NCBI RefSeq assembly: GCF_900115065.1
Contig: NZ_FOVE01000005.1
Span: forward strand, 1 to 64,000
DNA length: 64,000 nt
Source of the DNA: Formivibrio citricus
Lineage (GTDB): Bacteria; Pseudomonadota; Gammaproteobacteria; Burkholderiales; Chitinibacteraceae
Direction of reading: 5' to 3'
Below, one piece after another: positions 1-64,000 of this stretch. Within the stretch, counting starts at the first letter, position 1. The number at the start of each line of letters is the position of its first letter. The notes beneath the pieces are model-generated. The model was not told where the DNA came from, did no database searches, and saw nothing but the letters and a program-made list of their open reading frames with translations. A program made the position numbers and the translations under genes.

Positions 1-95
1 AAGCCTTGAATGCGGTGAAGCGGGAGTTCATCAACAGCCAGGATGGCCTCGATAACCCCGCCTACTGGGCTCCGTTTGTGTTGTATGGGGTGTGA
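1..95 (+). CDS. CHAT-domain protein, C-terminal end only (partial)
   Basis: The first 95 bases hold an open frame that enters from outside the window and stops with TGA at 93-95. The last thirty residues include NPAYWAPFVLYGV, which matches the typical end of CHAT-domain (caspase HetF-associated) proteins, where a conserved tyrosine-tryptophan-alanine-proline-phenylalanine segment precedes a final strand. CHAT domains are caspase-like cysteine peptidases, often fused to tetratricopeptide repeats. The catalytic His and Cys lie outside the window, so activity cannot be judged. The next gene starts only 41 bases downstream on the same strand and may be co-transcribed. Confidence 0.6.
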   Translation, partial: ALNAVKREFINSQDGLDNPAYWAPFVLYGV

Positions 96-136
96 GTGCC
101 ACAATATCCGCGACTCTCAATCATGGGGATTACGCA

Positions 137-1333
137 ATGAGGTGGCTTGGTTTTTTGGTGAGTACAGCCGTATTACTGGCTGGCTGCGCCACGCAGCAAA
201 CGGACTCGGCACTGCAAGCACAAGAGACAAGTTTGCAGGCCAAAACTTTGGCCGCTTCTTCGTCCTCGGCCGCATCAAGACCAGCCAGAATCAGCCGGGG
301 AATCCAGCAAACCCATGCCGTGATACGCGTCTATTTTGGTACTGACCGCAAACCGATGAGCAGCAGTGATCCTGCGCGAGCTTTTGGTAGCCAAAAAGCA
401 GGCGGCATAACCTATGGCAACATCGATATCAGCATTCCCCGCGAGCACCGGATGGGCGCCTTGGAGCGCCCTTCCATCTGGCGGTTGGAATTTCGCCCCG
501 ATCCTGAAAAACATCTGGTGCTGCTATCCCTGAACCAGCAAGACAAAACACAATTTTTCAGTGAGGTTCTCAAGCGTTCGCGCGCGGGGGAGCGCCCCAA
601 AGCTTTTGTATTTATTCATGGCTACAACGTCAGTTTTGAAAAAGCCGCCAAACGCACCGCCCAGATTTCGTACGATTTGGGATTCGAAGGTGCGCCTATT
701 TTCTATAGCTGGCCTTCTCATGGCACCTTGCCCGGATACCGGAACGACGAAAAAACCGTCGAAGAAAGCGAGCCTTTGATCAAGCAATTTTTGAGCGATA
801 TCGCCCATCGGCTGGATAAGGAAGAGATCTACCTGATTGCCCACAGCATGGGTAATCGCCCCACAACGCGCGCACTGGCAAGCTTGCTCACTGAAAAACC
901 CGGATTACGCTCGCGCTTCAAGGAAATTATCCTGATGGCGCCGGATATCGATGCCAAAGTCTTCAAAAACGAAATCGCCCCCAGACTGGTTGCGCCAGGA
1001 CAACGCATCACCCTTTATGCATCATCCGAAGATATCGCCTTGAAAGGTTCCAAGGTGCTACACAAGGGGCAGAGGCTGGGAGATTCAAGCCCGCAAATCA
1101 CGGTCATTTCCGGAATTGAATCGATCGACGCCAGCAATGTTGACACCAGTCTACTGGGGCATTCGTACTATGCCGACGCCAGCAGCGTACTTTCCGATTT
1201 GTTTGAAGTATTCCGGGATAAAGGCGCAGCCCGTTCGCGCAGTCAATTGACACGGATACCGCTTTCATCGGGAGAGTTCTTCCGTTTCCGTACGCAAAAA
1301 TTGCAGACACCCAGAGTTGCGGACGCCGATTGA
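137..1333 (+). CDS. Lipoprotein alpha/beta hydrolase, DUF900 type
   Basis: A 398-residue predicted lipoprotein. I chose the ATG at 137 over the upstream one at 92 because it gives a clean lipoprotein signal: Met-Arg, a hydrophobic stretch, then the lipobox LLAGC with Cys17. The mature part is an alpha/beta hydrolase of the DUF900 family: the segment FIHGYNVSF forms the oxyanion region, the nucleophile elbow is AHSMGN with Ser237, and the likely acid and base are Asp270 (APDID) and His342 (LGHSYY). The substrate is unknown; relatives are annotated as esterases or lipases. It should be anchored in the inner or outer membrane facing the periplasm. It follows a CHAT-domain gene. Confidence 0.8.
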   Translation: MRWLGFLVSTAVLLAGCATQQTDSALQAQETSLQAKTLAASSSSAASRPARISRGIQQTHAVIRVYFGTDRKPMSSSDPARAFGSQKAGGITYGNIDISIPREHRMGALERPSIWRLEFRPDPEKHLVLLSLNQQDKTQFFSEVLKRSRAGERPKAFVFIHGYNVSFEKAAKRTAQISYDLGFEGAPIFYSWPSHGTLPGYRNDEKTVEESEPLIKQFLSDIAHRLDKEEIYLIAHSMGNRPTTRALASLLTEKPGLRSRFKEIILMAPDIDAKVFKNEIAPRLVAPGQRITLYASSEDIALKGSKVLHKGQRLGDSSPQITVISGIESIDASNVDTSLLGHSYYADASSVLSDLFEVFRDKGAARSRSQLTRIPLSSGEFFRFRTQKLQTPRVADAD

Positions 1334-1385
1334 CGTGAGGTCACAGAGGCGGAGATCGGAATATTAGATATGGGGGTACAAATAA

Positions 1386-1414
1386 AAATCGGCGCACTGA
1401 TTGTGCGCCGATTT
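1386..1414 (-). terminator. Intrinsic terminator of the tRNA pair
   Basis: A perfect 12-bp stem (1386-1397 with 1403-1414) closes a TGATT loop. Read on the minus strand it is followed by a T-rich tail, and it lies just downstream of the minus-strand tRNA-Glu. It could also stop transcripts of the hydrolase arriving from the plus strand. Confidence 0.75.
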
Positions 1415-1423
1415 ATATAAAAC

Positions 1424-1499
1424 TGGCGTCCCCACGGGGATTCGAACCCCGGTTATCGCCGTGAAAGGGCGGTGTCCTAGGCCTCTAGACGATGGGGAC
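1424..1499 (-). tRNA. tRNA-Glu (TTC)
   Basis: On the minus strand the 76 bases fold as a cloverleaf: a 7-bp acceptor stem (GTCCCCA with TGGGGAC), a T arm with GGTTCGAATCC, and an anticodon loop CTTTCAC giving anticodon TTC. The CCA end is encoded. It is the second gene of a two-tRNA transcript behind tRNA-Arg. Confidence 0.96.
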
Positions 1500-1509
1500 A
1501 GAGGCAAAG

Positions 1510-1586
1510 TGGCGCGCCCGAAGAGATTCGAACTCCTGACCCTCTGGTTCGTAGCCAGATACTCTATCCAACTGAGCTACGGGCGC
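1510..1586 (-). tRNA. tRNA-Arg (ACG)
   Basis: On the minus strand the 77 bases give a complete cloverleaf with acceptor stem GCGCCCG/CGGGCGC, D arm AGCTCAGTTGGAT, anticodon loop CTACGAA (anticodon ACG, presumably edited to ICG by TadA) and T loop GTTCGAATC. CCA is encoded. Ten bases separate it from tRNA-Glu. Confidence 0.96.
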
Positions 1587-1602
1587 GCTGCTGAGAGGCC
1601 GA

Positions 1603-1631
1603 ACTATACAAGCCATGCATGTGCCTGTCAA
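1603..1631 (-). promoter_or_regulatory. Sigma-70 promoter of the tRNA pair
   Basis: On the minus strand a perfect TTGACA (-35, 1626-1631) and TATAGT (-10, 1603-1608) are separated by 17 bases. The expected start is about ten bases before the 5' end of tRNA-Arg. This is a near-consensus, strong promoter as expected for stable RNA. Confidence 0.85.
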
Positions 1632-1762
1632 TAACGGCGAACGATGTTTTTCAAAATAACGAAGCAATCGCATGAGCGCGCGCCGATTGACCAACTCCCT
1701 ATTTGTAACCCCAGCCTACAGAACCTAGAATCAAGGGATACAGCTTCCATCCGATACCACAC

Positions 1763-2935
1763 ATGAATCTCCAGCCCTTTTTTAAATTGATGGCGGAACG
1801 CAACGCTTCCGATCTTTTCCTTTCCGCCAACTCGCCTATCGTCATCAAGATCCAGGGTGCCTGCTATCCGGTCAATAATCAGGTGCTCTCGGGCGAACAC
1901 GTCAAGCAGCTTGTCTACCAACTGCTGTCCCCGGAAAGAATTGCCGCTTTCGAGCGAGACATGGAACTCAACATGGGGTACGAAATCCCCGGTGTGGGCA
2001 ATTACCGGATCAACATTTTCCGCAGCCGGGGCGCTGTAGCCATGGTGGTGCGCTATATCCGGGCCGATCTGCCTACCATTGAAGAGTTGCGAATGCCGGA
2101 AACGCTCAAGACCCTGATCATGGAAAAGCGGGGCATCGTATTGCTGGTAGGCGCAACCGGGTCTGGCAAGTCATCCACGGTTTCTGCGATGCTGGAATAT
2201 CGCAATCAAAACCACAACGGCCACATCCTGACCGTCGAAGACCCTGTCGAATTCATTTACACCCACAAGAAATCTCTGGTCAACCAGCGTGAGATCGGTG
2301 TGGATACAAAGAGCTATTCCGAGGCGCTGAAAAACGCGATGCGCGAAGCCCCCAACGTGCTAATGATCGGCGAAATTCGCGACCGCGAAACCATGTCGTA
2401 CGCACTGCAATACGCGCTGGCAGGCCACCTGTGCATCTCTACTTTGCATGCCAACAACAGCTACCATTCACTCTCCCGTATCGTAAACTTCTTTCCGCTC
2501 GAAGCGCGCGAGAGTCTGCTCTATGATCTTTCCAACTCGCTCAAGGCGGTCGTTTCGCAGCGACTGGTAAGAGGCAAAGCCGGCAAGCTCATACCGGCGG
2601 TGGAGGTGATGCTCAATACCAGCTACATTGCGGAATTGATCCGCAACGGCGAGCTTTCAAAAATCAAGGAAGCCATGGAGCAGACGCTTTCAGAAGGCTC
2701 CCAGACGTTCGAGCAGGCACTCTACCGCCTCTATCGCGACGGCGAGATCGAGCTGGACGAAGCATTGCGCAACGCCGATTCGGCGACCAACCTTTCCTGG
2801 ATGATCAACAACGCGCAGACCATCGAAGAGCGCGAGCAGGTGGTGCGTGACAAGAATGCCAGCAGCCAAACCAACAAGAAAGCGGGCGACGACCAGGACG
2901 GTGGCAATTTGATGTTCGACATGTCCCTACACTAA
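1763..2935 (+). CDS. pilU: Type IV pilus retraction ATPase PilU
   Basis: A 390-residue secretion-type hexameric ATPase of the PilT/PilU family, which powers pilus retraction at the inner membrane. The N-terminal domain (LFLSANSPIVIKIQG) is followed by the Walker A GATGSGKS at residues 130-137, the Walker B/Asp box MIGEIRDRET around 201-210 and the His box STLHANN around 226-232. The opening residues and the extended charged C-terminus resemble PilU rather than PilT. PilU usually acts as a helper to PilT; no pilT is in the window. A 7-base gap leads into the YffB-like gene, so pilU may be transcribed with dapE. Confidence 0.9.
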   Translation: MNLQPFFKLMAERNASDLFLSANSPIVIKIQGACYPVNNQVLSGEHVKQLVYQLLSPERIAAFERDMELNMGYEIPGVGNYRINIFRSRGAVAMVVRYIRADLPTIEELRMPETLKTLIMEKRGIVLLVGATGSGKSSTVSAMLEYRNQNHNGHILTVEDPVEFIYTHKKSLVNQREIGVDTKSYSEALKNAMREAPNVLMIGEIRDRETMSYALQYALAGHLCISTLHANNSYHSLSRIVNFFPLEARESLLYDLSNSLKAVVSQRLVRGKAGKLIPAVEVMLNTSYIAELIRNGELSKIKEAMEQTLSEGSQTFEQALYRLYRDGEIELDEALRNADSATNLSWMINNAQTIEEREQVVRDKNASSQTNKKAGDDQDGGNLMFDMSLH

Positions 2936-2941
2936 AAAACC

Positions 2942-4413
<1,472 letters not shown>

Positions 4414-4460
4414 AGCAATAAATGAAGAATCGCGATTGCGGACGGATGGGAGAACATCGC

Positions 4461-4925
4461 ATGAATCACATTCTGCTGGTCGACGACGACGAACGCGTCT
4501 TGTTTTCTCTCCGACGCCTGCTTGGTCGCATGCCCTGCGCCTACGAAGGAAAGAATTATCCTTTACAGGTGGAAGTCTGCCACGATCCGCTTGAGGCCAT
4601 CGAGTATGTGCGCCAGCATGATCTCGACCTCGTAATTGCCGACTACCGCATGCCTCAGATAGATGGGATTACTTTTCTGAAGAAATGCCGCGATATCCAG
4701 CCCAACATGTCCCGGATGCTTCTTTCCGGACAGGCCGATCTCGAAGCCATGATAAGTGCAATCAACGAAGCTCAGATCTATCGCTTCATAGCCAAACCCT
4801 GGGATGACCACGAGCTAGTTTTCAGCATCGGGCAGTGCTTGGCGCACCATCATCACTTGAGAGCGGAAAGCCGCAAACTGGCAGAGCTGCAAGCCAACCT
4901 GCTTGGGCAACAAGAGGGAAGTTAG
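4461..4925 (+). CDS. Stand-alone response regulator receiver
   Basis: A 154-residue single receiver domain. I take the ATG at 4461 rather than 4422 because the receiver strand begins directly with MNHILLVDDD and a GGGAG ribosome site lies about nine bases upstream. Acidic pocket Asp8-Asp10, phosphoacceptor Asp61 (IADYRMP) and the switch lysine in FIAKPWDD are all present. A loop inserted after the first helix (residues about 25-36) and the AKPWDD motif resemble receivers of RpfG-type HD-GYP proteins, but here only a short helical tail follows instead of an output domain. No partner kinase is adjacent; the large hybrid kinase at 9.4-14 kb is one candidate. Confidence 0.85.
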   Translation: MNHILLVDDDERVLFSLRRLLGRMPCAYEGKNYPLQVEVCHDPLEAIEYVRQHDLDLVIADYRMPQIDGITFLKKCRDIQPNMSRMLLSGQADLEAMISAINEAQIYRFIAKPWDDHELVFSIGQCLAHHHHLRAESRKLAELQANLLGQQEGS

Positions 4926-5003
4926 CTTGGCCTTCCATTGGCAACGCCCCGCTACCCGGAAAGCTGGCGGCCAGTTTGATTCACGAACAGCGAAAATTCC
5001 CGT

Positions 5004-6275
5004 TCAGCCCTGAACGGCCATGTTTGCCAGACCGATCTGATTGCGGCCCGCTGCCTTGGCCCGATAGAGTGCTTCGTCCGCAGCTTCGATCAAAGCTCGG
5101 CTGCTCATGCCCGGATCGAGCCGCGCCAGACCAGCACTGAACGTGGCATGAAAAACCCCGTCGCCGCGCTGCAAATCCAGCGCGGAGAAACGGTTGCGCA
5201 AGTAATCCATTTGCTGTGCGGCACGGATCAGCGTGGTATCCGGAAAAATCACTGCGAACTCTTCTCCACCGTAACGCCCCGCAAAGGCCGCCTCCCTGAC
5301 GTGCTGGCGCAGCAATCGAGCCAAGCTCTTGATGACCCGGTCGCCGGTCGAATGGCCGAAGTTGTCGTTAACCTGCTTGAAATGATCGATATCTATCATT
5401 GCAAAAGCCAGCGGCGATTGCTCTGCCTTGGCGCGTGCAATTTCGTGCGTCAGGCTATCGGTAATATGGGTGTGGTTGAGCAAGCCCGTGAGACTGTCGC
5501 AGGTCATCCAGCGGCGCAAACGGCGGTATCGGGCAGCGGTAATGGACACGGCGGCAATCAGTTCGTCGCCATCGCTGGATTTGACGAGAAAATCGTCACC
5601 GCCCATGCTGCGCGCCATCAGTTGCCGACCACGGCTGGTTTCCGTGGAAAGAAACACGATGGGAATGCTGTCGTAGCTGGCATGCTGGCGGACGACTTGG
5701 GCAATTTCGTCGCCCGTGCATTCCGGCATGTAGACATCCATGAGGATGATTTCCGGCTTGAAACGCTCCAGCGAGAGGAAGATATTAAGCGGATTGTGCA
5801 GGACAGCCACTTGCATGCCTGCTTGAGTCAACATCGTGCGGGTCCACGTCGCAGAGGTTTCCGAATCGTCGACAACCAGAACGCGATATGGGCTTTCATG
5901 GCTGCGCTCCAGAAGGTGATCCAGTCGATCAATCAAGCGCAGGAGGTCAAATGGCTTGCCAATGAAATCGGTGATGCCGCTACGCAACAGCTCCAGTTGG
6001 CGCACTACGGGCAGAGGCTCCGAAATAAACAGAACCGGCCCTTTGGCCAGCTTGGCCGCAAGCGGGAGCGCTTGAGACAGCGGGGCATCTTCCAGTCCAG
6101 ACTCATCCACCAGCAACGCGGCCGGCGGCGTGCCGTGCATGGCAGCCAATAGCCAGCTTTGCTTGGTGAACACCTTGACCGAAAAGCCGAACAGGTCCAG
6201 TTGACTGGATATTTCTGCCGCTTGTTGTTGCTGGCAGGTCACCAGATAGATCAGCGTTGGTTGATTTTCACCCAT
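5004..6275 (-). CDS. PleD-like diguanylate cyclase: REC-REC-GGDEF
   Basis: A 423-residue protein that should make cyclic di-GMP in the cytoplasm. I start at the ATG at 6275; upstream frame would run through the hslR gene. Residues 8-122 form a receiver-like domain with Asp57, lacking the usual double-Asp pocket; residues 131-250 form a canonical receiver (VVDDSE, phosphoacceptor Asp180 in LMDVYMP); residues 260-420 are a GGDEF domain with the active motif GGEEF at 336-340. The inhibitory I-site has R-E-A-A at 327-330 instead of RxxD, so product inhibition is probably lost. It converges with the receiver gene upstream. Confidence 0.9.
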   Translation of the reverse strand: MGENQPTLIYLVTCQQQQAAEISSQLDLFGFSVKVFTKQSWLLAAMHGTPPAALLVDESGLEDAPLSQALPLAAKLAKGPVLFISEPLPVVRQLELLRSGITDFIGKPFDLLRLIDRLDHLLERSHESPYRVLVVDDSETSATWTRTMLTQAGMQVAVLHNPLNIFLSLERFKPEIILMDVYMPECTGDEIAQVVRQHASYDSIPIVFLSTETSRGRQLMARSMGGDDFLVKSSDGDELIAAVSITAARYRRLRRWMTCDSLTGLLNHTHITDSLTHEIARAKAEQSPLAFAMIDIDHFKQVNDNFGHSTGDRVIKSLARLLRQHVREAAFAGRYGGEEFAVIFPDTTLIRAAQQMDYLRNRFSALDLQRGDGVFHATFSAGLARLDPGMSSRALIEAADEALYRAKAAGRNQIGLANMAVQG

Positions 6276-6333
6276 GAAATGACCGTCAAGCAAAATTTTG
6301 CTGACAGCATAGCAGATGCCCGCCCTTTCATGT

Positions 6334-6729
6334 TCACGAGTTATTGCGTTCAAAGAAATGTAATTGTCTGCGCCATTTCTTGGTCGGGCGGCCACGGACA
6401 TCGGGATGTTCGAAGCGAGGCGCCAAGGCTTTTTCTTCCGCTGCACGCGCCCGTTTTTCGGCACTTTCCGGCGTTTCCGCATACAGAGTGCGCGCCACTT
6501 CCGCTGGTCCTCGCTTGTCGGCAAGCGCCACGACCTCAACCTCAAATTCGCCGTGAGTCGCAAGAATGCGCAACATGTCACCGATTTTCACGGTTCGCGC
6601 CGGTTTGACCTTGTCGCCGTTCAGATGGACATGCCCGCCTTCGATTGCCTCTGTCGCCAGGGAACGGGTCTTGAAGAATCGTGCGGCCCACAGCCATTTG
6701 TCGAGGCGAACCTTGTCGTTATCGTTCAT
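6334..6729 (-). CDS. hslR: RNA-binding S4-domain protein, heat-shock protein 15 homologue
   Basis: A 131-residue protein with an N-terminal S4 RNA-binding domain (VRLDKWLWAARFFKTRSLA, then GGHVHLNG) and a basic C-terminal tail, matching Hsp15, which in E. coli binds free 50S subunits carrying stalled nascent chains and helps recycle them. I prefer the ATG at 6729, with GGAA about eight bases upstream, over in-frame ATG 6741 or TTG 6747, because the latter start inside the typA terminator hairpin. Confidence 0.88.
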   Translation of the reverse strand: MNDNDKVRLDKWLWAARFFKTRSLATEAIEGGHVHLNGDKVKPARTVKIGDMLRILATHGEFEVEVVALADKRGPAEVARTLYAETPESAEKRARAAEEKALAPRFEHPDVRGRPTKKWRRQLHFFERNNS

Positions 6730-6743
6730 GGTGCTTTCCATAA

Positions 6744-6772
6744 ACAAACTCCCCGGCTGGCGGGGAGTTTGT
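6744..6772 (-). terminator. Terminator hairpin between typA and hslR
   Basis: A perfect 12-bp stem (6744-6755 with 6761-6772) and five-base loop. On the minus strand it lies 18 bases after the typA stop and is followed by TTTATGG, so it probably ends typA transcripts while its distal arm forms the hslR leader. Confidence 0.7.
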
Positions 6773-6789
6773 ATTTGATTGCTTGAGCA

Positions 6790-8604
6790 TCACTCGGCAG
6801 CGCGCATGGCCCTGCGGCGGTCGTTTTCCGAAAGATGGCGCTTGCGGATACGGATGTTCTGCGGTGTGATTTCTACAAGCTCATCATCATCAATGAACTC
6901 AACGGCCGACTCCAGGGTCAGCTTGATCGGCGTAGTCAAACGCACGGCTTCGTCAGTACCGGAAGCGCGCACGTTGGTCAGCTTCTTGCCCTTGATCGGG
7001 TTGACGACCAGATCGTTGTCGCGGCTGTGAATGCCGATGATCATGCCTTCATAGAGCTTGTCGCCCGGACTTACGAACATGCGGCCGCGGTCTTCGAGGT
7101 TCCACAGCGCGTAGGCCACGGCTTCGCCGTTTTCCTGCGAGATCAGCACGCCATTGTGGCGACCCGGCATATCGGCCTTGACCGGCGCATAGTCGTCAAA
7201 CACGTGGCTCATCAGGCCGGTACCACGGGTCATGGTCATGAAATCGCCCTGGAAGCCGATCAAGCCACGTGCCGGAATGTGGTACTCCAGACGGGTACGC
7301 CCCTGGCCGTCCGATTCCATATTGGTCAGCTCGCCACGACGGCGGCCGATTTCTTCCATGACAGCGCCCTGGTGGCCATCTTCCAGATCGATGGACAGGT
7401 TTTCATACGGCTCGCACTTTTCGCCGTTGATGTCCTTGTACACCACGCGCGGCTTGCCCACGGCCAATTCGAAGCCTTCACGGCGCATGTTTTCCAGCAG
7501 GATGGTCAGGTGCAGTTCACCTCGGCCGGAGACGCGGAAGATATCAGTGTCATCGGTATCTTCGACGCGCAACGCGACGTTGGTCAGCAGCTCCTTGGTC
7601 AGACGATCACGGATCTGGCGGCTGGTAACGAACTTGCCTTCGGTGCCGGCGAGCGGTGAGGAGTTCACCATGAAGTCCATGGTCAATGTCGGTTCGTCGA
7701 CGGTCAGCATCGGCAAACCGATGGGATTGTCCTTATCGGAAATCGTGAGGCCGATACCGATATCATCAATGCCGGAAATAATGATGATGTCGCCAGCTTC
7801 GGCTTCTTCAACCGGAACGCGGTCCAGCCCCTGAAAGCCCAATACCTGATTGATGCGGCCTTGGCCAACCTGCTCTTCGTGATTCATTACCACTACGGAC
7901 TGGCCAGGCTTGATGCGACCGTTCAGGATGCGGCCAACGCCTAGGCGGCCGGTGTAGGTCGAGTAATCAAGCTGGGCGATCTGCAATTGCAGCGGGGCTT
8001 CCGGGTCTCCGGCAGGTGCGGATACATGCGAGAGAATCGTTTCGAATAGCGGACGCATGGTATCGGAGGGGGTATCGATATCCAGCGTGGCGAAACCGTT
8101 GAGTGCAGAGGCGTAGACAATCGGGAAATCCAGCTGCTCATCAGTGGCGTGCAAGTTCACGAACAGATCGAAAGTCTGGTTGATCACCCAGTCAGGACGT
8201 GCGCCCGGGCGGTCGATTTTGTTGACCACGACGATAGGCTTCAAGCCTTGTGCCAGTGCCTTCTTGGTTACGAAGCGGGTTTGCGGCATCGGGCCTTCGA
8301 CGGCATCCACAAGCAGAAGTACGCTGTCGACCATGCCGAGCACGCGTTCCACTTCACCACCGAAGTCGGCGTGACCCGGGGTGTCAACAATGTTGATATG
8401 CACGCCTTCGAATTCGATGGCGGTGTTCTTGGCCAGAATCGTAATGCCGCGCTCTTTTTCCAGATCGTTGGAATCCATCACGCGCTCGTCAACCTGCTGG
8501 TTGTCGCGGAAAGTGCCGGATTGGCGCAGAAGTTTGTCGACCAGCGTGGTTTTGCCGTGGTCAACGTGGGCGATAATGGCGATATTGCGGATGGCGCGGG
8601 TCAT
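6790..8604 (-). CDS. typA: Ribosome-associated GTPase TypA/BipA
   Basis: A 604-residue translational GTPase. The G1 loop AHVDHGKTT is at residues 12-20, followed by the G2 region (ERGITI), DTPGHADF (G3) and NKIDRPGA (G4); the rest holds the EF-G-like domains and the BipA-specific C-terminal domain. BipA binds the 70S/50S ribosome and supports 50S assembly and growth under cold or other stress. Length is typical. It is separated from hslR by a strong terminator and begins 115 bases from the end of the Nudix gene. Confidence 0.97.
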
Positions 8605-8719
8605 TGTGAACAGCCGGTATTTTGGGAAACCGGGGATTCTAGCATGTCCGGATGACTATTTGATTGTCAATCTGACAACCCAAAGCTGCGCAGGGCCGGT
8701 TTCAGGATCGCGGGAATTT

Positions 8720-9349
8720 TCAGAGGGTGTGTATTTTGTCCGTCTCGACCGGCTCGCCTTTCATTCCCAGAAGGCGGCCCAAGCCCACCAGCATGCCCGC
8801 CGTGGCGCCCCAAACCGTGATGCCTTCCAGTTCGATGAAATGCGAACGCACGCGCATGCCGGAACGCATGACCCAGCGCCGCTCGTAATGCCCCGGATCG
8901 ATCAGTGCGGCAAGCGGCAGCTCGAATACTTCGGCAACCTCACGCGGATCGGGCTTGAGCAGGAACCCCGGACGTACCAATCCAACAACGGGCGTCACCC
9001 GGAAAGCACTGGCGGTGACATAGCTTCCCATTTCGCCCAGTACCCTGACCCGTTCAGGCATCAAGCCGATTTCTTCATGCGTCTCGCGCAGCGCGGCCGC
9101 CACGGCATCGGCGTCTTCCGGCTCGATTGCGCCTCCGGGGAAACTGACCTGTCCCGGATGCTTGTTCAGATTCAGGGCTCGCCGGGTCAGCAATACGGTC
9201 GGTCCCGACAGGTGAGTGACGATTCCGATCAACACCGCAGCAGGCAACATCGGTTCGATGCCGGCAATATCATGCCCGGCCGACTCATTTGCCCGTTCCA
9301 GTCGTTTTTTCAGCCAGTTGGCCAAGGCTTCATCGCCATGCGGCAACAT
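8720..9349 (-). CDS. Nudix CoA pyrophosphatase
   Basis: A 209-residue Nudix hydrolase. It shows the CoA-specific signature ([21 protein letters not shown]) next to a Nudix box ending RETHEEIGL, as in NudL/YeaB proteins that split coenzyme A and its oxidised forms into phosphopantetheine and 3',5'-ADP. The box has two extra residues relative to the classic spacing, as is usual in this subfamily. It starts 23 bases after the stop of the hybrid kinase on the same strand, so the two may share a transcript. Confidence 0.88.
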
Positions 9350-9372
9350 TCGCTATCCAATTTCGTATCGAT

Positions 9373-12300
9373 TCATGCCTGATGCAGTTGCGCAGCAAGC
9401 GCTTGTGCAAGCCTCTTCATGGCCGGGTATTCTGCGGCAGCCTCGTCGAGGCGCCCTTCCCTGCCCGCTCGCTCCAGAGACAAGGCGCGCGCAGCCAGGG
9501 ATTTCGCCCCCAACTGAATCGAAGCACCTTTGAGTTTGTGCGCGACAGTCTGGACGACCTCGGCTTGCTTGTCGTCCAGCGCTTTTTCGAGAGCGGCCAA
9601 ACATTCGATTTGCGTTGGGAAATACAATGCCAGTAATTCGTCGCGCATATCCATGCCCAGCATTTTATGAAGATCGGCAAAAGTAATTTCGATGCTGGCC
9701 AGATCGTCCCGCAGTTCATCCGATGTATCCGAAATTTCCGGATTTTCTCCGGTTGTTGTCTCTCCAGTCATCTCATCCGCATCGGGCGTCAATTCCGGCA
9801 ACCAGCGGATCAAGGCTCGCAGCAAGGTTTCACGGGTAAAAGGTTTGGAAACAAAGTCATTCATGCCTGCGGCGATGCAACGATCCGCATCGGACTTGAA
9901 CGCATTGGCCGTCAAGGCAATAATCGGAACCGAGCCCCTTTCCCCGGGCATTGCCCGAATGGCGGCAGCGGCAGAAAAACCGTCCATTTCCGGCATCTGG
10001 CAATCCATCAAAACCAGATCGTATTCCCAGCTTTCCAGTGCTGTGAGCGCAACTTTACCGTTTTCCGCCACATCTACCTGACAACCCATTCCTTCCAGCA
10101 TCAATGCAGCCAGCCTCTGATTTACCGGATTGTCTTCCGCCAACAAAATATGGGGGCGAGAGACCGGCAAATTCCATGCCTTGATGAGAGGAGGCATTTC
10201 CTGCTGTTTGCCATTCAGGCGCAGAGCGTCGCGCACGCAGTGCAGCAAATGCGACTGGTGAATCGGTTTGCCAAGACTTGTCACAAACAGGACGTCCTCC
10301 GGATTTTCATGCAGAGGCAATGAGGCAAGCACAGTCTTGAGGCGGATCAGCGGTAATTCTTTCCAGCGTGGCGAACCCGCCAAATGACGTGCGAAGGCAT
10401 ATTCTTCGCCTTGGGCTGTCTGTGCATCGACGATCGCCAGAAGAAAACTTTCACTTGTTTCCTTGGAAAGCAGCGCCTGCGCCTCCCGGAGGTTCTCGCA
10501 TCCGACGGCCACCAGGCCGATGGATTCCAGCTGCATTGCCAGTTGTTCGCGATACAAGGGGGAGGATTCCACAATCAATACTCTGCCCCCCAGGCATTCC
10601 TGGGAAAGCAGGTTCAATTCGCAACAGGCAGGGGCCTCATGCAATATCACTTCAAACCAGAACAGGGAGCCGGCCCCTGGCGTGCTTTGTACTCCCAGCA
10701 CGCCCTGCATGGTTTCGACCAGCCTGCGGCAAATGGAAAGCCCCAGCCCGGTGCCACCGAAACGGCGTGTCGTCGAGGCGTCGGCTTGGGTAAAGGGCTG
10801 AAAAAGTCTTGCTTGTACTTCCGGAGGAATGCCGATGCCAGTATCCCGCACCTCGACACGCAGACGAATTCGCCCGTCGGACCTTTCGACGATGCTGGCT
10901 CGCGCAACCACCTCGCCGTATTCGGTAAACTTGACCGCGTTGTTGAGCAAGTTGAGCAAAATCTGGCGTAACCGCACCGGATCGCCCTTTGCCCAGAGCG
11001 GGACCGTCGGGGTGACGAGGAAGGCCAGATTGATGTTCTTTGCTGCGGCCTTGGGAGTGACGATATCGAGGGAGTCTTCCAGCGCGCTACGCAGGTCGAA
11101 ATCGATCTCTTCCAGCTCAAGGCGGCCGGCCTCAATCTTCGAAAAATCCAGCAGATCGTTGATGAGTGTCAGCAAGGTATCGCCTGCCGTGTGGATCGAA
11201 TCCACGAAATCGGCCTGACGGGATGTCAGCGCTGTTTCTGCAAGCAAAGTGGAAAAACCCAGAACCGCATTCAGCGGCGTACGTATTTCGTGACTCATGT
11301 TCGCGAGGAACTCGCTCTTGGCACGACTGGCCTCTTCTGCTGCGCGCCGCGCCTCCAGAAGTGCGATTTCGTTACGCTTGCGCTCGCTGATATCAATGTT
11401 CACCCCGAGCATGCGTGTCGGGCATCCAAGATCATCGTGGCTGACCACCCGCCCTACGCCCTGAATCCAGCGCCATTCTCCGGATTTGGCCAGCATGCGG
11501 TATTCACAGGAATAATATGGAGTCTCCCCCCGCCAGTGCGCTTCGTGGGCCGCCATGGTTCGTACATAGTCATCGGGATGCACCAGTACCTGCCAGGAAA
11601 ACAGGTTCTGGTGGATATCATCGAGCGAGTATCCGATCATCTCACCCCATTTGCCGCCATATACCACCTCATTGGTCAGCAGGTTCCAGTCCCAGGTTCC
11701 AAGCCGCGCGCAGTCGATGGTAAGCGAGATCCGTTCGCGACTTTCACGCAGGTCCGCCTCTTGGCGCAGCATGTCGGTAATGTCGGCAAAAGTCCCGACT
11801 ATCCGGATGACTTCGTCCTTGGCGTTGCGTTGCTGCACCAGCCTGCTGCGGACGGAAACCACATGTCCGTCTTTGTGCTGGAAGCGGAAAACCTCTTCAA
11901 AGCGGGTCGAATGCCCTTGCACGAAAGCATCGATCAGCTGCAGGCTTCGTTCGCGGTCTTCCAGCAAAACAAGCGCTTCCCACATCGCCAGCGTGTTATC
12001 GAGTTCAAATTCCTGATAGCCGAACATGGATTTCCACTGGGCGGAATACCACATCTGCCCGGAAACGAGATCCCAATCCCAGATACCCTCCTGTGCGGCT
12101 TGCGCTGCCAGTGCAAATCGCTCCTCCGATTGGCGCAACGATTGTTCGAGCATTTTTTGCGCCGTTACATCCTGAACCACACCGATAACGCTTTTCTGGC
12201 CGTCCTCATCCTCGGCTATCAGCATGTGGATATGCTGGTAACACAACTCACCATCGGCCAACCGTACACGAAACAGCAAGGATCGCCGCCCCTGAAAATG

Positions 12301-13956
12301 CAGTGCATCGCGCAGCGAGGCAACGATCTGTTCCCTGTCGTCTTCGTGGATGTACCGGAACCATTCGGCAAAGCTGCCCGTGAAGTCCTCCTGACTGACC
12401 CCGTAGAGGGCACAAGCCTTGTTGTCGGCGCTGAAATAATTGCTGTTCGGCCACCATTGCCATACGCCCAGCTCCGCGGCATCAAGCGCTAGAGCCAGAC
12501 GGTGTTGCATCATTGCTTTTTCTTGTTCCTGTTGCCTGCGCCAGGAGATATCTCTCAGCATGAGCACGAAAAACAGGTCTTCGCCTGCAATACATTCGCC
12601 AACCGAGATTTCCGCGACAAAACGCCGCCCTTCATGGTCAATCAGCGTTCCCTCAAGTGTTTTTTCCGGAGTGCTGGCAATGAGTTCGCGGATGCGCGCC
12701 TCGTCGAAATTGATCAGTCCCGGAGTCAGTATCCCCGCATTTCGCCCCAGGATTTCTTCCTCGACGTAACCAAACAATTTCTGGGCCGCCCTGTTGAAAC
12801 TGCGTATGGCGCCTTGCCGGTCAACGGTGATGATCGATTCAGCCGTGTTGTTGAAAATGGCTTCCAGTTGCGCTTCACGGGCACGCGCGGTTGCCGACAT
12901 TTTTTCGGCCAGAAACAGGGCTATTTTGCGGGTATGGCCGGCAGCCAGTACAAACCAGGCCAGGAATAACGAAATCAGCGTTCCACCAAGCATGATGGAA
13001 AACGGATAACTTCGCTGGACGAACGGAACGATCGCTTTGTCGGTGGAAACGTTAAGAACGAATTCGGCATCGCCAAAACGCATCGGAATATCCCGCTCGA
13101 AATTCCGGCGCGCAGGCTGAGTATCCTGTGGTTTGCTTTCCTGTTCATTGTCCGAGTCAAACAACAGCGATGACGGATTTTTGGTGGCGCCGGAAAAAAG
13201 CATCACCCTCAGCGGTTGATCTTCGCTTATCTTCAAGCCGGCCATCATTCCTGGCAGGTGGATCGGGGCATAAACCCAGCCATACAGCGCTTGCCGACGC
13301 TGCTCTGGCGTCGAAACCGGCATGCCGTCGCGATAGCATGGCAGCATGAGAACGAAATATTTTCCGGGGAAAGGAGCCGACACGAGAGAAACCGGCCCAT
13401 GGACAACGACTTGTCCGGTACGCATGGCCAAATCGAGTTTTTCTTTTCGATCGGGCGCCGTTGCATTGTCAAAACCGATGGATTGCTTGTTCAGCGCATA
13501 TGGCTCCGTCATTTCAACGATGTAGCCATCGCCATTGCCTGCCGAGACGCCATAGGTTTTAAGGCGAAAAGAAGGATCGTTTCTTCTTTGCCGGGAAAGG
13601 TATTTTTCCATCCCGGTTGCTGGAACGTAACGCATGAAGCCAATACCGAGAAGGCCAGGCCTTTCCTCGGGCAGGTTGCGTCCGGCCAGGAAACGGCGCA
13701 GATCGTTCTGGTTCTGTTTGCCCTGCAAGGTTACGACCAACCCGCGGATACTGGACATCAACGACGTGGTTGCATCGAGATAAAGTGTTGCCTCCTTTTC
13801 CAGCTGGCTGCTGGCACGAAAGAAATCCGCCTGGGCCCTGGCTATGTTCTGCAAATGGACGAAGTACGCCAGCCCCAATGTAACAAGCAAACCCGTTGCG
13901 CCAACCGCAAATGCCAGTAGCCATACCTTGCCTTGAATTGTCTTGGGCAAACGCAT
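9373..13956 (-). CDS. Hybrid sensor histidine kinase: CHASE-4xPAS-HisKA-HATPase-REC-REC-HPt
   Basis: A 1527-residue membrane kinase. A transmembrane helix at about 11-32 and another at about 320-345 bracket a periplasmic CHASE ligand-binding domain. Four PAS segments follow (about 365-870), then a HisKA domain with phosphorylated His889 (SHEIRTPLN), an HATPase domain with GTGLGLS, a degenerate receiver (VESSP in place of the acidic pair, though VDAQ and GKP remain), a canonical receiver with Asp1318 ([11 protein letters not shown]), and an HPt domain with His1473 (AHKLKG). This makes a complete internal His-Asp-His phosphorelay whose final target is not encoded beside it. Signal unknown. Confidence 0.93.
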
Positions 13957-14201
13957 TGTGCGGTTATTCCTTTGAGTGCCTGTTCATAGTCTTGCTGTGA
14001 GTGCCTGATCTGGGCTCACGCGTTGCTCGGATCCTAGTCATGACTGCGGCTTGCTTCGCGCCTCCGGAGCTCGAAAACACGTCCAAGCAGCGACACAAAC
14101 TTGCGTGACTGACTACTAGGGATATTAGACCGCACGTCATCTGCCTGCCACTGGCTGCGTTATAATCCCCTCTTTCCGATCACCGCTGCATGCAACCGGC
14201 C
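13957..14201. promoter_or_regulatory. Divergent promoter region of kinase gene and metG
   Basis: This 245-base gap separates the minus-strand kinase from metG. A perfect TATAAT at 14161-14166, 36 bases before the chosen metG start, is a likely -10 element; I see no good -35 at the matching distance. No other structure was recognised. Confidence 0.4.
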
Positions 14202-16226
14202 ATGACCCGCAAGATTCTCGTTACCTCTGCCCTGCCCTATGCCAACGGCGCCATCCATCTGGGCCACCTTGTTGAATACATCCAGACCGATATCTGGGTC
14301 CGTCTGCAAAAAATGCGTGGGCACACCTGCCACTATGTTTGCGCCGACGACACGCACGGTACGCCGGTCATGCTTTCAGCCGAGAAGGCCGGCATGACGC
14401 CCGAGCAACTGATCGACCGCGTCAACGCCGAGCACCAGGCCGATTTCGCCGGCTTCCATGTCGCGTTCGATAACTACTACAGTACGCACTCGCCCGAGAA
14501 CAAGGAGCTGGTCTATCGCATCTATTCGGCGCTCAAGACCGACGGCAAGATCGTATGCCGCACCATCGAGCAGCTGTTTGATCCGGAAAAGAACATGTTC
14601 CTGCCGGATCGTTTCGTCAAGGGCGAATGCCCGAAGTGCGGCGCCAAAGATCAGTACGGCGATTCGTGCGAGGTATGCAGCGCCACCTACAGCCCGACCG
14701 AACTCAAGAACCCGTATTCCGCCGTATCCGGGGCGACGCCGGTATTGAAATCCTCCGAGCACTATTTCTTCACGCTCGGCGCCTGCCAGAATTTTCTCCA
14801 GCAGTGGACCACGCAGCCCGGCACGTTGCAGCCCGAAGCCGCCAACAAGATGCAGGAATGGCTGGCCAGTGACCTGCGCGACTGGGACATCTCGCGCGAT
14901 GCGCCCTACTTCGGCTTCGAAATTCCCGATGCGCCGGGCAAGTTCTTCTATGTCTGGCTGGATGCTCCGATCGGCTACATGGCGTCCTTCAAGAATCTCT
15001 GCGGCAAACTGGGGCTGGATTTCGACGAATACTGGAAACCTGATTCCAAAACCGAGTTGTATCACTTCATCGGCAAGGACATCCTCTATTTTCACGCCCT
15101 GTTCTGGCCGGCCACGCTCAAGTATGCCGGCCTGCGCACGCCGACCGGCATCTTCACCCACGGCTACCTGACCGTTGGCGGCCAGAAGATGAGCAAGAGC
15201 CGCGGCACCTTCATCACCGCCAAGAGCTACCTCGACCAAGGCCTGAACGCCGAGTGGCTGCGCTACTACTATGCGGCCAAGCTCAACAGCAAGATCGAGG
15301 ATATCGACCTCAACCTCGAAGACTTCGTCGCCCGCGTGAATGCCGATCTGGTCGGCAAGTACATCAACATCGCCAGCCGAGCAGCCGGTTTCATCACCAA
15401 GCGCTTTGGCGGCCAACTGGCCGCTGATCTGGGCGAGGCGCCGCTATTGACCCGCCTGCAAGCTGCCAGCGAAGAAATCGCCAAGACCTTCGAAGCACGC
15501 GAGTACGGTCATGCCATTCGCCTTGTCATGGCACTTGCCGACGAGGTCAACCAGTACGTCGATCAGAACAAGCCTTGGGAAATGGCCAAACAGGAAGGCC
15601 GCGATGCTGAACTGCAACAGGTCTGCACGGTGTTGATCAACGCCTTCCGCCTGCTCACCATCTACCTCAAGCCGGTGCTGCCAAAACTCGTCGCAGAGGT
15701 CGAAGCCTTCCTCAACATCGCACCGCTGACCTGGGCCGATGCGGCAACACTGCTCACCGGCCACACGATCAATGCTTACCAACACCTGATGACCCGCATC
15801 GACCCGAAGCAGATCGATGCCCTCGTCGAAGCCAACAAACAAACTCTGGAACCTGCCGTGACCGAACAAGCCAAACCGGAATACGAAATCCCCGCCATCG
15901 AACCGACGATCAGCATCGACGACTTCATGAAAATCGATCTGCGCGTTGCCAAGATCGTGGAGGCCAAGGCTGTCGAAGGCGCGGACAAGCTGGTCTCGCT
16001 CACGCTCGATATCGGTAGCGAAACCCGCCATGTATTCGCCGGCATCAAGTCGGCATACAAGCCGGAAGATCTGGTTGGCCGCATGACCGTGATGGTCGCC
16101 AACCTGGCGCCGCGCAAGATGAAGTTCGGCATGAGCGAGGGTATGGTGCTGGCCGCAGGCGGCGACGGCGGTCTCTACATCCTCACGCCGGACGAAGGCG
16201 CCAAGCCGGGTATGCGCGTGAAGTAA
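14202..16226 (+). CDS. metG: Methionyl-tRNA synthetase
   Basis: A 674-residue class I synthetase that charges tRNA-Met. The HIGH motif appears as HLGH in IHLGHLVEY, the zinc knuckle as CPKCGAKDQ and CEVCSATY, and the KMSKS loop as [11 protein letters not shown]. The C-terminal 110 residues ([11 protein letters not shown] onward) are the tRNA-binding dimerisation domain typical of long bacterial MetG. I prefer ATG 14202 ([16 protein letters not shown]) over 14190, since homologues start close to this strand; both are in frame. Confidence 0.97.
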
Positions 16227-16248
16227 CCGCACCGCATGACTCATCGCA

Positions 16249-16281
16249 AAGGGCACGAAGCACACCAGACTTCGTGCCCTT
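16249..16281 (+). terminator. Intrinsic terminator of metG
   Basis: A perfect 12-bp stem (16249-16260 with 16270-16281) with a nine-base loop and a run of T, 23 bases after the metG stop. Confidence 0.85.
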
Positions 16282-16308
16282 TTTCATGGCTCAGTCACAG
16301 GAGCAGAG

Positions 16309-16584
16309 ATGATTGCCAAACGAATTCGGATTTACGGACGGGTGCAAGGCGTGGGCTTTCGCTGGTCGACCTGCCGCGAAGCCCGCCGTCTGGGAGTTAA
16401 AGGATGGGTACGCAATCGCGACGATGGAAGCGTGGAAATCCATGCCCAAGGCAACGCGGAATCCATCGCTGCATTGGAGGCTTGGGCAACCCAAGGCCCT
16501 CCTGCTGCGCGCGTTGACCGAATGGAGGCCACCGCAATGGCAATCGAGCTTTTCGATAATTTTATGGAATATCCGAACGGCTGA
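16309..16584 (+). CDS. Acylphosphatase
   Basis: A 91-residue acylphosphatase that hydrolyses carboxyl-phosphate bonds. The signature [10 protein letters not shown] supplies catalytic Arg18 and the second motif [12 protein letters not shown] supplies Asn36; length is standard. It lies between the metG terminator and a convergent radical SAM gene that ends nine bases away. The final residues (FMEYPNG) are slightly shortened compared with classic members. Confidence 0.92.
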
Positions 16585-16592
16585 ATGCAGCA

Positions 16593-17501
16593 TTACAAAG
16601 AAAGCCGCACTTCCAGCCCCAATCCCTCGATCCGGGCTTTAAAGGCCTCCATCCACTCAGCCGGCAGCGCACTCAGGCCCGCGCCTTCCGGCAGCATCGG
16701 ACGGCGCGCCAAGCCATAGAGCAACACTCCTTTGAGCGCCACACCTTCATCCAGCCGGGCTTTGACAAAATCCAGCCAAGCGACGATTTCCTCATCTGAA
16801 GGTGGTTCACCGTTGCGGGCGAACATGCAGGTCTGCAGCCAGGTGGAACAACGTGCAGCGGCAGAAGCCATGCGGCGCGCCACTTGTGTGGACGAGAGCA
16901 CCACCTGGTTGACGGGATTGAAACGGCCATCCGGCGCGCGGTCAAACTTGAACCAGACTTCGCCATTGAGCTGGCGCATGTTTTCAAGCGCTGACAGCAC
17001 TTCAGGCCGCCCCAACTGGCTGCCGTTGGTAATCAGCACCAACTTGATCTTGCCAACCAAACCGAAGTCTTCCAGTACGCGCCCCACGATCTCGACGCTT
17101 TGCGAAAACTGCTTGCAGGTCGTGGGCTCGCCATTGCCGGAAAAAGCGATGTCGTTCAGACGTCTGGCTTCTTCCGGTACGGAAGACTGCATGAAATCGC
17201 CCCGCACGATCTGTTGCAGCATCCAGCGCAACTCGTCTTCAAGTTGCAGTAGATCGATGTGCGGCGCAGCCCCGCGTTCAAGATCGGGAACCTGGCAATA
17301 GATGCAACGCCAGTTGCAGGCGTTATTGGGATTGAGGTTGATGCCGACCGAGACACCGCCGGCGCGTCGTGAAACCACTGGGTAGACGTAGGTCAACCCT
17401 GCGTTGTCGCGATCATGTTTTTCTACGCTCAAACGATGCTTGAGCGGGGAATCGGATACGATTTTCAAATCTCGCTTGCCTGGAGTCCATTTTATCTGCA
17501 A
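16593..17501 (-). CDS. Radical SAM protein of unknown substrate
   Basis: A 302-residue radical SAM enzyme. The cluster motif is C-x3-C-x2-C at Cys62, Cys66 and Cys69 (CNWRCIYCQ), followed by the glycine-rich FSGNGEPT motif for SAM binding. It resembles the group annotated simply as radical SAM, related to wybutosine-type and activase-like proteins; no substrate can be named. The start codon is TTG, ten bases after the universal stress protein stop, with no obvious ribosome site, which suggests translational coupling to that gene. Confidence 0.78.
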   Translation of the reverse strand: MQIKWTPGKRDLKIVSDSPLKHRLSVEKHDRDNAGLTYVYPVVSRRAGGVSVGINLNPNNACNWRCIYCQVPDLERGAAPHIDLLQLEDELRWMLQQIVRGDFMQSSVPEEARRLNDIAFSGNGEPTTCKQFSQSVEIVGRVLEDFGLVGKIKLVLITNGSQLGRPEVLSALENMRQLNGEVWFKFDRAPDGRFNPVNQVVLSSTQVARRMASAAARCSTWLQTCMFARNGEPPSDEEIVAWLDFVKARLDEGVALKGVLLYGLARRPMLPEGAGLSALPAEWMEAFKARIEGLGLEVRLSL

Positions 17502-17511
17502 AAACGGACGT

Positions 17512-17958
17512 TTATTCTTTCAATCTGACCAGCAACACGGGTACGGGAGCATGGCGTACAACGCCTTCCGCCACGCTGCCCAGCAGTACATGTTTCAGGC
17601 CGCCATACCCATGTGTGCCCATGATGATCAGGTCGGCATTCCATTTGCCTGCATCTTCAATGATGACCTCGGACATGAGCCCGCCCCAAGTCTCCAGCAT
17701 GGCCGAGTCCGGGGTGATTCCTGCGGCTTGCATGGCGGCGGTACTTTCTTTCAATACAGCCTGACCTCCTTCGCGCAGGGATGCCTGCAATCTGGGGACA
17801 TCCAGAAATTCGTTGGCACTCCATGCAAACTGCGCAAGATCGATGACATGAACCAAGCGTACCTCCGCCTCTTCGCTTTTGGCAAAACGCTTGGCCTCTT
17901 CAAGCGCGGCACGGCTGGTGGCACTGTTGTCCACGGGAACCAGAATTCGTTTGTACAT
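17512..17958 (-). CDS. Universal stress protein, UspA family
   Basis: A 148-residue single-domain Usp. The start at 17958 is set by an ideal ribosome site, AAGGAGGTG, seven or so bases upstream, and by the family opening MYKRILVPVD; the longer frame from 17997 lacks both. The nucleotide-binding motif G-x2-G-x9-G-S is intact in GTHGYGGLKHVLLGS, so this is an ATP-binding type. It precedes the radical SAM gene and is divergent from the thioesterase gene. Confidence 0.93.
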   Translation of the reverse strand: MYKRILVPVDNSATSRAALEEAKRFAKSEEAEVRLVHVIDLAQFAWSANEFLDVPRLQASLREGGQAVLKESTAAMQAAGITPDSAMLETWGGLMSEVIIEDAGKWNADLIIMGTHGYGGLKHVLLGSVAEGVVRHAPVPVLLVRLKE

Positions 17959-18084
17959 GATGCACCTCCTTGAACCAAGTCTAGCAGATAGCTGCACGCC
18001 CTCCGCAACATAGTTTCATTTCGCATTGCCCGCGTTTCAGCAACTCGATACACTGCCCCTCTGTCCAAGCCATACCTTTGCCCG

Positions 18085-18519
18085 ATGCCGAGACTTCGCC
18101 TCGATTTGCCTGAACGCATTCTCCACACGGTCGAGCTCACCGTGCGTGTAACAGACCTCAACTATGGCAACCATCTGGGCAACAATGCTCTGCTCGGGTT
18201 GCTGCATGAAGCCCGCCTGCAATGGTTCCGCGCAATGGGTCACACCGACGAACGCAATCTGGGCGGTGCCGGTATCATCCTGGCCGATGCGGCCATCGTT
18301 TTCCAGAGCGAAGCCTTCCTTGGCGAAGAACTGCTGATCGAACTGCGCGTGGGAGAAGTGAGCCGCGCCGCGTTCGATCTTTATTATGTTGTCAAATCGA
18401 AAAAAGACCTCAGACAGGTGGCCAGAGCCAAGACTGGCGTGGTATTTTTCGACTATGAAACCCGGCGCACCGCGCCGATGCCAGCCGCCTTCAGAGCGGT
18501 GATCACGGAGGAAAAATGA
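18085..18519 (+). CDS. Acyl-CoA thioesterase, hotdog fold
   Basis: A 144-residue hotdog-fold protein of the 4-hydroxybenzoyl-CoA thioesterase group. The segment LNYGNHLGNNALLGLLHEAR, with the conserved Asn-His-Leu-Gly-Asn turn and helix, and the following VFQSEAFLGEEL strand are characteristic. Likely a cytoplasmic thioesterase acting on acyl-CoA or acyl-ACP; the substrate is not inferable. It overlaps the TerB-like gene by four bases. Confidence 0.82.
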   Translation: MPRLRLDLPERILHTVELTVRVTDLNYGNHLGNNALLGLLHEARLQWFRAMGHTDERNLGGAGIILADAAIVFQSEAFLGEELLIELRVGEVSRAAFDLYYVVKSKKDLRQVARAKTGVVFFDYETRRTAPMPAAFRAVITEEK

Positions 18520-18929
18520 AAAAATATCCTTACAACAGCCCGCAAGCGATGGCGCGCATCCTGATCATGCAAATGATCGGGGACGGCAATTTCGACCCAG
18601 CCGAGATTGACGAACTGGAACATCTGAATGTCTATGAAATCATTGGCATCAACCGCAAGGATTTCATCCATGTACTGCAGGATTATTGCAACGATTTGAG
18701 CGATGAGGCCGATCAGGAAGGCAATATTCACCTAATCGACAAGCAACGCATCGACGATCTGCTGGAAACCGTGGACGAACCGCAAAAGCGCCTGGTTGTC
18801 GCGGCGCTCGCTCTCGACATCGCCAAAGCCTGCCACGACTTTTCCGAGGTGGAAATGGCTGTATTCGCCCGCATGCTCCATCGCTGGCATCTCAGCCTGG
18901 ACGATCTGCAAGCCACTTTCTCGGCCTGA
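18516..18929 (+). CDS. TerB-like tellurite-resistance-family protein
   Basis: A 137-residue acidic, all-helical protein. The spacing MARILIMQMIGDGNFDPAEIDEL, with an acidic turn after the first helix, and the later FSEVEMAVFARMLHRWHLS resemble TerB-like domains, which bind divalent metals through acidic residues. Function in housekeeping settings is unknown. Translation is coupled to the thioesterase through the overlapping ATGA, so the two proteins probably act in the same process. Confidence 0.55.
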   Translation: MKKYPYNSPQAMARILIMQMIGDGNFDPAEIDELEHLNVYEIIGINRKDFIHVLQDYCNDLSDEADQEGNIHLIDKQRIDDLLETVDEPQKRLVVAALALDIAKACHDFSEVEMAVFARMLHRWHLSLDDLQATFSA

Positions 18930-18934
18930 TCCTG

Positions 18935-18967
18935 ACAGGGGCGTTCGCGAAATGCGAGCGGCCCTGT
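18935..18967. terminator. Long imperfect hairpin between convergent genes
   Basis: A 14-bp stem with one G-G mismatch and one wobble (18935-18948 with 18954-18967) and a GAAAT loop sits between the TerB-like gene and the oppositely oriented yejF. There is no T run, so it may protect ends or serve as a weak two-way terminator. Confidence 0.45.
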
Positions 18968-18975
18968 TGCGAAAT

Positions 18976-20559
18976 TCACATAATATCCGGACTGTTCAAT
19001 CCGCTGGCTGCGAGCAGCGCTTGGGTATAAGCGCTTTGCGGCGATACAAGCACGTCCCTGACATCGCCACTTTCCACAACCCGTCCATTTTTCAAAACCA
19101 TGACCCGGTGCGCCATGGCGCGGACCAGCGCCAAGTCGTGGGTAATCAACAGGTAGCTGATACCGTACTGCTTCTGCAAATCGGCAAGCAAGACCAGCAC
19201 CTGTTTTTGCACTGTCGCATCAAGAGCGGAAGTCGGTTCATCCAGGACCAGAATGTCCGGTCGCAACATCAGTGCGCGGGCAATCGCGATACGCTGGCGC
19301 TGGCCGCCGGAAAACTCATGCGGATAGCGTTCCAGCACTTCGACAGGCAAGCCGACTTGTTCCATGACTCGTTCAGCCCGCAAACGAAGCTCGGAATTTG
19401 AAAGAGTGGCCTCGTGAACCAGCAGCCCCTCGGTGACGATCTCACCCACGGTCTGGCGCGGCGACAAAGCGCCAAACGGATCCTGGAATACAATCTGCAT
19501 ATGGCGCCGGGCCTTCCGCAGGCTTGCACCTTTCAACAAATCGAAACGTTCGCCGGCACATTCGATTTCTCCCTGCGAGCCTTGCGCAAGCCGCAACAAT
19601 GCGGTCGCCAAAGATGTTTTGCCGCTACCGGACTCACCCACGATAGCCAGTGTCTCTGCCCGTGACAGCTCAAGATCCAGCGGTTCAAGCGCTGTGAAAT
19701 ATTCGTCACGCAGGAAACGGCGCTTGCGCCATGTCTGCGCAAGCCCTCGCGCCTTCAAGATGATCCCCGAGTCAGGCAATGGGGAGGCTTGGCGGTCGGG
19801 CCGGCTTTCCAGCAACGTTCGCGTATAGGCTTCGCGGGGGGCTGCGAACAATTCAGAAGTTGTCGCTGTTTCGATAATGCGCCCGTACTGCATGACCGCG
19901 ACCCGGTCGGCAAAACGCCTGACCAGATTGAGATCATGCGTAATCAGCAGCACGGCCATATTGCGTTCGCGCTGTAGCCCGGAAAGCAGATCAAGGATTT
20001 GTGCCTGGAGCGTGACATCCAGTGCGGTCGTGGGTTCGTCGGCAATCAGCAGTTCAGGATCGCCAGCCAGTGCCATGGCAATCATGGCACGCTGGCGCTG
20101 CCCGCCCGAAAGCTGATGAGGGAACGACTGCAGACGTTTTTCCGCATCGGAGATTCCCACGCGCTCAAGCAAGGAAATCGCCTGCCCGCGGGCTTGCAGA
20201 CGCGTCAGGCCGCGATGCAGTTGCAGTACTTCACCGATCTGATCGCCGATGGAATAGAGGGGATTCAGTGCCGTCATCGGCTCCTGAAAAATCATGGCGA
20301 TACGGTTACCGCGCAAAGCGCGCAAACGCGATTCCGGCAGGGCCAGCAGGTTTTCCTCTCTGTATCTGATCTCGCCTTCCAGCCGGGCACCCGGATCCAG
20401 CCGCAAAACAGCCCGGGCCGTCACGCTCTTGCCCGATCCCGATTCGCCTACGAGTGCGAGCCTTTCGCCCGCCTTGATGGCGAATGAAATACCGTTCACG
20501 GCAGGTTGCCTGGAAGAAGGAAAGTGTACAGAGAGATTGGAAATTTCAAGCAACGGCAT
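18976..20559 (-). CDS. yejF: Oligopeptide/microcin C-type ABC transporter, fused double ATPase
   Basis: A 527-residue fusion of two ABC ATPases of the oligopeptide importer family. Each half carries a Walker A (GESGSGKS and GESGSGKT), a signature (LSGGQRQRA and FSGGQRQRI) and a Walker B ([10 protein letters not shown] and LDEPTSALD). The fused form matches YejF, which energises YejABE uptake of peptides and microcin C in enterobacteria. I start at 20559 ([13 protein letters not shown]); the longer frame from 20589 adds ten unaligned residues. No permease or binding-protein gene is in the window, so it must work with subunits encoded elsewhere. Confidence 0.88.
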
Positions 20560-20662
20560 GGAATCGGGAACTCCGCTAATCGGTAGCACTATAACCTTTT
20601 CGCCTGCGCCTCAGAAAGTGCTGTCTATGATGGGGAATGCCCGAGACCAGAAAGGATTCGTC

Positions 20663-21460
20663 ATGAGTAATGTACGTCCTGCTGCGGTAGCCGGTTATTT
20701 TTATCCTGCCGATCGCAACCAGTTGGCCTCCGATATCCGCATGCTGCTGGACAAGACCACGGTCAAGCCAGGCAGCGCGTGCCCCAAAGCGCTGATCGTA
20801 CCCCACGCAGGTTACATTTACTCCGGCCAGACCGCGGCCCATGCCTATCGTCTATTGGAACCCTGGGCTCAAACCATTTCGCGCGTCGTGCTGCTGGGGC
20901 CATCGCACCGGACATTCCTGCGCGGGCTTGCGTTGCCCTCGGCTGATTTTTTTGCCACCCCGCTGGGCGACATTCCCATCGACACGGAAACATGCCAGCG
21001 CCTTGCCGCCTTGCCTCAAGTGCATGTCATCCCGACCAGCCACATTTCCGAACACTCGCTGGAAGTGCAGTTGCCGTTTTTGCAAACAGTGTTGAAAACC
21101 TTCAGCCTGGTGCCGATGGCCATAGGGCTGGCTAGCCCCCAGGAAATTGCCGATGTGCTTGATTTATGCCGTGGGGGACAGGAAACGCTGATCGTCGTCA
21201 GCTCCGACCTCTCCCATTACCAAGCGTATGAACAGGCGCGAATTCACGACACAAACACGCTCAAGCACATTCTCTCGAACGACGGCCAGATTTCCGATGA
21301 CGATGCCTGCGGTGCCGCGCCCATCCGGGGGTTGTTGTACCTGGCTCGCGATCTCGGATTGAAGGCCGAATTGCTGGACTACCGCAACTCCGGAGATACC
21401 GCGGGCGACAAAGACCGGGTCGTGGGGTATGCCGCGATTGCTTTTTCGGAGGCAACATGA
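20663..21460 (+). CDS. amrB: AmmeMemoRadiSam system protein B (Memo family)
   Basis: A 265-residue Memo-family protein, structurally related to extradiol dioxygenases. Start at 20663 is supported by AAAGGA six bases upstream and the conserved opening VRPAAVAGYFYP; the long upstream frame is antisense to yejF. Conserved His and Asp/Cys segments are seen in VPHAGYIYSGQTAAHAY, GPSHRTFLRGLALP, HISEHSLEVQLPFLQ and SSDLSHYQ. Human MEMO1 binds metal and has redox roles; the bacterial function is unknown. First gene of a three-gene overlapping operon with AMMECR1 and radical SAM partners. Confidence 0.93.
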   Translation: MSNVRPAAVAGYFYPADRNQLASDIRMLLDKTTVKPGSACPKALIVPHAGYIYSGQTAAHAYRLLEPWAQTISRVVLLGPSHRTFLRGLALPSADFFATPLGDIPIDTETCQRLAALPQVHVIPTSHISEHSLEVQLPFLQTVLKTFSLVPMAIGLASPQEIADVLDLCRGGQETLIVVSSDLSHYQAYEQARIHDTNTLKHILSNDGQISDDDACGAAPIRGLLYLARDLGLKAELLDYRNSGDTAGDKDRVVGYAAIAFSEAT

Positions 21461-22008
21461 GCAAGACCTTGGGAGAAGAACTGCTTGCTCAGGCTCGGTG
21501 CGCGATCGACGCTGCGCTGGGTGGCCCGCCCTGCCCTGCTGCGGCAGCCGATCTGCCGGAACTGAACGAGTTGGGCGCAACTTTCGTCACGCTCACCAAG
21601 GATGGCCAACTGCGTGGCTGTATCGGATCGCTGCAGGCGTGGCGACCGCTGGTTGAGGACGTTCGTGCCAACGCGGTAGCGGCTGCATTGCACGACCCGC
21701 GCTTCTACCCGCTTGAACGCAACGAGTTCGCCTCGATCCATGTGGAGGTTTCCCTGTTGAGTAAACCGGAACCGCTCGAATTTACGGACGAAGCCGATCT
21801 GTTGCAGAAGATCGTTCCCCACCAGGACGGACTGATTATCAATCGGCACATGCATCGCGCCACCTTTCTGCCGCAGGTCTGGGAACAGTTGCCCGACCCG
21901 CTGCAATTCCTCGCGCACCTCAAGCAGAAATCGGGCTTGCCGGCCGATACCCCCATCGAGCTATTCACCATCCAACGCTATCGGGTGCAAAAATGGAAAG
22001 AAAAGTAG
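21457..22008 (+). CDS. amrA: AmmeMemoRadiSam system protein A (AMMECR1 family)
   Basis: A 183-residue AMMECR1-domain protein. The invariant LRGCIGS motif occurs as GQLRGCIGSLQ, followed by DPRFYPL and a C-terminal YRVQKW. Human AMMECR1 is linked to a contiguous gene syndrome; the molecular role is unknown. The start overlaps the Memo gene by four bases and the end overlaps the radical SAM gene by sixteen, so the three proteins are almost certainly made together. Confidence 0.93.
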   Translation: MSKTLGEELLAQARCAIDAALGGPPCPAAAADLPELNELGATFVTLTKDGQLRGCIGSLQAWRPLVEDVRANAVAAALHDPRFYPLERNEFASIHVEVSLLSKPEPLEFTDEADLLQKIVPHQDGLIINRHMHRATFLPQVWEQLPDPLQFLAHLKQKSGLPADTPIELFTIQRYRVQKWKEK

Positions 22009-23069
22009 CACCGCGCTGGCAGCACAGATTAACCGACGGCCGAATCCAGTGCGATCTCTGTCCGCGTGCCTGCCGCTTGCATGAAGGCCAGCGCGGAGCC
22101 TGTTTCATCCGCATGCGCCAAGGCGACGTTGTTATCCTGACTGCCTACGGCCGATCTTCCGGATTCTGTATCGATCCCGTGGAAAAGAAACCGCTCAACC
22201 ACTTTTATCCGGGATCGAGCATCCTTTCCTTTGGCACGGAAGGCTGCAATCTGGCCTGCAAGTTCTGCCAGAACTGGGACATATCAAAGTCAAGAGAGAC
22301 GGAAACGCTCATCGACGGTGCCACACCCTCCGCGATTGCCGACGCCTGCAAGATCTACGGCGCGGACAGCGTGGCCTTTACCTACAACGATCCGGTGATC
22401 TTCGCCGAATACGCGATGGACGTGGCCGATACCTGCCATGCCGTCGGCGTCAATACCGTCGCCGTCACGGCCGGTTATATCTGCGCCGATGCGCGGCGGG
22501 AATTCTTCGCCAAGATGGATGCGGCCAACGTCGATCTCAAATGTTTCACCGATGATTTTTACGTGCGCCTGTGCGGTGCGCACCTGCAACCGGTTCTGGA
22601 TACGCTGGTTTACCTGAAACATGAAACCGGCGTCTGGCTTGAAATCACGACCCTTTTGATTCCCGGGGAAAACGACAGCCCAGACGAAATCGAAGCCATG
22701 TGCCGCTGGATATTGCGCGAACTCGGGCCGGATACGCCACTGCATTTCACAGCCTTCCATCCGGCCTGGAAACTGCTGGACCATCCACCTACCCCGGCCC
22801 GGACCTTGGTGGCCGCGAGGGAAATCGCTCAACAGGTCGGGCTTCACTATGTGTATCTTGGAAACATCCACACCACGGATGGCGCAACGACCTGGTGCCC
22901 GCAGTGCCATGCCGTATTGATCCGGCGCGAAGGTTACGACATCGCTGAGTACCGCCTCACCGAAGCGGGAACCTGCCCGGACTGCGGCGCAACCATCGCC
23001 GGCCGTTTCGGCCAATTCAAGGGCAGTTTCGGCAATCGCAGAATCCCCGTATATCTCGAAAAACGCTGA
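21993..23069 (+). CDS. amrS: AmmeMemoRadiSam system radical SAM enzyme
   Basis: A 358-residue radical SAM enzyme related to pyruvate formate-lyase activases. An N-terminal zinc-like motif CDLCPRACRLHEGQRGAC precedes the cluster motif Cys85-x3-Cys89-x2-Cys92 (CNLACKFCQNW). A C-terminal segment has two CxxC pairs (CPQCH and CPDCG), suggesting a zinc ribbon. The substrate is unknown; with AMMECR1 and Memo it forms a widely conserved set. It ends 72 bases from a convergent GGDEF-EAL gene. Confidence 0.94.
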   Translation: MERKVAPRWQHRLTDGRIQCDLCPRACRLHEGQRGACFIRMRQGDVVILTAYGRSSGFCIDPVEKKPLNHFYPGSSILSFGTEGCNLACKFCQNWDISKSRETETLIDGATPSAIADACKIYGADSVAFTYNDPVIFAEYAMDVADTCHAVGVNTVAVTAGYICADARREFFAKMDAANVDLKCFTDDFYVRLCGAHLQPVLDTLVYLKHETGVWLEITTLLIPGENDSPDEIEAMCRWILRELGPDTPLHFTAFHPAWKLLDHPPTPARTLVAAREIAQQVGLHYVYLGNIHTTDGATTWCPQCHAVLIRREGYDIAEYRLTEAGTCPDCGATIAGRFGQFKGSFGNRRIPVYLEKR

Positions 23070-23141
23070 TCCGGACATGCACCTCCATGCCGCTTCAAAC
23101 GGCCGGCAGCGAGGAGCAGATCACCGGAACCCCAGATTCTG

Positions 23142-26100
23142 TCAGCCCACCAACTGCTCAGGCGGCATCGGCTTGGCATAGAGATACCCCTGGATAACAT
23201 GGCAACCCAGCGTTTCCAGGAACTGCTGCTGTTCTTCGGTCTCGACTCCCTCGGCAACCAGCTCCAGCCGCATCGAGTGTGCCATTGCCACCACGGCAGC
23301 AATGACGGCCTCCGATTTGACCTGTCCGATGCGCGAAACAAAGAAACGGTCAATCTTGAGCACATTGATCGGGCATTCAATCAAGCGCTGGAGGGAGGAG
23401 TGTTCCATCCCGAAATCGTCGATAGCGATGTGTATGCCGTGATGCCGAAGTTCGCGCAGATTTTCGACCACCACATCGTATTGCCGGATCAGCGCGCGCT
23501 CCGTAATTTCGATTTCCAGCCGTCCGGGTGAAAGCCCGGCCTCCTCCAGCGCCTTGAGCACAGTCGGTACAAATTCCGTACCCAGCAAATCCAGCGTCGA
23601 TACATTGATCGCTATACGATCAAAATCGAATCCTTGCTGCTCCCACAAGGCACCCTGCCGGCACGCAGTGCGCAGCACCCAGGAATCGATACTGCTCAGA
23701 ATGCCGGAAAGTTCGGCCACATCGAGAAATTCCCCCGGCGATAGTAGACCGCGCTCAGGATGCTGCCATCGCAGCAATGCCTCGACGCCCGCCAGTCGTG
23801 CATTCCGCAAATCATGGCGCGGCTGGTAATGCAGGCAGAATTGCTCTTGCGCGAGAGCATTGCGCAACTCGTACTCCAGCAATGTGCGTCGCATGATCAG
23901 CCGGTGCATGTCGTCCGCATAGAAATGGTAGCGATTACCCCCCTGGCTCTTGGCCTGATACATGGCCAGGTCTGCCTGCTGGATAAGCTGCTCGGCATCG
24001 GCATCTTCCGACAGCAGTGAAATGCCGATGCTGGTGCCTACATGAAGGTAATTGCCGCCAACATTGATCGGCTGACTCAGGCTCTCCAGAATGCTCAGGG
24101 CAATCCGCTCGGCATTGCGCGGTGATTCGATCTGGTTGGCAATCACGGCGAACTCGTCGCCCCCCAATCGCGCCACGGTATCGTTCGAACGAATGCATCC
24201 TGAAATGCAGTGCGCAACCGCACACAGCAGTTCGTCGCCAACGGTATGCCCCAATGTGTCGTTGACTTGCTTGAAGTTGTCCAGATCGAAAAACAGCACG
24301 GCAACCATACGATTGGTATGGGTCGACTGTTCAATGGCACTGATCAGGTTCTGACGGAACCGTTCGCGATTAGGCAATCCGGTCAACGGATCATGTTCGG
24401 CAAGATGTCGTGCCTGTTGCTCGGCCTGACGCCGATCGGCAATTTCCACCTGCAGTTGCGTATTGGTCGACAGCAGCGCATCGGTGCGTTTTTGCACCAG
24501 GTCTTCCAGATGGTCGCGAACCTGGCGCAATTCGTTTTCGGTATGCTGCCGCTCCGTGATTTCATCTTCCAGCTTTTCCATCTGCTCGGTCACATGACTG
24601 GCTAACTGATCGAAAGAACTGGCCAGCTCGCCCATTTCATCGCGAACGGGCTGGTTGAAGCGAAAATCGCGGTCGCCGCTGCGGAAACGGGCGATGCCGT
24701 TTACCAGATAGGTGATCCGCCGCGTCAGGTAAGAGGCCATCCAGAAAGCAATCAGGATGACGGCCAGCGCCATCAGCAGTGTAGAGCCCCCCAAGCTGAG
24801 CGCCGTATTTTTCAGGTTGGTCCTGACTGCTTCCAGAGTCTCGGATGCCTGCGATTGCATGTCTGACTCAGTAACCCGGATCAGATCGTCGATTTTTTCC
24901 TTGGTCACGGTTGCTGGCCGGTGGAATTCATCCACGTTTGCACCGATGGTGACAATCCCGAAACCGCGCGGGGTTTGGCCATACTGGCCGGTGTGATAGG
25001 GAATGGCCGCTGCCGTGGTCAGTTTCCACAGCCCGCTCCAGAGAATCAGGAACGATCCGGAACCGCCGTTTTGGGTTACATCGAACCAGCCGATGCACTG
25101 CGGTGCGAAATTCAGATAGCGGCAATCCAGACCGAGCTGCCCTTTACGACTCTGTTCGGTAGCCGGCTTCTTGTCCAGCCCCTGCTCCCTGAAGGTTGGA
25201 ACCGCGGACATGAACTCCCGGTAGGGTTTTCCGCTCTTCTGCCAATCGGCATAGATGCGGTCTTCCAGCCACGCCGGCACCGGCTCGCCCGTTTGCGGAT
25301 CGAACCCCGGAATGAAGTAATGACGGGGGTGCGCAATGCTGCGGCCTTGATGGTCCCAGATGAAGGCGTAATTGCCTGCCGCGGCATCGGGAATATCCGA
25401 ATACCGCTCTTCGGTCGGCACCTGATGGTCGGTAAACTCCATCACGTGATCGTGGTCGAGTGCCAGCGTGACATAACCGATGATCCGGCCACTGCGCACG
25501 ACGGGCGTAGCCCAACGGATCAGGCCCTTGAAACGTTGGCCAACCGGGTTTTCCTTGCCGGCATAGGCTGCATTCTGTGGTTCATAGGGGATCCCCGCCT
25601 TCTTGGCACTCTCCGGCGTATAGTGCCCAACGACCCGCGAGCCCACATAGGCGCCGATGACATCGGAAACATAAATCTCGCCCGGCTTCAGCTTCTTGAG
25701 CGCGGCGAAATAGTTTTCTGCCCGCACATAAGTGTTGCGCGGTTGGGAAATGTCTTTCAGTTCCGGCGAAAGCCTCGGCGAACTGGTCACCTTGATCGAC
25801 TCGCGACCATCAAGATCAACAAAACTGATTTCCAGATAAAGCGGTCGCAATTCTTCCTTGCCGAACCGCTCCTGCGGCCGGTAATGCAGCTCTTTCGTGC
25901 TGGACTTCAAGCTGAAGTTGATTGAATCCTCGACCTTGTGCATACGGGCCGCTTGCCAGGATTTCCCGTCTGGGGCCAACTCCCACTCCCCGTGGTCAAC
26001 CAGTTTGCCTTTTCTGGCTTCAATAAAGCGCCGATAGATTTCTTTATCCGGCGCCAGTGATGCAGCAAGCCGGATATCGTCGTCACGCGCATACAGGAAG

Positions 26101-26423
26101 GAAGCCACCCGTTGCGCCGTATCGGTTGTCATGCGTTCGATGTCGTCACGTGCCCGCGTATCGAGGGCACGAACCGAATCGGCCACGGCCATCTCGCCGA
26201 CCTCGGCCACAGCCTTGTTGGCCCGAGCGGACAAATCATTGGCACGCGACAGGAAGTGTTGCCCCAGATTACTGGCTTGGGACCAGGCCAGCCAGGCGAG
26301 CAGTATCAGCGGCAATATCTTGATGAGGATGAACAATGCCACGAGCTTGGCACGGATGCCCGGATGGATTGCGTCAAAACGCGCCCGGATGCGTTCCCGC
26401 AGATGGTCCAGCGTCTTTTTCAT
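23142..26423 (-). CDS. Membrane GGDEF-EAL protein with large periplasmic sensor
   Basis: A 1093-residue cyclic di-GMP protein. A transmembrane helix near 26-46 and one near 550-572 flank a roughly 500-residue periplasmic region of Cache type. A HAMP segment and a coiled coil (about 590-670) lead to a GGDEF domain with intact GGDEF and I-site RSND, then an EAL domain with EALLRW, NVS, EITE, DDFG, KID and EGVET motifs all kept. Both synthesis and breakdown are therefore possible on sequence. The periplasmic insert is much longer than usual double-Cache domains. It is monocistronic, facing the amrS gene. Confidence 0.92.
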   Translation of the reverse strand: MKKTLDHLRERIRARFDAIHPGIRAKLVALFILIKILPLILLAWLAWSQASNLGQHFLSRANDLSARANKAVAEVGEMAVADSVRALDTRARDDIERMTTDTAQRVASFLYARDDDIRLAASLAPDKEIYRRFIEARKGKLVDHGEWELAPDGKSWQAARMHKVEDSINFSLKSSTKELHYRPQERFGKEELRPLYLEISFVDLDGRESIKVTSSPRLSPELKDISQPRNTYVRAENYFAALKKLKPGEIYVSDVIGAYVGSRVVGHYTPESAKKAGIPYEPQNAAYAGKENPVGQRFKGLIRWATPVVRSGRIIGYVTLALDHDHVMEFTDHQVPTEERYSDIPDAAAGNYAFIWDHQGRSIAHPRHYFIPGFDPQTGEPVPAWLEDRIYADWQKSGKPYREFMSAVPTFREQGLDKKPATEQSRKGQLGLDCRYLNFAPQCIGWFDVTQNGGSGSFLILWSGLWKLTTAAAIPYHTGQYGQTPRGFGIVTIGANVDEFHRPATVTKEKIDDLIRVTESDMQSQASETLEAVRTNLKNTALSLGGSTLLMALAVILIAFWMASYLTRRITYLVNGIARFRSGDRDFRFNQPVRDEMGELASSFDQLASHVTEQMEKLEDEITERQHTENELRQVRDHLEDLVQKRTDALLSTNTQLQVEIADRRQAEQQARHLAEHDPLTGLPNRERFRQNLISAIEQSTHTNRMVAVLFFDLDNFKQVNDTLGHTVGDELLCAVAHCISGCIRSNDTVARLGGDEFAVIANQIESPRNAERIALSILESLSQPINVGGNYLHVGTSIGISLLSEDADAEQLIQQADLAMYQAKSQGGNRYHFYADDMHRLIMRRTLLEYELRNALAQEQFCLHYQPRHDLRNARLAGVEALLRWQHPERGLLSPGEFLDVAELSGILSSIDSWVLRTACRQGALWEQQGFDFDRIAINVSTLDLLGTEFVPTVLKALEEAGLSPGRLEIEITERALIRQYDVVVENLRELRHHGIHIAIDDFGMEHSSLQRLIECPINVLKIDRFFVSRIGQVKSEAVIAAVVAMAHSMRLELVAEGVETEEQQQFLETLGCHVIQGYLYAKPMPPEQLVG

Positions 26424-26758
26424 GCCGCGCCTATGGAAAACTCATAATTGTGTGGTTGCCGATCCGACTTTCTTCGTACGGTAAACACATGACATGCAGG
26501 CTCTGCCTCACTGCCAGCCCTACCGAAATACACAAATTATTTATAGTCAATCGATTGCGATGCCGCCCGTTCATCGCTTTGTCGACACAACAATCCGGAT
26601 CTGAATGAAAAAACGGGGTGCAGAAAATCTGCACCCCGTTTTGTCCGGTGTTTTAGCCTTAGAGCCTGTTCACAATCTGTCGCGAGAAACCGTCAACGTG
26701 GTGAAGAGCCGCGCATGAGCCCCGATCACGGCTTCACAGCAAGATATTGAGCAGGTTC
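26424..26758. other. 335-base intergenic region
   Basis: This gap separates hpt from the GGDEF-EAL gene, both on the minus strand. It contains the hpt terminator at 26610-26642; the part from 26424 to about 26600 must hold the promoter of the GGDEF-EAL gene, although I could not settle on hexamers. It is AT-richer than its surroundings. No gene is evident. Confidence 0.6.
26610..26642 (-). terminator. Strong terminator after the purine salvage operon
   Basis: A perfect 14-bp stem (26610-26623 with 26629-26642) and AAAAT loop, followed on the minus strand by six T. It lies about 115 bases past the hpt stop. Confidence 0.85.
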
Positions 26759-27313
26759 TTACAGGCCCTTCACGGCATAAATGGCCAGCGTATTGCGCCA
26801 GTAATCCTGGTAATCCATGCCACAGCCGAACAGGAAGCGATCTTCGACCTCCATGCCCACGAAATCCGCCTTGATACCCGGCGCTTTGCGATCATGCTGC
26901 TTGTCGATCAGAACGGCGACCAACACTTCCTTGGCGCCCTGCGCCTTGCAATATTCCACGATGGCGGCCAGCGTGTGGCCTTCGTCCAGGATGTCATCGA
27001 CGATCACCACGGTCCGGCCGCGCATGTCGCCACGCGGTGGCACTTTCCACTCGATCTCTCCGCCGCTTGTTTCCATGCGGTAACGTGTGGCATGCAGATA
27101 GGACATCTGCAACGGCAGTTTCAGCCTGGGCAACAAATGTCCGGCAAGTATCATGCCTCCGTTGAGTACGGTGTATATGATCGGGTTGGCATGACGCAAA
27201 CACGCGGTCATGTCTGCCCCCATGCGGTCGATGGCTGCCAGCACTTCCTGTTCGTCATGCAGGCAATCTGCGTTTTCCAAAATGGATTCGATTTGCGGGA
27301 GTTCCAAAGTCAC
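26759..27313 (-). CDS. hpt: Hypoxanthine-guanine phosphoribosyltransferase
   Basis: A 184-residue purine phosphoribosyltransferase converting hypoxanthine or guanine with PRPP to IMP or GMP. The PRPP-binding motif is VVIVDDILDEGHTL, and the C-terminal FLFGCGMDYQDYWRN aligns with base-binding residues. The start codon is GTG at 27313, 18 bases after apt. It is the last gene of the permease-apt-hpt operon. Confidence 0.88.
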   Translation of the reverse strand: MTLELPQIESILENADCLHDEQEVLAAIDRMGADMTACLRHANPIIYTVLNGGMILAGHLLPRLKLPLQMSYLHATRYRMETSGGEIEWKVPPRGDMRGRTVVIVDDILDEGHTLAAIVEYCKAQGAKEVLVAVLIDKQHDRKAPGIKADFVGMEVEDRFLFGCGMDYQDYWRNTLAIYAVKGL

Positions 27314-27331
27314 GATACCAGTTCCAAAAAA

Positions 27332-27880
27332 TCAATGGCCTTCAAAATCACATACGGTAAACAGCGGGATGCCCTGCTCGCGGATCAGTTTCGATCCACC
27401 CAGCTCCGGCAAATCGACGATTGCCGCAGTCTCCACCACTTTGGCGCCGATGCGGTCGAGCAGCTTGGCTGCCGCCAGCATGGTACCTCCGGTGGCAACC
27501 AGATCGTCGATCAACAGGATGCGATCCCCTGCCGTGCAGGCATCGGTATGGATTTCGACGGTGGCCGAACCATATTCAAGCTCATATTCCTCGGCTACGG
27601 TATCGAAGGGCAACTTGCCCTTCTTGCGTACCGGAATGAATCCGAGATTGAGCTCATAAGCCACGACGGCACCAAGGATAAAGCCGCGGGCATCCACGCC
27701 GGCTACATAGTCCAGCTTCTGGTCCATGTAGCGGTGAACGAACACGTCCACCAGCACGCGAAAAGTCTTCTTGTCCTGCAACAGCGGGGTGATATCGCGG
27801 AACATGATGCCGGGCTGGGGCCAGTCCGGCACCGTGCGGATGCGTTCGCGGATGTATTCGGCGTAAAAGGGCTTTTCCAT
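27332..27880 (-). CDS. apt: Adenine phosphoribosyltransferase
   Basis: A 182-residue type I phosphoribosyltransferase making AMP from adenine and PRPP. The PRPP loop is [15 protein letters not shown], and the N-terminal [20 protein letters not shown] is diagnostic of Apt. ATG 27880 fits homologues better than the in-frame codon at 27901, which would overlap the permease end. Spacing to neighbours is 13 and 18 bases, so it belongs to one purine-salvage transcript. Confidence 0.95.
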
Positions 27881-27893
27881 GATGCGGCGTCGG

Positions 27894-29186
27894 TTATCCA
27901 AAATAGGCGAACTTTACCAGCCACAGCGCCGCAATGACCACTACCGCGATGGAAAGATCCTTGAAACGGCCGGCCAGTGCCTTGATGCCCACATAGCTGA
28001 TGAAGCCGAAGGCAATGCCGTCTGCGATCGAGAAGGTAAACGGCATCGCAAACGCGGTCATCACGGCCGGAGCCGATTCGGTCAGGTCATCCCACTCGAT
28101 TTCAGCCAGGCCGCGAGCCATCAGCACGGCTACGTAGCAGAGCGCCGGGGCGGTGGCGAAAGCGGGAACGGAACCGGCCAGCGGCGCAAAGAACAGCGCC
28201 GCGAGGAACAGGATGGCCACGACCAGCGAGGTCAGGCCGGTGCGGCCGCCTACTGCCGTACCTGCAGCCGATTCGATGTACGCGGTCGTTGAAGAAGTAC
28301 CCAGCACAGCACCGGCGGCAATCGCCACGCTGTCAGCCAGCAGGGCTTTCTTCAGGCGCGGCAGCTTGCCGTCCTTGTCGAGCAGGCCCGCGCGATGCGA
28401 AACGCCGATCAACGTACCGGTGGTATCGAACAGATCCACGAAGAAGAACACGAAAATCACGCCGAGCAGGCCCGCATTCAGCGCGCCGGAAAGGTCCATC
28501 TGCATGAAGGTCGGTGCGATTGAGGGCGGCAGGGAGGCCACGCCGCCAAACTTGGAAAGCCCCATGGCGATGGAAAGCACGGTCACCGACATGATGCCGA
28601 TGATGATGGAGCCCGGCACCTTGCGGTATTCGAGCGCCACGATCAGGAAAAAACCCATGATAGCCAACAGGCAGGAAGGCTCGTGGATCTTGCCCAGCGT
28701 GACCAGCGTTGCGGGCGAACCAACAATGATGCCGGCGTTTTTCAGGGCGATAATCGCCAGGAACATGCCTACGCCGGCGGAAATGGCGAGCTTCAGCGAA
28801 TGCGGAATCGCATTGACGATGGCTTCACGAACCTTGAACAGACTCACGGCCAGAAAGATGATACCCGAGATGAAAACCGCCCCCAGCGCCACTTGCCAAG
28901 TCGTGCCCATCCCCTTGCACACGGTAAAGGTGAAGTAGGCATTCAGCCCCATGCCGGGCGCCAGTGCGATCGGATAATTGGCGACCAGCGCCATGATGCC
29001 GGTACCTAGCGCTGCTGCGAGGCAGGTGGCGACGAATACGGCATTGAAATCCATGCCGGAAATGGAAAGAATCGACGGATTGACGAAGACGATATAGGCC
29101 ATCGTCAGAAAGGTGGTAAAACCGGCGATGACTTCGGTTTTGACGTTAGTGCCGTTTTCCTTGAGCTTGAACAGCCTTTCCAGCAT
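27894..29186 (-). CDS. Purine permease, NCS2 AzgA-like family
   Basis: A 430-residue integral membrane protein with about a dozen hydrophobic segments, matching the NCS2 adenine/guanine/hypoxanthine permease branch (PbuG, AdeP, GhxP). Typical signatures are [16 protein letters not shown] near the start, [10 protein letters not shown] and [14 protein letters not shown]. It imports purine bases with protons; adjacent apt and hpt trap them as nucleotides, which supports the role. It may be transcribed through a hairpin in its leader at 29217-29242. Confidence 0.93.
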
Positions 29187-29216
29187 GGGTGTTCCCCTGT
29201 TAAATAAATGAAGAAA

Positions 29217-29242
29217 GACCAGCCGGCTTGCGCCGACCGGTC
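29217..29242 (-). terminator. Hairpin with GCAA loop between GDT1-type exporter and permease genes
   Basis: An 11-bp stem with one mismatch and one G-U pair (29217-29227 with 29232-29242) closes a four-base loop reading GCAA on the minus strand, followed by TTTCTTC. It lies 53 bases past the exporter stop and 31 before the permease start, so it may end the exporter transcript or act as an attenuator for the permease. Confidence 0.5.
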
Positions 29243-29294
29243 GGTCCTGTCTGCGGATCGTGCGTCTCGAGACTGTTCACATGAATGACAGATC

Positions 29295-29867
29295 TCAGAT
29301 TTGGGTGCCGACTCCGCAGAGCGCCAGCGTCCCCAGCAAAGCAAAAACAGCACAGGCTGCAAAGCGTACATATCGCAGCACATGCATGCGCGCGGAAATC
29401 CAGGTTCCGAGCAGTACTGCCGGCACGTTCGCCAGCATCATGCCCAGCGTCGTTCCCATGACCACCGCCCAGAGCGGCGAATATTTCACCGCCAAAGCGA
29501 CTGTTGCAATTTGCGTCTTGTCGCCGATTTCCGCGATAAAGAATGCAATGGTGGTGGCAAGAAACGCTCCATAGGGCTTGAGTTGCGCTTCGTCTTCCTC
29601 GAATTTATCCGGGATTAGCGCCCAGCCCGCAATAGCGATAAACCCCAAGCCGACGATCCAGCGCAACGCGGCAGGAGAAATCAGGTGGGCCACCCACTGC
29701 CCCAGCCAGCCGGCGGCGAAGTGGTTGAGCGTCGTTGCTACAAATATCCCCAGAATGATCGGCCACGGCTTGCGAAAACGCGCGGCCAGAATCAGGGACA
29801 ACAACTGGGTCTTGTCACCCATTTCGGCAATGGTGACAACACCGGTAGAAAGCAGGAAAGTTTCCAT
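29295..29867 (-). CDS. GDT1/TMEM165-family manganese exporter
   Basis: A 190-residue membrane protein with two repeated halves, each carrying the family signature E-x-G-D-K-T: EMGDKTQ near residue 14 and EIGDKTQ near 108. Six hydrophobic segments are visible. Bacterial members (MneA type) export manganese from the cytoplasm. I start at ATG 29867 (METFLLSTG); the longer frame runs into the riboswitch. The yybP-ykoY element directly upstream supports control by manganese and the transport role. Confidence 0.92.
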   Translation of the reverse strand: METFLLSTGVVTIAEMGDKTQLLSLILAARFRKPWPIILGIFVATTLNHFAAGWLGQWVAHLISPAALRWIVGLGFIAIAGWALIPDKFEEDEAQLKPYGAFLATTIAFFIAEIGDKTQIATVALAVKYSPLWAVVMGTTLGMMLANVPAVLLGTWISARMHVLRYVRFAACAVFALLGTLALCGVGTQI

Positions 29868-29937
29868 GAACGGGATTCCAGGGGCAGGCAGGCGACACGA
29901 GGCCGTTCGCCGCGGCCCACCCCATGAGCGCAGCAAA

Positions 29938-30043
29938 CAAACCTCGGGTCTTGTCAAACCGGTCATTACCGGCCGGATGCGCCATGGGCAAGCCCAAGTC
30001 TGTTGACGCATCCCCGCATCTGGTGCGGCGACTACTCCCCCGA
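29938..30043 (-). ncRNA. yybP-ykoY manganese riboswitch
   Basis: On the minus strand the leader of the GDT1-type gene contains the hallmark segments of this class in order: GGGGAGTAG followed by a stem, then CGTCAACA, then a variable arm, and finally a GACAAGACC-CGAGG segment that closes the four-way structure. Known members bind Mn2+ and turn on exporters of this family. Between aptamer and start codon lie about 70 bases with GC-rich arms that can mask the ribosome site. Limits are approximate. Confidence 0.85.
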
Positions 30044-30074
30044 CGGGAAAAACGCGCGCATTGTATCCTTACAA

Positions 30075-30584
30075 CTAGCGGCCGGCAAGTTCGGGAATGG
30101 CCGATGGTTGGAGCAAGGCGCGAATCTCGTCCAGAATCCCGGCGCAGGCATCTTCGACCAGATCGAGAACGTGCTCGAATCCCTCCGCCCCACCGTAATA
30201 CGGATCGGGCACTTCCCCGACCGATGCGCCTTGCGCATATTCCAGAAACAGGCGGACTTTGGATTTGTGTTCCGCCGGACACAAGCGATTCAGGACAGCA
30301 AAGTGGCTGCGGTCCATGGCCAGAATCAGGTCGTGGCGATGAAAATCTTCAGGCCCAACCTGCCGCGCACGCAACCCGGAAAGGTCATAACCGCGGCGCT
30401 GGGCATGCTGCTGCGCCCGTTGATCGGGTGCCTGGCCGACGTGGTAGCCCTGGGTTCCGGCCGAATCGACCTCCACCGTGCCATCCAGTTGGGCAGAGCT
30501 GACCAGTTTACGCAAAACACCGTCGGCCGTCGGGCTGCGGCAGATGTTGCCGGTACAGACGAACAAAACAGAAAATTTTTTCAT
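30075..30584 (-). CDS. Low-molecular-weight protein tyrosine phosphatase
   Basis: A 169-residue LMW phosphatase. The P-loop is CTGNICRS with nucleophile Cys10 and Arg16, and the general acid Asp lies in DPYYGG. Length is slightly above the common 155. Bacterial relatives act on tyrosine kinases of exopolysaccharide export or on arginine phosphate; no such partner is nearby. It is upstream of the riboswitch-controlled exporter on the same strand. Confidence 0.93.
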   Translation of the reverse strand: MKKFSVLFVCTGNICRSPTADGVLRKLVSSAQLDGTVEVDSAGTQGYHVGQAPDQRAQQHAQRRGYDLSGLRARQVGPEDFHRHDLILAMDRSHFAVLNRLCPAEHKSKVRLFLEYAQGASVGEVPDPYYGGAEGFEHVLDLVEDACAGILDEIRALLQPSAIPELAGR

Positions 30585-30790
30585 TTCAGCGTGTTGCGTC
30601 CAAGATAGGGTGAACAGAAGTCCGCCTTTTGATTGCGGATGAACTGGTAATGCATTGGGGGTAGTCTACCACCGCCGATGACTAAAGTAAGGAAGATGCT
30701 TACACCTGTTTGCCAATTTTTTCCGGGAACTGTGTACTGTTTCCTGCCGGCATCCCGGGTAGACTTCCGGTTTACGCAACAGGTACTTCC

Positions 30791-31672
30791 ATGCAATCCG
30801 GTATCCTGCGCGCATTGGGCGCCTATCTGATCTGGTCGTTGTTCCCCATCTACTTCAAGGCACTGCAAGCTATCCCGCCGCAGGAAGTCCTGCTGCATCG
30901 CATGGCCTGGTCGGTGCTTTTCCTGTTTGCCATCCTGCTGGTCAGGCGCAACTGGAAATGGTTGTGGAGCGCCCTGCAAGACCCCACAACCCTCAAGACG
31001 TTTTCACTGAGTGCGCTTCTCATTTCGGCCAACTGGTATGTCTACATCTGGGCCGTACAGGAAAACCGCGTGGTGGATGCCAGCCTCGGCTATTTCATCA
31101 ACCCCTTGTTCAACGTATTGCTGGGCGTTTTCTTGTTGCGCGAACGCCTGCGCCCCGTGCAATGGACGGCGATTGCCCTTGCCGCCGCGGGCGTACTGTG
31201 GCTGACCGTAAAGGCCGGCCAGCTTCCCTGGATTGCGTTGTCGCTGGCCGCAACGTTCGGCACCTATGGCCTGATCCGCAAGACCGCACACCTGGGCGCG
31301 CAGGAAGGGCTGATGGTCGAAACCGCCCTGCTTTTCCCTTTCGCGACAGCGCTGCTGGCCTGGTTGGCAGCAACAGGCCAAAGCGGGTTCGTGAACGAGG
31401 GCTGGCACTACCGCTCCTTGCTGATCCTGGCTGGCCCCCTCACCGTGATCCCGCTGCTGTTGTATGCTTCCGGCGCGCGGCGGATTCCCTATTCACTGAT
31501 GGGGATTTTGCAATATGTCACGCCGACGGTTCAGTTCATGCTGGGCGTTTTCCTGTGGCATGAACCGTTCAACCAGACGAAACTGGTCGGATTTTCCTTC
31601 ATCTGGTTGGGGCTGGCGCTTTACACTGCCGAAAGTCTGATCACCTCGCAATTACGAAAGAAGCCATGCTGA
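30791..31672 (+). CDS. rarD: EamA-family transporter RarD
   Basis: A 293-residue membrane protein with about ten hydrophobic helices in two EamA repeats. The N-terminus GILRALGAYLIWSLFPIYFKAL and the inner WTAIALAAAGVLW match RarD proteins, whose E. coli member was named for chloramphenicol sensitivity but whose substrate is not known. I chose ATG 30791, since residues from 30710 do not look like a membrane start. It overlaps rlmJ by seven bases. Confidence 0.88.
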   Translation: MQSGILRALGAYLIWSLFPIYFKALQAIPPQEVLLHRMAWSVLFLFAILLVRRNWKWLWSALQDPTTLKTFSLSALLISANWYVYIWAVQENRVVDASLGYFINPLFNVLLGVFLLRERLRPVQWTAIALAAAGVLWLTVKAGQLPWIALSLAATFGTYGLIRKTAHLGAQEGLMVETALLFPFATALLAWLAATGQSGFVNEGWHYRSLLILAGPLTVIPLLLYASGARRIPYSLMGILQYVTPTVQFMLGVFLWHEPFNQTKLVGFSFIWLGLALYTAESLITSQLRKKPC

Positions 31673-32511
31673 GTTACCGCCACGCATTTCACGCCGGCAA
31701 CCATGCCGACGTGCTCAAGCACTGTATCGAACTGTCACTGCTGGATTACCTGAACCAGAAAGACAAACCCTGGTGGTATGTGGACACTCATGCCGGCGCA
31801 GGTTGTTATGAACTGACCAAGGGCTATGCCGCCAAGAACGCCGAATACGAAACCGGCATCGCCCGGCTGTGGGAAAGAAAAGATTTGCCCCCGGCTCTGG
31901 GCCGCTATGTCGAGCTGGTGCGCAGTTTCAACCCGGACGGAAAACTGCATTTCTATCCGGGTTCGCCGCTGGTTGCGCTCCAAACTCTCCGCGAGGAAGA
32001 CCGCCTGCGTCTTTTCGAACTGCACCCCAGCGACCATACCCTGCTGGCCGAGAATTTCGCCGAAGCAAGAAAGAAGACCATTATCCAGCAAACGGACGGC
32101 TTTGCCGGATTGCGCTCCGTTCTCCCGCCCCCACCGCGCCGGGCACTGGTGCTGATCGACCCGCCTTTCGAGGACAAAAGCGATTACCGGACCGTAATCA
32201 CCGCTTTGCAGGATGCACTCAAGCGTTTTGCCACCGGCATCTATGCCGTCTGGTTCCCGCACCTGCAACGCCGCGAAATCGCCGAGTTGACCGCTGCACT
32301 GAAAACGCTGCCGTGCAAGAGTTGGTTGCATGCCGGATTGAATGTCCAGACGCCTTCGGCCGACGGCTTCGGGATGCATGGCAGCAGCATGTTCATCCTC
32401 AACCCGCCCTGGACACTCCATCAGGCGCTGCAAGAGGTTCTGCCTTACCTGGTCGAGTCACTCGGACAGGACAAAGGGGCCGGATATGTACTGGAACAGG
32501 TCGAAAACTGA
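31666..32511 (+). CDS. rlmJ: 23S rRNA (adenine-2030-N6)-methyltransferase RlmJ
   Basis: A 281-residue SAM-dependent methyltransferase that modifies A2030 of 23S rRNA. The opening LSYRHAFHAGNHADVLKH and the catalytic DPPF motif in LIDPPFEDKSDY are diagnostic, and the length equals the family's. It overlaps the rarD end, suggesting co-transcription. Confidence 0.95.
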   Translation: MLSYRHAFHAGNHADVLKHCIELSLLDYLNQKDKPWWYVDTHAGAGCYELTKGYAAKNAEYETGIARLWERKDLPPALGRYVELVRSFNPDGKLHFYPGSPLVALQTLREEDRLRLFELHPSDHTLLAENFAEARKKTIIQQTDGFAGLRSVLPPPPRRALVLIDPPFEDKSDYRTVITALQDALKRFATGIYAVWFPHLQRREIAELTAALKTLPCKSWLHAGLNVQTPSADGFGMHGSSMFILNPPWTLHQALQEVLPYLVESLGQDKGAGYVLEQVEN

Positions 32512-32543
32512 GGCTTGCGGTTACGGAATTCCCGTTGGGCACG

Positions 32544-32601
32544 CCCTGAATCAAAACTGATCGCGCAAATTCCTTCGCAATGTGCCAATCTTGATTCAGG
32601 G
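32544..32601 (+). repeat. Perfect 11-bp inverted repeat with long spacer
   Basis: CCCTGAATCAA (32544-32554) is repeated in inverted form (32591-32601), with 36 bases between. It lies between rlmJ and the HPt-HD gene, ending 27 bases before its start. It could form a large stem in the leader or bind a dimeric regulator; T residues after it are too few for a classic terminator. Confidence 0.6.
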
Positions 32602-32627
32602 TCTTGTCGCTCGATCAAGGATGGTCC

Positions 32628-33716
32628 ATGTACGCGGAAGAAGTCGATTTTTCGATATTGCCCGAGGTGCTCGTCGAAGTTCAGGAACACTTGAACGAGC
32701 TGGAGCGCGATCTGCACCGCCTGGTGCAAGATCCGGTGTCGAACGACTTGCTGTCGAGCGCATTCCGGCACATGCACACGATCAAGGGCGATTTCAGCTA
32801 TTGCCATGCCGCACCGATCGCCGATTTCGTGCATCAGCTGGAAGGCGTGCTGCAAAGCCTGCGCGAGCGCAAGTTCCAGTGCTCGGCACTGGTAGCCGAA
32901 GCGCTGGTGCAAAGCATGGACCAGGTCCAGTCCATGATGGACACATTGGCACGCAGCAAACGCTTTGACGGCATTGCGCGCGGCGTTTTGACCGGCCATA
33001 TCAAGCAACTCGCCCAAGCACGCGGGCAGGAGTCGGCAGATCAGGCGGCTCGGCAGATTCTGCTCACGATCCACGATGAATTTCTCGGGGAACGTGACGC
33101 TGAAGTGGCCAGTGCACCGGCTGTTTCGGCAGAAAGCATCGTTCGCGCCACGGCGCTGGGCGAACAACTTGCCCAAGGTCTGGCGCTACGCATGCCGCGC
33201 TGGAAAAACCGGATTCATCAGCAGCGCAATCTGGTCTTGGCCCTGAACGAACGCTACCCGTTCCCGACCCCACCCGAAACACTGACCATCGCTGTTTACT
33301 GGCATGACGTCGGGCTGCTTGCAGCTCCCGATGCCCATCTGCAATCGCCGCCTCAACCCAAATCGCCGGACTGGGCAGCCTATTCGGCGCACCCGGAGCG
33401 CGCGGCGACCTGGCTGTTGAGCATCGCCCCGGATTGCACCGAGGTAGCGCAGATCATCCGCCAGCATCACCTCTGGGCCAACGGCGCGGGCATCGCCGCG
33501 CCAGCCTATGGCCTGCCGCCGCACCAAGGCGCCATGATGCTCGCCTGTGCCGACATGCTGCATGACAATGTGGCCGGGCTCAGCGGCGAAGACTACCGTC
33601 GCGGCGTACTGCGCACGCTGTTCGACGTAACCGGCGGGCTGGAAACCCGGTTCGACGCCGCCCTGATCAATGCCTTCGAAGCCGTGGCGCATGACCTGAC
33701 ACAACCAACCGGTTAA
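32628..33716 (+). CDS. HPt domain fused to HD-type phosphohydrolase-like domain
   Basis: A 362-residue cytoplasmic protein. The ATG at 32628 has AAGGATGG just upstream. Residues 1-115 form an HPt domain with phosphorylatable His50 in MHTIKGDF. The second half resembles an HD-GYP module: YWHDVGLL gives the HD pair, HPERAATWLL a further His, and RQHHLWANGAG the double His. The GYP motif itself is replaced by GIAAP, so cyclic di-GMP hydrolysis is uncertain. The combination suggests an enzyme switched by phosphotransfer. No receiver or kinase is adjacent; clpB follows under its own heat-shock promoter. Confidence 0.75.
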   Translation: MYAEEVDFSILPEVLVEVQEHLNELERDLHRLVQDPVSNDLLSSAFRHMHTIKGDFSYCHAAPIADFVHQLEGVLQSLRERKFQCSALVAEALVQSMDQVQSMMDTLARSKRFDGIARGVLTGHIKQLAQARGQESADQAARQILLTIHDEFLGERDAEVASAPAVSAESIVRATALGEQLAQGLALRMPRWKNRIHQQRNLVLALNERYPFPTPPETLTIAVYWHDVGLLAAPDAHLQSPPQPKSPDWAAYSAHPERAATWLLSIAPDCTEVAQIIRQHHLWANGAGIAAPAYGLPPHQGAMMLACADMLHDNVAGLSGEDYRRGVLRTLFDVTGGLETRFDAALINAFEAVAHDLTQPTG

Positions 33717-33747
33717 ACGGCAATTGCCCGTCTTTATCACCGGGTGT

Positions 33748-33775
33748 CTTGAAAACTTTCCGGCCAAGCCCATCT
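33748..33775 (+). promoter_or_regulatory. Sigma-32 heat-shock promoter of clpB
   Basis: CTTGAAA (-35, 33748-33754) and CCCATCT (-10, 33769-33775) with a 14-base spacer match the RpoH consensus exactly. The start of transcription would be about 27 bases before the clpB ATG. No competing sigma-70 site is obvious. Confidence 0.9.
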
Positions 33776-33809
33776 TCGACGCAAAGACCAGTTTTTCACG
33801 AGGGTTATC

Positions 33810-36386
33810 ATGCGTTTCGACAAACTCACGACCAAATTCCAGCAAGCCTTTGCCGATGCCCAGAGCCTCGCGCTGGCTCACGACAACGCCGCCATCGAGC
33901 CGCAGCATCTGCTGCTGGCGCTGCTCAACGATACCGACTCGGGCGCAGCCTCCCTGCTCTCCCGCGCCGGGGTCAACGTCGCGCCGTTCAAGACCGTGCT
34001 GGAACTTGCCATCAAACGCCTGCCCAAGGTGGAAGGCGTGGATGGCGAGATCACGGTTTCGCGCGATCTCAACAACCTGCTCAACCTGACCGACAAGGCA
34101 GCCACCAAGCGCGGCGACCAGTTCATTTCCAGTGACCTGTTCCTGCTCGCCCTCACCGAAGACAAAGGCGAGACTGGCAAGCTGCTCAAGCAGCATGGTG
34201 GCAAGCCGGAAGCCATCGCGGCGGCCATTGAAGCCGTACGCGGCGGCGCGAGCGTGGACAGCGCCGATGCCGAGCAGAAGCGCGAGGCGCTCACCAAATA
34301 CTGCATCGACCTCACCGAGCGAGCCCGCGCCGGCAAGCTCGACCCCGTCATCGGCCGCGACGACGAAATCCGCCGTGCCGTGCAAGTCTTGCAGCGCCGC
34401 ACCAAGAACAATCCGGTGCTGATCGGCGAACCGGGCGTGGGCAAGACCGCCATCGTCGAAGGGCTGGCGCAGCGCATCGTCAACGGAGAAGTGCCGGAAT
34501 CGCTCAAGCACAAGAAAGTGCTGTCACTGGATCTGGCGTCCCTGATCGCCGGGGCCAAATATCGCGGCGAATTCGAGGAGCGCCTGAAAGCGGTGCTCAA
34601 CGAGCTCGCCAAGGACGAAGGCAACAACATCGTTTTCATCGACGAGCTGCACACGCTGGTCGGCGCGGGCAAGGCCGAGGGCGCGATGGATGCCGGCAAC
34701 ATGCTCAAACCGGCCCTGGCTCGCGGCGAGCTGCACTGCATCGGCGCGACCACGCTCGACGAATACCGCAAGTACATCGAAAAGGATGCCGCGCTGGAAC
34801 GCCGCTTCCAGAAAGTATTGGTTGAAGAACCCAACGTCGAGGACACCATCGCGATCCTGCGCGGTCTCAAGGAAAAATACGAAATCCACCACGGCGTGGG
34901 AATCACCGACCCGGCCATTGTCGCGGCGGCAGAGCTGTCGCACCGCTATATCACCGACCGCTTCCTGCCCGACAAGGCCATCGACCTGATCGACGAGGCG
35001 GCAAGCCGCATCAAGATGGAAATCGACTCCAAGCCGGAGGTCATGGACAAGCTCGACCGGCGGCTCATCCAGCTCAAGATCGAGCGCGAAGCGGTCAAGC
35101 GCGAGAAAGACGAAGCCTCGCAGAAACGACTGGCGCTGCTCGAAGAGGAAATCGCGCGCCACGAGAAGGAATATTCCGACCTCGAAGAAATCTGGAAAGC
35201 CGAAAAGGCCACCGTGCTTGGCAGCCAGTCGGTCAAGGAAGAAATCGAGAAAATCCGCCAGCAGATGGACGAAGCGCGGCGCAAGGGTGACTGGCAGAAA
35301 GCCTCCGAGCTGCAATATGGGCAGTTGCCACAACTCGAAGCCCGCCTCAAGGCCGCCGAGGCCGGCGAAGCGCATGAAACCAAACTGCTGCGCACCCAGG
35401 TCGGCACCGAGGAAATCGCCGAGGTCGTCAGCCGCGCCACCGGTATCCCGGTCAGCAAGATGTTGCGCGGCGAGCGCGAAAAGCTGCTGCGCATGGAAGA
35501 CCACATCCACCAGCGCGTGGTCGGGCAGGACGAAGCGGTGCGTCTGGTTTCCGATGCGATCCGCCGTTCGCGCTCCGGTTTGTCAGACCCCAACCGCCCT
35601 TATGGATCGTTCCTGTTCCTCGGCCCGACCGGCGTGGGCAAGACCGAGCTGTGCAAGGCGCTCGCCGAATTCCTGTTCGATTCGGAAGAACACCTGATCC
35701 GCATCGACATGAGCGAGTTCATGGAGAAACACTCGGTATCCCGCCTGATCGGCGCGCCCCCCGGCTATGTTGGCTATGAGGAAGGAGGCCACCTGACCGA
35801 AGCCGTGCGCCGCCGCCCCTACTCCGTGATCCTGCTCGACGAAGTGGAAAAAGCGCACCCGGATGTCTTCAACGTGCTGCTGCAAGTGCTCGACGACGGC
35901 CGCCTCACCGACGGACAGGGCCACACGGTCGACTTCAAGAACACCGTGGTCGTCATGACCAGCAACCTCGGCAGCGAGCACATCCAGGCCATGGCCGGCA
36001 GCGATTACCAGTTGATCAAGCTGCAGGTCATGGCCGAGGTCAAGGCGAGCTTCCGCCCGGAATTCATCAACCGCATCGACGAGGTGGTAGTGTTTCACGG
36101 GCTGGACCAGAAACACATCCGCAACATCGCCCGCATCCAGCTCAAGCGCCTGGAATCGCGGCTGGCGCAACTGGAAATGGGCCTGCACGCCACCGATGCC
36201 GCGCTCGACCAGGTCGCCCAAGCCGGCTTCGACCCGGTCTACGGCGCTCGCCCGCTCAAGCGCGCAATCCAGAGCGAGATCGAAAACCCGCTGGCGAAGA
36301 TGATTCTCAACGGCGAATACCTGCCCAAGGATATCGTGAAAGTGGATGCCCAGAACGGAGCAATTGTCTTTGCCAAGGAAAGTTGA
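33810..36386 (+). CDS. clpB: ATP-dependent chaperone ClpB
   Basis: An 858-residue AAA+ disaggregase that works with DnaK to dissolve aggregated proteins. The N domain is at 1-150, first ATPase with GEPGVGKTA and FIDELH, the coiled-coil middle domain about 405-530, and second ATPase with GPTGVGKTE and LLDEVEKAH. Length is standard. It has a GAGGG ribosome site and a consensus sigma-32 promoter, so induction by heat shock is expected. Confidence 0.98.
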
Positions 36387-36412
36387 TTCGCTCGCTTTTG
36401 ACCAGTAAAGAA

Positions 36413-36437
36413 ATGGGGCCGGCAATACCGGCCCCAT
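36413..36437 (+). terminator. Hairpin after clpB
   Basis: A perfect 10-bp GC-rich stem (36413-36422 with 36428-36437) and CAATA loop, 26 bases past the clpB stop. The tail CCACTTTCG is only weakly T-rich. Confidence 0.65.
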
Positions 36438-36448
36438 CCACTTTCGTC

Positions 36449-36468
36449 ATGCCGGCACAGGCCGGCAT
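36449..36468. repeat. REP-like palindrome
   Basis: ATGCCGGC-ACAG-GCCGGCAT, preceded by GTC and followed by CCAG, has the layout of short dispersed intergenic palindromes common in proteobacteria. It sits between the convergent clpB and nfsA genes and may also help terminate. Confidence 0.5.
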
Positions 36469-36492
36469 CCAGAGACTTTGCCTTGGATAGAA

Positions 36493-37236
36493 TCAGGACT
36501 CTTCGATCTTGAACCCGCGCTTGGCCAGCGCTGCCTTCATCGTCGGGCGGTAATTGCGGCTGTAATTGCCCGACAGCCCGTTGGACCAATTTAGCCCATC
36601 CGGTCGGCCGATCTGCTGCCAGTATTCGACCAGCGTCTGGTCATACGCCTCGATGGCCTGCGGTAAACCGGCTGCCTGATAGGTTTCGTTGTGGCGGAAG
36701 GTGCTCACCGGCAGGCGCGGCTTCAGCGGCAACTGGCTCGCCACATGGCCCACGGCCAGCCCGAGGATCACGAAGGTCCGCTCCGGCAGCTCCAGCAATT
36801 CGGCCACCGCTTGCACATCGGCGCGCACGCCGCCAATCGCTACGCAGCCCAGTCCTTGCGCATTGACGGCCGTCGCCATCGAAGCCAGCACGATCCCCGC
36901 ATCGGTCGAAACCGCCATCACGCCTTCCAGGCACTCGTTGATGACCTGCTGTTTGCCAGCACGCTCGACCGCCAGCCCGGTCTTGTAGTAATCCGCCACG
37001 ATGCAGAGAAACACCGGCGCTTTGACAATCCACGGCTGCCCACCCGCGAGCTCGGCGATGCGAGCGCGCTTGGCCGCATCGCGCACCACCACGACGGAAA
37101 TGTTCTGCGAATTCATGGTCGTCGGCGCACGCTGACCGGCGAGCAGGATCGCCTCCAGCATCGCCTCGCTGACGGGTTCATCGGTGTAATTGCGCTCGCT
37201 GCGACGCTGGGTGAGGAGTTCGAGGGTGGGGTTCAT
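36493..37236 (-). CDS. nfsA: Oxygen-insensitive NADPH nitroreductase, NfsA family
   Basis: A 247-residue flavin nitroreductase. The first helix LLTQRRSERNYTDEPV holds the FMN-phosphate-binding arginines and the central GVMAVSTDAGIVLASMATAVNAQGLG is the dimer/FMN core; KPRLPVS and the C-terminal basic extension fit NfsA/FRP rather than NfsB. It reduces nitroaromatics and quinones with NADPH. ATG 37236 fits homologues; the upstream in-frame codon adds twelve unrelated residues. Confidence 0.88.
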   Translation of the reverse strand: MNPTLELLTQRRSERNYTDEPVSEAMLEAILLAGQRAPTTMNSQNISVVVVRDAAKRARIAELAGGQPWIVKAPVFLCIVADYYKTGLAVERAGKQQVINECLEGVMAVSTDAGIVLASMATAVNAQGLGCVAIGGVRADVQAVAELLELPERTFVILGLAVGHVASQLPLKPRLPVSTFRHNETYQAAGLPQAIEAYDQTLVEYWQQIGRPDGLNWSNGLSGNYSRNYRPTMKAALAKRGFKIEES

Positions 37237-37287
37237 GGGGTTCCTTTCCGAGATAAAACGGGGACAATTCATTCAATTCCGGACAAT

Positions 37288-37397
37288 CGTAGTGCGGGTT
37301 AGGCGCCGCCGTAACCCGCAAAATTCATTTCAAATCAACGCAGCAGATAATTGATATGGCATTCCGCGCGGGTTCCCGATGGGAACCACGCCCTACG
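37288..37397. mobile_element. MITE-like 110-bp intergenic element
   Basis: The ends CGTAGTGCGGGTT and, on the other strand, CGTAGGGCGTGGTT form imperfect terminal inverted repeats. Inside is a perfect 9-bp inverted repeat (TGCGGGTTA, 37293-37301, with 37312-37320), and the right end can fold through GGTTCCC-GAT-GGGAACC. No coding capacity and no clear target duplication. Such CGTAGGGYG-type elements recur between genes of many proteobacteria; here it abuts the end of an atypical AT-rich gene. Confidence 0.5.
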
Positions 37398-37406
37398 AAA
37401 CCCAGC

Positions 37407-38303
37407 CTACTTGGCTGAGAGCAAGGCAACGAGCTGCCTTTGAATCTGTGCGTCACTCGTAGCAATTTCTAAGCGTGGATTCATAGCCCATTGCGACGCA
37501 TGAACCAAGAGATTTCTAGCTTCCGAGCTGGCCATGAACGAGAAGCTGATGATCGTTCCGATAATCTTCTTGTGCCTTCTCTGGTAAACCCGCTGCCAGA
37601 TATGAGAGTGCTCCTCGATAAACCGATCCATCATGCTATCCACAGATGCCAACAGCTCGTCATCGTTTCGCGTCACAAAGATCGTATCGCCCCGATTCAA
37701 AATTTTTGAAACATCCAAAGCCACAATCCCACGGTGACCAGAACCAATTGCCCCTTCAAGTATTGCTTCTAACTGACTGGACGCCTTTCGAGTATTGCTT
37801 TCAATCTTGGCGATGGTCGTTACGCGCTTGCACTCGACCCATATCTTTTTTCCACTCAGGCTGATACCTGTATCGGACTTGGCGTCGAGAATGGCCTCAA
37901 TACCTCTACCAGGGCGATGTGCCTTTGCTGCAACTGCAGCTTCAAAAAGGAAGTTACGAGCAGTAGTAGATTCGGATGTTTCGTCCGCTGCGTTAATTGG
38001 CCCATTTACAGCTTTTTGAAGCTTCTCAATGATAGATGTGATTTGATGGACTGGCACGTCCCCGAACGCTTTAAAGATGCTCACGAAGTCAGATATTTCA
38101 AACATTGAACTAACGAAGTCAGGGAATATCTGTCGCCCTTCGTCCGCAGTTGCAGTCTTGTATACATCCGTCCAGTACCCAATAATCTTTTCGTAGTGAG
38201 ATGTTCTTCCTGGGCTCAGTTTTATGCCAAGTCCAGCCATCCACTTCATCGCGGCAGAGTATTGTTCAAAGATGGCTTCGTAAGTTTCGACGGGAATAAG
38301 CAT
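37407..38303 (-). CDS. Orphan protein with PD-(D/E)xK nuclease-like motif
   Basis: A 298-residue protein I do not recognise. The middle contains a pattern typical of PD-(D/E)xK nucleases: a helix with Glu121 (RNFLFEAAVAAKAH), Asp144 (AKSDTGIS) and a strand with Glu157-x-Lys159 (IWVECKRV). The N-terminal 110 residues are helical with no known motif; the C-terminal part (HKKIIGTIISFSF) looks like the end of an alpha/beta core. No signal peptide or membrane segment. The gene is clearly richer in A and T than its neighbours, splits nfsA from hldD and abuts a MITE-like repeat, all signs of recent acquisition. It could be a defence or mobile-element nuclease; no methylase or partner is beside it. 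Confidence 0.55.
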   Translation of the reverse strand: MLIPVETYEAIFEQYSAAMKWMAGLGIKLSPGRTSHYEKIIGYWTDVYKTATADEGRQIFPDFVSSMFEISDFVSIFKAFGDVPVHQITSIIEKLQKAVNGPINAADETSESTTARNFLFEAAVAAKAHRPGRGIEAILDAKSDTGISLSGKKIWVECKRVTTIAKIESNTRKASSQLEAILEGAIGSGHRGIVALDVSKILNRGDTIFVTRNDDELLASVDSMMDRFIEEHSHIWQRVYQRRHKKIIGTIISFSFMASSEARNLLVHASQWAMNPRLEIATSDAQIQRQLVALLSAK

Positions 38304-38375
38304 GTAAATCTAACTGATATGTAGGCAGCAAGTGCTACCTGATTCATCACGGCCTGCTGCCACCAAACAAGCCAT

Positions 38376-39371
38376 TTACTGCTGCATCAACCCCTGAACA
38401 TACCGCGCCACTCCCTCCTCCACCGTCAGCATCGGCGCATCGTAGCCGGCGGCGCGCAGGCGGGTGAGGTCGGCTTGGGTGAAGCTCTGGTATTTGCCTT
38501 TCAGGGCTTCCGGGAACGGGGTGTATTCGAGGATGCCCTGCTTGACCATTTCTTCGAGCGACAGCGCGGGCTTGCCCTCGAAGGTGCGGCAGGCGTTGAC
38601 CGAAGCGACGGCAACGTCGTTGAACGGCTGGGCGCGGCCGGAGCCGAGGTTGAAGATGCCGCAGACTTCGGGATGATCGAGGAACCAGAGGTTGACCTTG
38701 ACTACGTCCTCGACCGAGACGAAGTCGCGCATCTGCCCGCCATTGGGGTAGCCGTCTGCGCCTTCGAAGAGCTTGACCTTGCCAGTTTCGCGGTACTGGT
38801 TGAAGTGGTGGAAAGCCACCGAGGCCATGCGCCCCTTGTGCTGTTCGCGCGGGCCGTAGACATTGAAATAGCGGAAACCGGCGACCTGCGCAGTCAGCGA
38901 TTCCCAGCGCTGGCGCATCACCTGGTCGAACAGCAGCTTGGAATAGCCGTAGACGTTGAGCGGGCCTTCGCAGGCCTCCTCTTCGCGGAAGCCGTGCTTG
39001 CCCGCGCCATAGGTAGCGGCGCTGGAGGCATACAGGAACGGAATCTGCTCGGCCTGGCAGAATTCGAGCAGCAGCAACGTGTACTGATAGTTGTTTTCCA
39101 TCATGTACTTGCCGTTGTGCTCCATCGTGTCGGAGCACGCACCCTGGTGCAGGATGGCGCTGATTTCGCCGTCCCAGTGCCCGCCGACGATTTCGGCGAG
39201 GAATTCTTCCTTGTCCACGTAATGCCTGATCTGGCAGTCGACCAGATTGCGGAACTTGTCGCCGCGCGTGAGGTTGTCCACGGCGATGATGTCGGTCTCG
39301 CCGCGCGCATTGAGTGCCTTGACCAGGTTGGAGCCGATGAATCCGGCAGCGCCGGTAACCACGATAGCCAT
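38376..39371 (-). CDS. hldD: ADP-L-glycero-D-manno-heptose 6-epimerase
   Basis: A 331-residue short-chain dehydrogenase-type epimerase making the heptose donor for the LPS inner core. The NADP-binding motif is [11 protein letters not shown] at the start, and the catalytic segment includes [10 protein letters not shown] (Tyr-x3-Lys) with [11 protein letters not shown] 39371 is chosen with GAGG eight bases upstream; the upstream frame overlaps ung. It is followed on the same strand by the nuclease-like orphan and preceded by ung. Confidence 0.96.
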
Positions 39372-39381
39372 GTGAATATCC

Positions 39382-40065
39382 TCAGTCGATGCGCCAGTCG
39401 ATCGGCGACTGGCCGTGTTGTTCAAGATAGGTATTGGTTGCGGAAAAATGTCCGTTGCCGATAAAGCCGCGATGAGCCGAGAGCGGCGACGGGTGCGGCG
39501 ATTCAAGAATCAGGTGCCGGTTCGCGTCGATCAGGGCGCGTTTCTTCTGTGCATGCGCGCCCCAGAGCAGGAATACTCGATGCTCGTATTCGCGTGACAA
39601 GCCGGCGATCAGCGCGTCGGTGAATGCTTCCCAGCCTTTCTTGGCGTGGGAGCCGGCCTGGTTGGCGCGTACGGTCAGCGAAGTATTGAGCAGCAATACG
39701 CCTTGCGCGGCCCAGCTTTCCAGGCAGCCGTGCCGGGCGGGCGCATGGCCCAGATCGCGGGCAATTTCTTTGTAGATGTTGGCAAGCGAAGGCGGAATAC
39801 GAATGCCGCGCGGCACGGAAAAGCTCAGGCCATGCGCTTCGCCCTCGCCGTGGTAGGGGTCTTGGCCGACGATCACGACACGTACATCCTGCGGCGCCAG
39901 CCCTTGCAGCGCGGCGAACCAGTTTTGCCGGGGTGGGTAGATTTCATGGCCAGCGGCAATTTCGGCCTGCAGAAACGTACCTAGGGCCGACCAAGCCGGA
40001 GAATGCATGGCCGCGTGCGCCAAATCCTGCCAGGCGGGCGGAATTTCCTTGGTCAGCCAATTCAT
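39382..40065 (-). CDS. ung: Uracil-DNA glycosylase
   Basis: A 227-residue family 1 glycosylase that removes uracil from DNA. The water-activating motif [14 protein letters not shown], the uracil-binding [10 protein letters not shown] and the leucine loop [11 protein letters not shown] are intact. The ATG at 40065 overlaps the stop of the PilZ-like gene (ATGA), giving translational coupling. Confidence 0.97.
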
Positions 40066-40565
40066 GAGCGCGCGCTCCGCTCCAACTGGATGGCGCGGCG
40101 GTGGCGGCGGAATACCGTGCGCTCCCACCAGTCGCGAACCGTTTCATCGGCAAGTTGCAGGCGCGTCACGATCTGCCATGCCCCGCCCTGCTCCGAGCAG
40201 GATTCGATCTTCGCGGGCAGGGGTAGCAAGAACGGCAACGATTCCGAGAGATTGAGCGCTACAAAACCCGATGCGCCCGTTTCCAGCGGCGTATCGCTGG
40301 TCCAGACCAGTTGCTCCAGCCCGATCACGGTTTCGCATGTCGGCGGCATTTCGCTGGCGAGCGCGCGCGCCAGCCACAAGAGCGCCAGGTCCAGCTTGGC
40401 ATTGATCCCGGTTTGCGCACCGGTTTCATCGTCGCCGCTTTGCTCGAATTCAGCCAGAACGGCCAGATACCTTGACACTTCCAGGTTCGACAACCCGGAT
40501 TTCGCCCGCCAGGCCAGCGGCAAAACGGCACAAAAATGGACACCTTCAATCGGGGCTGGTTTCAT
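40062..40565 (-). CDS. Atypical PilZ-like protein (probable c-di-GMP pathway)
   Basis: A 167-residue protein. The N-terminal part ends in a helix (INAKLDLALLWLARAL), and the C-terminal part is a beta domain closing with WERTVFRRHRR. This pattern of a helical arm, a degenerate six-strand barrel and the final FRxHRR is what I know from atypical tPilZ proteins. The canonical RxxxR and D/NxSxxG motifs are missing, and NLSESLPFL stands where the second would be, so direct binding of cyclic di-GMP is doubtful. It is coupled to ung by a 4-base overlap and divergent from the carbonic anhydrase gene. Confidence 0.5.
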   Translation of the reverse strand: MKPAPIEGVHFCAVLPLAWRAKSGLSNLEVSRYLAVLAEFEQSGDDETGAQTGINAKLDLALLWLARALASEMPPTCETVIGLEQLVWTSDTPLETGASGFVALNLSESLPFLLPLPAKIESCSEQGGAWQIVTRLQLADETVRDWWERTVFRRHRRAIQLERSARS

Positions 40566-40644
40566 GAGCGCAGGGTGTATAAGATCAGGAATGATTATCC
40601 GGGATTATAGCTTCCCGCCCATCCAGAAAAACAAGGAATAACTC

Positions 40645-41436
40645 ATGCGCCCCATCCTGCCATTTGTTCTGATGGTTTCTTTGTTCGGTATTGCCCAAGC
40701 CGGCCCTGCCCCGGCCAAGAACGGAAAAAAGGCCGCCCATGCCGCTGAACAACATGAAAAGGGTCACTGGAGCTACTCAGGCCATGGCGGGCCGGCGCAC
40801 TGGGCCGAGCTCGACCCGGCCTTTGCCGCTTGCGGCATCGGCCGCCAGCAATCGCCGATCAACATCGAGACCGCCTTTGCGCAATCCCTGGATCGCCTGC
40901 AGATCCGTTACCAGCCCAACAAGCTGGCCATTCTCAACAACGGCCATACCATCCAGCATCCGGTCGAGCCCGGCAGCCACCTGGAAATCGGCAAGAACCG
41001 TTACCAGCTTTTGCAGTTCCACTTCCACGCCCCCAGCGAGGAAGCCATCGGCGGCAAGCGCTACGCCATGGACATCCATCTGGTTCACAAGAACGATGCA
41101 GGCCAGTTGGCCGTGTTGACCGTGCTGATCGAACAGGGAAAAAAGGATCACCCGACCTTCAACGAACTCTGGCACAGCATGCCGGGTAACGACGAAACGC
41201 GCATCTTCGAGAAGAAACGCTATTCGCCGGCCAATGTCTTGCCTGCCGATCTGAGCTACTGGACGTTCATGGGTTCGCTGACCACGCCGCCCTGCTCGGA
41301 AGGCGTACGCTGGCTGGTGCTGAAAACGCCGATCCAGCTTTCCAAGAAACAGATCGACCGCTTCCGCCGTCTTTATCCGATGAATGCCCGGCCGGTGCAG
41401 CCGTTGAACGAGCGCGCCGTGCTCGATGCACAATAA
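40645..41436 (+). CDS. Periplasmic alpha-class carbonic anhydrase
   Basis: A 263-residue secreted enzyme. Residues 1-19 form a signal peptide ending AQA. Zinc ligands His126, His128 (QFHFHAPSE) and His145 (DIHLVHK) are in place, as are QSPINIE and the substrate loop LTTPPCSEGVRW; Cys63 and the Cys of TPPC should form the usual disulfide. It interconverts CO2 and bicarbonate in the periplasm, which would help supply inorganic carbon. Confidence 0.96.
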   Translation: MRPILPFVLMVSLFGIAQAGPAPAKNGKKAAHAAEQHEKGHWSYSGHGGPAHWAELDPAFAACGIGRQQSPINIETAFAQSLDRLQIRYQPNKLAILNNGHTIQHPVEPGSHLEIGKNRYQLLQFHFHAPSEEAIGGKRYAMDIHLVHKNDAGQLAVLTVLIEQGKKDHPTFNELWHSMPGNDETRIFEKKRYSPANVLPADLSYWTFMGSLTTPPCSEGVRWLVLKTPIQLSKKQIDRFRRLYPMNARPVQPLNERAVLDAQ

Positions 41437-41448
41437 TCCTAAAACCGA

Positions 41449-42222
41449 TTACGGGCGCGTCTGCCGGACGCGTTCGTACAGGCAAATCGCAGCCGCTGCG
41501 GCGACATTGAGCGATTCGATCCCGGCCGCCATCGGAATTCTGAGCCGGACATTGGCCTTAGCCGCCATTTCCGGCGAAACGCCCGCCCCCTCTGCGCCGA
41601 AAACCAGCGCCAGACTCCCCGTCAGATCGGTGGCATACAGGTCTGTCGAACCATCGAGCAGGGTCGTGGCAATGCGCCCCTGAAAACGGTCGGCAAATCC
41701 GCTCAGATCAGCGCGTTCGACAATGTCCAGCACGGCTTGCGCGCCCATCCCGGCGCGCAAGGTCTTGGGCGACCAGACATCGGCGCAACCGCTGGAAAGC
41801 AGCACCTGATCCACGCCAGCCGCAACAGCCGTGCGCAGCATGGAGCCGACGTTCCCCGGATCCTGCACGCCGTCGAGCAGCAGGCAAAAACCGTCGCCGC
41901 GCGGTTTGCCGCTTTCCGGAATTTCGACCAGCGCCAGCACGCCGCTCGGGCTGGGCAGTTCGGTCAGTTGAGCGAAAAGCGCAGTATCGAGCAGCACCTG
42001 CTGCGCCGCGGTTCGAGCCAGCAAGCCACAGATTTCAGGATCGGCCAAGCCTTCCTGCGTCAGGAACACCTTCTGCACCGCCCGACCGGCATCCAGCCAG
42101 GCAGACAGGAGGTGCGCGCCATCAAGCAACGTCTGGCCCGTTTTCAAGCGCTCGCGGCGGTTTTCCGCAAGCTTGCGCATGGCCTTGAACTGCGCATTTT
42201 GGGGGGATTGAATCGCGTCCAT
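41449..42222 (-). CDS. TrmH/SpoU-family RNA 2'-O-methyltransferase
   Basis: A 257-residue SPOUT methyltransferase. An N-terminal substrate-binding domain (residues 1-85) precedes the knotted SPOUT fold with motif 2 LVFGAEGAGV and motif 3 RIPMAAGIESLNVAAAA. It probably methylates a ribose in 23S rRNA or tRNA; the exact position cannot be told. ATG 42222 lies two bases after the HDOD stop, so it is the last gene of the motA to methyltransferase group. Confidence 0.88.
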   Translation of the reverse strand: MDAIQSPQNAQFKAMRKLAENRRERLKTGQTLLDGAHLLSAWLDAGRAVQKVFLTQEGLADPEICGLLARTAAQQVLLDTALFAQLTELPSPSGVLALVEIPESGKPRGDGFCLLLDGVQDPGNVGSMLRTAVAAGVDQVLLSSGCADVWSPKTLRAGMGAQAVLDIVERADLSGFADRFQGRIATTLLDGSTDLYATDLTGSLALVFGAEGAGVSPEMAAKANVRLRIPMAAGIESLNVAAAAAICLYERVRQTRP

Positions 42223-42223
42223 C

Positions 42224-43615
42224 TCAGCGGATCGCACTGTGGGTCAGCGCCCGGGTAGTCAGCAGGCAAATTTGCTTGAAATGCTGGTAGTGATGCTCGG
42301 TCAACGGGGACTCCTCGCAGTCGGCGAAAATCAGGCCCAGCGGTTTTTCTCCGACGAATACCGACATCGCACAGAAATGCTCTGCCGGATATTGCGCCTG
42401 GAAGCCGGCAGGCAACAACGGTCCGAACTGTTTGGCAGTGACCGGATTGAACCAGATGCTTTGCGGCTTTTCGAGCAACCTGACAAAGAGGTGCTGCGCA
42501 TCCAGTTGAACAACAAGCTGGCGCAACGGGTGCTCCTTAGGCACGCCCAGGACATAACGGGCACGCAACTCTGGCTTGCCCGGCGTCATCAGGTTGAAGA
42601 CGATGCGTTTCATCCCCAGCCCTTCTGCCAGCGCCCGCACTGTCAATGCCATGATGTCCCTGGCTGCCGCACCGGTCTTACCGGCCAGATGCAACGCCTG
42701 CATACGCTGGGAGAGGATATCTGGTACGGGTTTTTCCTGTACCGGTGCGACAGGTGCCGCTTCCGGCGGCTTGGGCCAAGCGCCCGGCAGCATAGGTAAC
42801 CAGCGCGCAGGCTGATCGATTCCCTCAAAACGCGCCGGATCGCGCGCCATCGTCAGCGCTGCACGACACAGGGCTTGCCAGACTTCGTCCGGCTCCATGT
42901 TGAGAATGCCGGCAATGAGATCGACTTCCTGCTGCACCTCTGGCTGCCACCAGCCCTGATTGAAGGCATCGACGAGTTGCATGACTGCCCGCAGCATGGC
43001 GACACGCGGTGGTGCCTCGTCGTCTTTCCTTACCAGCTTGCACACCTGCTCCGGCAGCCCGATCCCCTCCAGAAAGGAATCAAGATTTCCGGCCTGCGGG
43101 GGAAGTTTTGCATCCATTTTCCCGCCAACAAGCCCGAGCATCTTCATGCAGCGCGAAAGAATGGTCGCCGCTGTGATTTCTTCAGGATGCGCATCGTAGC
43201 GCCAATAGGCATAAACCAGCGCCAGACGCGCGGCAAAGCGCGAAAGGAATACCTCGCCGAGAAAAGCCCGGTATTCGTCCGGATATTTCGGCAGCAGAAT
43301 GCTTTCAACCGTGGGCAAGGCGCTAAAGCGCTCCAGAAAAGGCGCCACCCCCATCAGCATGACGATGTTTTCAATCGACACCACTTCGGCGGCAAGCGAC
43401 GTTCTTGAACGGTTGCCGATGAAACGCAGCGCCTGCAGCATCAGAAGCGGGTCTTTCTGGACGATCTCGGCCACTTCCGATGTCCGGACACGCTCGGCCC
43501 GACGCAACAGCTGTTGCAATTCGGTGCGGGTCGTTTCCAGTATCGGCATAGCGCGGCTTTTCCAGTAAGCCACCCAAGCCTTGCTCTCAGCGTCTCGTTT
43601 ATCTACATGCGCCAT
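42224..43615 (-). CDS. HDOD-domain regulatory protein with GAF-like C-terminus
   Basis: A 463-residue cytoplasmic protein. Residues about 20-200 look like an HDOD domain (EVAEIVQKDPLLMLQALRFIGN, IENIVMLMG), a catalytically inactive relative of HD domains used in signalling. A proline-rich linker near 285-300 leads to a C-terminal region (about 315-460) resembling GAF domains. HDOD proteins commonly take part in motility and cyclic di-GMP networks. It overlaps the methyltransferase gene by 13 bases and sits two genes after motB. Confidence 0.75.
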   Translation of the reverse strand: MAHVDKRDAESKAWVAYWKSRAMPILETTRTELQQLLRRAERVRTSEVAEIVQKDPLLMLQALRFIGNRSRTSLAAEVVSIENIVMLMGVAPFLERFSALPTVESILLPKYPDEYRAFLGEVFLSRFAARLALVYAYWRYDAHPEEITAATILSRCMKMLGLVGGKMDAKLPPQAGNLDSFLEGIGLPEQVCKLVRKDDEAPPRVAMLRAVMQLVDAFNQGWWQPEVQQEVDLIAGILNMEPDEVWQALCRAALTMARDPARFEGIDQPARWLPMLPGAWPKPPEAAPVAPVQEKPVPDILSQRMQALHLAGKTGAAARDIMALTVRALAEGLGMKRIVFNLMTPGKPELRARYVLGVPKEHPLRQLVVQLDAQHLFVRLLEKPQSIWFNPVTAKQFGPLLPAGFQAQYPAEHFCAMSVFVGEKPLGLIFADCEESPLTEHHYQHFKQICLLTTRALTHSAIR

Positions 43616-44343
43616 AACAACAATCTGCCATGCTTCCAGTCGTTCAATTCGATGATCTCGTCCGGCTCTTCGCCGGGTACTTCAAAAGTATTGCTGATAA
43701 ACCATGACCCTGCCCGCATTTCCTGCCGCGCCTTCTGCCACAGCTCCAGCATGGGAACGGGGGAAAGGAAAGCATACAGGACATCGACCCCGGCAAAGGA
43801 AACCCGCCGGTAATCTCCGCGTTGCCAGTCAACGCTCGCAGACAAGCGCAGTTTGCCGATCAACCATGGCAACCAGGCATGCTCGATTCCCGACAGGGAA
43901 AGATCGGGGCGTGTTCGCGCCAACCAAGCCAGTACGGTGCCGGTGCCCGCCCCCACATCCATGAAACTGGCACCATGAGGAAGTTGTTCGCTTAGCCATG
44001 TCAGCGCCTGACGATTGGAGAGATACAAGGGAACGCCGCTGCTGGCCACATGACCGAACACCAGCCAGCTTATCCCGAAAGCAAGAAGGTACCAGCCCGG
44101 AGCCAGATCAAGTTGCGAGGCAAAGAAAACCAGGGGGGCAAACAACGCATGAATGACCAGCCACCAGCGCCCCGCCTGCCAGCGCAGCGAAGCTGTCACG
44201 CTCCAGAGGATGGCCGGCAGCAAGGCTGCGGACGCGCTCATGTCCAGCAGCACGCCGCTCAACCAGAACAGGGCTCCAACCAACTGGATCAGCAGGAAGC
44301 GGCGCACTTGCGGGCGCTGGCTGAAGAAAAAGGACTGCCCCAT
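43603..44343 (-). CDS. Membrane-anchored class I SAM methyltransferase-like protein
   Basis: A 246-residue protein. The first hundred residues hold three or four hydrophobic helices (about 15-100), unusual for methyltransferases. The rest is a Rossmann-type domain with motif I MDVGAGTGTVLAW around 127-139 and a later acidic strand GIEHA. The acceptor is unknown. It starts 11 bases after the motB stop and overlaps the HDOD gene, so it is likely co-expressed with the stator genes. Confidence 0.72.
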   Translation of the reverse strand: MGQSFFFSQRPQVRRFLLIQLVGALFWLSGVLLDMSASAALLPAILWSVTASLRWQAGRWWLVIHALFAPLVFFASQLDLAPGWYLLAFGISWLVFGHVASSGVPLYLSNRQALTWLSEQLPHGASFMDVGAGTGTVLAWLARTRPDLSLSGIEHAWLPWLIGKLRLSASVDWQRGDYRRVSFAGVDVLYAFLSPVPMLELWQKARQEMRAGSWFISNTFEVPGEEPDEIIELNDWKHGRLLLWRM

Positions 44344-44354
44344 TGCTGCCGGAG

Positions 44355-45263
44355 CTATTGGGCAGGAGGTGCGGCAGTCGCCGGAGCTGATGCCGCCGTG
44401 ACCATTTCGTCCGCAGCACGCCCGGCCTGGAGACGGATGTCTTCTTCGGCTTCCTTGTTGAGCACGACAATGCTGATGCGTCGGTTGATCGGGTTGTAGA
44501 TATTTTCCTTGTCCAGTGGAATGACATCGCCAAAACCATTGACCCGCAGCACTTTCTGGATGTCCAGCCCGCCAGCGATCAATTCCCTGCGCGAAGTATT
44601 GGCCCGGTCAGAGGAAAGCTCCCAGTTGCTGTAACCGCGCTCCCCGCCGGCAAACTGCGTGGCATCGGTATGGCCTGCCAGAGAAATCGTGTTGGGTACT
44701 TCGTTCAGAAGTTGGGCAATTTCGTGCAGCACTTCCCGCGCATAAATTTCCAGTTCCGAACTACCCGAACGAAACATCGGACGGTTCTGCTCATCGACGA
44801 TCTGGATGCGTAACCCCTCGGCGACCATATCCAGACGCATCTGATTACGAAACTGGGCCAGCTTGGTATTGCGCTGCATCTTGTCTTCCATCAGCGCTTC
44901 AAATTTTTTCTTCAGTTCGGAAAGGCGCCTGCGGTCTTGCGCCGCATCGCTGGGTTTTACATCACCGGCCTTGACCTGCCCGCCTTGCTTGGTCAGATCC
45001 TCCCCACCGCCCTTGATCAGCGAATCGGCATCGCCCGCTCCGCTTCCGCCGGCAGAGGCGACTTTCACAGGATTGGCAAAATAATCCGCAATCCCCTTGA
45101 GGTTACCTTTGGAAACCGAACCCAGCAGCCACATCAGCAAAAAGAACGCCATCATGGCCGTCATGAAGTCGGCAAAGGCGATTTTCCATGCGCCACCATG
45201 GTGGCCGTGACCACCTTTCTTGATCTTCTTGACGACTATGGGACGTTGGGAATCGTCGCTCAC
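44355..45263 (-). CDS. motB: Flagellar stator protein MotB
   Basis: A 302-residue stator subunit. A basic N-terminus (IVVKKIKKGGHGHHGG) leads to one transmembrane helix with the proton-binding Asp in AFADFMTAMMAFFLLMW, then a plug and linker, then an OmpA-like peptidoglycan-binding domain (LAGHTDATQF, ELSSDRANTSRREL). Residue pattern suits the proton-driven type. It follows motA by 15 bases. The C-terminal end is alanine and proline rich. Confidence 0.96.
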   Translation of the reverse strand: MSDDSQRPIVVKKIKKGGHGHHGGAWKIAFADFMTAMMAFFLLMWLLGSVSKGNLKGIADYFANPVKVASAGGSGAGDADSLIKGGGEDLTKQGGQVKAGDVKPSDAAQDRRRLSELKKKFEALMEDKMQRNTKLAQFRNQMRLDMVAEGLRIQIVDEQNRPMFRSGSSELEIYAREVLHEIAQLLNEVPNTISLAGHTDATQFAGGERGYSNWELSSDRANTSRRELIAGGLDIQKVLRVNGFGDVIPLDKENIYNPINRRISIVVLNKEAEEDIRLQAGRAADEMVTAASAPATAAPPAQ

Positions 45264-45278
45264 CCTGCTACTCCGGTG

Positions 45279-46136
45279 TTATTTGTTCTTGGCGTTTTTC
45301 ACAAACTCTTCCAGCTCGCTGAAGCTGGGACGCTCGGTCGAATTGAGCGCCTTGCGACCGAACTCTACGGCAACCTGCGGAGCATAACCGTTGAGGCTGG
45401 CCAGAAGGGTCACCTTGATGGTGTTGAAAACCTGGGTGCCTTCGCTGGCCTTGCGTTCGAGAATCGTCGAGATCGGGCCGATGAAGCCGTAAGCCATCAA
45501 GATACCGAGGAAAGTACCAACCAGCGCCGCCCCCACCATCGGTCCCAATTCAGAAGGGGGCAAATGCAGGGACTGCATGGTGTTCACCACGCCCATCACC
45601 GCAGCCACAATACCGAACGCCGGCAGGCCATCGGCGACCTTGTTGACAGCCTGAGCCGGAATTTCCACCTCGTGATGATGGGTTTCGATCTCGACATCCA
45701 TCAGATTTTCAATCTCGAATGCATTGAGATTGCCGCCCACCATCAGGCGCAGATAGTCGGTTACAAACTCGACAACGTGATGATCGTGAGAAACTTTGGG
45801 GTATTTCGAGAAAAGCGGGCTGTTGTGCGGATCTTCAACGTCGCCTTCGATCGACATCAAGCCTTCCTTGCGTACCTTTTGCAACAGTTCATACAACAGC
45901 GCGAACAAATCCATATAAAAGGCTTTGTTATAGGCACTTCCCTTGAAAACCGTAGGCAATGCCTTGAAGGTGGCCTTCAGCGGATTGCCACCGTAGGCGA
46001 CGATCATCGCGCCGATGGCGCCGCCCAGAATAATCACGATTTCCAGAGGCTGCCACAAAGACCTCAGATCGCCGTGAACCGCAAACGATCCAAAAATGCA
46101 GGCGCACATGAAGATGTAGCCGATGATAAGGAACAT
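45279..46136 (-). CDS. motA: Flagellar stator protein MotA
   Basis: A 285-residue membrane protein with four hydrophobic segments: two near the N-terminus and two at about 170-215 (LPAFGIVAAVMGVVNTMQSL and VGAALVGTFLGILMAYGFIGP), the second pair holding the conserved prolines of the torque path. The cytoplasmic loop carries the usual charged residues. With MotB it forms the proton-driven stator. No other flagellar gene is in the window. Confidence 0.96.
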   Translation of the reverse strand: MFLIIGYIFMCACIFGSFAVHGDLRSLWQPLEIVIILGGAIGAMIVAYGGNPLKATFKALPTVFKGSAYNKAFYMDLFALLYELLQKVRKEGLMSIEGDVEDPHNSPLFSKYPKVSHDHHVVEFVTDYLRLMVGGNLNAFEIENLMDVEIETHHHEVEIPAQAVNKVADGLPAFGIVAAVMGVVNTMQSLHLPPSELGPMVGAALVGTFLGILMAYGFIGPISTILERKASEGTQVFNTIKVTLLASLNGYAPQVAVEFGRKALNSTERPSFSELEEFVKNAKNK

Positions 46137-46304
46137 ATATCCGTTTTCCGTTCCGGTTTAATTTCTTGTAATCAGGCGTACGGCCAAACCAGCCTCCACT
46201 TACCGAATGGTAGAGGCTCGGGAAGCTCCGAACAAGCCCTCGTTAAGAACCTGCCCAACAAATCCGGTAGTTGCGCCTGTGCATCAGGAATGTGAACGGC
46301 AAAT

Positions 46305-46883
46305 TCACCAAAGACTACCTTGGGCCGCAGCAAGGCGAACCGGCGCAAAACTCTGGCGATGAACCGGTGTCGGTCCCAGTCTGGTCAAGGCATCAAGATG
46401 TTCGCGGGTTCCATACCCCTTGTGGCGTGCAAACCCATATCCCGGGTAAAGAGAATCAAGTTCGGTCGCCTCGCGGTCACGGCTTACTTTGGCAAGGATG
46501 GACGCGGCAGAGATCACCTCGATCAAAGCGTCTCCCTGCACGATAGCGCGGGCGGGAATGTTCAATTCTGGAACCCGGTTGCCATCCACCAATACTTCAT
46601 GCGGCATCAGGGACAAACCGGCTACCGCGCGCTGCATTGCCAGCATGGTCGCCCAAAGGATATTGAGTTCGTCGATTTCCTTCGGGCTCGCCTTTGCTAC
46701 CGACCAAGCCAATGCCGTTTGGCAAATTTCATCGTACAGCCGCTCCCGTTTTTTTGCTGTCAGCTTCTTTGAATCAGCCAGTCCTTTTATGCCGTGAGCT
46801 TCCGGCAAGATCACAGCAGCCGCATAAACAGCCCCAGCAAGAGGGCCGCGACCAGCTTCATCGACACCGCACGTCAAGCTCAT
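46305..46883 (-). CDS. rnhB: Ribonuclease HII
   Basis: A 192-residue enzyme cutting RNA at RNA-DNA junctions. The catalytic opening [13 protein letters not shown] supplies the first Asp and Glu; further acidic residues occur in [15 protein letters not shown] and SRDREA. ATG 46883 overlaps the lpxB stop (ATGA). Last gene of the classical lpx cluster. Confidence 0.95.
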
Positions 46884-48055
46884 GCACGCTTCCCGAGCAA
46901 AGTTGCAACGGCAGATGCTGCCCGCTCCGCCGCATTGCATCGCAATGTTTCGTGCATGTCTCCGAATTTGTTTGTCAGCATTGTCGAGAGGCGTTGATCG
47001 TTCAGATAGTTGGCCAATGCTTGCACCAGATTTTCAGGCGTTGCGGCATCCTGAAGGAACTCGGGAACAAGGAAACGTTTTTCGATGATGTTCGGCAAAC
47101 TCACATATGGCAACAGAAACTTGCGCTTGACCATGCGATAGGTCATGGGAGCCATCTTGTAGGCCACGACCATGGGACGATGAGCCAGCATGCATTCGAG
47201 CGCTGCCGTCCCGGATGCCAGCAATACGACATCTGCTGCCTGCATCGCCTCGTGGGAATGACCGAACATCAGCCGCCAAGGCATTTCCTGGCTTTCCTGT
47301 TTCCAGACTTCCTGCTCGAAACGCAAACGGGTTTCGCGCGAAACAAACGGCACCAAAAAACAGGCATCCGGATAGCGATCAAAAAGCAATTTCGCCGTCT
47401 TGACAAATAACGGCGCCAGCGCTTCCAGTTCTCGTTGTCGGCTGCCGGGCAGTATGGCAATGACCCGCTTGCCCGGCGGGACGTTCAGCATCTCACGCAG
47501 ACCAGCCTGGTCTGGTTTGAGCGAAAATTGATCAGCGAGAGGATGCCCGACACATGTCGCCGGGATGCCCGCGGCCTTATAAATCGGCTCTTCGAAAGGG
47601 AAAAGCAGGAGCATGTGATTGACCGCGGCGCGGATGGTCTTGATTCGCTCGGGGCGCCACGCCCATACCGAAGGGCTGACGTAATGCACAGCAGGAATGC
47701 CTGCTCGTTTGAGCCGCCGCTCAACCCCCAGATTGAAATCTGGCGCATCGATACCGATGAATATGTCGGGCCGGTCCGCGAGACAAGCTTTGATCAGGTG
47801 CCTGCGCACGCCAAGAATCGCCGGGAGGTGTTTGACAACCTCGACGATGCCACCGACTGCCAGCGTTTCCATCGGTTCGATGGAAACTGCACCAGCCGAC
47901 TGCATGCGCGGACCGGCAACACCGGCAAAGCGCGCATCGGGGAAACGCACCCGCAGCGCTTCGATCAATGCCGCACCGAGTTGATCTCCCGAGGCTTCAC
48001 CAACCACAATGGCAATCTTGGGGCCGGTCCCGGGGGGAAAAAGCTTTGCTGCCAT
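46880..48055 (-). CDS. lpxB: Lipid-A-disaccharide synthase
   Basis: A 391-residue family 19 glycosyltransferase joining UDP-diacylglucosamine and lipid X. The conserved [15 protein letters not shown] is at the N-terminus, [10 protein letters not shown] and [10 protein letters not shown] in the middle, and [13 protein letters not shown] towards the end. I start at 48055 ([11 protein letters not shown]), seven bases past lpxA. Membrane-associated on the cytoplasmic face. Confidence 0.97.
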
Positions 48056-48062
48056 ACCCCGA

Positions 48063-48839
48063 TCAGCGCACGATTCCGCGCTTGGCGCGCGCAAAAAAGT
48101 CCACAAACAGATTCAGGACCGGCTCGGTTCTGGCCTGCTCGGCAATCCGTGCACACGCCTCTTCGTAACCCAAACCTTCGCGGTAGAGCAATTTGTAGGC
48201 TTGCTTGACAGCGGCGATCTGCTCCGGCGTGAAACCGCGTCGTTTCATGCCTTCAGTATTCAAGCCACGAGCACCGGCGCGATTGCCTTCGCACATGACA
48301 AACGGCGGAACATCCTGTGCCACCATGGCGCCCCCGCCCGCCATCGAGTGCGGCCCGATGATGCAGAACTGGTGTACAGCGGACAACCCGCCCAGAAAGG
48401 CGTAATCGCCCACTTCGATATGGCCTGCCAGCGTTGCGTTGTTGGCCATGATGATGTGGTCGCCCAGCACGCAATCATGGGCGATGTGGGCATAAGCCAT
48501 GATCCAGTTGTCGTTCCCGATCCGGGTAATTCCCTTGTCCTGGATCGTGCCCGTGGATACCGTCACGCACTGGAAAAAGCTGTTGTCGTCGCCGATTACC
48601 AGTTCGGTGGGTTCGTTTCTGTATTTCTTGTCCTGGGGCGCGCAGCCGATGGCGGCCCCGGAATAGAATCGGTTGTTCTTGCCAATGCGCGTCACGCCTT
48701 CGATGACAACATGAGGTCCAACCACGCACCCGGAATCGATGGAAACGGCACCACCGATCACTGCGTAAGGGCCGACTTCCACGTCATCGGCAAGCTGTGC
48801 GCCGGGAGCAACCAGCGCCGTAGGATGAATTCTTGCCAT
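48063..48839 (-). CDS. lpxA: UDP-N-acetylglucosamine acyltransferase
   Basis: A 258-residue left-handed beta-helix acyltransferase, first step of lipid A synthesis. Imperfect hexapeptide repeats fill residues 1-185, the catalytic His region is AHIAHDCVLGDH, and a helical C-terminal part follows (GMKRRGFTPEQIAAVKQAY). It begins 14 bases after fabZ. Confidence 0.97.
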   Translation of the reverse strand: MARIHPTALVAPGAQLADDVEVGPYAVIGGAVSIDSGCVVGPHVVIEGVTRIGKNNRFYSGAAIGCAPQDKKYRNEPTELVIGDDNSFFQCVTVSTGTIQDKGITRIGNDNWIMAYAHIAHDCVLGDHIIMANNATLAGHIEVGDYAFLGGLSAVHQFCIIGPHSMAGGGAMVAQDVPPFVMCEGNRAGARGLNTEGMKRRGFTPEQIAAVKQAYKLLYREGLGYEEACARIAEQARTEPVLNLFVDFFARAKRGIVR

Positions 48840-48853
48840 TTCAATCAGCCATT

Positions 48854-49297
48854 TCAGATTTCACGGGTTGCGCACATCAGGTCGGCCTCGGCGGCGACTT
48901 CGTCACCCACGAACGCCTTGGCCGCGTATTTCCAGATGCCGCGCTTGTTGGCGGTAATTTCGGCCTGGAGCGTCAGGACATCGCCGGGCATGACCTGGCG
49001 ACGGAAACGTGCGTTGTCGATCCCGGCATAGAACAGCATGGTGTTCTCAGACGGCGGAGCCCCCACGCTCTTGAAGGTCAAAAGACCGGCAGCTTGCGCC
49101 AGCGCTTCGAGAATCAGGACGCCCGGCATCACCGGATACTTCGGGAAATGCCCCTGGAAGAACGGCTCGTTGATCGTGACGTTCTTGTAGCCCACGATGC
49201 GCTTGCCGACTTCCATTTCCTTCACGCCATCAATCAGCAGGAACGGATAGCGGTGCGGCAGATATTCCATGATGGCTTGAATATCCATGATGTTCAT
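48854..49297 (-). CDS. fabZ: 3-hydroxyacyl-ACP dehydratase FabZ
   Basis: A 147-residue hotdog dehydratase of type II fatty-acid synthesis. The catalytic His lies in [12 protein letters not shown] and the Glu in [15 protein letters not shown]. It competes with LpxA for 3-hydroxyacyl-ACP, which explains its place between lpxD and lpxA. Its ATG overlaps the lpxD stop by four bases. Confidence 0.96.
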
Positions 49298-50364
49298 AGC
49301 TTGTCTCCCTCTTCTTTATCGGTGTCTTCTTCCGTTGCACCGAGTTTCTTTTCCAGAACCTTGACCCGTTTCACAAGCTGATCAAGGTTACGATAATGAA
49401 TTGCATTCCTGCGCCAGATACCCTGCGGCATGATCGGCGTCACGCTGCCGCCGTAAACACCGGGTTCATCAATACTGGAAGGCACGTTGCTTCCGCCAAG
49501 GATAGTCACCCGGTCAGCAATTTTCAGGTGGCCGCTCATCCCGACACCACCGCCAATCAGGCAACCAGCACCGATCTTGGTCGAACCGGCAATACCGCTG
49601 CATGCGGCGATGGCGGTAAACCTGCCGATTTCGACGTTGTGGCCAATCTGGATCATGTTGTCCAGCCGCGCGCCCGAAGCAATCACCGTATCGCCCAACG
49701 CGCCCCGGTCGATCGTGGTGTTGGCGCCGATTTCAACATCGTCGCCGACAACCGCGCGGCCGATCTGGGGGATCTTTTCCCAGTGATCCCTGGCCCAGGC
49801 ATTGCCAAAGCCATCGGAGCCAATCACGGCTCCCGCATGAATGATCACGCGATTACCGATCACCGTATTGTGGTAGACCGTGACGCGCGGGTAGAACAGG
49901 CAATCCTCGCCAATCACCGTATCCGCGCCAATCACGCAACCAGCCTTGATAACGGTACGCGCACCGATCCTGACACCGGATTCGATCACCACCTGCGGCC
50001 CGATTTCGGCTCCGGAATCGACAAAAGCATCTTCGGCGATGATGGCGCTTGGGTGGATACCGGAAACGGGCGCAGGTTGCGGATGCAGCAGCGCCGTAAC
50101 ACGCGCGAAATACAGGTAAGGATCCGGCGTTACGATGCAAGGACAATGCAAACCGGCTGCATCGGCCGCTTTGACGATAACAGCAGCTGCCGCCGTGGTT
50201 TGCAATTGCGGCCGAAGTTTCGGATTGGAAAGAAAAGCGATGGACTGTCTATCCGCTTGATCCAGCGGGGCAATTTCAAAAATTTCAACATCTTCGCCCC
50301 GGAGCTCCCCACCCAGACGGGCAACTATTTCGCTCAGGAAAAATACTCGCCTTGATTTCGACAT
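49294..50364 (-). CDS. lpxD: UDP-3-O-(3-hydroxyacyl)glucosamine N-acyltransferase
   Basis: A 356-residue hexapeptide-repeat enzyme, third step of lipid A synthesis. An N-terminal uridine-binding domain (about 1-100) precedes the beta-helix, with catalytic His expected in QIGHNVEIG; a short coiled coil ([16 protein letters not shown]) closes it. ATG 50364 has AAGGCGG upstream and avoids the overlap with skp that the codon at 50382 gives. Confidence 0.96.
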
Positions 50365-50371
50365 ATCCGCC

Positions 50372-50866
50372 TTATTTTTCATCCAGTTGCTTGATGATTT
50401 TCTCGGTGATATCCAGGCGGCGGCTGCGGAACAGCACTTCCTGCTCGGTCAGGATCAGGTCGTATTTTTCCGTTTCGGCAATCCGCTTGATCGCTGAACG
50501 TGCACGCTCCTGAATGGCGGCAATTTCCTCGTTCATGCGGGTATTGCGATCTTCGTTGAATTCACGCTGGAGTCGCTGGTAATCCTGGTTCAACTTGACC
50601 AGCTCGCGCTCCTTGGCCTTGCGCTCGGTTTCCGAAATATTGTTGCGGCTCAGGATGGTTTCCAGCGCCTTGCCTTGGGTCGCGATACGCTGCATTTCGG
50701 CACGCCGGGCTTCGAATTCCTTTTCAAGCTTCTTCGTGGCACGAACCGCCGGCCCCGATTCACGCATGATGCGCTCCACATCAACCACAGCCACTTTGTA
50801 GTCAGCTGCAAAAGCGGCGCTGGAAGCAAACAGGCAAGCAGCAAGGCAATATCGCATCGTTTTCAT
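50372..50866 (-). CDS. skp: Periplasmic chaperone Skp/OmpH
   Basis: A 164-residue holdase that carries unfolded outer-membrane proteins. A signal peptide (residues 1-20, ending AFA) is followed by VAVVDVERIMRES, a long charged coiled coil and IIKQLDEK. Of three close ATGs I prefer 50866, with GGGAG about seven bases upstream. It follows bamA by 17 bases, matching its role in outer-membrane protein delivery. Confidence 0.93.
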   Translation of the reverse strand: MKTMRYCLAACLFASSAAFAADYKVAVVDVERIMRESGPAVRATKKLEKEFEARRAEMQRIATQGKALETILSRNNISETERKAKERELVKLNQDYQRLQREFNEDRNTRMNEEIAAIQERARSAIKRIAETEKYDLILTEQEVLFRSRRLDITEKIIKQLDEK

Positions 50867-50883
50867 TTTCATCTCCCGACTTC

Positions 50884-53172
50884 TTAAAATACCTGGCCCA
50901 ACTGGAACTGGAAGGACTCCGTCTTGTCGTCCGATTTCTTCTTGATGGGTTTGGCAACACTCATCTTGATCGGGCCTACAGGAGACACCCAAGTAAATGC
51001 CACGCCTGCAGCATGCCGCAAATCACTCAAATGCAATTTTTCGCTTTCGGCCCATGCTGCACCGCTGTCGACAAACACGCTCAAACGCATGGATTTGTCA
51101 TCCTTCATGCCTGGCATCGGCGTCAGGAATTCGAAATTATTGACAAAGCGGCGCGTCCCGCCCATCGCATTGCCATATTGCGGATCCTTGGCACTGATGC
51201 TGCCGGTCTTGAAACCGCGAACCGAGCCGATGCCACCCACGTAGAAATTGCTGTAGAACGGCACTTCACTGCCTGCATAGGCGTGGGCATATCCAGCCTC
51301 GACATTCCAGACCCCGGTCAACCAGTTGCCAAAGGTGTGGAAAGCCTGATTCTGGCCGCTGACCTTGAAGAATTTCGTCGTTGAGCCAGGCACGGTCAAC
51401 GAAGTTCCGGCGGTGCGGTAAGTCCCGCGAGTCGGGTAGGATGCCGAATCGCGGGTATCGCGCGACCAACTCGCTCCAAGGGAGAAATTTTTGTTGACGT
51501 TCCCTTGCCGGGAGATGTAGTCGTTAATGTACGAGGCCGTATCGCTGTTGGTATTGATATTGATTCGCTCGGCATTGGCCGTCAGCGTGATACGGTTTTC
51601 TTCCGAAACCGGCAGGCCAACCGAGAAACCCGTACCCAAGGAATTGGTATTGTAGCTCCCCAGACTCATGACGCTCGGGTCAGTATGACGAGAATACGCA
51701 TTCCAGCCAAACGACACGCCATCCGGAGTTGCATATGGATTCATCACCCCCAAGGCATAGGTCCGGCTTGACTTGCTGGTGTTGCCCTCCAGCGTCACCG
51801 ATTTGCCGCTACCCAAGAAATTTGCTTGAGACAACGAAGCGGCAAGAATCACCCCTTCGCCCTGGCCATAACCGGCACCAAGGCTGAAATTCCCGGTTTT
51901 TTTCTCAGTCACATTGATATTGATGTCGACTTGGTCCACGGCATCCGGAACAACCGGCGTGGAAATGTTGACTTCCTTGAAATAATCAAGCTGATTGAGA
52001 CGCTCCTTGGAGCGCTTGATCTTGGCACCATCATACGGAGCCGCCTCCATTTGGCGCATTTCTCGACGAATCACTTCGTCGCGGGTTACGGCGTTGCCGC
52101 TGACATTGATCTTGCGAACAAAAGTCTTGCGGCCGGGGTCAACATAAAAAGTGAAGTTCACGAGACGCTTGGACTTGTCGACTTCGGGGACCGGGTTCAC
52201 GTTGGCAAAAGCGAAACCAGCAGCACCAAGACGATCGGAAATCGCCGCAGTGGATTTGGTCACCTTTTCCCGTGAAAAAACATCGCCTTGCTTGACTTCA
52301 AGCAACTTGCGCAACTCGGTATCACCAATAACCAGATCGCCGGCGAAACGCACCTCGCCCACGCTGAACTTTTCACCTTCTGTCACATTGACAGTAAGGT
52401 AAATACCTTCCTTGTCTTCCGAAAGCGAAACCTGGGTCGAGTCGATACTGAACTCAAGATAGCCACGATCCTGATAATAGGAACGCAGTTTCTCCAGATC
52501 GGCTGTCAATTTTTGCTTGGAATACTGGTCACTCCTTGTGTACCAGGTCATCCAGCCGGAGGTGGTCAGGGAAAATAGATCAATCAACCTCTTTTCGGCA
52601 AAAACCTTGTTGCCGACGATATTGATCCGCTTGATACGGGCAACATCGCCTTCAGCGATATCGAACTGCACACCGATCCGGTTGCGTTCCAGCTTTGTGA
52701 CCGTTGTCTTGACATTGACCGAGTACCGCCCACCAGCAAAATACTGCTGCTTAAGCTCATTGACCGCGTTGTCCAGCACGCCCTGCTGGAAAATTCGCCC
52801 TTCCGCAAAATTTTGCGATTTGAGTGCGGCACGAATCTGGTCTTTATCCAGGAAACTGGAGCCATTGATATTGATCTGGGCAATCGTGGGCCGCTCAGCC
52901 ACCGTCACCACAAGGACATCGCCTTCCGTTTCAATGCGGACGTCATCAAAGAATCCCGTGGCAAACAACGCCTTGATCGCATCCTTGGCAACGTCGTCAT
53001 CGAAACGGCCGCCAACCTTGACAGGAAGATAATTGAACACAGTTCCGGCATCGGTTCGCTGCAATCCTTCCACGCGGATATCCTTGACAGTGACAGGATC
53101 TATAGCCAAGACAGGAAAGGACGTTGCGCCAAGCGCAGCCAGAAGAAGCAGGGAAATAGGCTTGAGTTTCAT
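50884..53172 (-). CDS. bamA: Outer membrane protein assembly factor BamA
   Basis: A 762-residue Omp85 protein that inserts beta-barrels into the outer membrane. A signal peptide (about 1-23) precedes five POTRA domains (about 24-425) and a sixteen-strand barrel, with the conserved GGIGSVRGF lid-lock motif and a C-terminal strand ending in phenylalanine (FQFQLGQVF). ATG 53172 gives a normal signal sequence; the upstream start at 53205 does not. Confidence 0.97.
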   Translation of the reverse strand: MKLKPISLLLLAALGATSFPVLAIDPVTVKDIRVEGLQRTDAGTVFNYLPVKVGGRFDDDVAKDAIKALFATGFFDDVRIETEGDVLVVTVAERPTIAQININGSSFLDKDQIRAALKSQNFAEGRIFQQGVLDNAVNELKQQYFAGGRYSVNVKTTVTKLERNRIGVQFDIAEGDVARIKRINIVGNKVFAEKRLIDLFSLTTSGWMTWYTRSDQYSKQKLTADLEKLRSYYQDRGYLEFSIDSTQVSLSEDKEGIYLTVNVTEGEKFSVGEVRFAGDLVIGDTELRKLLEVKQGDVFSREKVTKSTAAISDRLGAAGFAFANVNPVPEVDKSKRLVNFTFYVDPGRKTFVRKINVSGNAVTRDEVIRREMRQMEAAPYDGAKIKRSKERLNQLDYFKEVNISTPVVPDAVDQVDININVTEKKTGNFSLGAGYGQGEGVILAASLSQANFLGSGKSVTLEGNTSKSSRTYALGVMNPYATPDGVSFGWNAYSRHTDPSVMSLGSYNTNSLGTGFSVGLPVSEENRITLTANAERININTNSDTASYINDYISRQGNVNKNFSLGASWSRDTRDSASYPTRGTYRTAGTSLTVPGSTTKFFKVSGQNQAFHTFGNWLTGVWNVEAGYAHAYAGSEVPFYSNFYVGGIGSVRGFKTGSISAKDPQYGNAMGGTRRFVNNFEFLTPMPGMKDDKSMRLSVFVDSGAAWAESEKLHLSDLRHAAGVAFTWVSPVGPIKMSVAKPIKKKSDDKTESFQFQLGQVF

Positions 53173-53207
53173 TGTTCCGGGTCTATTTTTATGGCGATTG
53201 TGCAAAA

Positions 53208-54554
53208 TCAGCCGGGGATAAATCGGTTAATGTCGTTGTAGAGCGCCAGCATCATGAGGCCCACCAGCAAACCAATGCCAATGCGTTGGCCGATCTCCTG
53301 CCAAGCTTTGGGGACCGGGCGTCCACGAACAAGCTCGGCCACATGATACAGCAAATGCCCCCCGTCCAGTACGGGGACAGGCAGCAAGTTAAGGATGCCC
53401 AGACTTAAACTGAGCAGAGCCAGAAACTTCAGGTAAGGAGCAAAACCCATACTGGCCGTTTCTCCGGCCAAGGCCGCAATCCCTACCGGCCCGCTGACAT
53501 TTTTGGCAGACATGTCGCCAGACAGCATGGCAGCGGTAAATTTGAACGTCAGCACTGTGAGTAAACGCATTTCCTGTGCGCCTCGGCTCATCGATTCGAG
53601 CCAAGACAACTTCAGTTGCATTTTTTGCGTCGCCCATCGTTCTGCATCAATTTGCGGCGCTATACCGATCCGCCCTACTGCGCCTTGGGGGGATTCATGA
53701 ATGCGCGGCGTCAGTGCTACAACCCGCTCTTCCTCCCCGCGCCGGATGGCAAGGCTGATTTCGCGTCCGGAACTCCTCGAAATCAAGTGTTGCAGCGTTT
53801 CCCAGCGCACAACAGGGAGCGCGTTCACCGCGATGATTTCATCCCCTTTCTGCAAACCAGCCCGTTCTGCCGGACTGCCTGACTCTATTTCCGCAACACG
53901 GTTCAGCAAAGGCAAAGGGGAAAGACCAAGCCGTTCCAGTATATGAAAATCGAGCTTTTTTCCTTCCACACCGGAAAGATCCATTTCAACTTCGCGCACA
54001 GAGCCGCGAGAGGAGCTCACTTCCAAGAAAATAGAAGTCTTGCCAGCTTCATCCAGCGCAGCCACCCGCAAATCGTCCCATTGCAAAATCTCGTGGGAAC
54101 CGAAACGCAATATCTTATCGTTGGGTGCGATCCCCGCCCGATCGGCCAGACTGTCGATCCGGACTCCGGCGACAACCGGTTTCAATGCTTCTTCTCCAAG
54201 CGCAAGAGCCAGACTGAACAACAACCAAGCCAGAAACAGATTGGCCAAGGGGCCTGCCGCTACAATAGCCATCTTGCGAAGGGGATGCTGACGATTGAAT
54301 GCACGCGCTTCTTCACCCGGCAACAGCTCGATCTCGTCATCTTCGCCCAAAAGACGAACGAAACCGCCGAAGGGAATCAAGGCAATCTGCCAGCACGTCT
54401 CGCCACGTTGCCACTGCAGGATCGGCTTGCCAAAACCGATCGAAAACGTCAGGACTTTGACACCACACGCCTTGGCAACCCGGTAATGGCCATACTCATG
54501 GACCGTTACCAGTATCCCGATCGCAACAAGAAAAGACAGCAAGGTCAACAGCAT
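53208..54554 (-). CDS. rseP: Site-2 zinc protease RseP
   Basis: A 448-residue inner-membrane protease that cuts anti-sigma factor RseA after DegS. The zinc motif is His19-Glu-x-x-His23 (VHEYGH) in the first helix, two PDZ domains occupy about 120-310, and the third ligand region is [14 protein letters not shown]. It overlaps dxr by ten bases and precedes bamA, whose substrates trigger the envelope-stress response. Confidence 0.96.
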
Positions 54555-55723
54555 GGCAAACGAACCTCGACCAATTCCCGCGCGAGGCTGTCGGCCTCAA
54601 GCAACTCTTCCAGGGAGGAAGAAGGCATACCGACCGCCCTTTCAACTGCCATTTCTATCAAGCGCGGGATAGCTGTAAAGCCGATACGGCGCTCGAGAAA
54701 TGCGGCAACCGCAACTTCATTGGCAGCATTGAGCATGGCCGGCGCTGCACCGCCAGCCGCCAGCGCGTCGAATGCCAGCTGCAGACAGGGAAACCGCTTC
54801 AGATCGGGCGCTTCGAAATCGAGCCGCCCCACAGCGAACAAGTCCAACTGCTCGACACCAGCCTCGATTCGCTCCGGATATGCCAAGGCGTTGGCAATCG
54901 GCGTGCGCATGTCGGGCGAACCCAGTTGTGCCAGCACCGAGCCATCAACGTACTCGACCAGAGAATGAACCACACTCTGGGGATGAACCACCACCTTGAT
55001 CCGGTCATGCGGCGCATTGAACAGCCAGTGCGCCTCGATGACTTCCAATCCCTTGTTCATGAGCGAGGCCGAATCGACCGAAATCTTGCGCCCCATTGAC
55101 CATTTAGGATGCTTGACCGCCTGCTCCGGAGTGACTTGCTCCAATTCGGCCTGGCTGAACGTACGGAAAGGCCCTCCGGACGCAGTCAGCAATAGACGCC
55201 TGACACCGGCCGCGTCCAGATTTCCCGGATAAGGGTGCGGCAAACTCTGGAAAATCGCATTGTGTTCGCTGTCGATGGGCAACAGTATTGCGGCGTTTTC
55301 CTGGGCTGCCTGCATGAAGAGATGTCCGGCCAACACCAGGGTTTCCTTGTTGGCCAGCAAAACCCGCTTGCCAGCCCGGGCAGCAGCCAGCGTTGCCGGC
55401 ATGCCGGCTGCCCCGACAATCGCCGCCATGACCGCATCAACCTCTGGCAAGGTAGCCACTTTGATCAAGGCTGCATTGCCGCACAGCACTTCCGTCGTGC
55501 TCCCGACCTGCCGCAATTGGCAGGCAAGTGCCTCTGCTGCTGCTTCATCCAGTACCACCGCATAGCGCGGTGCATAGCGAACGCAAGCGGCAAGCAGCTT
55601 GTCAAGTTGCCGCATGCCGGTCAGGGCAACGATTTCGTAACGATCAGGGTGGCGGGAAACGACATCCAGCGTACTGGCACCGATGCTTCCGGTTGCACCG
55701 AGGATGGTAAGACGGGTTTTCAT
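54545..55723 (-). CDS. dxr: 1-deoxy-D-xylulose 5-phosphate reductoisomerase
   Basis: A 392-residue enzyme of the MEP isoprenoid pathway. The NADPH motif [10 protein letters not shown] is at the N-terminus; metal and substrate residues occur in [19 protein letters not shown] and [23 protein letters not shown]. It feeds UppS, encoded two genes upstream. Confidence 0.97.
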
Positions 55724-55731
55724 TGGCGTCC

Positions 55732-56580
55732 TTATTTGCCGAACGGAACGACAAAAAACAGATCGTGGGCAAGATACAGGGCTGCAGCAACCGGCAAGAT
55801 GGCCAAAAGGCTGTCGATTCTGTCCAGTACGCCACCATGCCCCGGCAATAAATGGCCACTATCCTTGATGCCGGCCTGGCGTTTGAACAGTGACTCCAGA
55901 AGATCGCCGAACACGCTGACTACCATGAGCAAAACGCCGCCGGCCAGCCACACCATTTTCTGCGTCAAGGGATCGGTAGCCAGGAAGGAGCCGGGGAAAA
56001 AGGCAAACGGTTTGGGCAGGAACCAGACATAGGCTCCGACAGCCAACAGCGCACCTGCCGCCCCTTCCCAAGTCTTGCCCGGACTGATAGCAGGGGCCAG
56101 TTTGTGGCGCCCGAAAAGACAACCGGAAAAATAGGCAAAGGTGTCTGCCACCCATGCCACCATCATGATCGCCAGTAACAGCCAACCATCACCGCGCAAA
56201 TGCAGCATGGCCAAGCCTGCTGGCAACAACAACGCCCAACCGATGAAGATATTCAAATGGCCGGCACGCTGAAGTAACCACTTTCGCGCCAGCCAGCACG
56301 GCACGACCCCCAGCCAGAACACGCCCGCCGCACTGAAAATTCCAAGCAACACCCAAAGCGGCAAAGGAAAAAAAACAACGCCGATAAAAGCAAGCGAGGT
56401 AGCCATGGGAAAAAAAACTGCCAAGCGCCCAGTCATGCCGGCAATCCGGCGCCATTCGCTTGCGGCGGCGGCCATGACGACTGCACAGAAGAGGCCCCAT
56501 CCCTTCTCTGGCAACAGGAAGAGCGCCCCCAGAAACAATGGCACCAGCACCAGCGCTGTCAGTACTCGCGTTTTGAACAT
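55732..56580 (-). CDS. cdsA: Phosphatidate cytidylyltransferase
   Basis: A 282-residue inner-membrane enzyme making CDP-diacylglycerol, the precursor of all phospholipids. About eight hydrophobic helices and the family signature ending [21 protein letters not shown] are clear. It is nine bases from both uppS and dxr. Confidence 0.96.
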
Positions 56581-56589
56581 ATCGTGGAC

Positions 56590-57324
56590 CTAAAGCTGCT
56601 CGCTGATGCGCCCGAAGCGGCGCTCGCGGCCGTGATACCAGTCAATTGCAGCTTCCAGCGCTCTGCGATCGAATTCAGGCCAGGCCAGATCAGTGAAGTA
56701 AAGTTCGGCATAGGCAAGCTGCCAGAGCAAAAAATTGCTGGTGCGCTGCTCGCCCCCCGTACGGATAAACAGATCAGGGTCAGGCGCATAGGCCATCGCC
56801 AGATACGGGGCCAAATCTTCTTCGGCAAATCCGGAAATTTTTTCCGGATGCTCGGCCAAGAGACGGGTCGTTGCGTTCACAACGTCCCAACGACCACCAT
56901 AATCCGCAGCAATGGTCAGCGTGAGGCCGGTATTGGCCGCTGTTTCCCGCTCGGCATCCTCAATCCGGGAAACCAGCTCAGGGGCAAAACGGCTACGATT
57001 GCCGATCACTTTCAAACGGACATTGTTGCGATTGAGGCGTTTGATTTCAGATGACAGCACCTGCAGAAACAGGTTCATCAAAAAACCGACCTCGTCAGGC
57101 GGACGCCGCCAGTTTTCGCTGGAAAACGCGAAAACCGTAAGGTAGGAAACGCCGAGCTCACCGCATGCGCGCACTACGTTCCGCAGTGTCTCGACACCTT
57201 TTTTGTGCCCATAGATGCGCGGCATCATGCGGCGCTTGGCCCAACGGCCATTGCCATCCATGATGACTGCGATGTGACAGGGCACAGCGCCCTGCCCTGC
57301 CGGCTTGCCAATCTGGTTCGTCAC
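56590..57324 (-). CDS. uppS: Undecaprenyl diphosphate synthase
   Basis: A 244-residue cis-prenyltransferase that supplies the lipid carrier for peptidoglycan and LPS. Catalytic Asp23 is in VIMDGNGRWAKRR; FAFSSENW and DLFIRTGGEQR-NFLLWQ are intact. Confidence 0.97.
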   Translation of the reverse strand: MTNQIGKPAGQGAVPCHIAVIMDGNGRWAKRRMMPRIYGHKKGVETLRNVVRACGELGVSYLTVFAFSSENWRRPPDEVGFLMNLFLQVLSSEIKRLNRNNVRLKVIGNRSRFAPELVSRIEDAERETAANTGLTLTIAADYGGRWDVVNATTRLLAEHPEKISGFAEEDLAPYLAMAYAPDPDLFIRTGGEQRTSNFLLWQLAYAELYFTDLAWPEFDRRALEAAIDWYHGRERRFGRISEQL

Positions 57325-57342
57325 GGTTGAGTTTCCGCCGAA

Positions 57343-57900
57343 TCAGACAGTCATCAGATCCTTTTCCTTTTCGGCCAAAACCTTGTCGACCTCGGCGATA
57401 TACTTGTCAGTGAGCTTCTGGATGTCATCCTGAGCGCGGCGTTCGTCGTCCTCGGAAATCTCCTTGTCCTTGAGCAGTGCTTTCAAGTCATTGTTGGCAT
57501 CGCGGCGCACGTTGCGCACGGCTACGCGAGCACCTTCTGCCTCGGAGCGCACAACCTTGGTCAGATCCTTGCGACGTTCTTCGGTCAGAGCAGGCATCGG
57601 CACACGGATCACATCACCTGTTGCAGCCGGGTTGAGGCCGAGGTCGGAATCGCGAATCGCCTTTTCAACCTTCGCCACCATGTTCTTTTCCCACGGCTGG
57701 ACACCGATCGTGCGCGCATCAATCAGCGAGACGCTCGCGACTTGAGAAAGTTGCGTCATTGTGCCGTAGTAATCCACCATGATGTGGTCGAGCAGGCCGG
57801 TATGTGCACGTCCCGTACGCACCTTGGCAAGATCATGCTTCAGGGCTTCCACCGTTTTTTGCATTTTGCTTTCGGTGGTTTTCTTGATGTCGGCGATCAT
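57343..57900 (-). CDS. frr: Ribosome recycling factor
   Basis: A 185-residue two-domain factor that splits post-termination ribosomes with EF-G. Conserved parts are [14 protein letters not shown], the hinge, [17 protein letters not shown], and the C-terminal helix. It is separated from pyrH by a terminator-like hairpin. Confidence 0.98.
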
Positions 57901-57925
57901 TGCTTTCTCCTCAAATTCAATAAAA

Positions 57926-57956
57926 ACAGGCGGAGGCAGTCCTATCCTTCCGCCTG
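57926..57956 (-). terminator. Terminator-like hairpin between pyrH and frr
   Basis: An 8-bp stem (57927-57934 with 57949-57956) and 14-base loop, followed on the minus strand by TTTTTATT. It should stop part of the transcription leaving pyrH. Confidence 0.65.
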
Positions 57957-57973
57957 CTTGTAAAACTCAAACC

Positions 57974-58693
57974 TCAGCAGTGTACCAGCGTACCTTCATC
58001 TTCCCCAAGCACCACGCGCTTGAGTCCGCCCTGCTTGAAAATACTGAAAACGCAGATATTCATTTTCTGGTCGCGGCACAGGGCAAACGCCGTTGCATCC
58101 ATCACCTTCAGATTGCGGCCGATGGCCTCGTCGAAGGTTACTGTGTGATAACGCACGGCATCGGGGTTTTTCTTGGGGTCATCGGTATAGACGCCGTCAA
58201 CCTTGGTGGCCTTGAGCACGATATCGGCCCCGACTTCCATGCCGCGCAGCGCAGCCGCAGTATCAGTCGTAAAGAAAGGGTTACCAGTGCCGGCGCCGAA
58301 GATCACGACCTTGTTTTCTTCAAGGTAGCGGATGGCCTTGCCGCGAACGTAGGGTTCGGCAACTTGCTGAATGGTCAGCGCAGACTGTACACGGCTGACG
58401 ACACCAGCGTGCCGCATGGCATCCTGCAAAGCCATCGCATTCATCACGGTAGCCAGCATCCCCATGTAATCGGCCGTGGCCCGATCCATGCCTGCAGCTG
58501 CTGGCGCCACGCCACGGAAGATATTGCCGCCCCCGATCACGATTGCCACCTGGACACCCAGATCAACCACATCCTTGATTTCCTGGACGATGCGATCAAT
58601 CGTCGCACGGTTGATCCCGTAACTATCTTCACCCATCAGGGCTTCGCCAGAGAGCTTGAGCAGGATGCGTTGATATTTTGGCGCTTGACTCAT
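57974..58693 (-). CDS. pyrH: UMP kinase
   Basis: A 239-residue hexameric amino-acid-kinase-fold enzyme turning UMP to UDP. Glycine-rich [19 protein letters not shown] and the acidic [20 protein letters not shown] are visible. It lies between tsf and frr as in most proteobacteria. Confidence 0.98.
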
Positions 58694-58730
58694 TTGAATG
58701 ACTCCTCTCGATGATGGGGGTGGTTGCAGA

Positions 58731-58756
58731 AACGCCGCGCGTCGCCGCGCGGCGTT
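58731..58756 (-). other. GC-only hairpin between tsf and pyrH
   Basis: A perfect 11-bp stem (58731-58741 with 58746-58756) and TCGC loop without a T tail. It lies about 50 bases after the tsf stop and could stabilise 3' ends or partly terminate. Confidence 0.5.
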
Positions 58757-58807
58757 CCGTTGGTTTGTTCAGGTGTTGTCACACCTGGCGGCTCAATCAA
58801 ATATAGA

Positions 58808-59686
58808 TCAAACCTTGGCGGCTGCAGCCACTTCAGCGGCGAAATCAACTACCGCCTTTTCAATGCCTTCGCCCACGGTGTACATGGTGAACGCATTCAC
58901 AACAGCCTTCTTTTCGGCCAGCAGTTTTTCAACGGTCTGGTCCGGATTCTTCACGAACGGCTGGCCCAACAGGGTCACTTCGGCCAGATACTTGTTGATA
59001 CGACCCTCAACCATCTTGGCAACGATATCGGCCGGCTTGCCGGATTCGGCTGCTTGAGCAGTATAAATCTTGCGCTCTTGGTCGAGCAGATCGGCAGACA
59101 CTTGGTCCTTGGAAACGCAAACCGGTTTGGATGCTGCAACGTGCATCGCCACGTCCTTGCCCAGCCCTTCATCACCGCCGGCAAAATCGACCAGAACGCC
59201 GATCTTGGCACCGTGCAGGTAAGCTGCCAGTTGGCCAGCAGTCTGGTAACGCACGAAGCGGCGCAGGGACATGTTCTCGCCAAGCTTGGCAATGATTGCC
59301 TTGCGCAGGTCTTCAACAGTTTCACCGGAAGCGGTCTTGACATCGGCCAGAGCGGCTACATCTGCGGCAGTCGATTCGGCAGCAGCTTGGGCAGCGGCAT
59401 TGGCAAAAGCGACAAAGCCTGCATCCTTGGCCACGAAGTCGGTTTCGCAGTTTACTTCGATCAGCGCGCCGGTTTTCTTGTCAGCGGAGATGAAGACAGC
59501 CACAACACCCTCGGCAGCGGTACGGCCGGCCAGCTTGGAAGCCTTGTTGCCGGATTTGATGCGCATGACTTCTTCTGCCTTCTTGATATCGCCTTCGGCT
59601 TCGACAAGCGCCTTCTTGCACTCCATCATGCCCAGACCGGTCAGTTCACGCAGTTCTGCCACCATCTTTGCGGTAATTTCCGCCAT
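58808..59686 (-). CDS. tsf: Elongation factor Ts
   Basis: A 292-residue nucleotide exchange factor for EF-Tu. The N-terminal [24 protein letters not shown] and the [10 protein letters not shown] core segment, which inserts into EF-Tu, are conserved. It is downstream of rpsB beyond a partial terminator. Confidence 0.98.
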
Positions 59687-59736
59687 TTCCGTTCTCCTGA
59701 TACTTGGTCGGACGATTTCGCCCGGAAAATGTTTGC

Positions 59737-59766
59737 AAAAAAGGGGCGAAACATGCGCCCCTTTTT
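59737..59766 (-). terminator. Partial terminator between rpsB and tsf
   Basis: An 11-bp stem (59738-59748 with 59756-59766) and seven-base loop, followed on the minus strand by a T run. It lies 18 bases after the rpsB stop and probably sets the S2 to EF-Ts ratio. Confidence 0.75.
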
Positions 59767-59783
59767 GACCTCAAAGGGGAAAC

Positions 59784-60506
59784 TTACTCTGCCGCAACCT
59801 CTGCGGAAGCAGCAACGATTTCCTGCACAGACTGGTTGCGGCCTTCAAGGACTGCATCGGCGATACCACGGGCATACAGGCGGATCGCACGGGCGGAATC
59901 GTCGTTACCCGGAATCACGTAGTCGATGCCTTCTGGAGAGTTGTTGGTATCAACCACGCCGATCACGGGGATACCCAGCTTCTTGGCTTCGGTCACGGTA
60001 CCTTTCTGGTAGCCGGTATCGATCACGAAAATCGCATCCGGCAAGCCGCCCATATCCTTGATGCCACCGAGGGAGCGCTCAAGTTTTTCGACTTCGCGCT
60101 GCATATCGAGCAGCTCTTTCTTGTTGAAGCCGTTGTTTTCGTCGGCCAGAATGGCTTGCAGTTCGCCCAGACGCTTAATGGATTGCTTGACGGTCTTGAA
60201 GTTGGTCAGCATGCCACCGAGCCAGCGGTGATCGACAAACGGAACACCTGCGCGAGCAGCTTCTTCAGCCACGATTTCACGGGCTGCACGCTTGGTACCG
60301 ACAAACAGGATCGTGCCCTTGTTAGCGGAGAGACGACGCACGAACTTGGCGGCCTCTTCGAACATCGGAACAGTCTTTTCCAGGTTGATGATGTGAATCT
60401 TGTTGCGAGCACCGAAGATATATTGACCCATCTTCGGATTCCAGTAACGGGTTTGGTGGCCGAAGTGAACACCGGCCTCGAGCATATCGCGCATGCTGAC
60501 GGACAT
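59784..60506 (-). CDS. rpsB: 30S ribosomal protein S2
   Basis: A 240-residue ribosomal protein. The opening [20 protein letters not shown] and later [13 protein letters not shown] are diagnostic. It heads the long operon from a sigma-70-like promoter and a structured leader. Confidence 0.98.
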
Positions 60507-60540
60507 TGATTTAACTCCAAATCATAAGGGTTATGGACTT

Positions 60541-60590
60541 CCGCTCGTGCGTGACGCCGACAAATCGACGCACCCTTACGGTACGAGCGA
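60541..60590 (-). ncRNA. Structured rpsB leader, possible S2 autoregulation site
   Basis: The rpsB leader carries a 7-bp outer stem (60542-60548 with 60583-60589) and a competing 6-bp stem (60547-60552 with 60568-60573) that share bases, so two folds are possible. In other bacteria S2 represses its own mRNA through the leader. Similarity to a named RNA family was not tested. Confidence 0.4.
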
Positions 60591-60628
60591 GAAATTTTCT
60601 TTGCAGCCCCATGCCACAAAGCCCGAGG

Positions 60629-60658
60629 ATTCTACTCCGTCTCCCCGCAACAGATCAA
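60629..60658 (-). promoter_or_regulatory. Sigma-70 promoter of rpsB operon
   Basis: On the minus strand TTGATC (-35, 60653-60658) and TAGAAT (-10, 60629-60634) are 18 bases apart. The GC-rich CCTCGGGC just after the -10 is typical of stringently controlled ribosomal promoters. The leader would be roughly 115 bases. Confidence 0.7.
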
Positions 60659-60672
60659 GGTTTTGTCCGTTT

Positions 60673-61473
60673 TCACCTTCCACACCCCGCCAATTTCGCA
60701 CCTCTGCACAACGAAGCAATGCGTGCCGCCGCATCTTTCTGTTCCACCCCGTCACCGATCGCGGCGGCAATGCGCCCCAGAAGCGTATAGTCTTCCAGCA
60801 GCCATTCCGGCTCGGCCAGCTCCCGATCAAGCGTCAATGCCTGAATGATACTGGCTCGCGCAGTCACCAATTCCCCGCGTTCAAATTGGGTCTCTGCTAG
60901 AAGGCGCAGCGCATGGGAACGTTCGGCCGCAACCACTTCGTGACGCGCCAAGACGCCTGTTGTCAGCCGCTCCACCATACCCCAATCCGCTCGCGCGGCA
61001 CTCAAACGCGCCTCCAGATTGTCGAAAGAAGAAACATGGGCACAGTCTGGCGCACAGAGCTGCCTGGCTTCCGCCAGCCACCGGCCAGCCTGCTCGCGAT
61101 CTTTTTCTGCGGCAAGCAAAGCCAACTGGTAATGCGCTCGCGCACGCAACAGGCGAGAAAACGCCCCTTGCCCCGTCATGTAGAACAGATTGTTTTCCGC
61201 TTCCGTTTTGCGTCCCAGCCGCGCCAGCACATCCGCCAGACCAAGCCGCGCCCGCCCCTGTCCTTCCCAATCGTCGATAGCTTGGTAGGCTGTCAGAGCC
61301 TCTCTCCATGAAACGGCTGCACTCTCCCAATGCATTGACCGCGCAGCCGAAATCGCTGCGCGATTGGCATTTTCGGCCAACACACGCAAAGCCGGAACCG
61401 GTGCTAGCGGTTCGCTGGCGCACCCCATCAACAACAGAACACATAAGCAGACCAATATTCGCTGCACGCTCAT
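60673..61473 (-). CDS. Lipoprotein with helical repeats, part of the MCE operon
   Basis: A 266-residue predicted lipoprotein: hydrophobic signal with lipobox LLMGC, Cys18. The mature part is almost all helices (HWESAAVSWREALTAYQAIDDWEGQGRARLGLADVLARLG), resembling tetratricopeptide-type repeats. ATG 61473 has AGAGGA directly upstream. It is the last gene of the permease-ATPase-MCE group, starting eight bases from the MCE stop, so it may be the outer-membrane partner of that transporter. No sequence family beyond TPR-like was recognised. Confidence 0.65.
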   Translation of the reverse strand: MSVQRILVCLCVLLLMGCASEPLAPVPALRVLAENANRAAISAARSMHWESAAVSWREALTAYQAIDDWEGQGRARLGLADVLARLGRKTEAENNLFYMTGQGAFSRLLRARAHYQLALLAAEKDREQAGRWLAEARQLCAPDCAHVSSFDNLEARLSAARADWGMVERLTTGVLARHEVVAAERSHALRLLAETQFERGELVTARASIIQALTLDRELAEPEWLLEDYTLLGRIAAAIGDGVEQKDAAARIASLCRGAKLAGCGR

Positions 61474-61481
61474 TTCCTCTT

Positions 61482-62390
61482 TCAACGCCGACTTTCCGGT
61501 AGCGGTGGCTCCAGCGACTGCGGTGTCAGCATCGTATTCAGCGGCCAGCTTCGCCGCACGCCTTGCAGGGTATCGCGACTATCGCGCACCAGATCGTCCG
61601 AGTTGCGTACAATCGAAGGCAGGCGCGGAACAGACTCCTCCACCGCGCCCCGCACCATGGAAGCAACCGCACTGGCATCCCGCACCGCCGATTCGACGCT
61701 CGCCAAGCTGGAAGCTGTACGGTCCAGTATGCGTGGCAAACGGGCATTGACCGTTCCCGCGGTCGAATCGAGCCGCACCAGCAAGGCATCCATACGGGCC
61801 CGCGTCTGCTGAAGCTCGGCAGTCAGTTGTTTCACATTAGCCACAGACTGACGAACGTCTCCTTTGGGATCATTGATGTAATCCATCGTGATCTGGAATG
61901 AGTCCAGAATAGGCAAGGCGCGACTGCGCAAGTCATACGCGACATCGGCCAGGCTGTGCGCCGGAGCGAAGTTAACCTTGCCTCCTGCCTTGAGGGGCTG
62001 CTGAGCAGGGGAGCCCCCCATCATTTCGATGTAGTAATCCCCCATCAAACCTTCCTGCAGCAATTGAGCCGTCGAGTCGGCTTTGATCCACTTCATGTAA
62101 CGCGATTCGACAAGCAGATCGACCTGCACCTTGGCCTGCTCGGTCAGCTCCACTTTATCGACAACACCGATGCGAAAACCAGAGAAACGTACCTGCATGC
62201 CGGGCAGCAACCCCGCCCCATGGTCAGCCAGAAAATGCAGGCGGGTTTTGCTGACAAACAGCCCCTGCTTGAATGCAATGACCGCCGCCAGTCCGGACAA
62301 TGTCAACAAAATGGTCACGCCGAATACCACGACCCGCCAACCCAGCCACTGAAAGCGCGGATCGGTTTCCTTAAGCAATTTCAACGCCAT
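61482..62390 (-). CDS. MCE-domain (MlaD-like) lipid transport protein
   Basis: A 302-residue protein: one N-terminal transmembrane helix (about 14-36), then an MCE domain (about 40-140, with LLPGMQVRFSGFRIGVVDKVEL), then a long helical tail with heptad-like pattern. MCE proteins form hexameric periplasmic tunnels that move phospholipids between membranes. ATG 62390 is preferred, with AGGAGG five bases upstream; 62393 is the alternative. Neighbouring permease and ATPase-like genes overlap, indicating one complex. Confidence 0.88.
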   Translation of the reverse strand: MALKLLKETDPRFQWLGWRVVVFGVTILLTLSGLAAVIAFKQGLFVSKTRLHFLADHGAGLLPGMQVRFSGFRIGVVDKVELTEQAKVQVDLLVESRYMKWIKADSTAQLLQEGLMGDYYIEMMGGSPAQQPLKAGGKVNFAPAHSLADVAYDLRSRALPILDSFQITMDYINDPKGDVRQSVANVKQLTAELQQTRARMDALLVRLDSTAGTVNARLPRILDRTASSLASVESAVRDASAVASMVRGAVEESVPRLPSIVRNSDDLVRDSRDTLQGVRRSWPLNTMLTPQSLEPPLPESRR

Positions 62391-62953
62391 CATTCCTCCT
62401 CTCGTTCCGCAACAAGCCCCCACCCCCCGGGAACTTCGCAGCCCCCTGCCACGATCATGCATTCAGCAGCCAGCAGCGCACGCCAAGCCCGCCCATGAGC
62501 CGTTTCCTCCCCACGGCCAAGCATGTCGCGCCAGAACTCTTCTTCCACGATCACGCAACTCGGTTCCAGCAACAACGAACGCAGCAAAACCATCAGGCGC
62601 CGTTCACCACGATCAAGCGCGGCAGGTTGAAGCCCCATCAGTATGGTCTGCCGATCTTCGGACAGACCTGTCGCAACCAGCAGGTTCGACAAGCGACCCT
62701 CAAAGCCCTCCAGCGCGCCGCCTTCCCGATACCACAACGGCAAAACCAGGTTTTCCCACACGCGCAAATTGCTGACCATGACCGCATCGGCATCCAGCAC
62801 AGCTACGCGTCCGGGGCATTTTAGCTGTGCAGCAGAGGCGAGCCGGTCAACCCATTCCCTGGCGGCATTCCCGTCCTTGGGCAAAGACACCCACCACCGC
62901 CCTGGCAGGCACGGGTCACCGAAAAATTCCGTATGGGATACAACATGCCTCAT
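62390..62953 (-). CDS. Degenerate ABC ATPase-like protein lacking the P-loop
   Basis: A 187-residue protein in the place of the Mla ATPase. The start at 62953 overlaps the permease stop (ATGA). Recognisable relics of an ABC ATPase are NLRVWENLVLPL (residues 62-73, the helix after the Q-loop), LDRGERRLMVLLRSLLLEP (113-131, at the LSGGQ site) and CVIVEEEFW (133-141, at Walker B). The Walker A position reads SLPKDGNAAREW with no GxxGxGK, the signature is LDRGE, and no switch histidine is seen. It should not hydrolyse ATP alone. The frame is intact across 187 codons, so it is a kept gene, not an obvious pseudogene. Confidence 0.65.
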   Translation of the reverse strand: MRHVVSHTEFFGDPCLPGRWWVSLPKDGNAAREWVDRLASAAQLKCPGRVAVLDADAVMVSNLRVWENLVLPLWYREGGALEGFEGRLSNLLVATGLSEDRQTILMGLQPAALDRGERRLMVLLRSLLLEPSCVIVEEEFWRDMLGRGEETAHGRAWRALLAAECMIVAGGCEVPGGWGLVAEREEE

Positions 62954-63669
62954 AGAACCAACGACCATAAAAAATCCATCAAAAACAAAGCGAGGATGCC
63001 GAAAAAGACGGCACGAGATGCCGTTTTGGGAATTTCCGTGGGCAGCGGCGGGGTCAACACGCCCACTGCGCAAGTCAGCAACCCCGTGCACAATCCAAAC
63101 AACAGCGACTTGCCCAGACAAACCGCGATCCAGGCGGGGAGGAGCATCCGGTCAAGTTGCAGCAATTGGTAACCCGCATGCCAACCGGAAGAAAAAGCCA
63201 CCCCGCCCGCCAACGCAAACAAAGCCAGGCATCCCGACAGGATCATCGCAGCAACCGCGAGCGCAGCTACACGAGGCAGAAGCAGGTAATGCTCGCAAGG
63301 AATTCCATGGAGCTCCAGACAGCGGAACTCCCCATGCATGCGCATATTGGCGAGCTCGTTCGCCACGGCAGAAGAAGAGCGCGCCACGACGATCAACGTC
63401 CCCAGCAGCGGCCCCAATTCGTTCATGACGAGCCGCCCCAGTATCCGCAGCGCGGTGTCCCAACTCTGGCCATATTCGTCATGCAATTGCAATACGACAG
63501 TCGCCCCCAGGGCGAACCCGATCATGGCAACAAGCCATCCTGCCTCGTTGCCGGTAAAGTAAATCTGCTTCAAAAAAACGCGGCGCACGGGAGGGTGGCG
63601 CAAAAGGGGCCAGCCACGCCAGAGCAGGAATAGCGGTGAAAGTGTCTTGAGGATTCCCATGCCCATCAT
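62950..63669 (-). CDS. MlaE-family ABC permease
   Basis: A protein of up to 239 residues with about five hydrophobic helices. The family motif ELGPLLGTLIVVARSSSAVANELANMRMHGE (shown in parts: ELGPLLGTL, NELANMRMHGE) marks it as an MlaE permease, normally a dimer in the inner membrane bound to MlaF and an MCE hexamer. Starts at 63669, 63666 or 63660 are all possible. First gene of the operon, divergent from trxB. Confidence 0.87.
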   Translation of the reverse strand: MMGMGILKTLSPLFLLWRGWPLLRHPPVRRVFLKQIYFTGNEAGWLVAMIGFALGATVVLQLHDEYGQSWDTALRILGRLVMNELGPLLGTLIVVARSSSAVANELANMRMHGEFRCLELHGIPCEHYLLLPRVAALAVAAMILSGCLALFALAGGVAFSSGWHAGYQLLQLDRMLLPAWIAVCLGKSLLFGLCTGLLTCAVGVLTPPLPTEIPKTASRAVFFGILALFLMDFLWSLVL

Positions 63670-63731
63670 TGTAGGCGGCGAGACAAGCCAGAGAAAGGGC
63701 GGACCGCTATCGGAAACATTGAGAGATTTGA

Positions 63732-64000
<269 letters not shown>

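Follow-up and report, generated by a model that had tools for sequence, protein, structure and literature searches.

A relative of the ATPase MlaF without a P-loop is conserved in an MCE-type lipid transport operon of Formivibrio citricus

What is the role of a gene that occupies the place of mlaF, between the genes of an MlaE-type permease and an MCE protein, and encodes an ABC-like protein without a P-loop? Such a gene lies on the minus strand at 62390-62953 of the window, which is the whole stretch of 64,000 nucleotides analysed here from the start of contig NZ_FOVE01000005.1 of Formivibrio citricus. Its frame is open over 187 codons, from the ATG at 62953 to the TGA at 62392-62390, and the stop-start overlaps with both neighbours that had been described in the original prediction are present as ATGA at each end: the start overlaps the stop of the permease gene at 62950-62953, and the stop overlaps the start of the MCE gene at 62390-62393. 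The genes form a tight operon in the order MlaE-type permease, pseudo-ATPase, MCE protein and TPR-like lipoprotein, with the following features.

62950-63669, minus strand: MlaE/YrbE-type permease P0002, 239 aa, recognized by PF02405, by the trees and by its coupling region
62390-62953, minus strand: pseudo-ATPase P0001, 187 aa, putatively MlaF-derived, with no P-loop, Q-loop glutamine, signature or H-loop
62858-62884, minus strand: Walker A place, residues 24-32, LPKDGNAAR, from alignment with 28 intact MlaF-like ATPases; assignment uncertain
62729-62779, minus strand: post-Q-loop block, residues 59-75, MVSNLRVWENLVLPLWY, recognized by conservation, with predicted docking on the coupling helix
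61482-62393, minus strand: single-domain MCE protein, 303 aa, ATG at 62393, PF02470
60673-61473, minus strand: TPR-like lipoprotein with lipobox LMGC, fourth gene of the operon, TPR_12 just below the cut-off

The permease is well above the Pfam cut-off (PF02405, 119 bits against 22.5) and below that of NCBIfam TIGR00056 (87 against 212); the MCE protein likewise matches PF02470 over one stretch (51.9 bits, cut-off 25.1) and stays below TIGR00996 (69 against 140). The lipoprotein reaches 29.4 bits with TPR_12, for which the cut-off is 30.1. No Pfam match to a STAS domain (MlaB) or to MlaC was found among the four operon proteins, and the MlaE permease and single MCE stretch seen by Pfam differ from an arrangement of a PqiA-type membrane protein with several MCE domains.

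By sequence alone, the kinship of P0001 with ABC ATPases is marginal, since it scores 13.5 bits against Pfam ABC_tran (cut-off 25) and its top NCBIfam match is FtsE with an E-value of 0.007; the best phmmer match in the PDB has an E-value of only 0.067. Full-length homologues pass the ABC_tran cut-off (42 and 32.6 bits), and the kinship of the window protein rests on these homologues and on structure. AlphaFold gave a pLDDT of 94.3 for the window protein (73 sequences) and 94.1 for a full-length member from Geomonas (33 sequences). The best match of the Geomonas model is MlaF (6xbd_I; Z 27.4, 1.7 Å over 212 residues), and its first three matches are all MlaF (6xbd_I, 7ch7_C with Z 26.9 and 7ch8_J with Z 25.4), the last of them tied with other ABC nucleotide-binding domains (NBDs), of which the next lies at about Z 25. 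The window model aligns with 6xbd_I at Z 12.1 (3.6 Å over 167 residues) and with ABC NBDs generally at Z 11.6-13.0 among the 50 matches shown, MlaF being no better than the others. As modelled, the window protein has the ABC NBD fold without part of its core, and throughout the window's taxonomic family the stretch from the old Walker A to the Q-loop is shorter by about 22 residues. The C-terminal 'handshake' extension of MlaF is absent from the model, in which residues 8-185 of 187 align to residues 27-225 of the 263-residue chain.

The state of the ATP site was read from an alignment of 76 distinct members (profile score of 70 bits or more, distinctness being judged on the last 150 residues) and 28 intact MlaF-like ATPases, in which 11 catalytic positions were scored. 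In the window protein, the Walker A place is occupied by LPKDNAAR, the Q-loop by VLDA, the signature by LDRGE, Walker B by VIVEEE and the H-loop by VAGG; the protein matches two of the 11 positions, namely one glycine of the signature and the glutamate of Walker B, and has neither the Q-loop glutamine, the Walker B aspartate nor the H-loop histidine. GxxGxGK[ST] is not found at its Walker A place, which is LPKDNAAR in this alignment and a gap in a second one because the stretch is shortened, nor is LSGGQ or LSGGM found at its signature. The reported disappearance of Walker A, signature and switch histidine is thus confirmed by alignment, and the Q-loop glutamine can be added to the list; of the Walker B-like VEEEF that had been thought to remain, the glutamate position matches, but with the aspartate missing the resemblance is weak. 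Across the 76 members, the third Walker A glycine is kept in none, the middle glycine in three, the lysine in four and the serine or threonine in six. The Q-loop glutamine remains in two, each of the two signature glycines in two, the signature serine in 25, the Walker B aspartate in 25 and glutamate in 13, and the H-loop histidine in four, and no member keeps more than three of the 11 positions. The intact controls keep 26-28 of 28 at these positions, the Walker A count being so by construction because they were selected for having Walker A and for their resemblance to a single intact MlaF. At Walker A, the information per column is 3.82 bits in the intact proteins and falls to 1.25 bits in the members; at the signature the corresponding values are 4.28 and 1.87 bits.

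Three trivial explanations were considered and rejected. A sequencing error is ruled out by a loss common to 76 distinct homologues, and a chance open reading frame by the homologues and by dN/dS. A frameshift hiding the P-loop was also rejected: full-length members of the Geomonas type align with MlaF from the first residues, and the P-loop is absent in frame.

With the window protein as query, 38 of 61 genomes gave matches at an E-value of 0.001 or better (its own included), and 35 of the 37 genomes of the window's taxonomic family carry the gene; two of the three matches beyond that family have only 21 bits and are unread. None of the 35 members read from the family has a P-loop. The two genomes without the gene (G009 and G034) are among five of genus g8, in which the other three members are divergent and still lie beside permease and MCE genes. 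No permease of the pseudo-ATPase type occurs among the MlaE matches of G009 and G034, and this joint absence fits a loss of the system as a unit.

The spread beyond the family is a lower bound, as the genome searches scored the first 8, 10 or 23 candidates per genome. A member was found in at least 24 of 300 genomes sampled from the window's order (75 bits or more; families f1, f14, f21, f24, f33 and f51), in at least two of 398 genomes sampled from the phylum, both from the window's order, and at least 46 of 141 genomes of the Geomonas order gave a match. Walker A is absent from all 24 order-sample members read, and the P-loop from all 45 of the Geomonas order that could be read at this place, one more being cut by the contig end. 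Nine further genomes of the order sample have matches of 55 bits or less, and the six that were read are ordinary ABC ATPases. A scan of genome contigs yielded nine loci, comprising seven members (four from Geobacter/Geomonas and three from proteobacterial MAGs) and two ordinary ABC ATPases. Loci L041, L042, L070-L075, L082-L088 and L091, with intact motifs, are ordinary ABC proteins and were left out of the family. An intact in-frame P-loop in a homologue, which had been named as a possible sign of error in the window, was found in no member read.

The gene order is kept as well. The earlier reading as a conserved pseudo-ATPase in an MCE operon has been borne out. Permease, pseudo-ATPase and MCE genes lie together on one strand in 30 of the 30 loci first read from the window's family and in 20 of 24 loci of the order sample; in the other four, all from f24, no permease lies within the 1.5 kb covered, and that of L148 was located about 3.5 kb farther along the same gene run. 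Of 30 loci in the Geomonas order, 16 have the complete trio, and 14 have the pseudo-ATPase and MCE genes with no permease nearby. The fourth gene is lipoprotein-like in 12 wider loci: a lipobox was found by a simple pattern in 10 of them, that of L156 at an unlikely place, and the remaining two have a cysteine in a similar place. By Pfam, five of six fourth-gene proteins have TPR above the cut-off and that of L036 falls below it. Gene calls in all wider loci come from a simple caller that overlooks some known genes, such as those of the NBD and the MCE protein in L212.

Some features of these neighbourhoods deserve mention in their own right. A subgroup of the Geomonas order has its permease gene on a separate contig from those of the pseudo-ATPase and the MCE protein, as located in two genomes with no permease nearby (G787 and G828; L149, L155, L161 and L162), and such a separation is unusual for an ABC-type transporter. 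Genes for a CHASE2 adenylate/guanylate cyclase, a class II cyclic-nucleotide phosphodiesterase or both occur beside or inside the operon in Geobacterales and f24 (L035:1061-3974 and L148:4765-6555, by Pfam), and similar genes are recognized by sequence likeness only at L158:6640-9699, L214:2-2125 and L161:5108-5890.

Selection on the gene was estimated by the method of NG86 from within-genus pairs, of which 39 were tried, 34 were defined and 14 had a dS of 1.3 or less. In these 14 pairs the median dN/dS of the pseudo-ATPase is 0.25 (range 0.10-0.51), and the maximum over all 34 defined pairs is also 0.51; the nearest pair (L016/L020) has a dN of 0.026 and a dS of 0.257. The gene is therefore under purifying selection and is not decaying; the ratio near 1 that would have indicated decay was not observed. 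The medians for the permease and MCE genes in the same pairs are 0.12 and 0.14, their frames having been taken from stop to stop and perhaps including some leader, and a ratio about twice that of its neighbours indicates that the constraint on the pseudo-ATPase is weaker.

In the post-Q block, N62, L63, W66, E67, N68, L71 and P72 are near-invariant, and the block holds 3.20 bits in the members versus 3.44 bits in intact MlaF. N68 and, outside the block, R125 are invariant in both groups; N62, W66 and L71 are conserved residues of the pseudo-ATPase family's own. We take this block, from general knowledge of ABC structures, to lie in the contact with the coupling helix, and by analogy it would be expected to dock there on the permease. 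The coupling region of the permease is also still conserved (3.05 bits versus 3.35 bits in canonical permeases). E114 and Y128 of P0002 are invariant in 59 of 59 permeases of the pseudo-ATPase system, and the canonical permeases have glutamine in 25 of 32 and arginine in 15 of 32 at the respective places. In MlaFEDB, according to the accessible text of PMC7790496, it is the MlaE coupling helix between TM2 and TM3 that contacts MlaF. The presence of own residues both in the permease coupling region and in the post-Q block suggests a dedicated pairing of the two proteins.

The origin of the family can be approached through the permeases. In a first tree, the 59 permeases of the pseudo-ATPase system fall on one side (92/87) and the 32 canonical MlaE permeases on the opposite side (100/99), with labels that are partly circular, being given by an NBD of the family in the locus or else by the score to the family's permease profile. 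Matches to this profile were found in at least 101 of 345 genomes of the phylum of Geomonas (Thermodesulfobacteriota), and the best 30 loci include 24 with a readable NBD gene beside the permease and six with none. Walker A is intact in 11 of these 24 NBDs (L187, L195-L201, L203, L205 and L206), partial in five, where GK is kept and other residues are lost, and absent in eight. The LSGG signature is lost in all 24 and the H-loop histidine is absent from all 23 that could be read there by alignment, those with intact P-loops included. Ten of the 11 (L195-L201, L203, L205 and L206) have a changed signature in common, LSLGxK/R or ISxGLK in most cases, beside their intact Walker A, and their ATPase activity may be unusual.

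A wider tree of the permeases contains a clade of 12 (10 with intact P-loops and two without a readable NBD), a clade of eight in which intact, partial and lost P-loops are mixed, and a clade of 71 with 65 pseudo-ATPases, five rows without a readable NBD and L090, which has Walker A. Its labels were set by a regular expression and a score limit, and L188 and L194, counted there as pseudo-ATPases, keep a GK remnant; its deep forks are weak (87/33); both trees were rooted at the midpoint, with a warning from the program of meeting long branches. L090 has a very long branch, which falls within the pseudo-ATPase clade of the wider tree and outside that clade in the first, and we are unsure whether L089 and L090, both with Walker A, form clean sister groups. 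A single origin of the loss, allowed by the first tree (92/87), was given up, because the wider tree needs four changes of the pseudo-ATPase label; on this evidence loss more than once is likelier.

Eight wider loci were read along this graded series, and in six of them the permease, NBD and MCE genes are accompanied by a lipoprotein-like fourth gene: L207 and L209 with an intact P-loop, L210 with an intact P-loop and a further altered signature, L211 with a partial one, and L213 and L214 with none. L208, also with an intact P-loop, has the first three genes, but its fourth gene is not a lipoprotein, and L212 was unreadable with the simple gene caller. The occurrence of distant relatives that have the same gene order and a P-loop points to descent rather than to error. 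To judge from the sequences, the H-loop and signature may have gone first, then the P-loop, and then part of the core.

If the pseudo-ATPase cannot hydrolyse ATP, the motor might be supplied from elsewhere. Three MlaE genes and three MCE genes are present in the window's genome. Each of the two further systems, on contigs C11 and C37, includes an MlaF with Walker A beside a canonical MlaE, and no third MlaF-like ATPase was found in this genome, where the scores drop from 570 and 175 bits to 117. The second full mlaF that had been sought is thus present twice over, but neither copy is spare. An ATPase similar to MlaF at an E-value of 1e-43 or better exists in 30 of 30 tested genomes holding the pseudo-ATPase gene; for many of them, not all, the P-loop of such an ATPase could be read next to a canonical permease, and the canonical-type permease of G742 has no visible ATPase neighbour. 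The pairing with an active ATPase that was proposed as one solution is unlikely to give a working site: a composite site combines Walker A from one half with the signature from its partner, and since both motifs are gone here, neither site would be complete even with an intact MlaF.

Apart from this question, three loci of the same survey have canonical-side MlaE permeases with no ABC ATPase gene seen nearby by simple gene calls (L160:4120-6033, L163:2323-3102 and L164:4087-4857), one of them (L160) with an MCE gene directly after the permease; these are possibly further systems with no ATPase or an unlinked one. The MlaE gene beside an intact MlaF at L152 (G009:C1:2595367-2595986) gave a split match whose two parts lie in different frames, suggestive of a frameshift or an assembly error.

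Our preferred reading, to which we give a probability of roughly 60%, is that a catalytically dead NBD derived from MlaF is kept as a structural adaptor in an MCE lipid conduit of its own that works without ATP. Across the series, the MCE protein, the permease and its coupling surface persist, as does the lipoprotein in most cases, and the ATP chemistry disappears; a structural adaptor is the simplest reading of this combination. The subunit would descend from MlaF or a near relative, would bind no ATP, and would owe its retention to docking on the coupling helix of the MlaE-type permease that belongs to it. A permease dimer, a pseudo-ATPase dimer, an MCE ring and the lipoprotein would then make up a four-part envelope machine, through which lipid could move between the membranes without ATP hydrolysis, passively or driven in some other way. 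The larger proposition, that a branch of the MlaE/MCE systems abandoned ATP and became a passive lipid conduit built on a former motor, with living relatives preserving the steps, has in our view about an even chance.

The most serious competitor of this adaptor is an intact MlaF that powers the permease in trans, the pseudo-ATPase being a regulator or placeholder that competes for the coupling site or occludes it. Mycobacterial MceG, which is encoded apart from its permeases, offers a precedent, and the MlaF-like ATPases in all 30 tested genomes would provide the motor. Against it stand the two MlaF genes of the window's genome, each beside a canonical permease, and the coupling region of the permease and the post-Q block, which differ from those of the canonical pair. 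Furthermore, E. coli MlaF requires MlaB and the C-terminal extension for stable assembly, as stated in the available part of PMC7367683, and none of the four operon proteins gave a match to a STAS domain. MlaF-like ATPases to borrow from are present, but we could not find a dedicated, unlinked one in the window's genome, and we regard this alternative as possible and rather improbable. Less probable still is a conduit gated by a signal, with the dead NBD as a gate or sensor that opens the permease and cyclic nucleotides as the candidate signal. This is suggested by the CHASE2-cyclase and class II cAMP phosphodiesterase genes adjoining the operon in a Geobacter locus (L035) and by a CHASE2-cyclase inside the operon in L148, both assigned by Pfam, and by a phosphodiesterase-like gene beside the moved permease in both genomes followed. 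No such gene, however, was seen in the operon of the window or at the three annotated wider loci of its family that carry the system (L156, L157 and L159), and no recognisable ligand site was found in the protein.

Two further explanations are very improbable. One is degeneration, with a decaying ATPase in a transporter that is itself being lost: the gene is absent in two of 37 genomes of the family, the three other members of the same genus are divergent, and the constraint is weaker than on the neighbours. But dN/dS is well below 1, the frames are open, the model is well folded, and the gene persists in two phyla; the one TGA seen in two matches reflects a match that runs past the gene's own stop (L055). 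The other, hardly more credible, is that a nucleotide is still bound or that a new enzymatic role has arisen, to which the single lysine or acidic residues that a few members keep around the former site might be taken to point. With at most three of 11 catalytic positions kept in any member, and with conservation highest in the post-Q block, at R125 and at residues shared with MlaF instead of in a new polar cluster, the members give it little room. In short, of the options raised at the outset (borrowing, pairing, or working without ATP), the last is favoured.

If the adaptor reading is right, the system bears on two questions about MCE transporters. The direction of lipid movement by Mla is an open question, as stated in the accessible text of PMC7790496, and so is the coupling of ATP use to lipid movement. 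In a natural system whose motor is dead and whose permease and MCE protein are related to the known ones, conduit and motor are separated in a directly testable way, and its relatives offer an ABC-type transporter lineage in which the stepwise loss of catalysis could be followed. Automatic annotation is likely to miss the pseudo-ATPase, which lies below the Pfam ABC_tran cut-off; a survey that locates MlaF by profile plus synteny (PMC10665443, from the part available) would probably count such operons as lacking MlaF. Within the literature searched, most subscription papers and preprints being outside it and sources being available in part, we found no description of a pseudo-ATPase in an MCE operon.

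One of the nearest known systems is MlaFEDB of E. coli and its relatives, with which the operon shares an MlaE-family permease, an MCE protein and a cytoplasmic subunit of the ABC fold. It differs in the loss of the ATP-site motifs and of the C-terminal extension, in the absence of MlaB and MlaC from the operon, in the added lipoprotein and, in the window's taxonomic family, in the shortened core. The ATP site of E. coli MlaF is needed, since Walker A and Walker B mutants fail to complement according to the accessible parts of PMC7367683 and PMC5016091; given that a dead E. coli MlaF fails, an ATP-free relative would be a real change of mechanism. In the same genome, the C37 system has its permease, NBD, MCE and lipoprotein genes in the same order, but there the ATPase is intact, the lipoprotein is PqiC-like by eye, and the permeases fall in the canonical clade. 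Mpc of Brucella also combines a permease, an NBD, an MCE protein and a lipoprotein, whereas its ATPase is described as homologous to MlaF and its lipoprotein as PqiC-like (PMC12436622, as far as its text was available). PqiA and LetA are, in the available text of the same source, MCE partners without an ATPase domain, so ATPase-free MCE transport has a precedent with another type of permease. In PqiABC and LetAB, the PqiA or LetA permease works with multi-MCE proteins, whereas here the permease is of the MlaE type, the MCE protein has a single such stretch, and the NBD, though dead, is still present. Altered NBD motifs are also known from ABC exporters such as TAP and TM287/288, in which one site is degenerate and one complete composite site is kept, whereas the members read here keep neither P-loop nor signature. 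Also close are the relatives from Thermodesulfobacteriota with intact P-loops, which have a related permease with the NBD beside it and, where enough was read, the MCE gene after it; they differ in their intact Walker A, though in them too the H-loop is lost and the signature altered.
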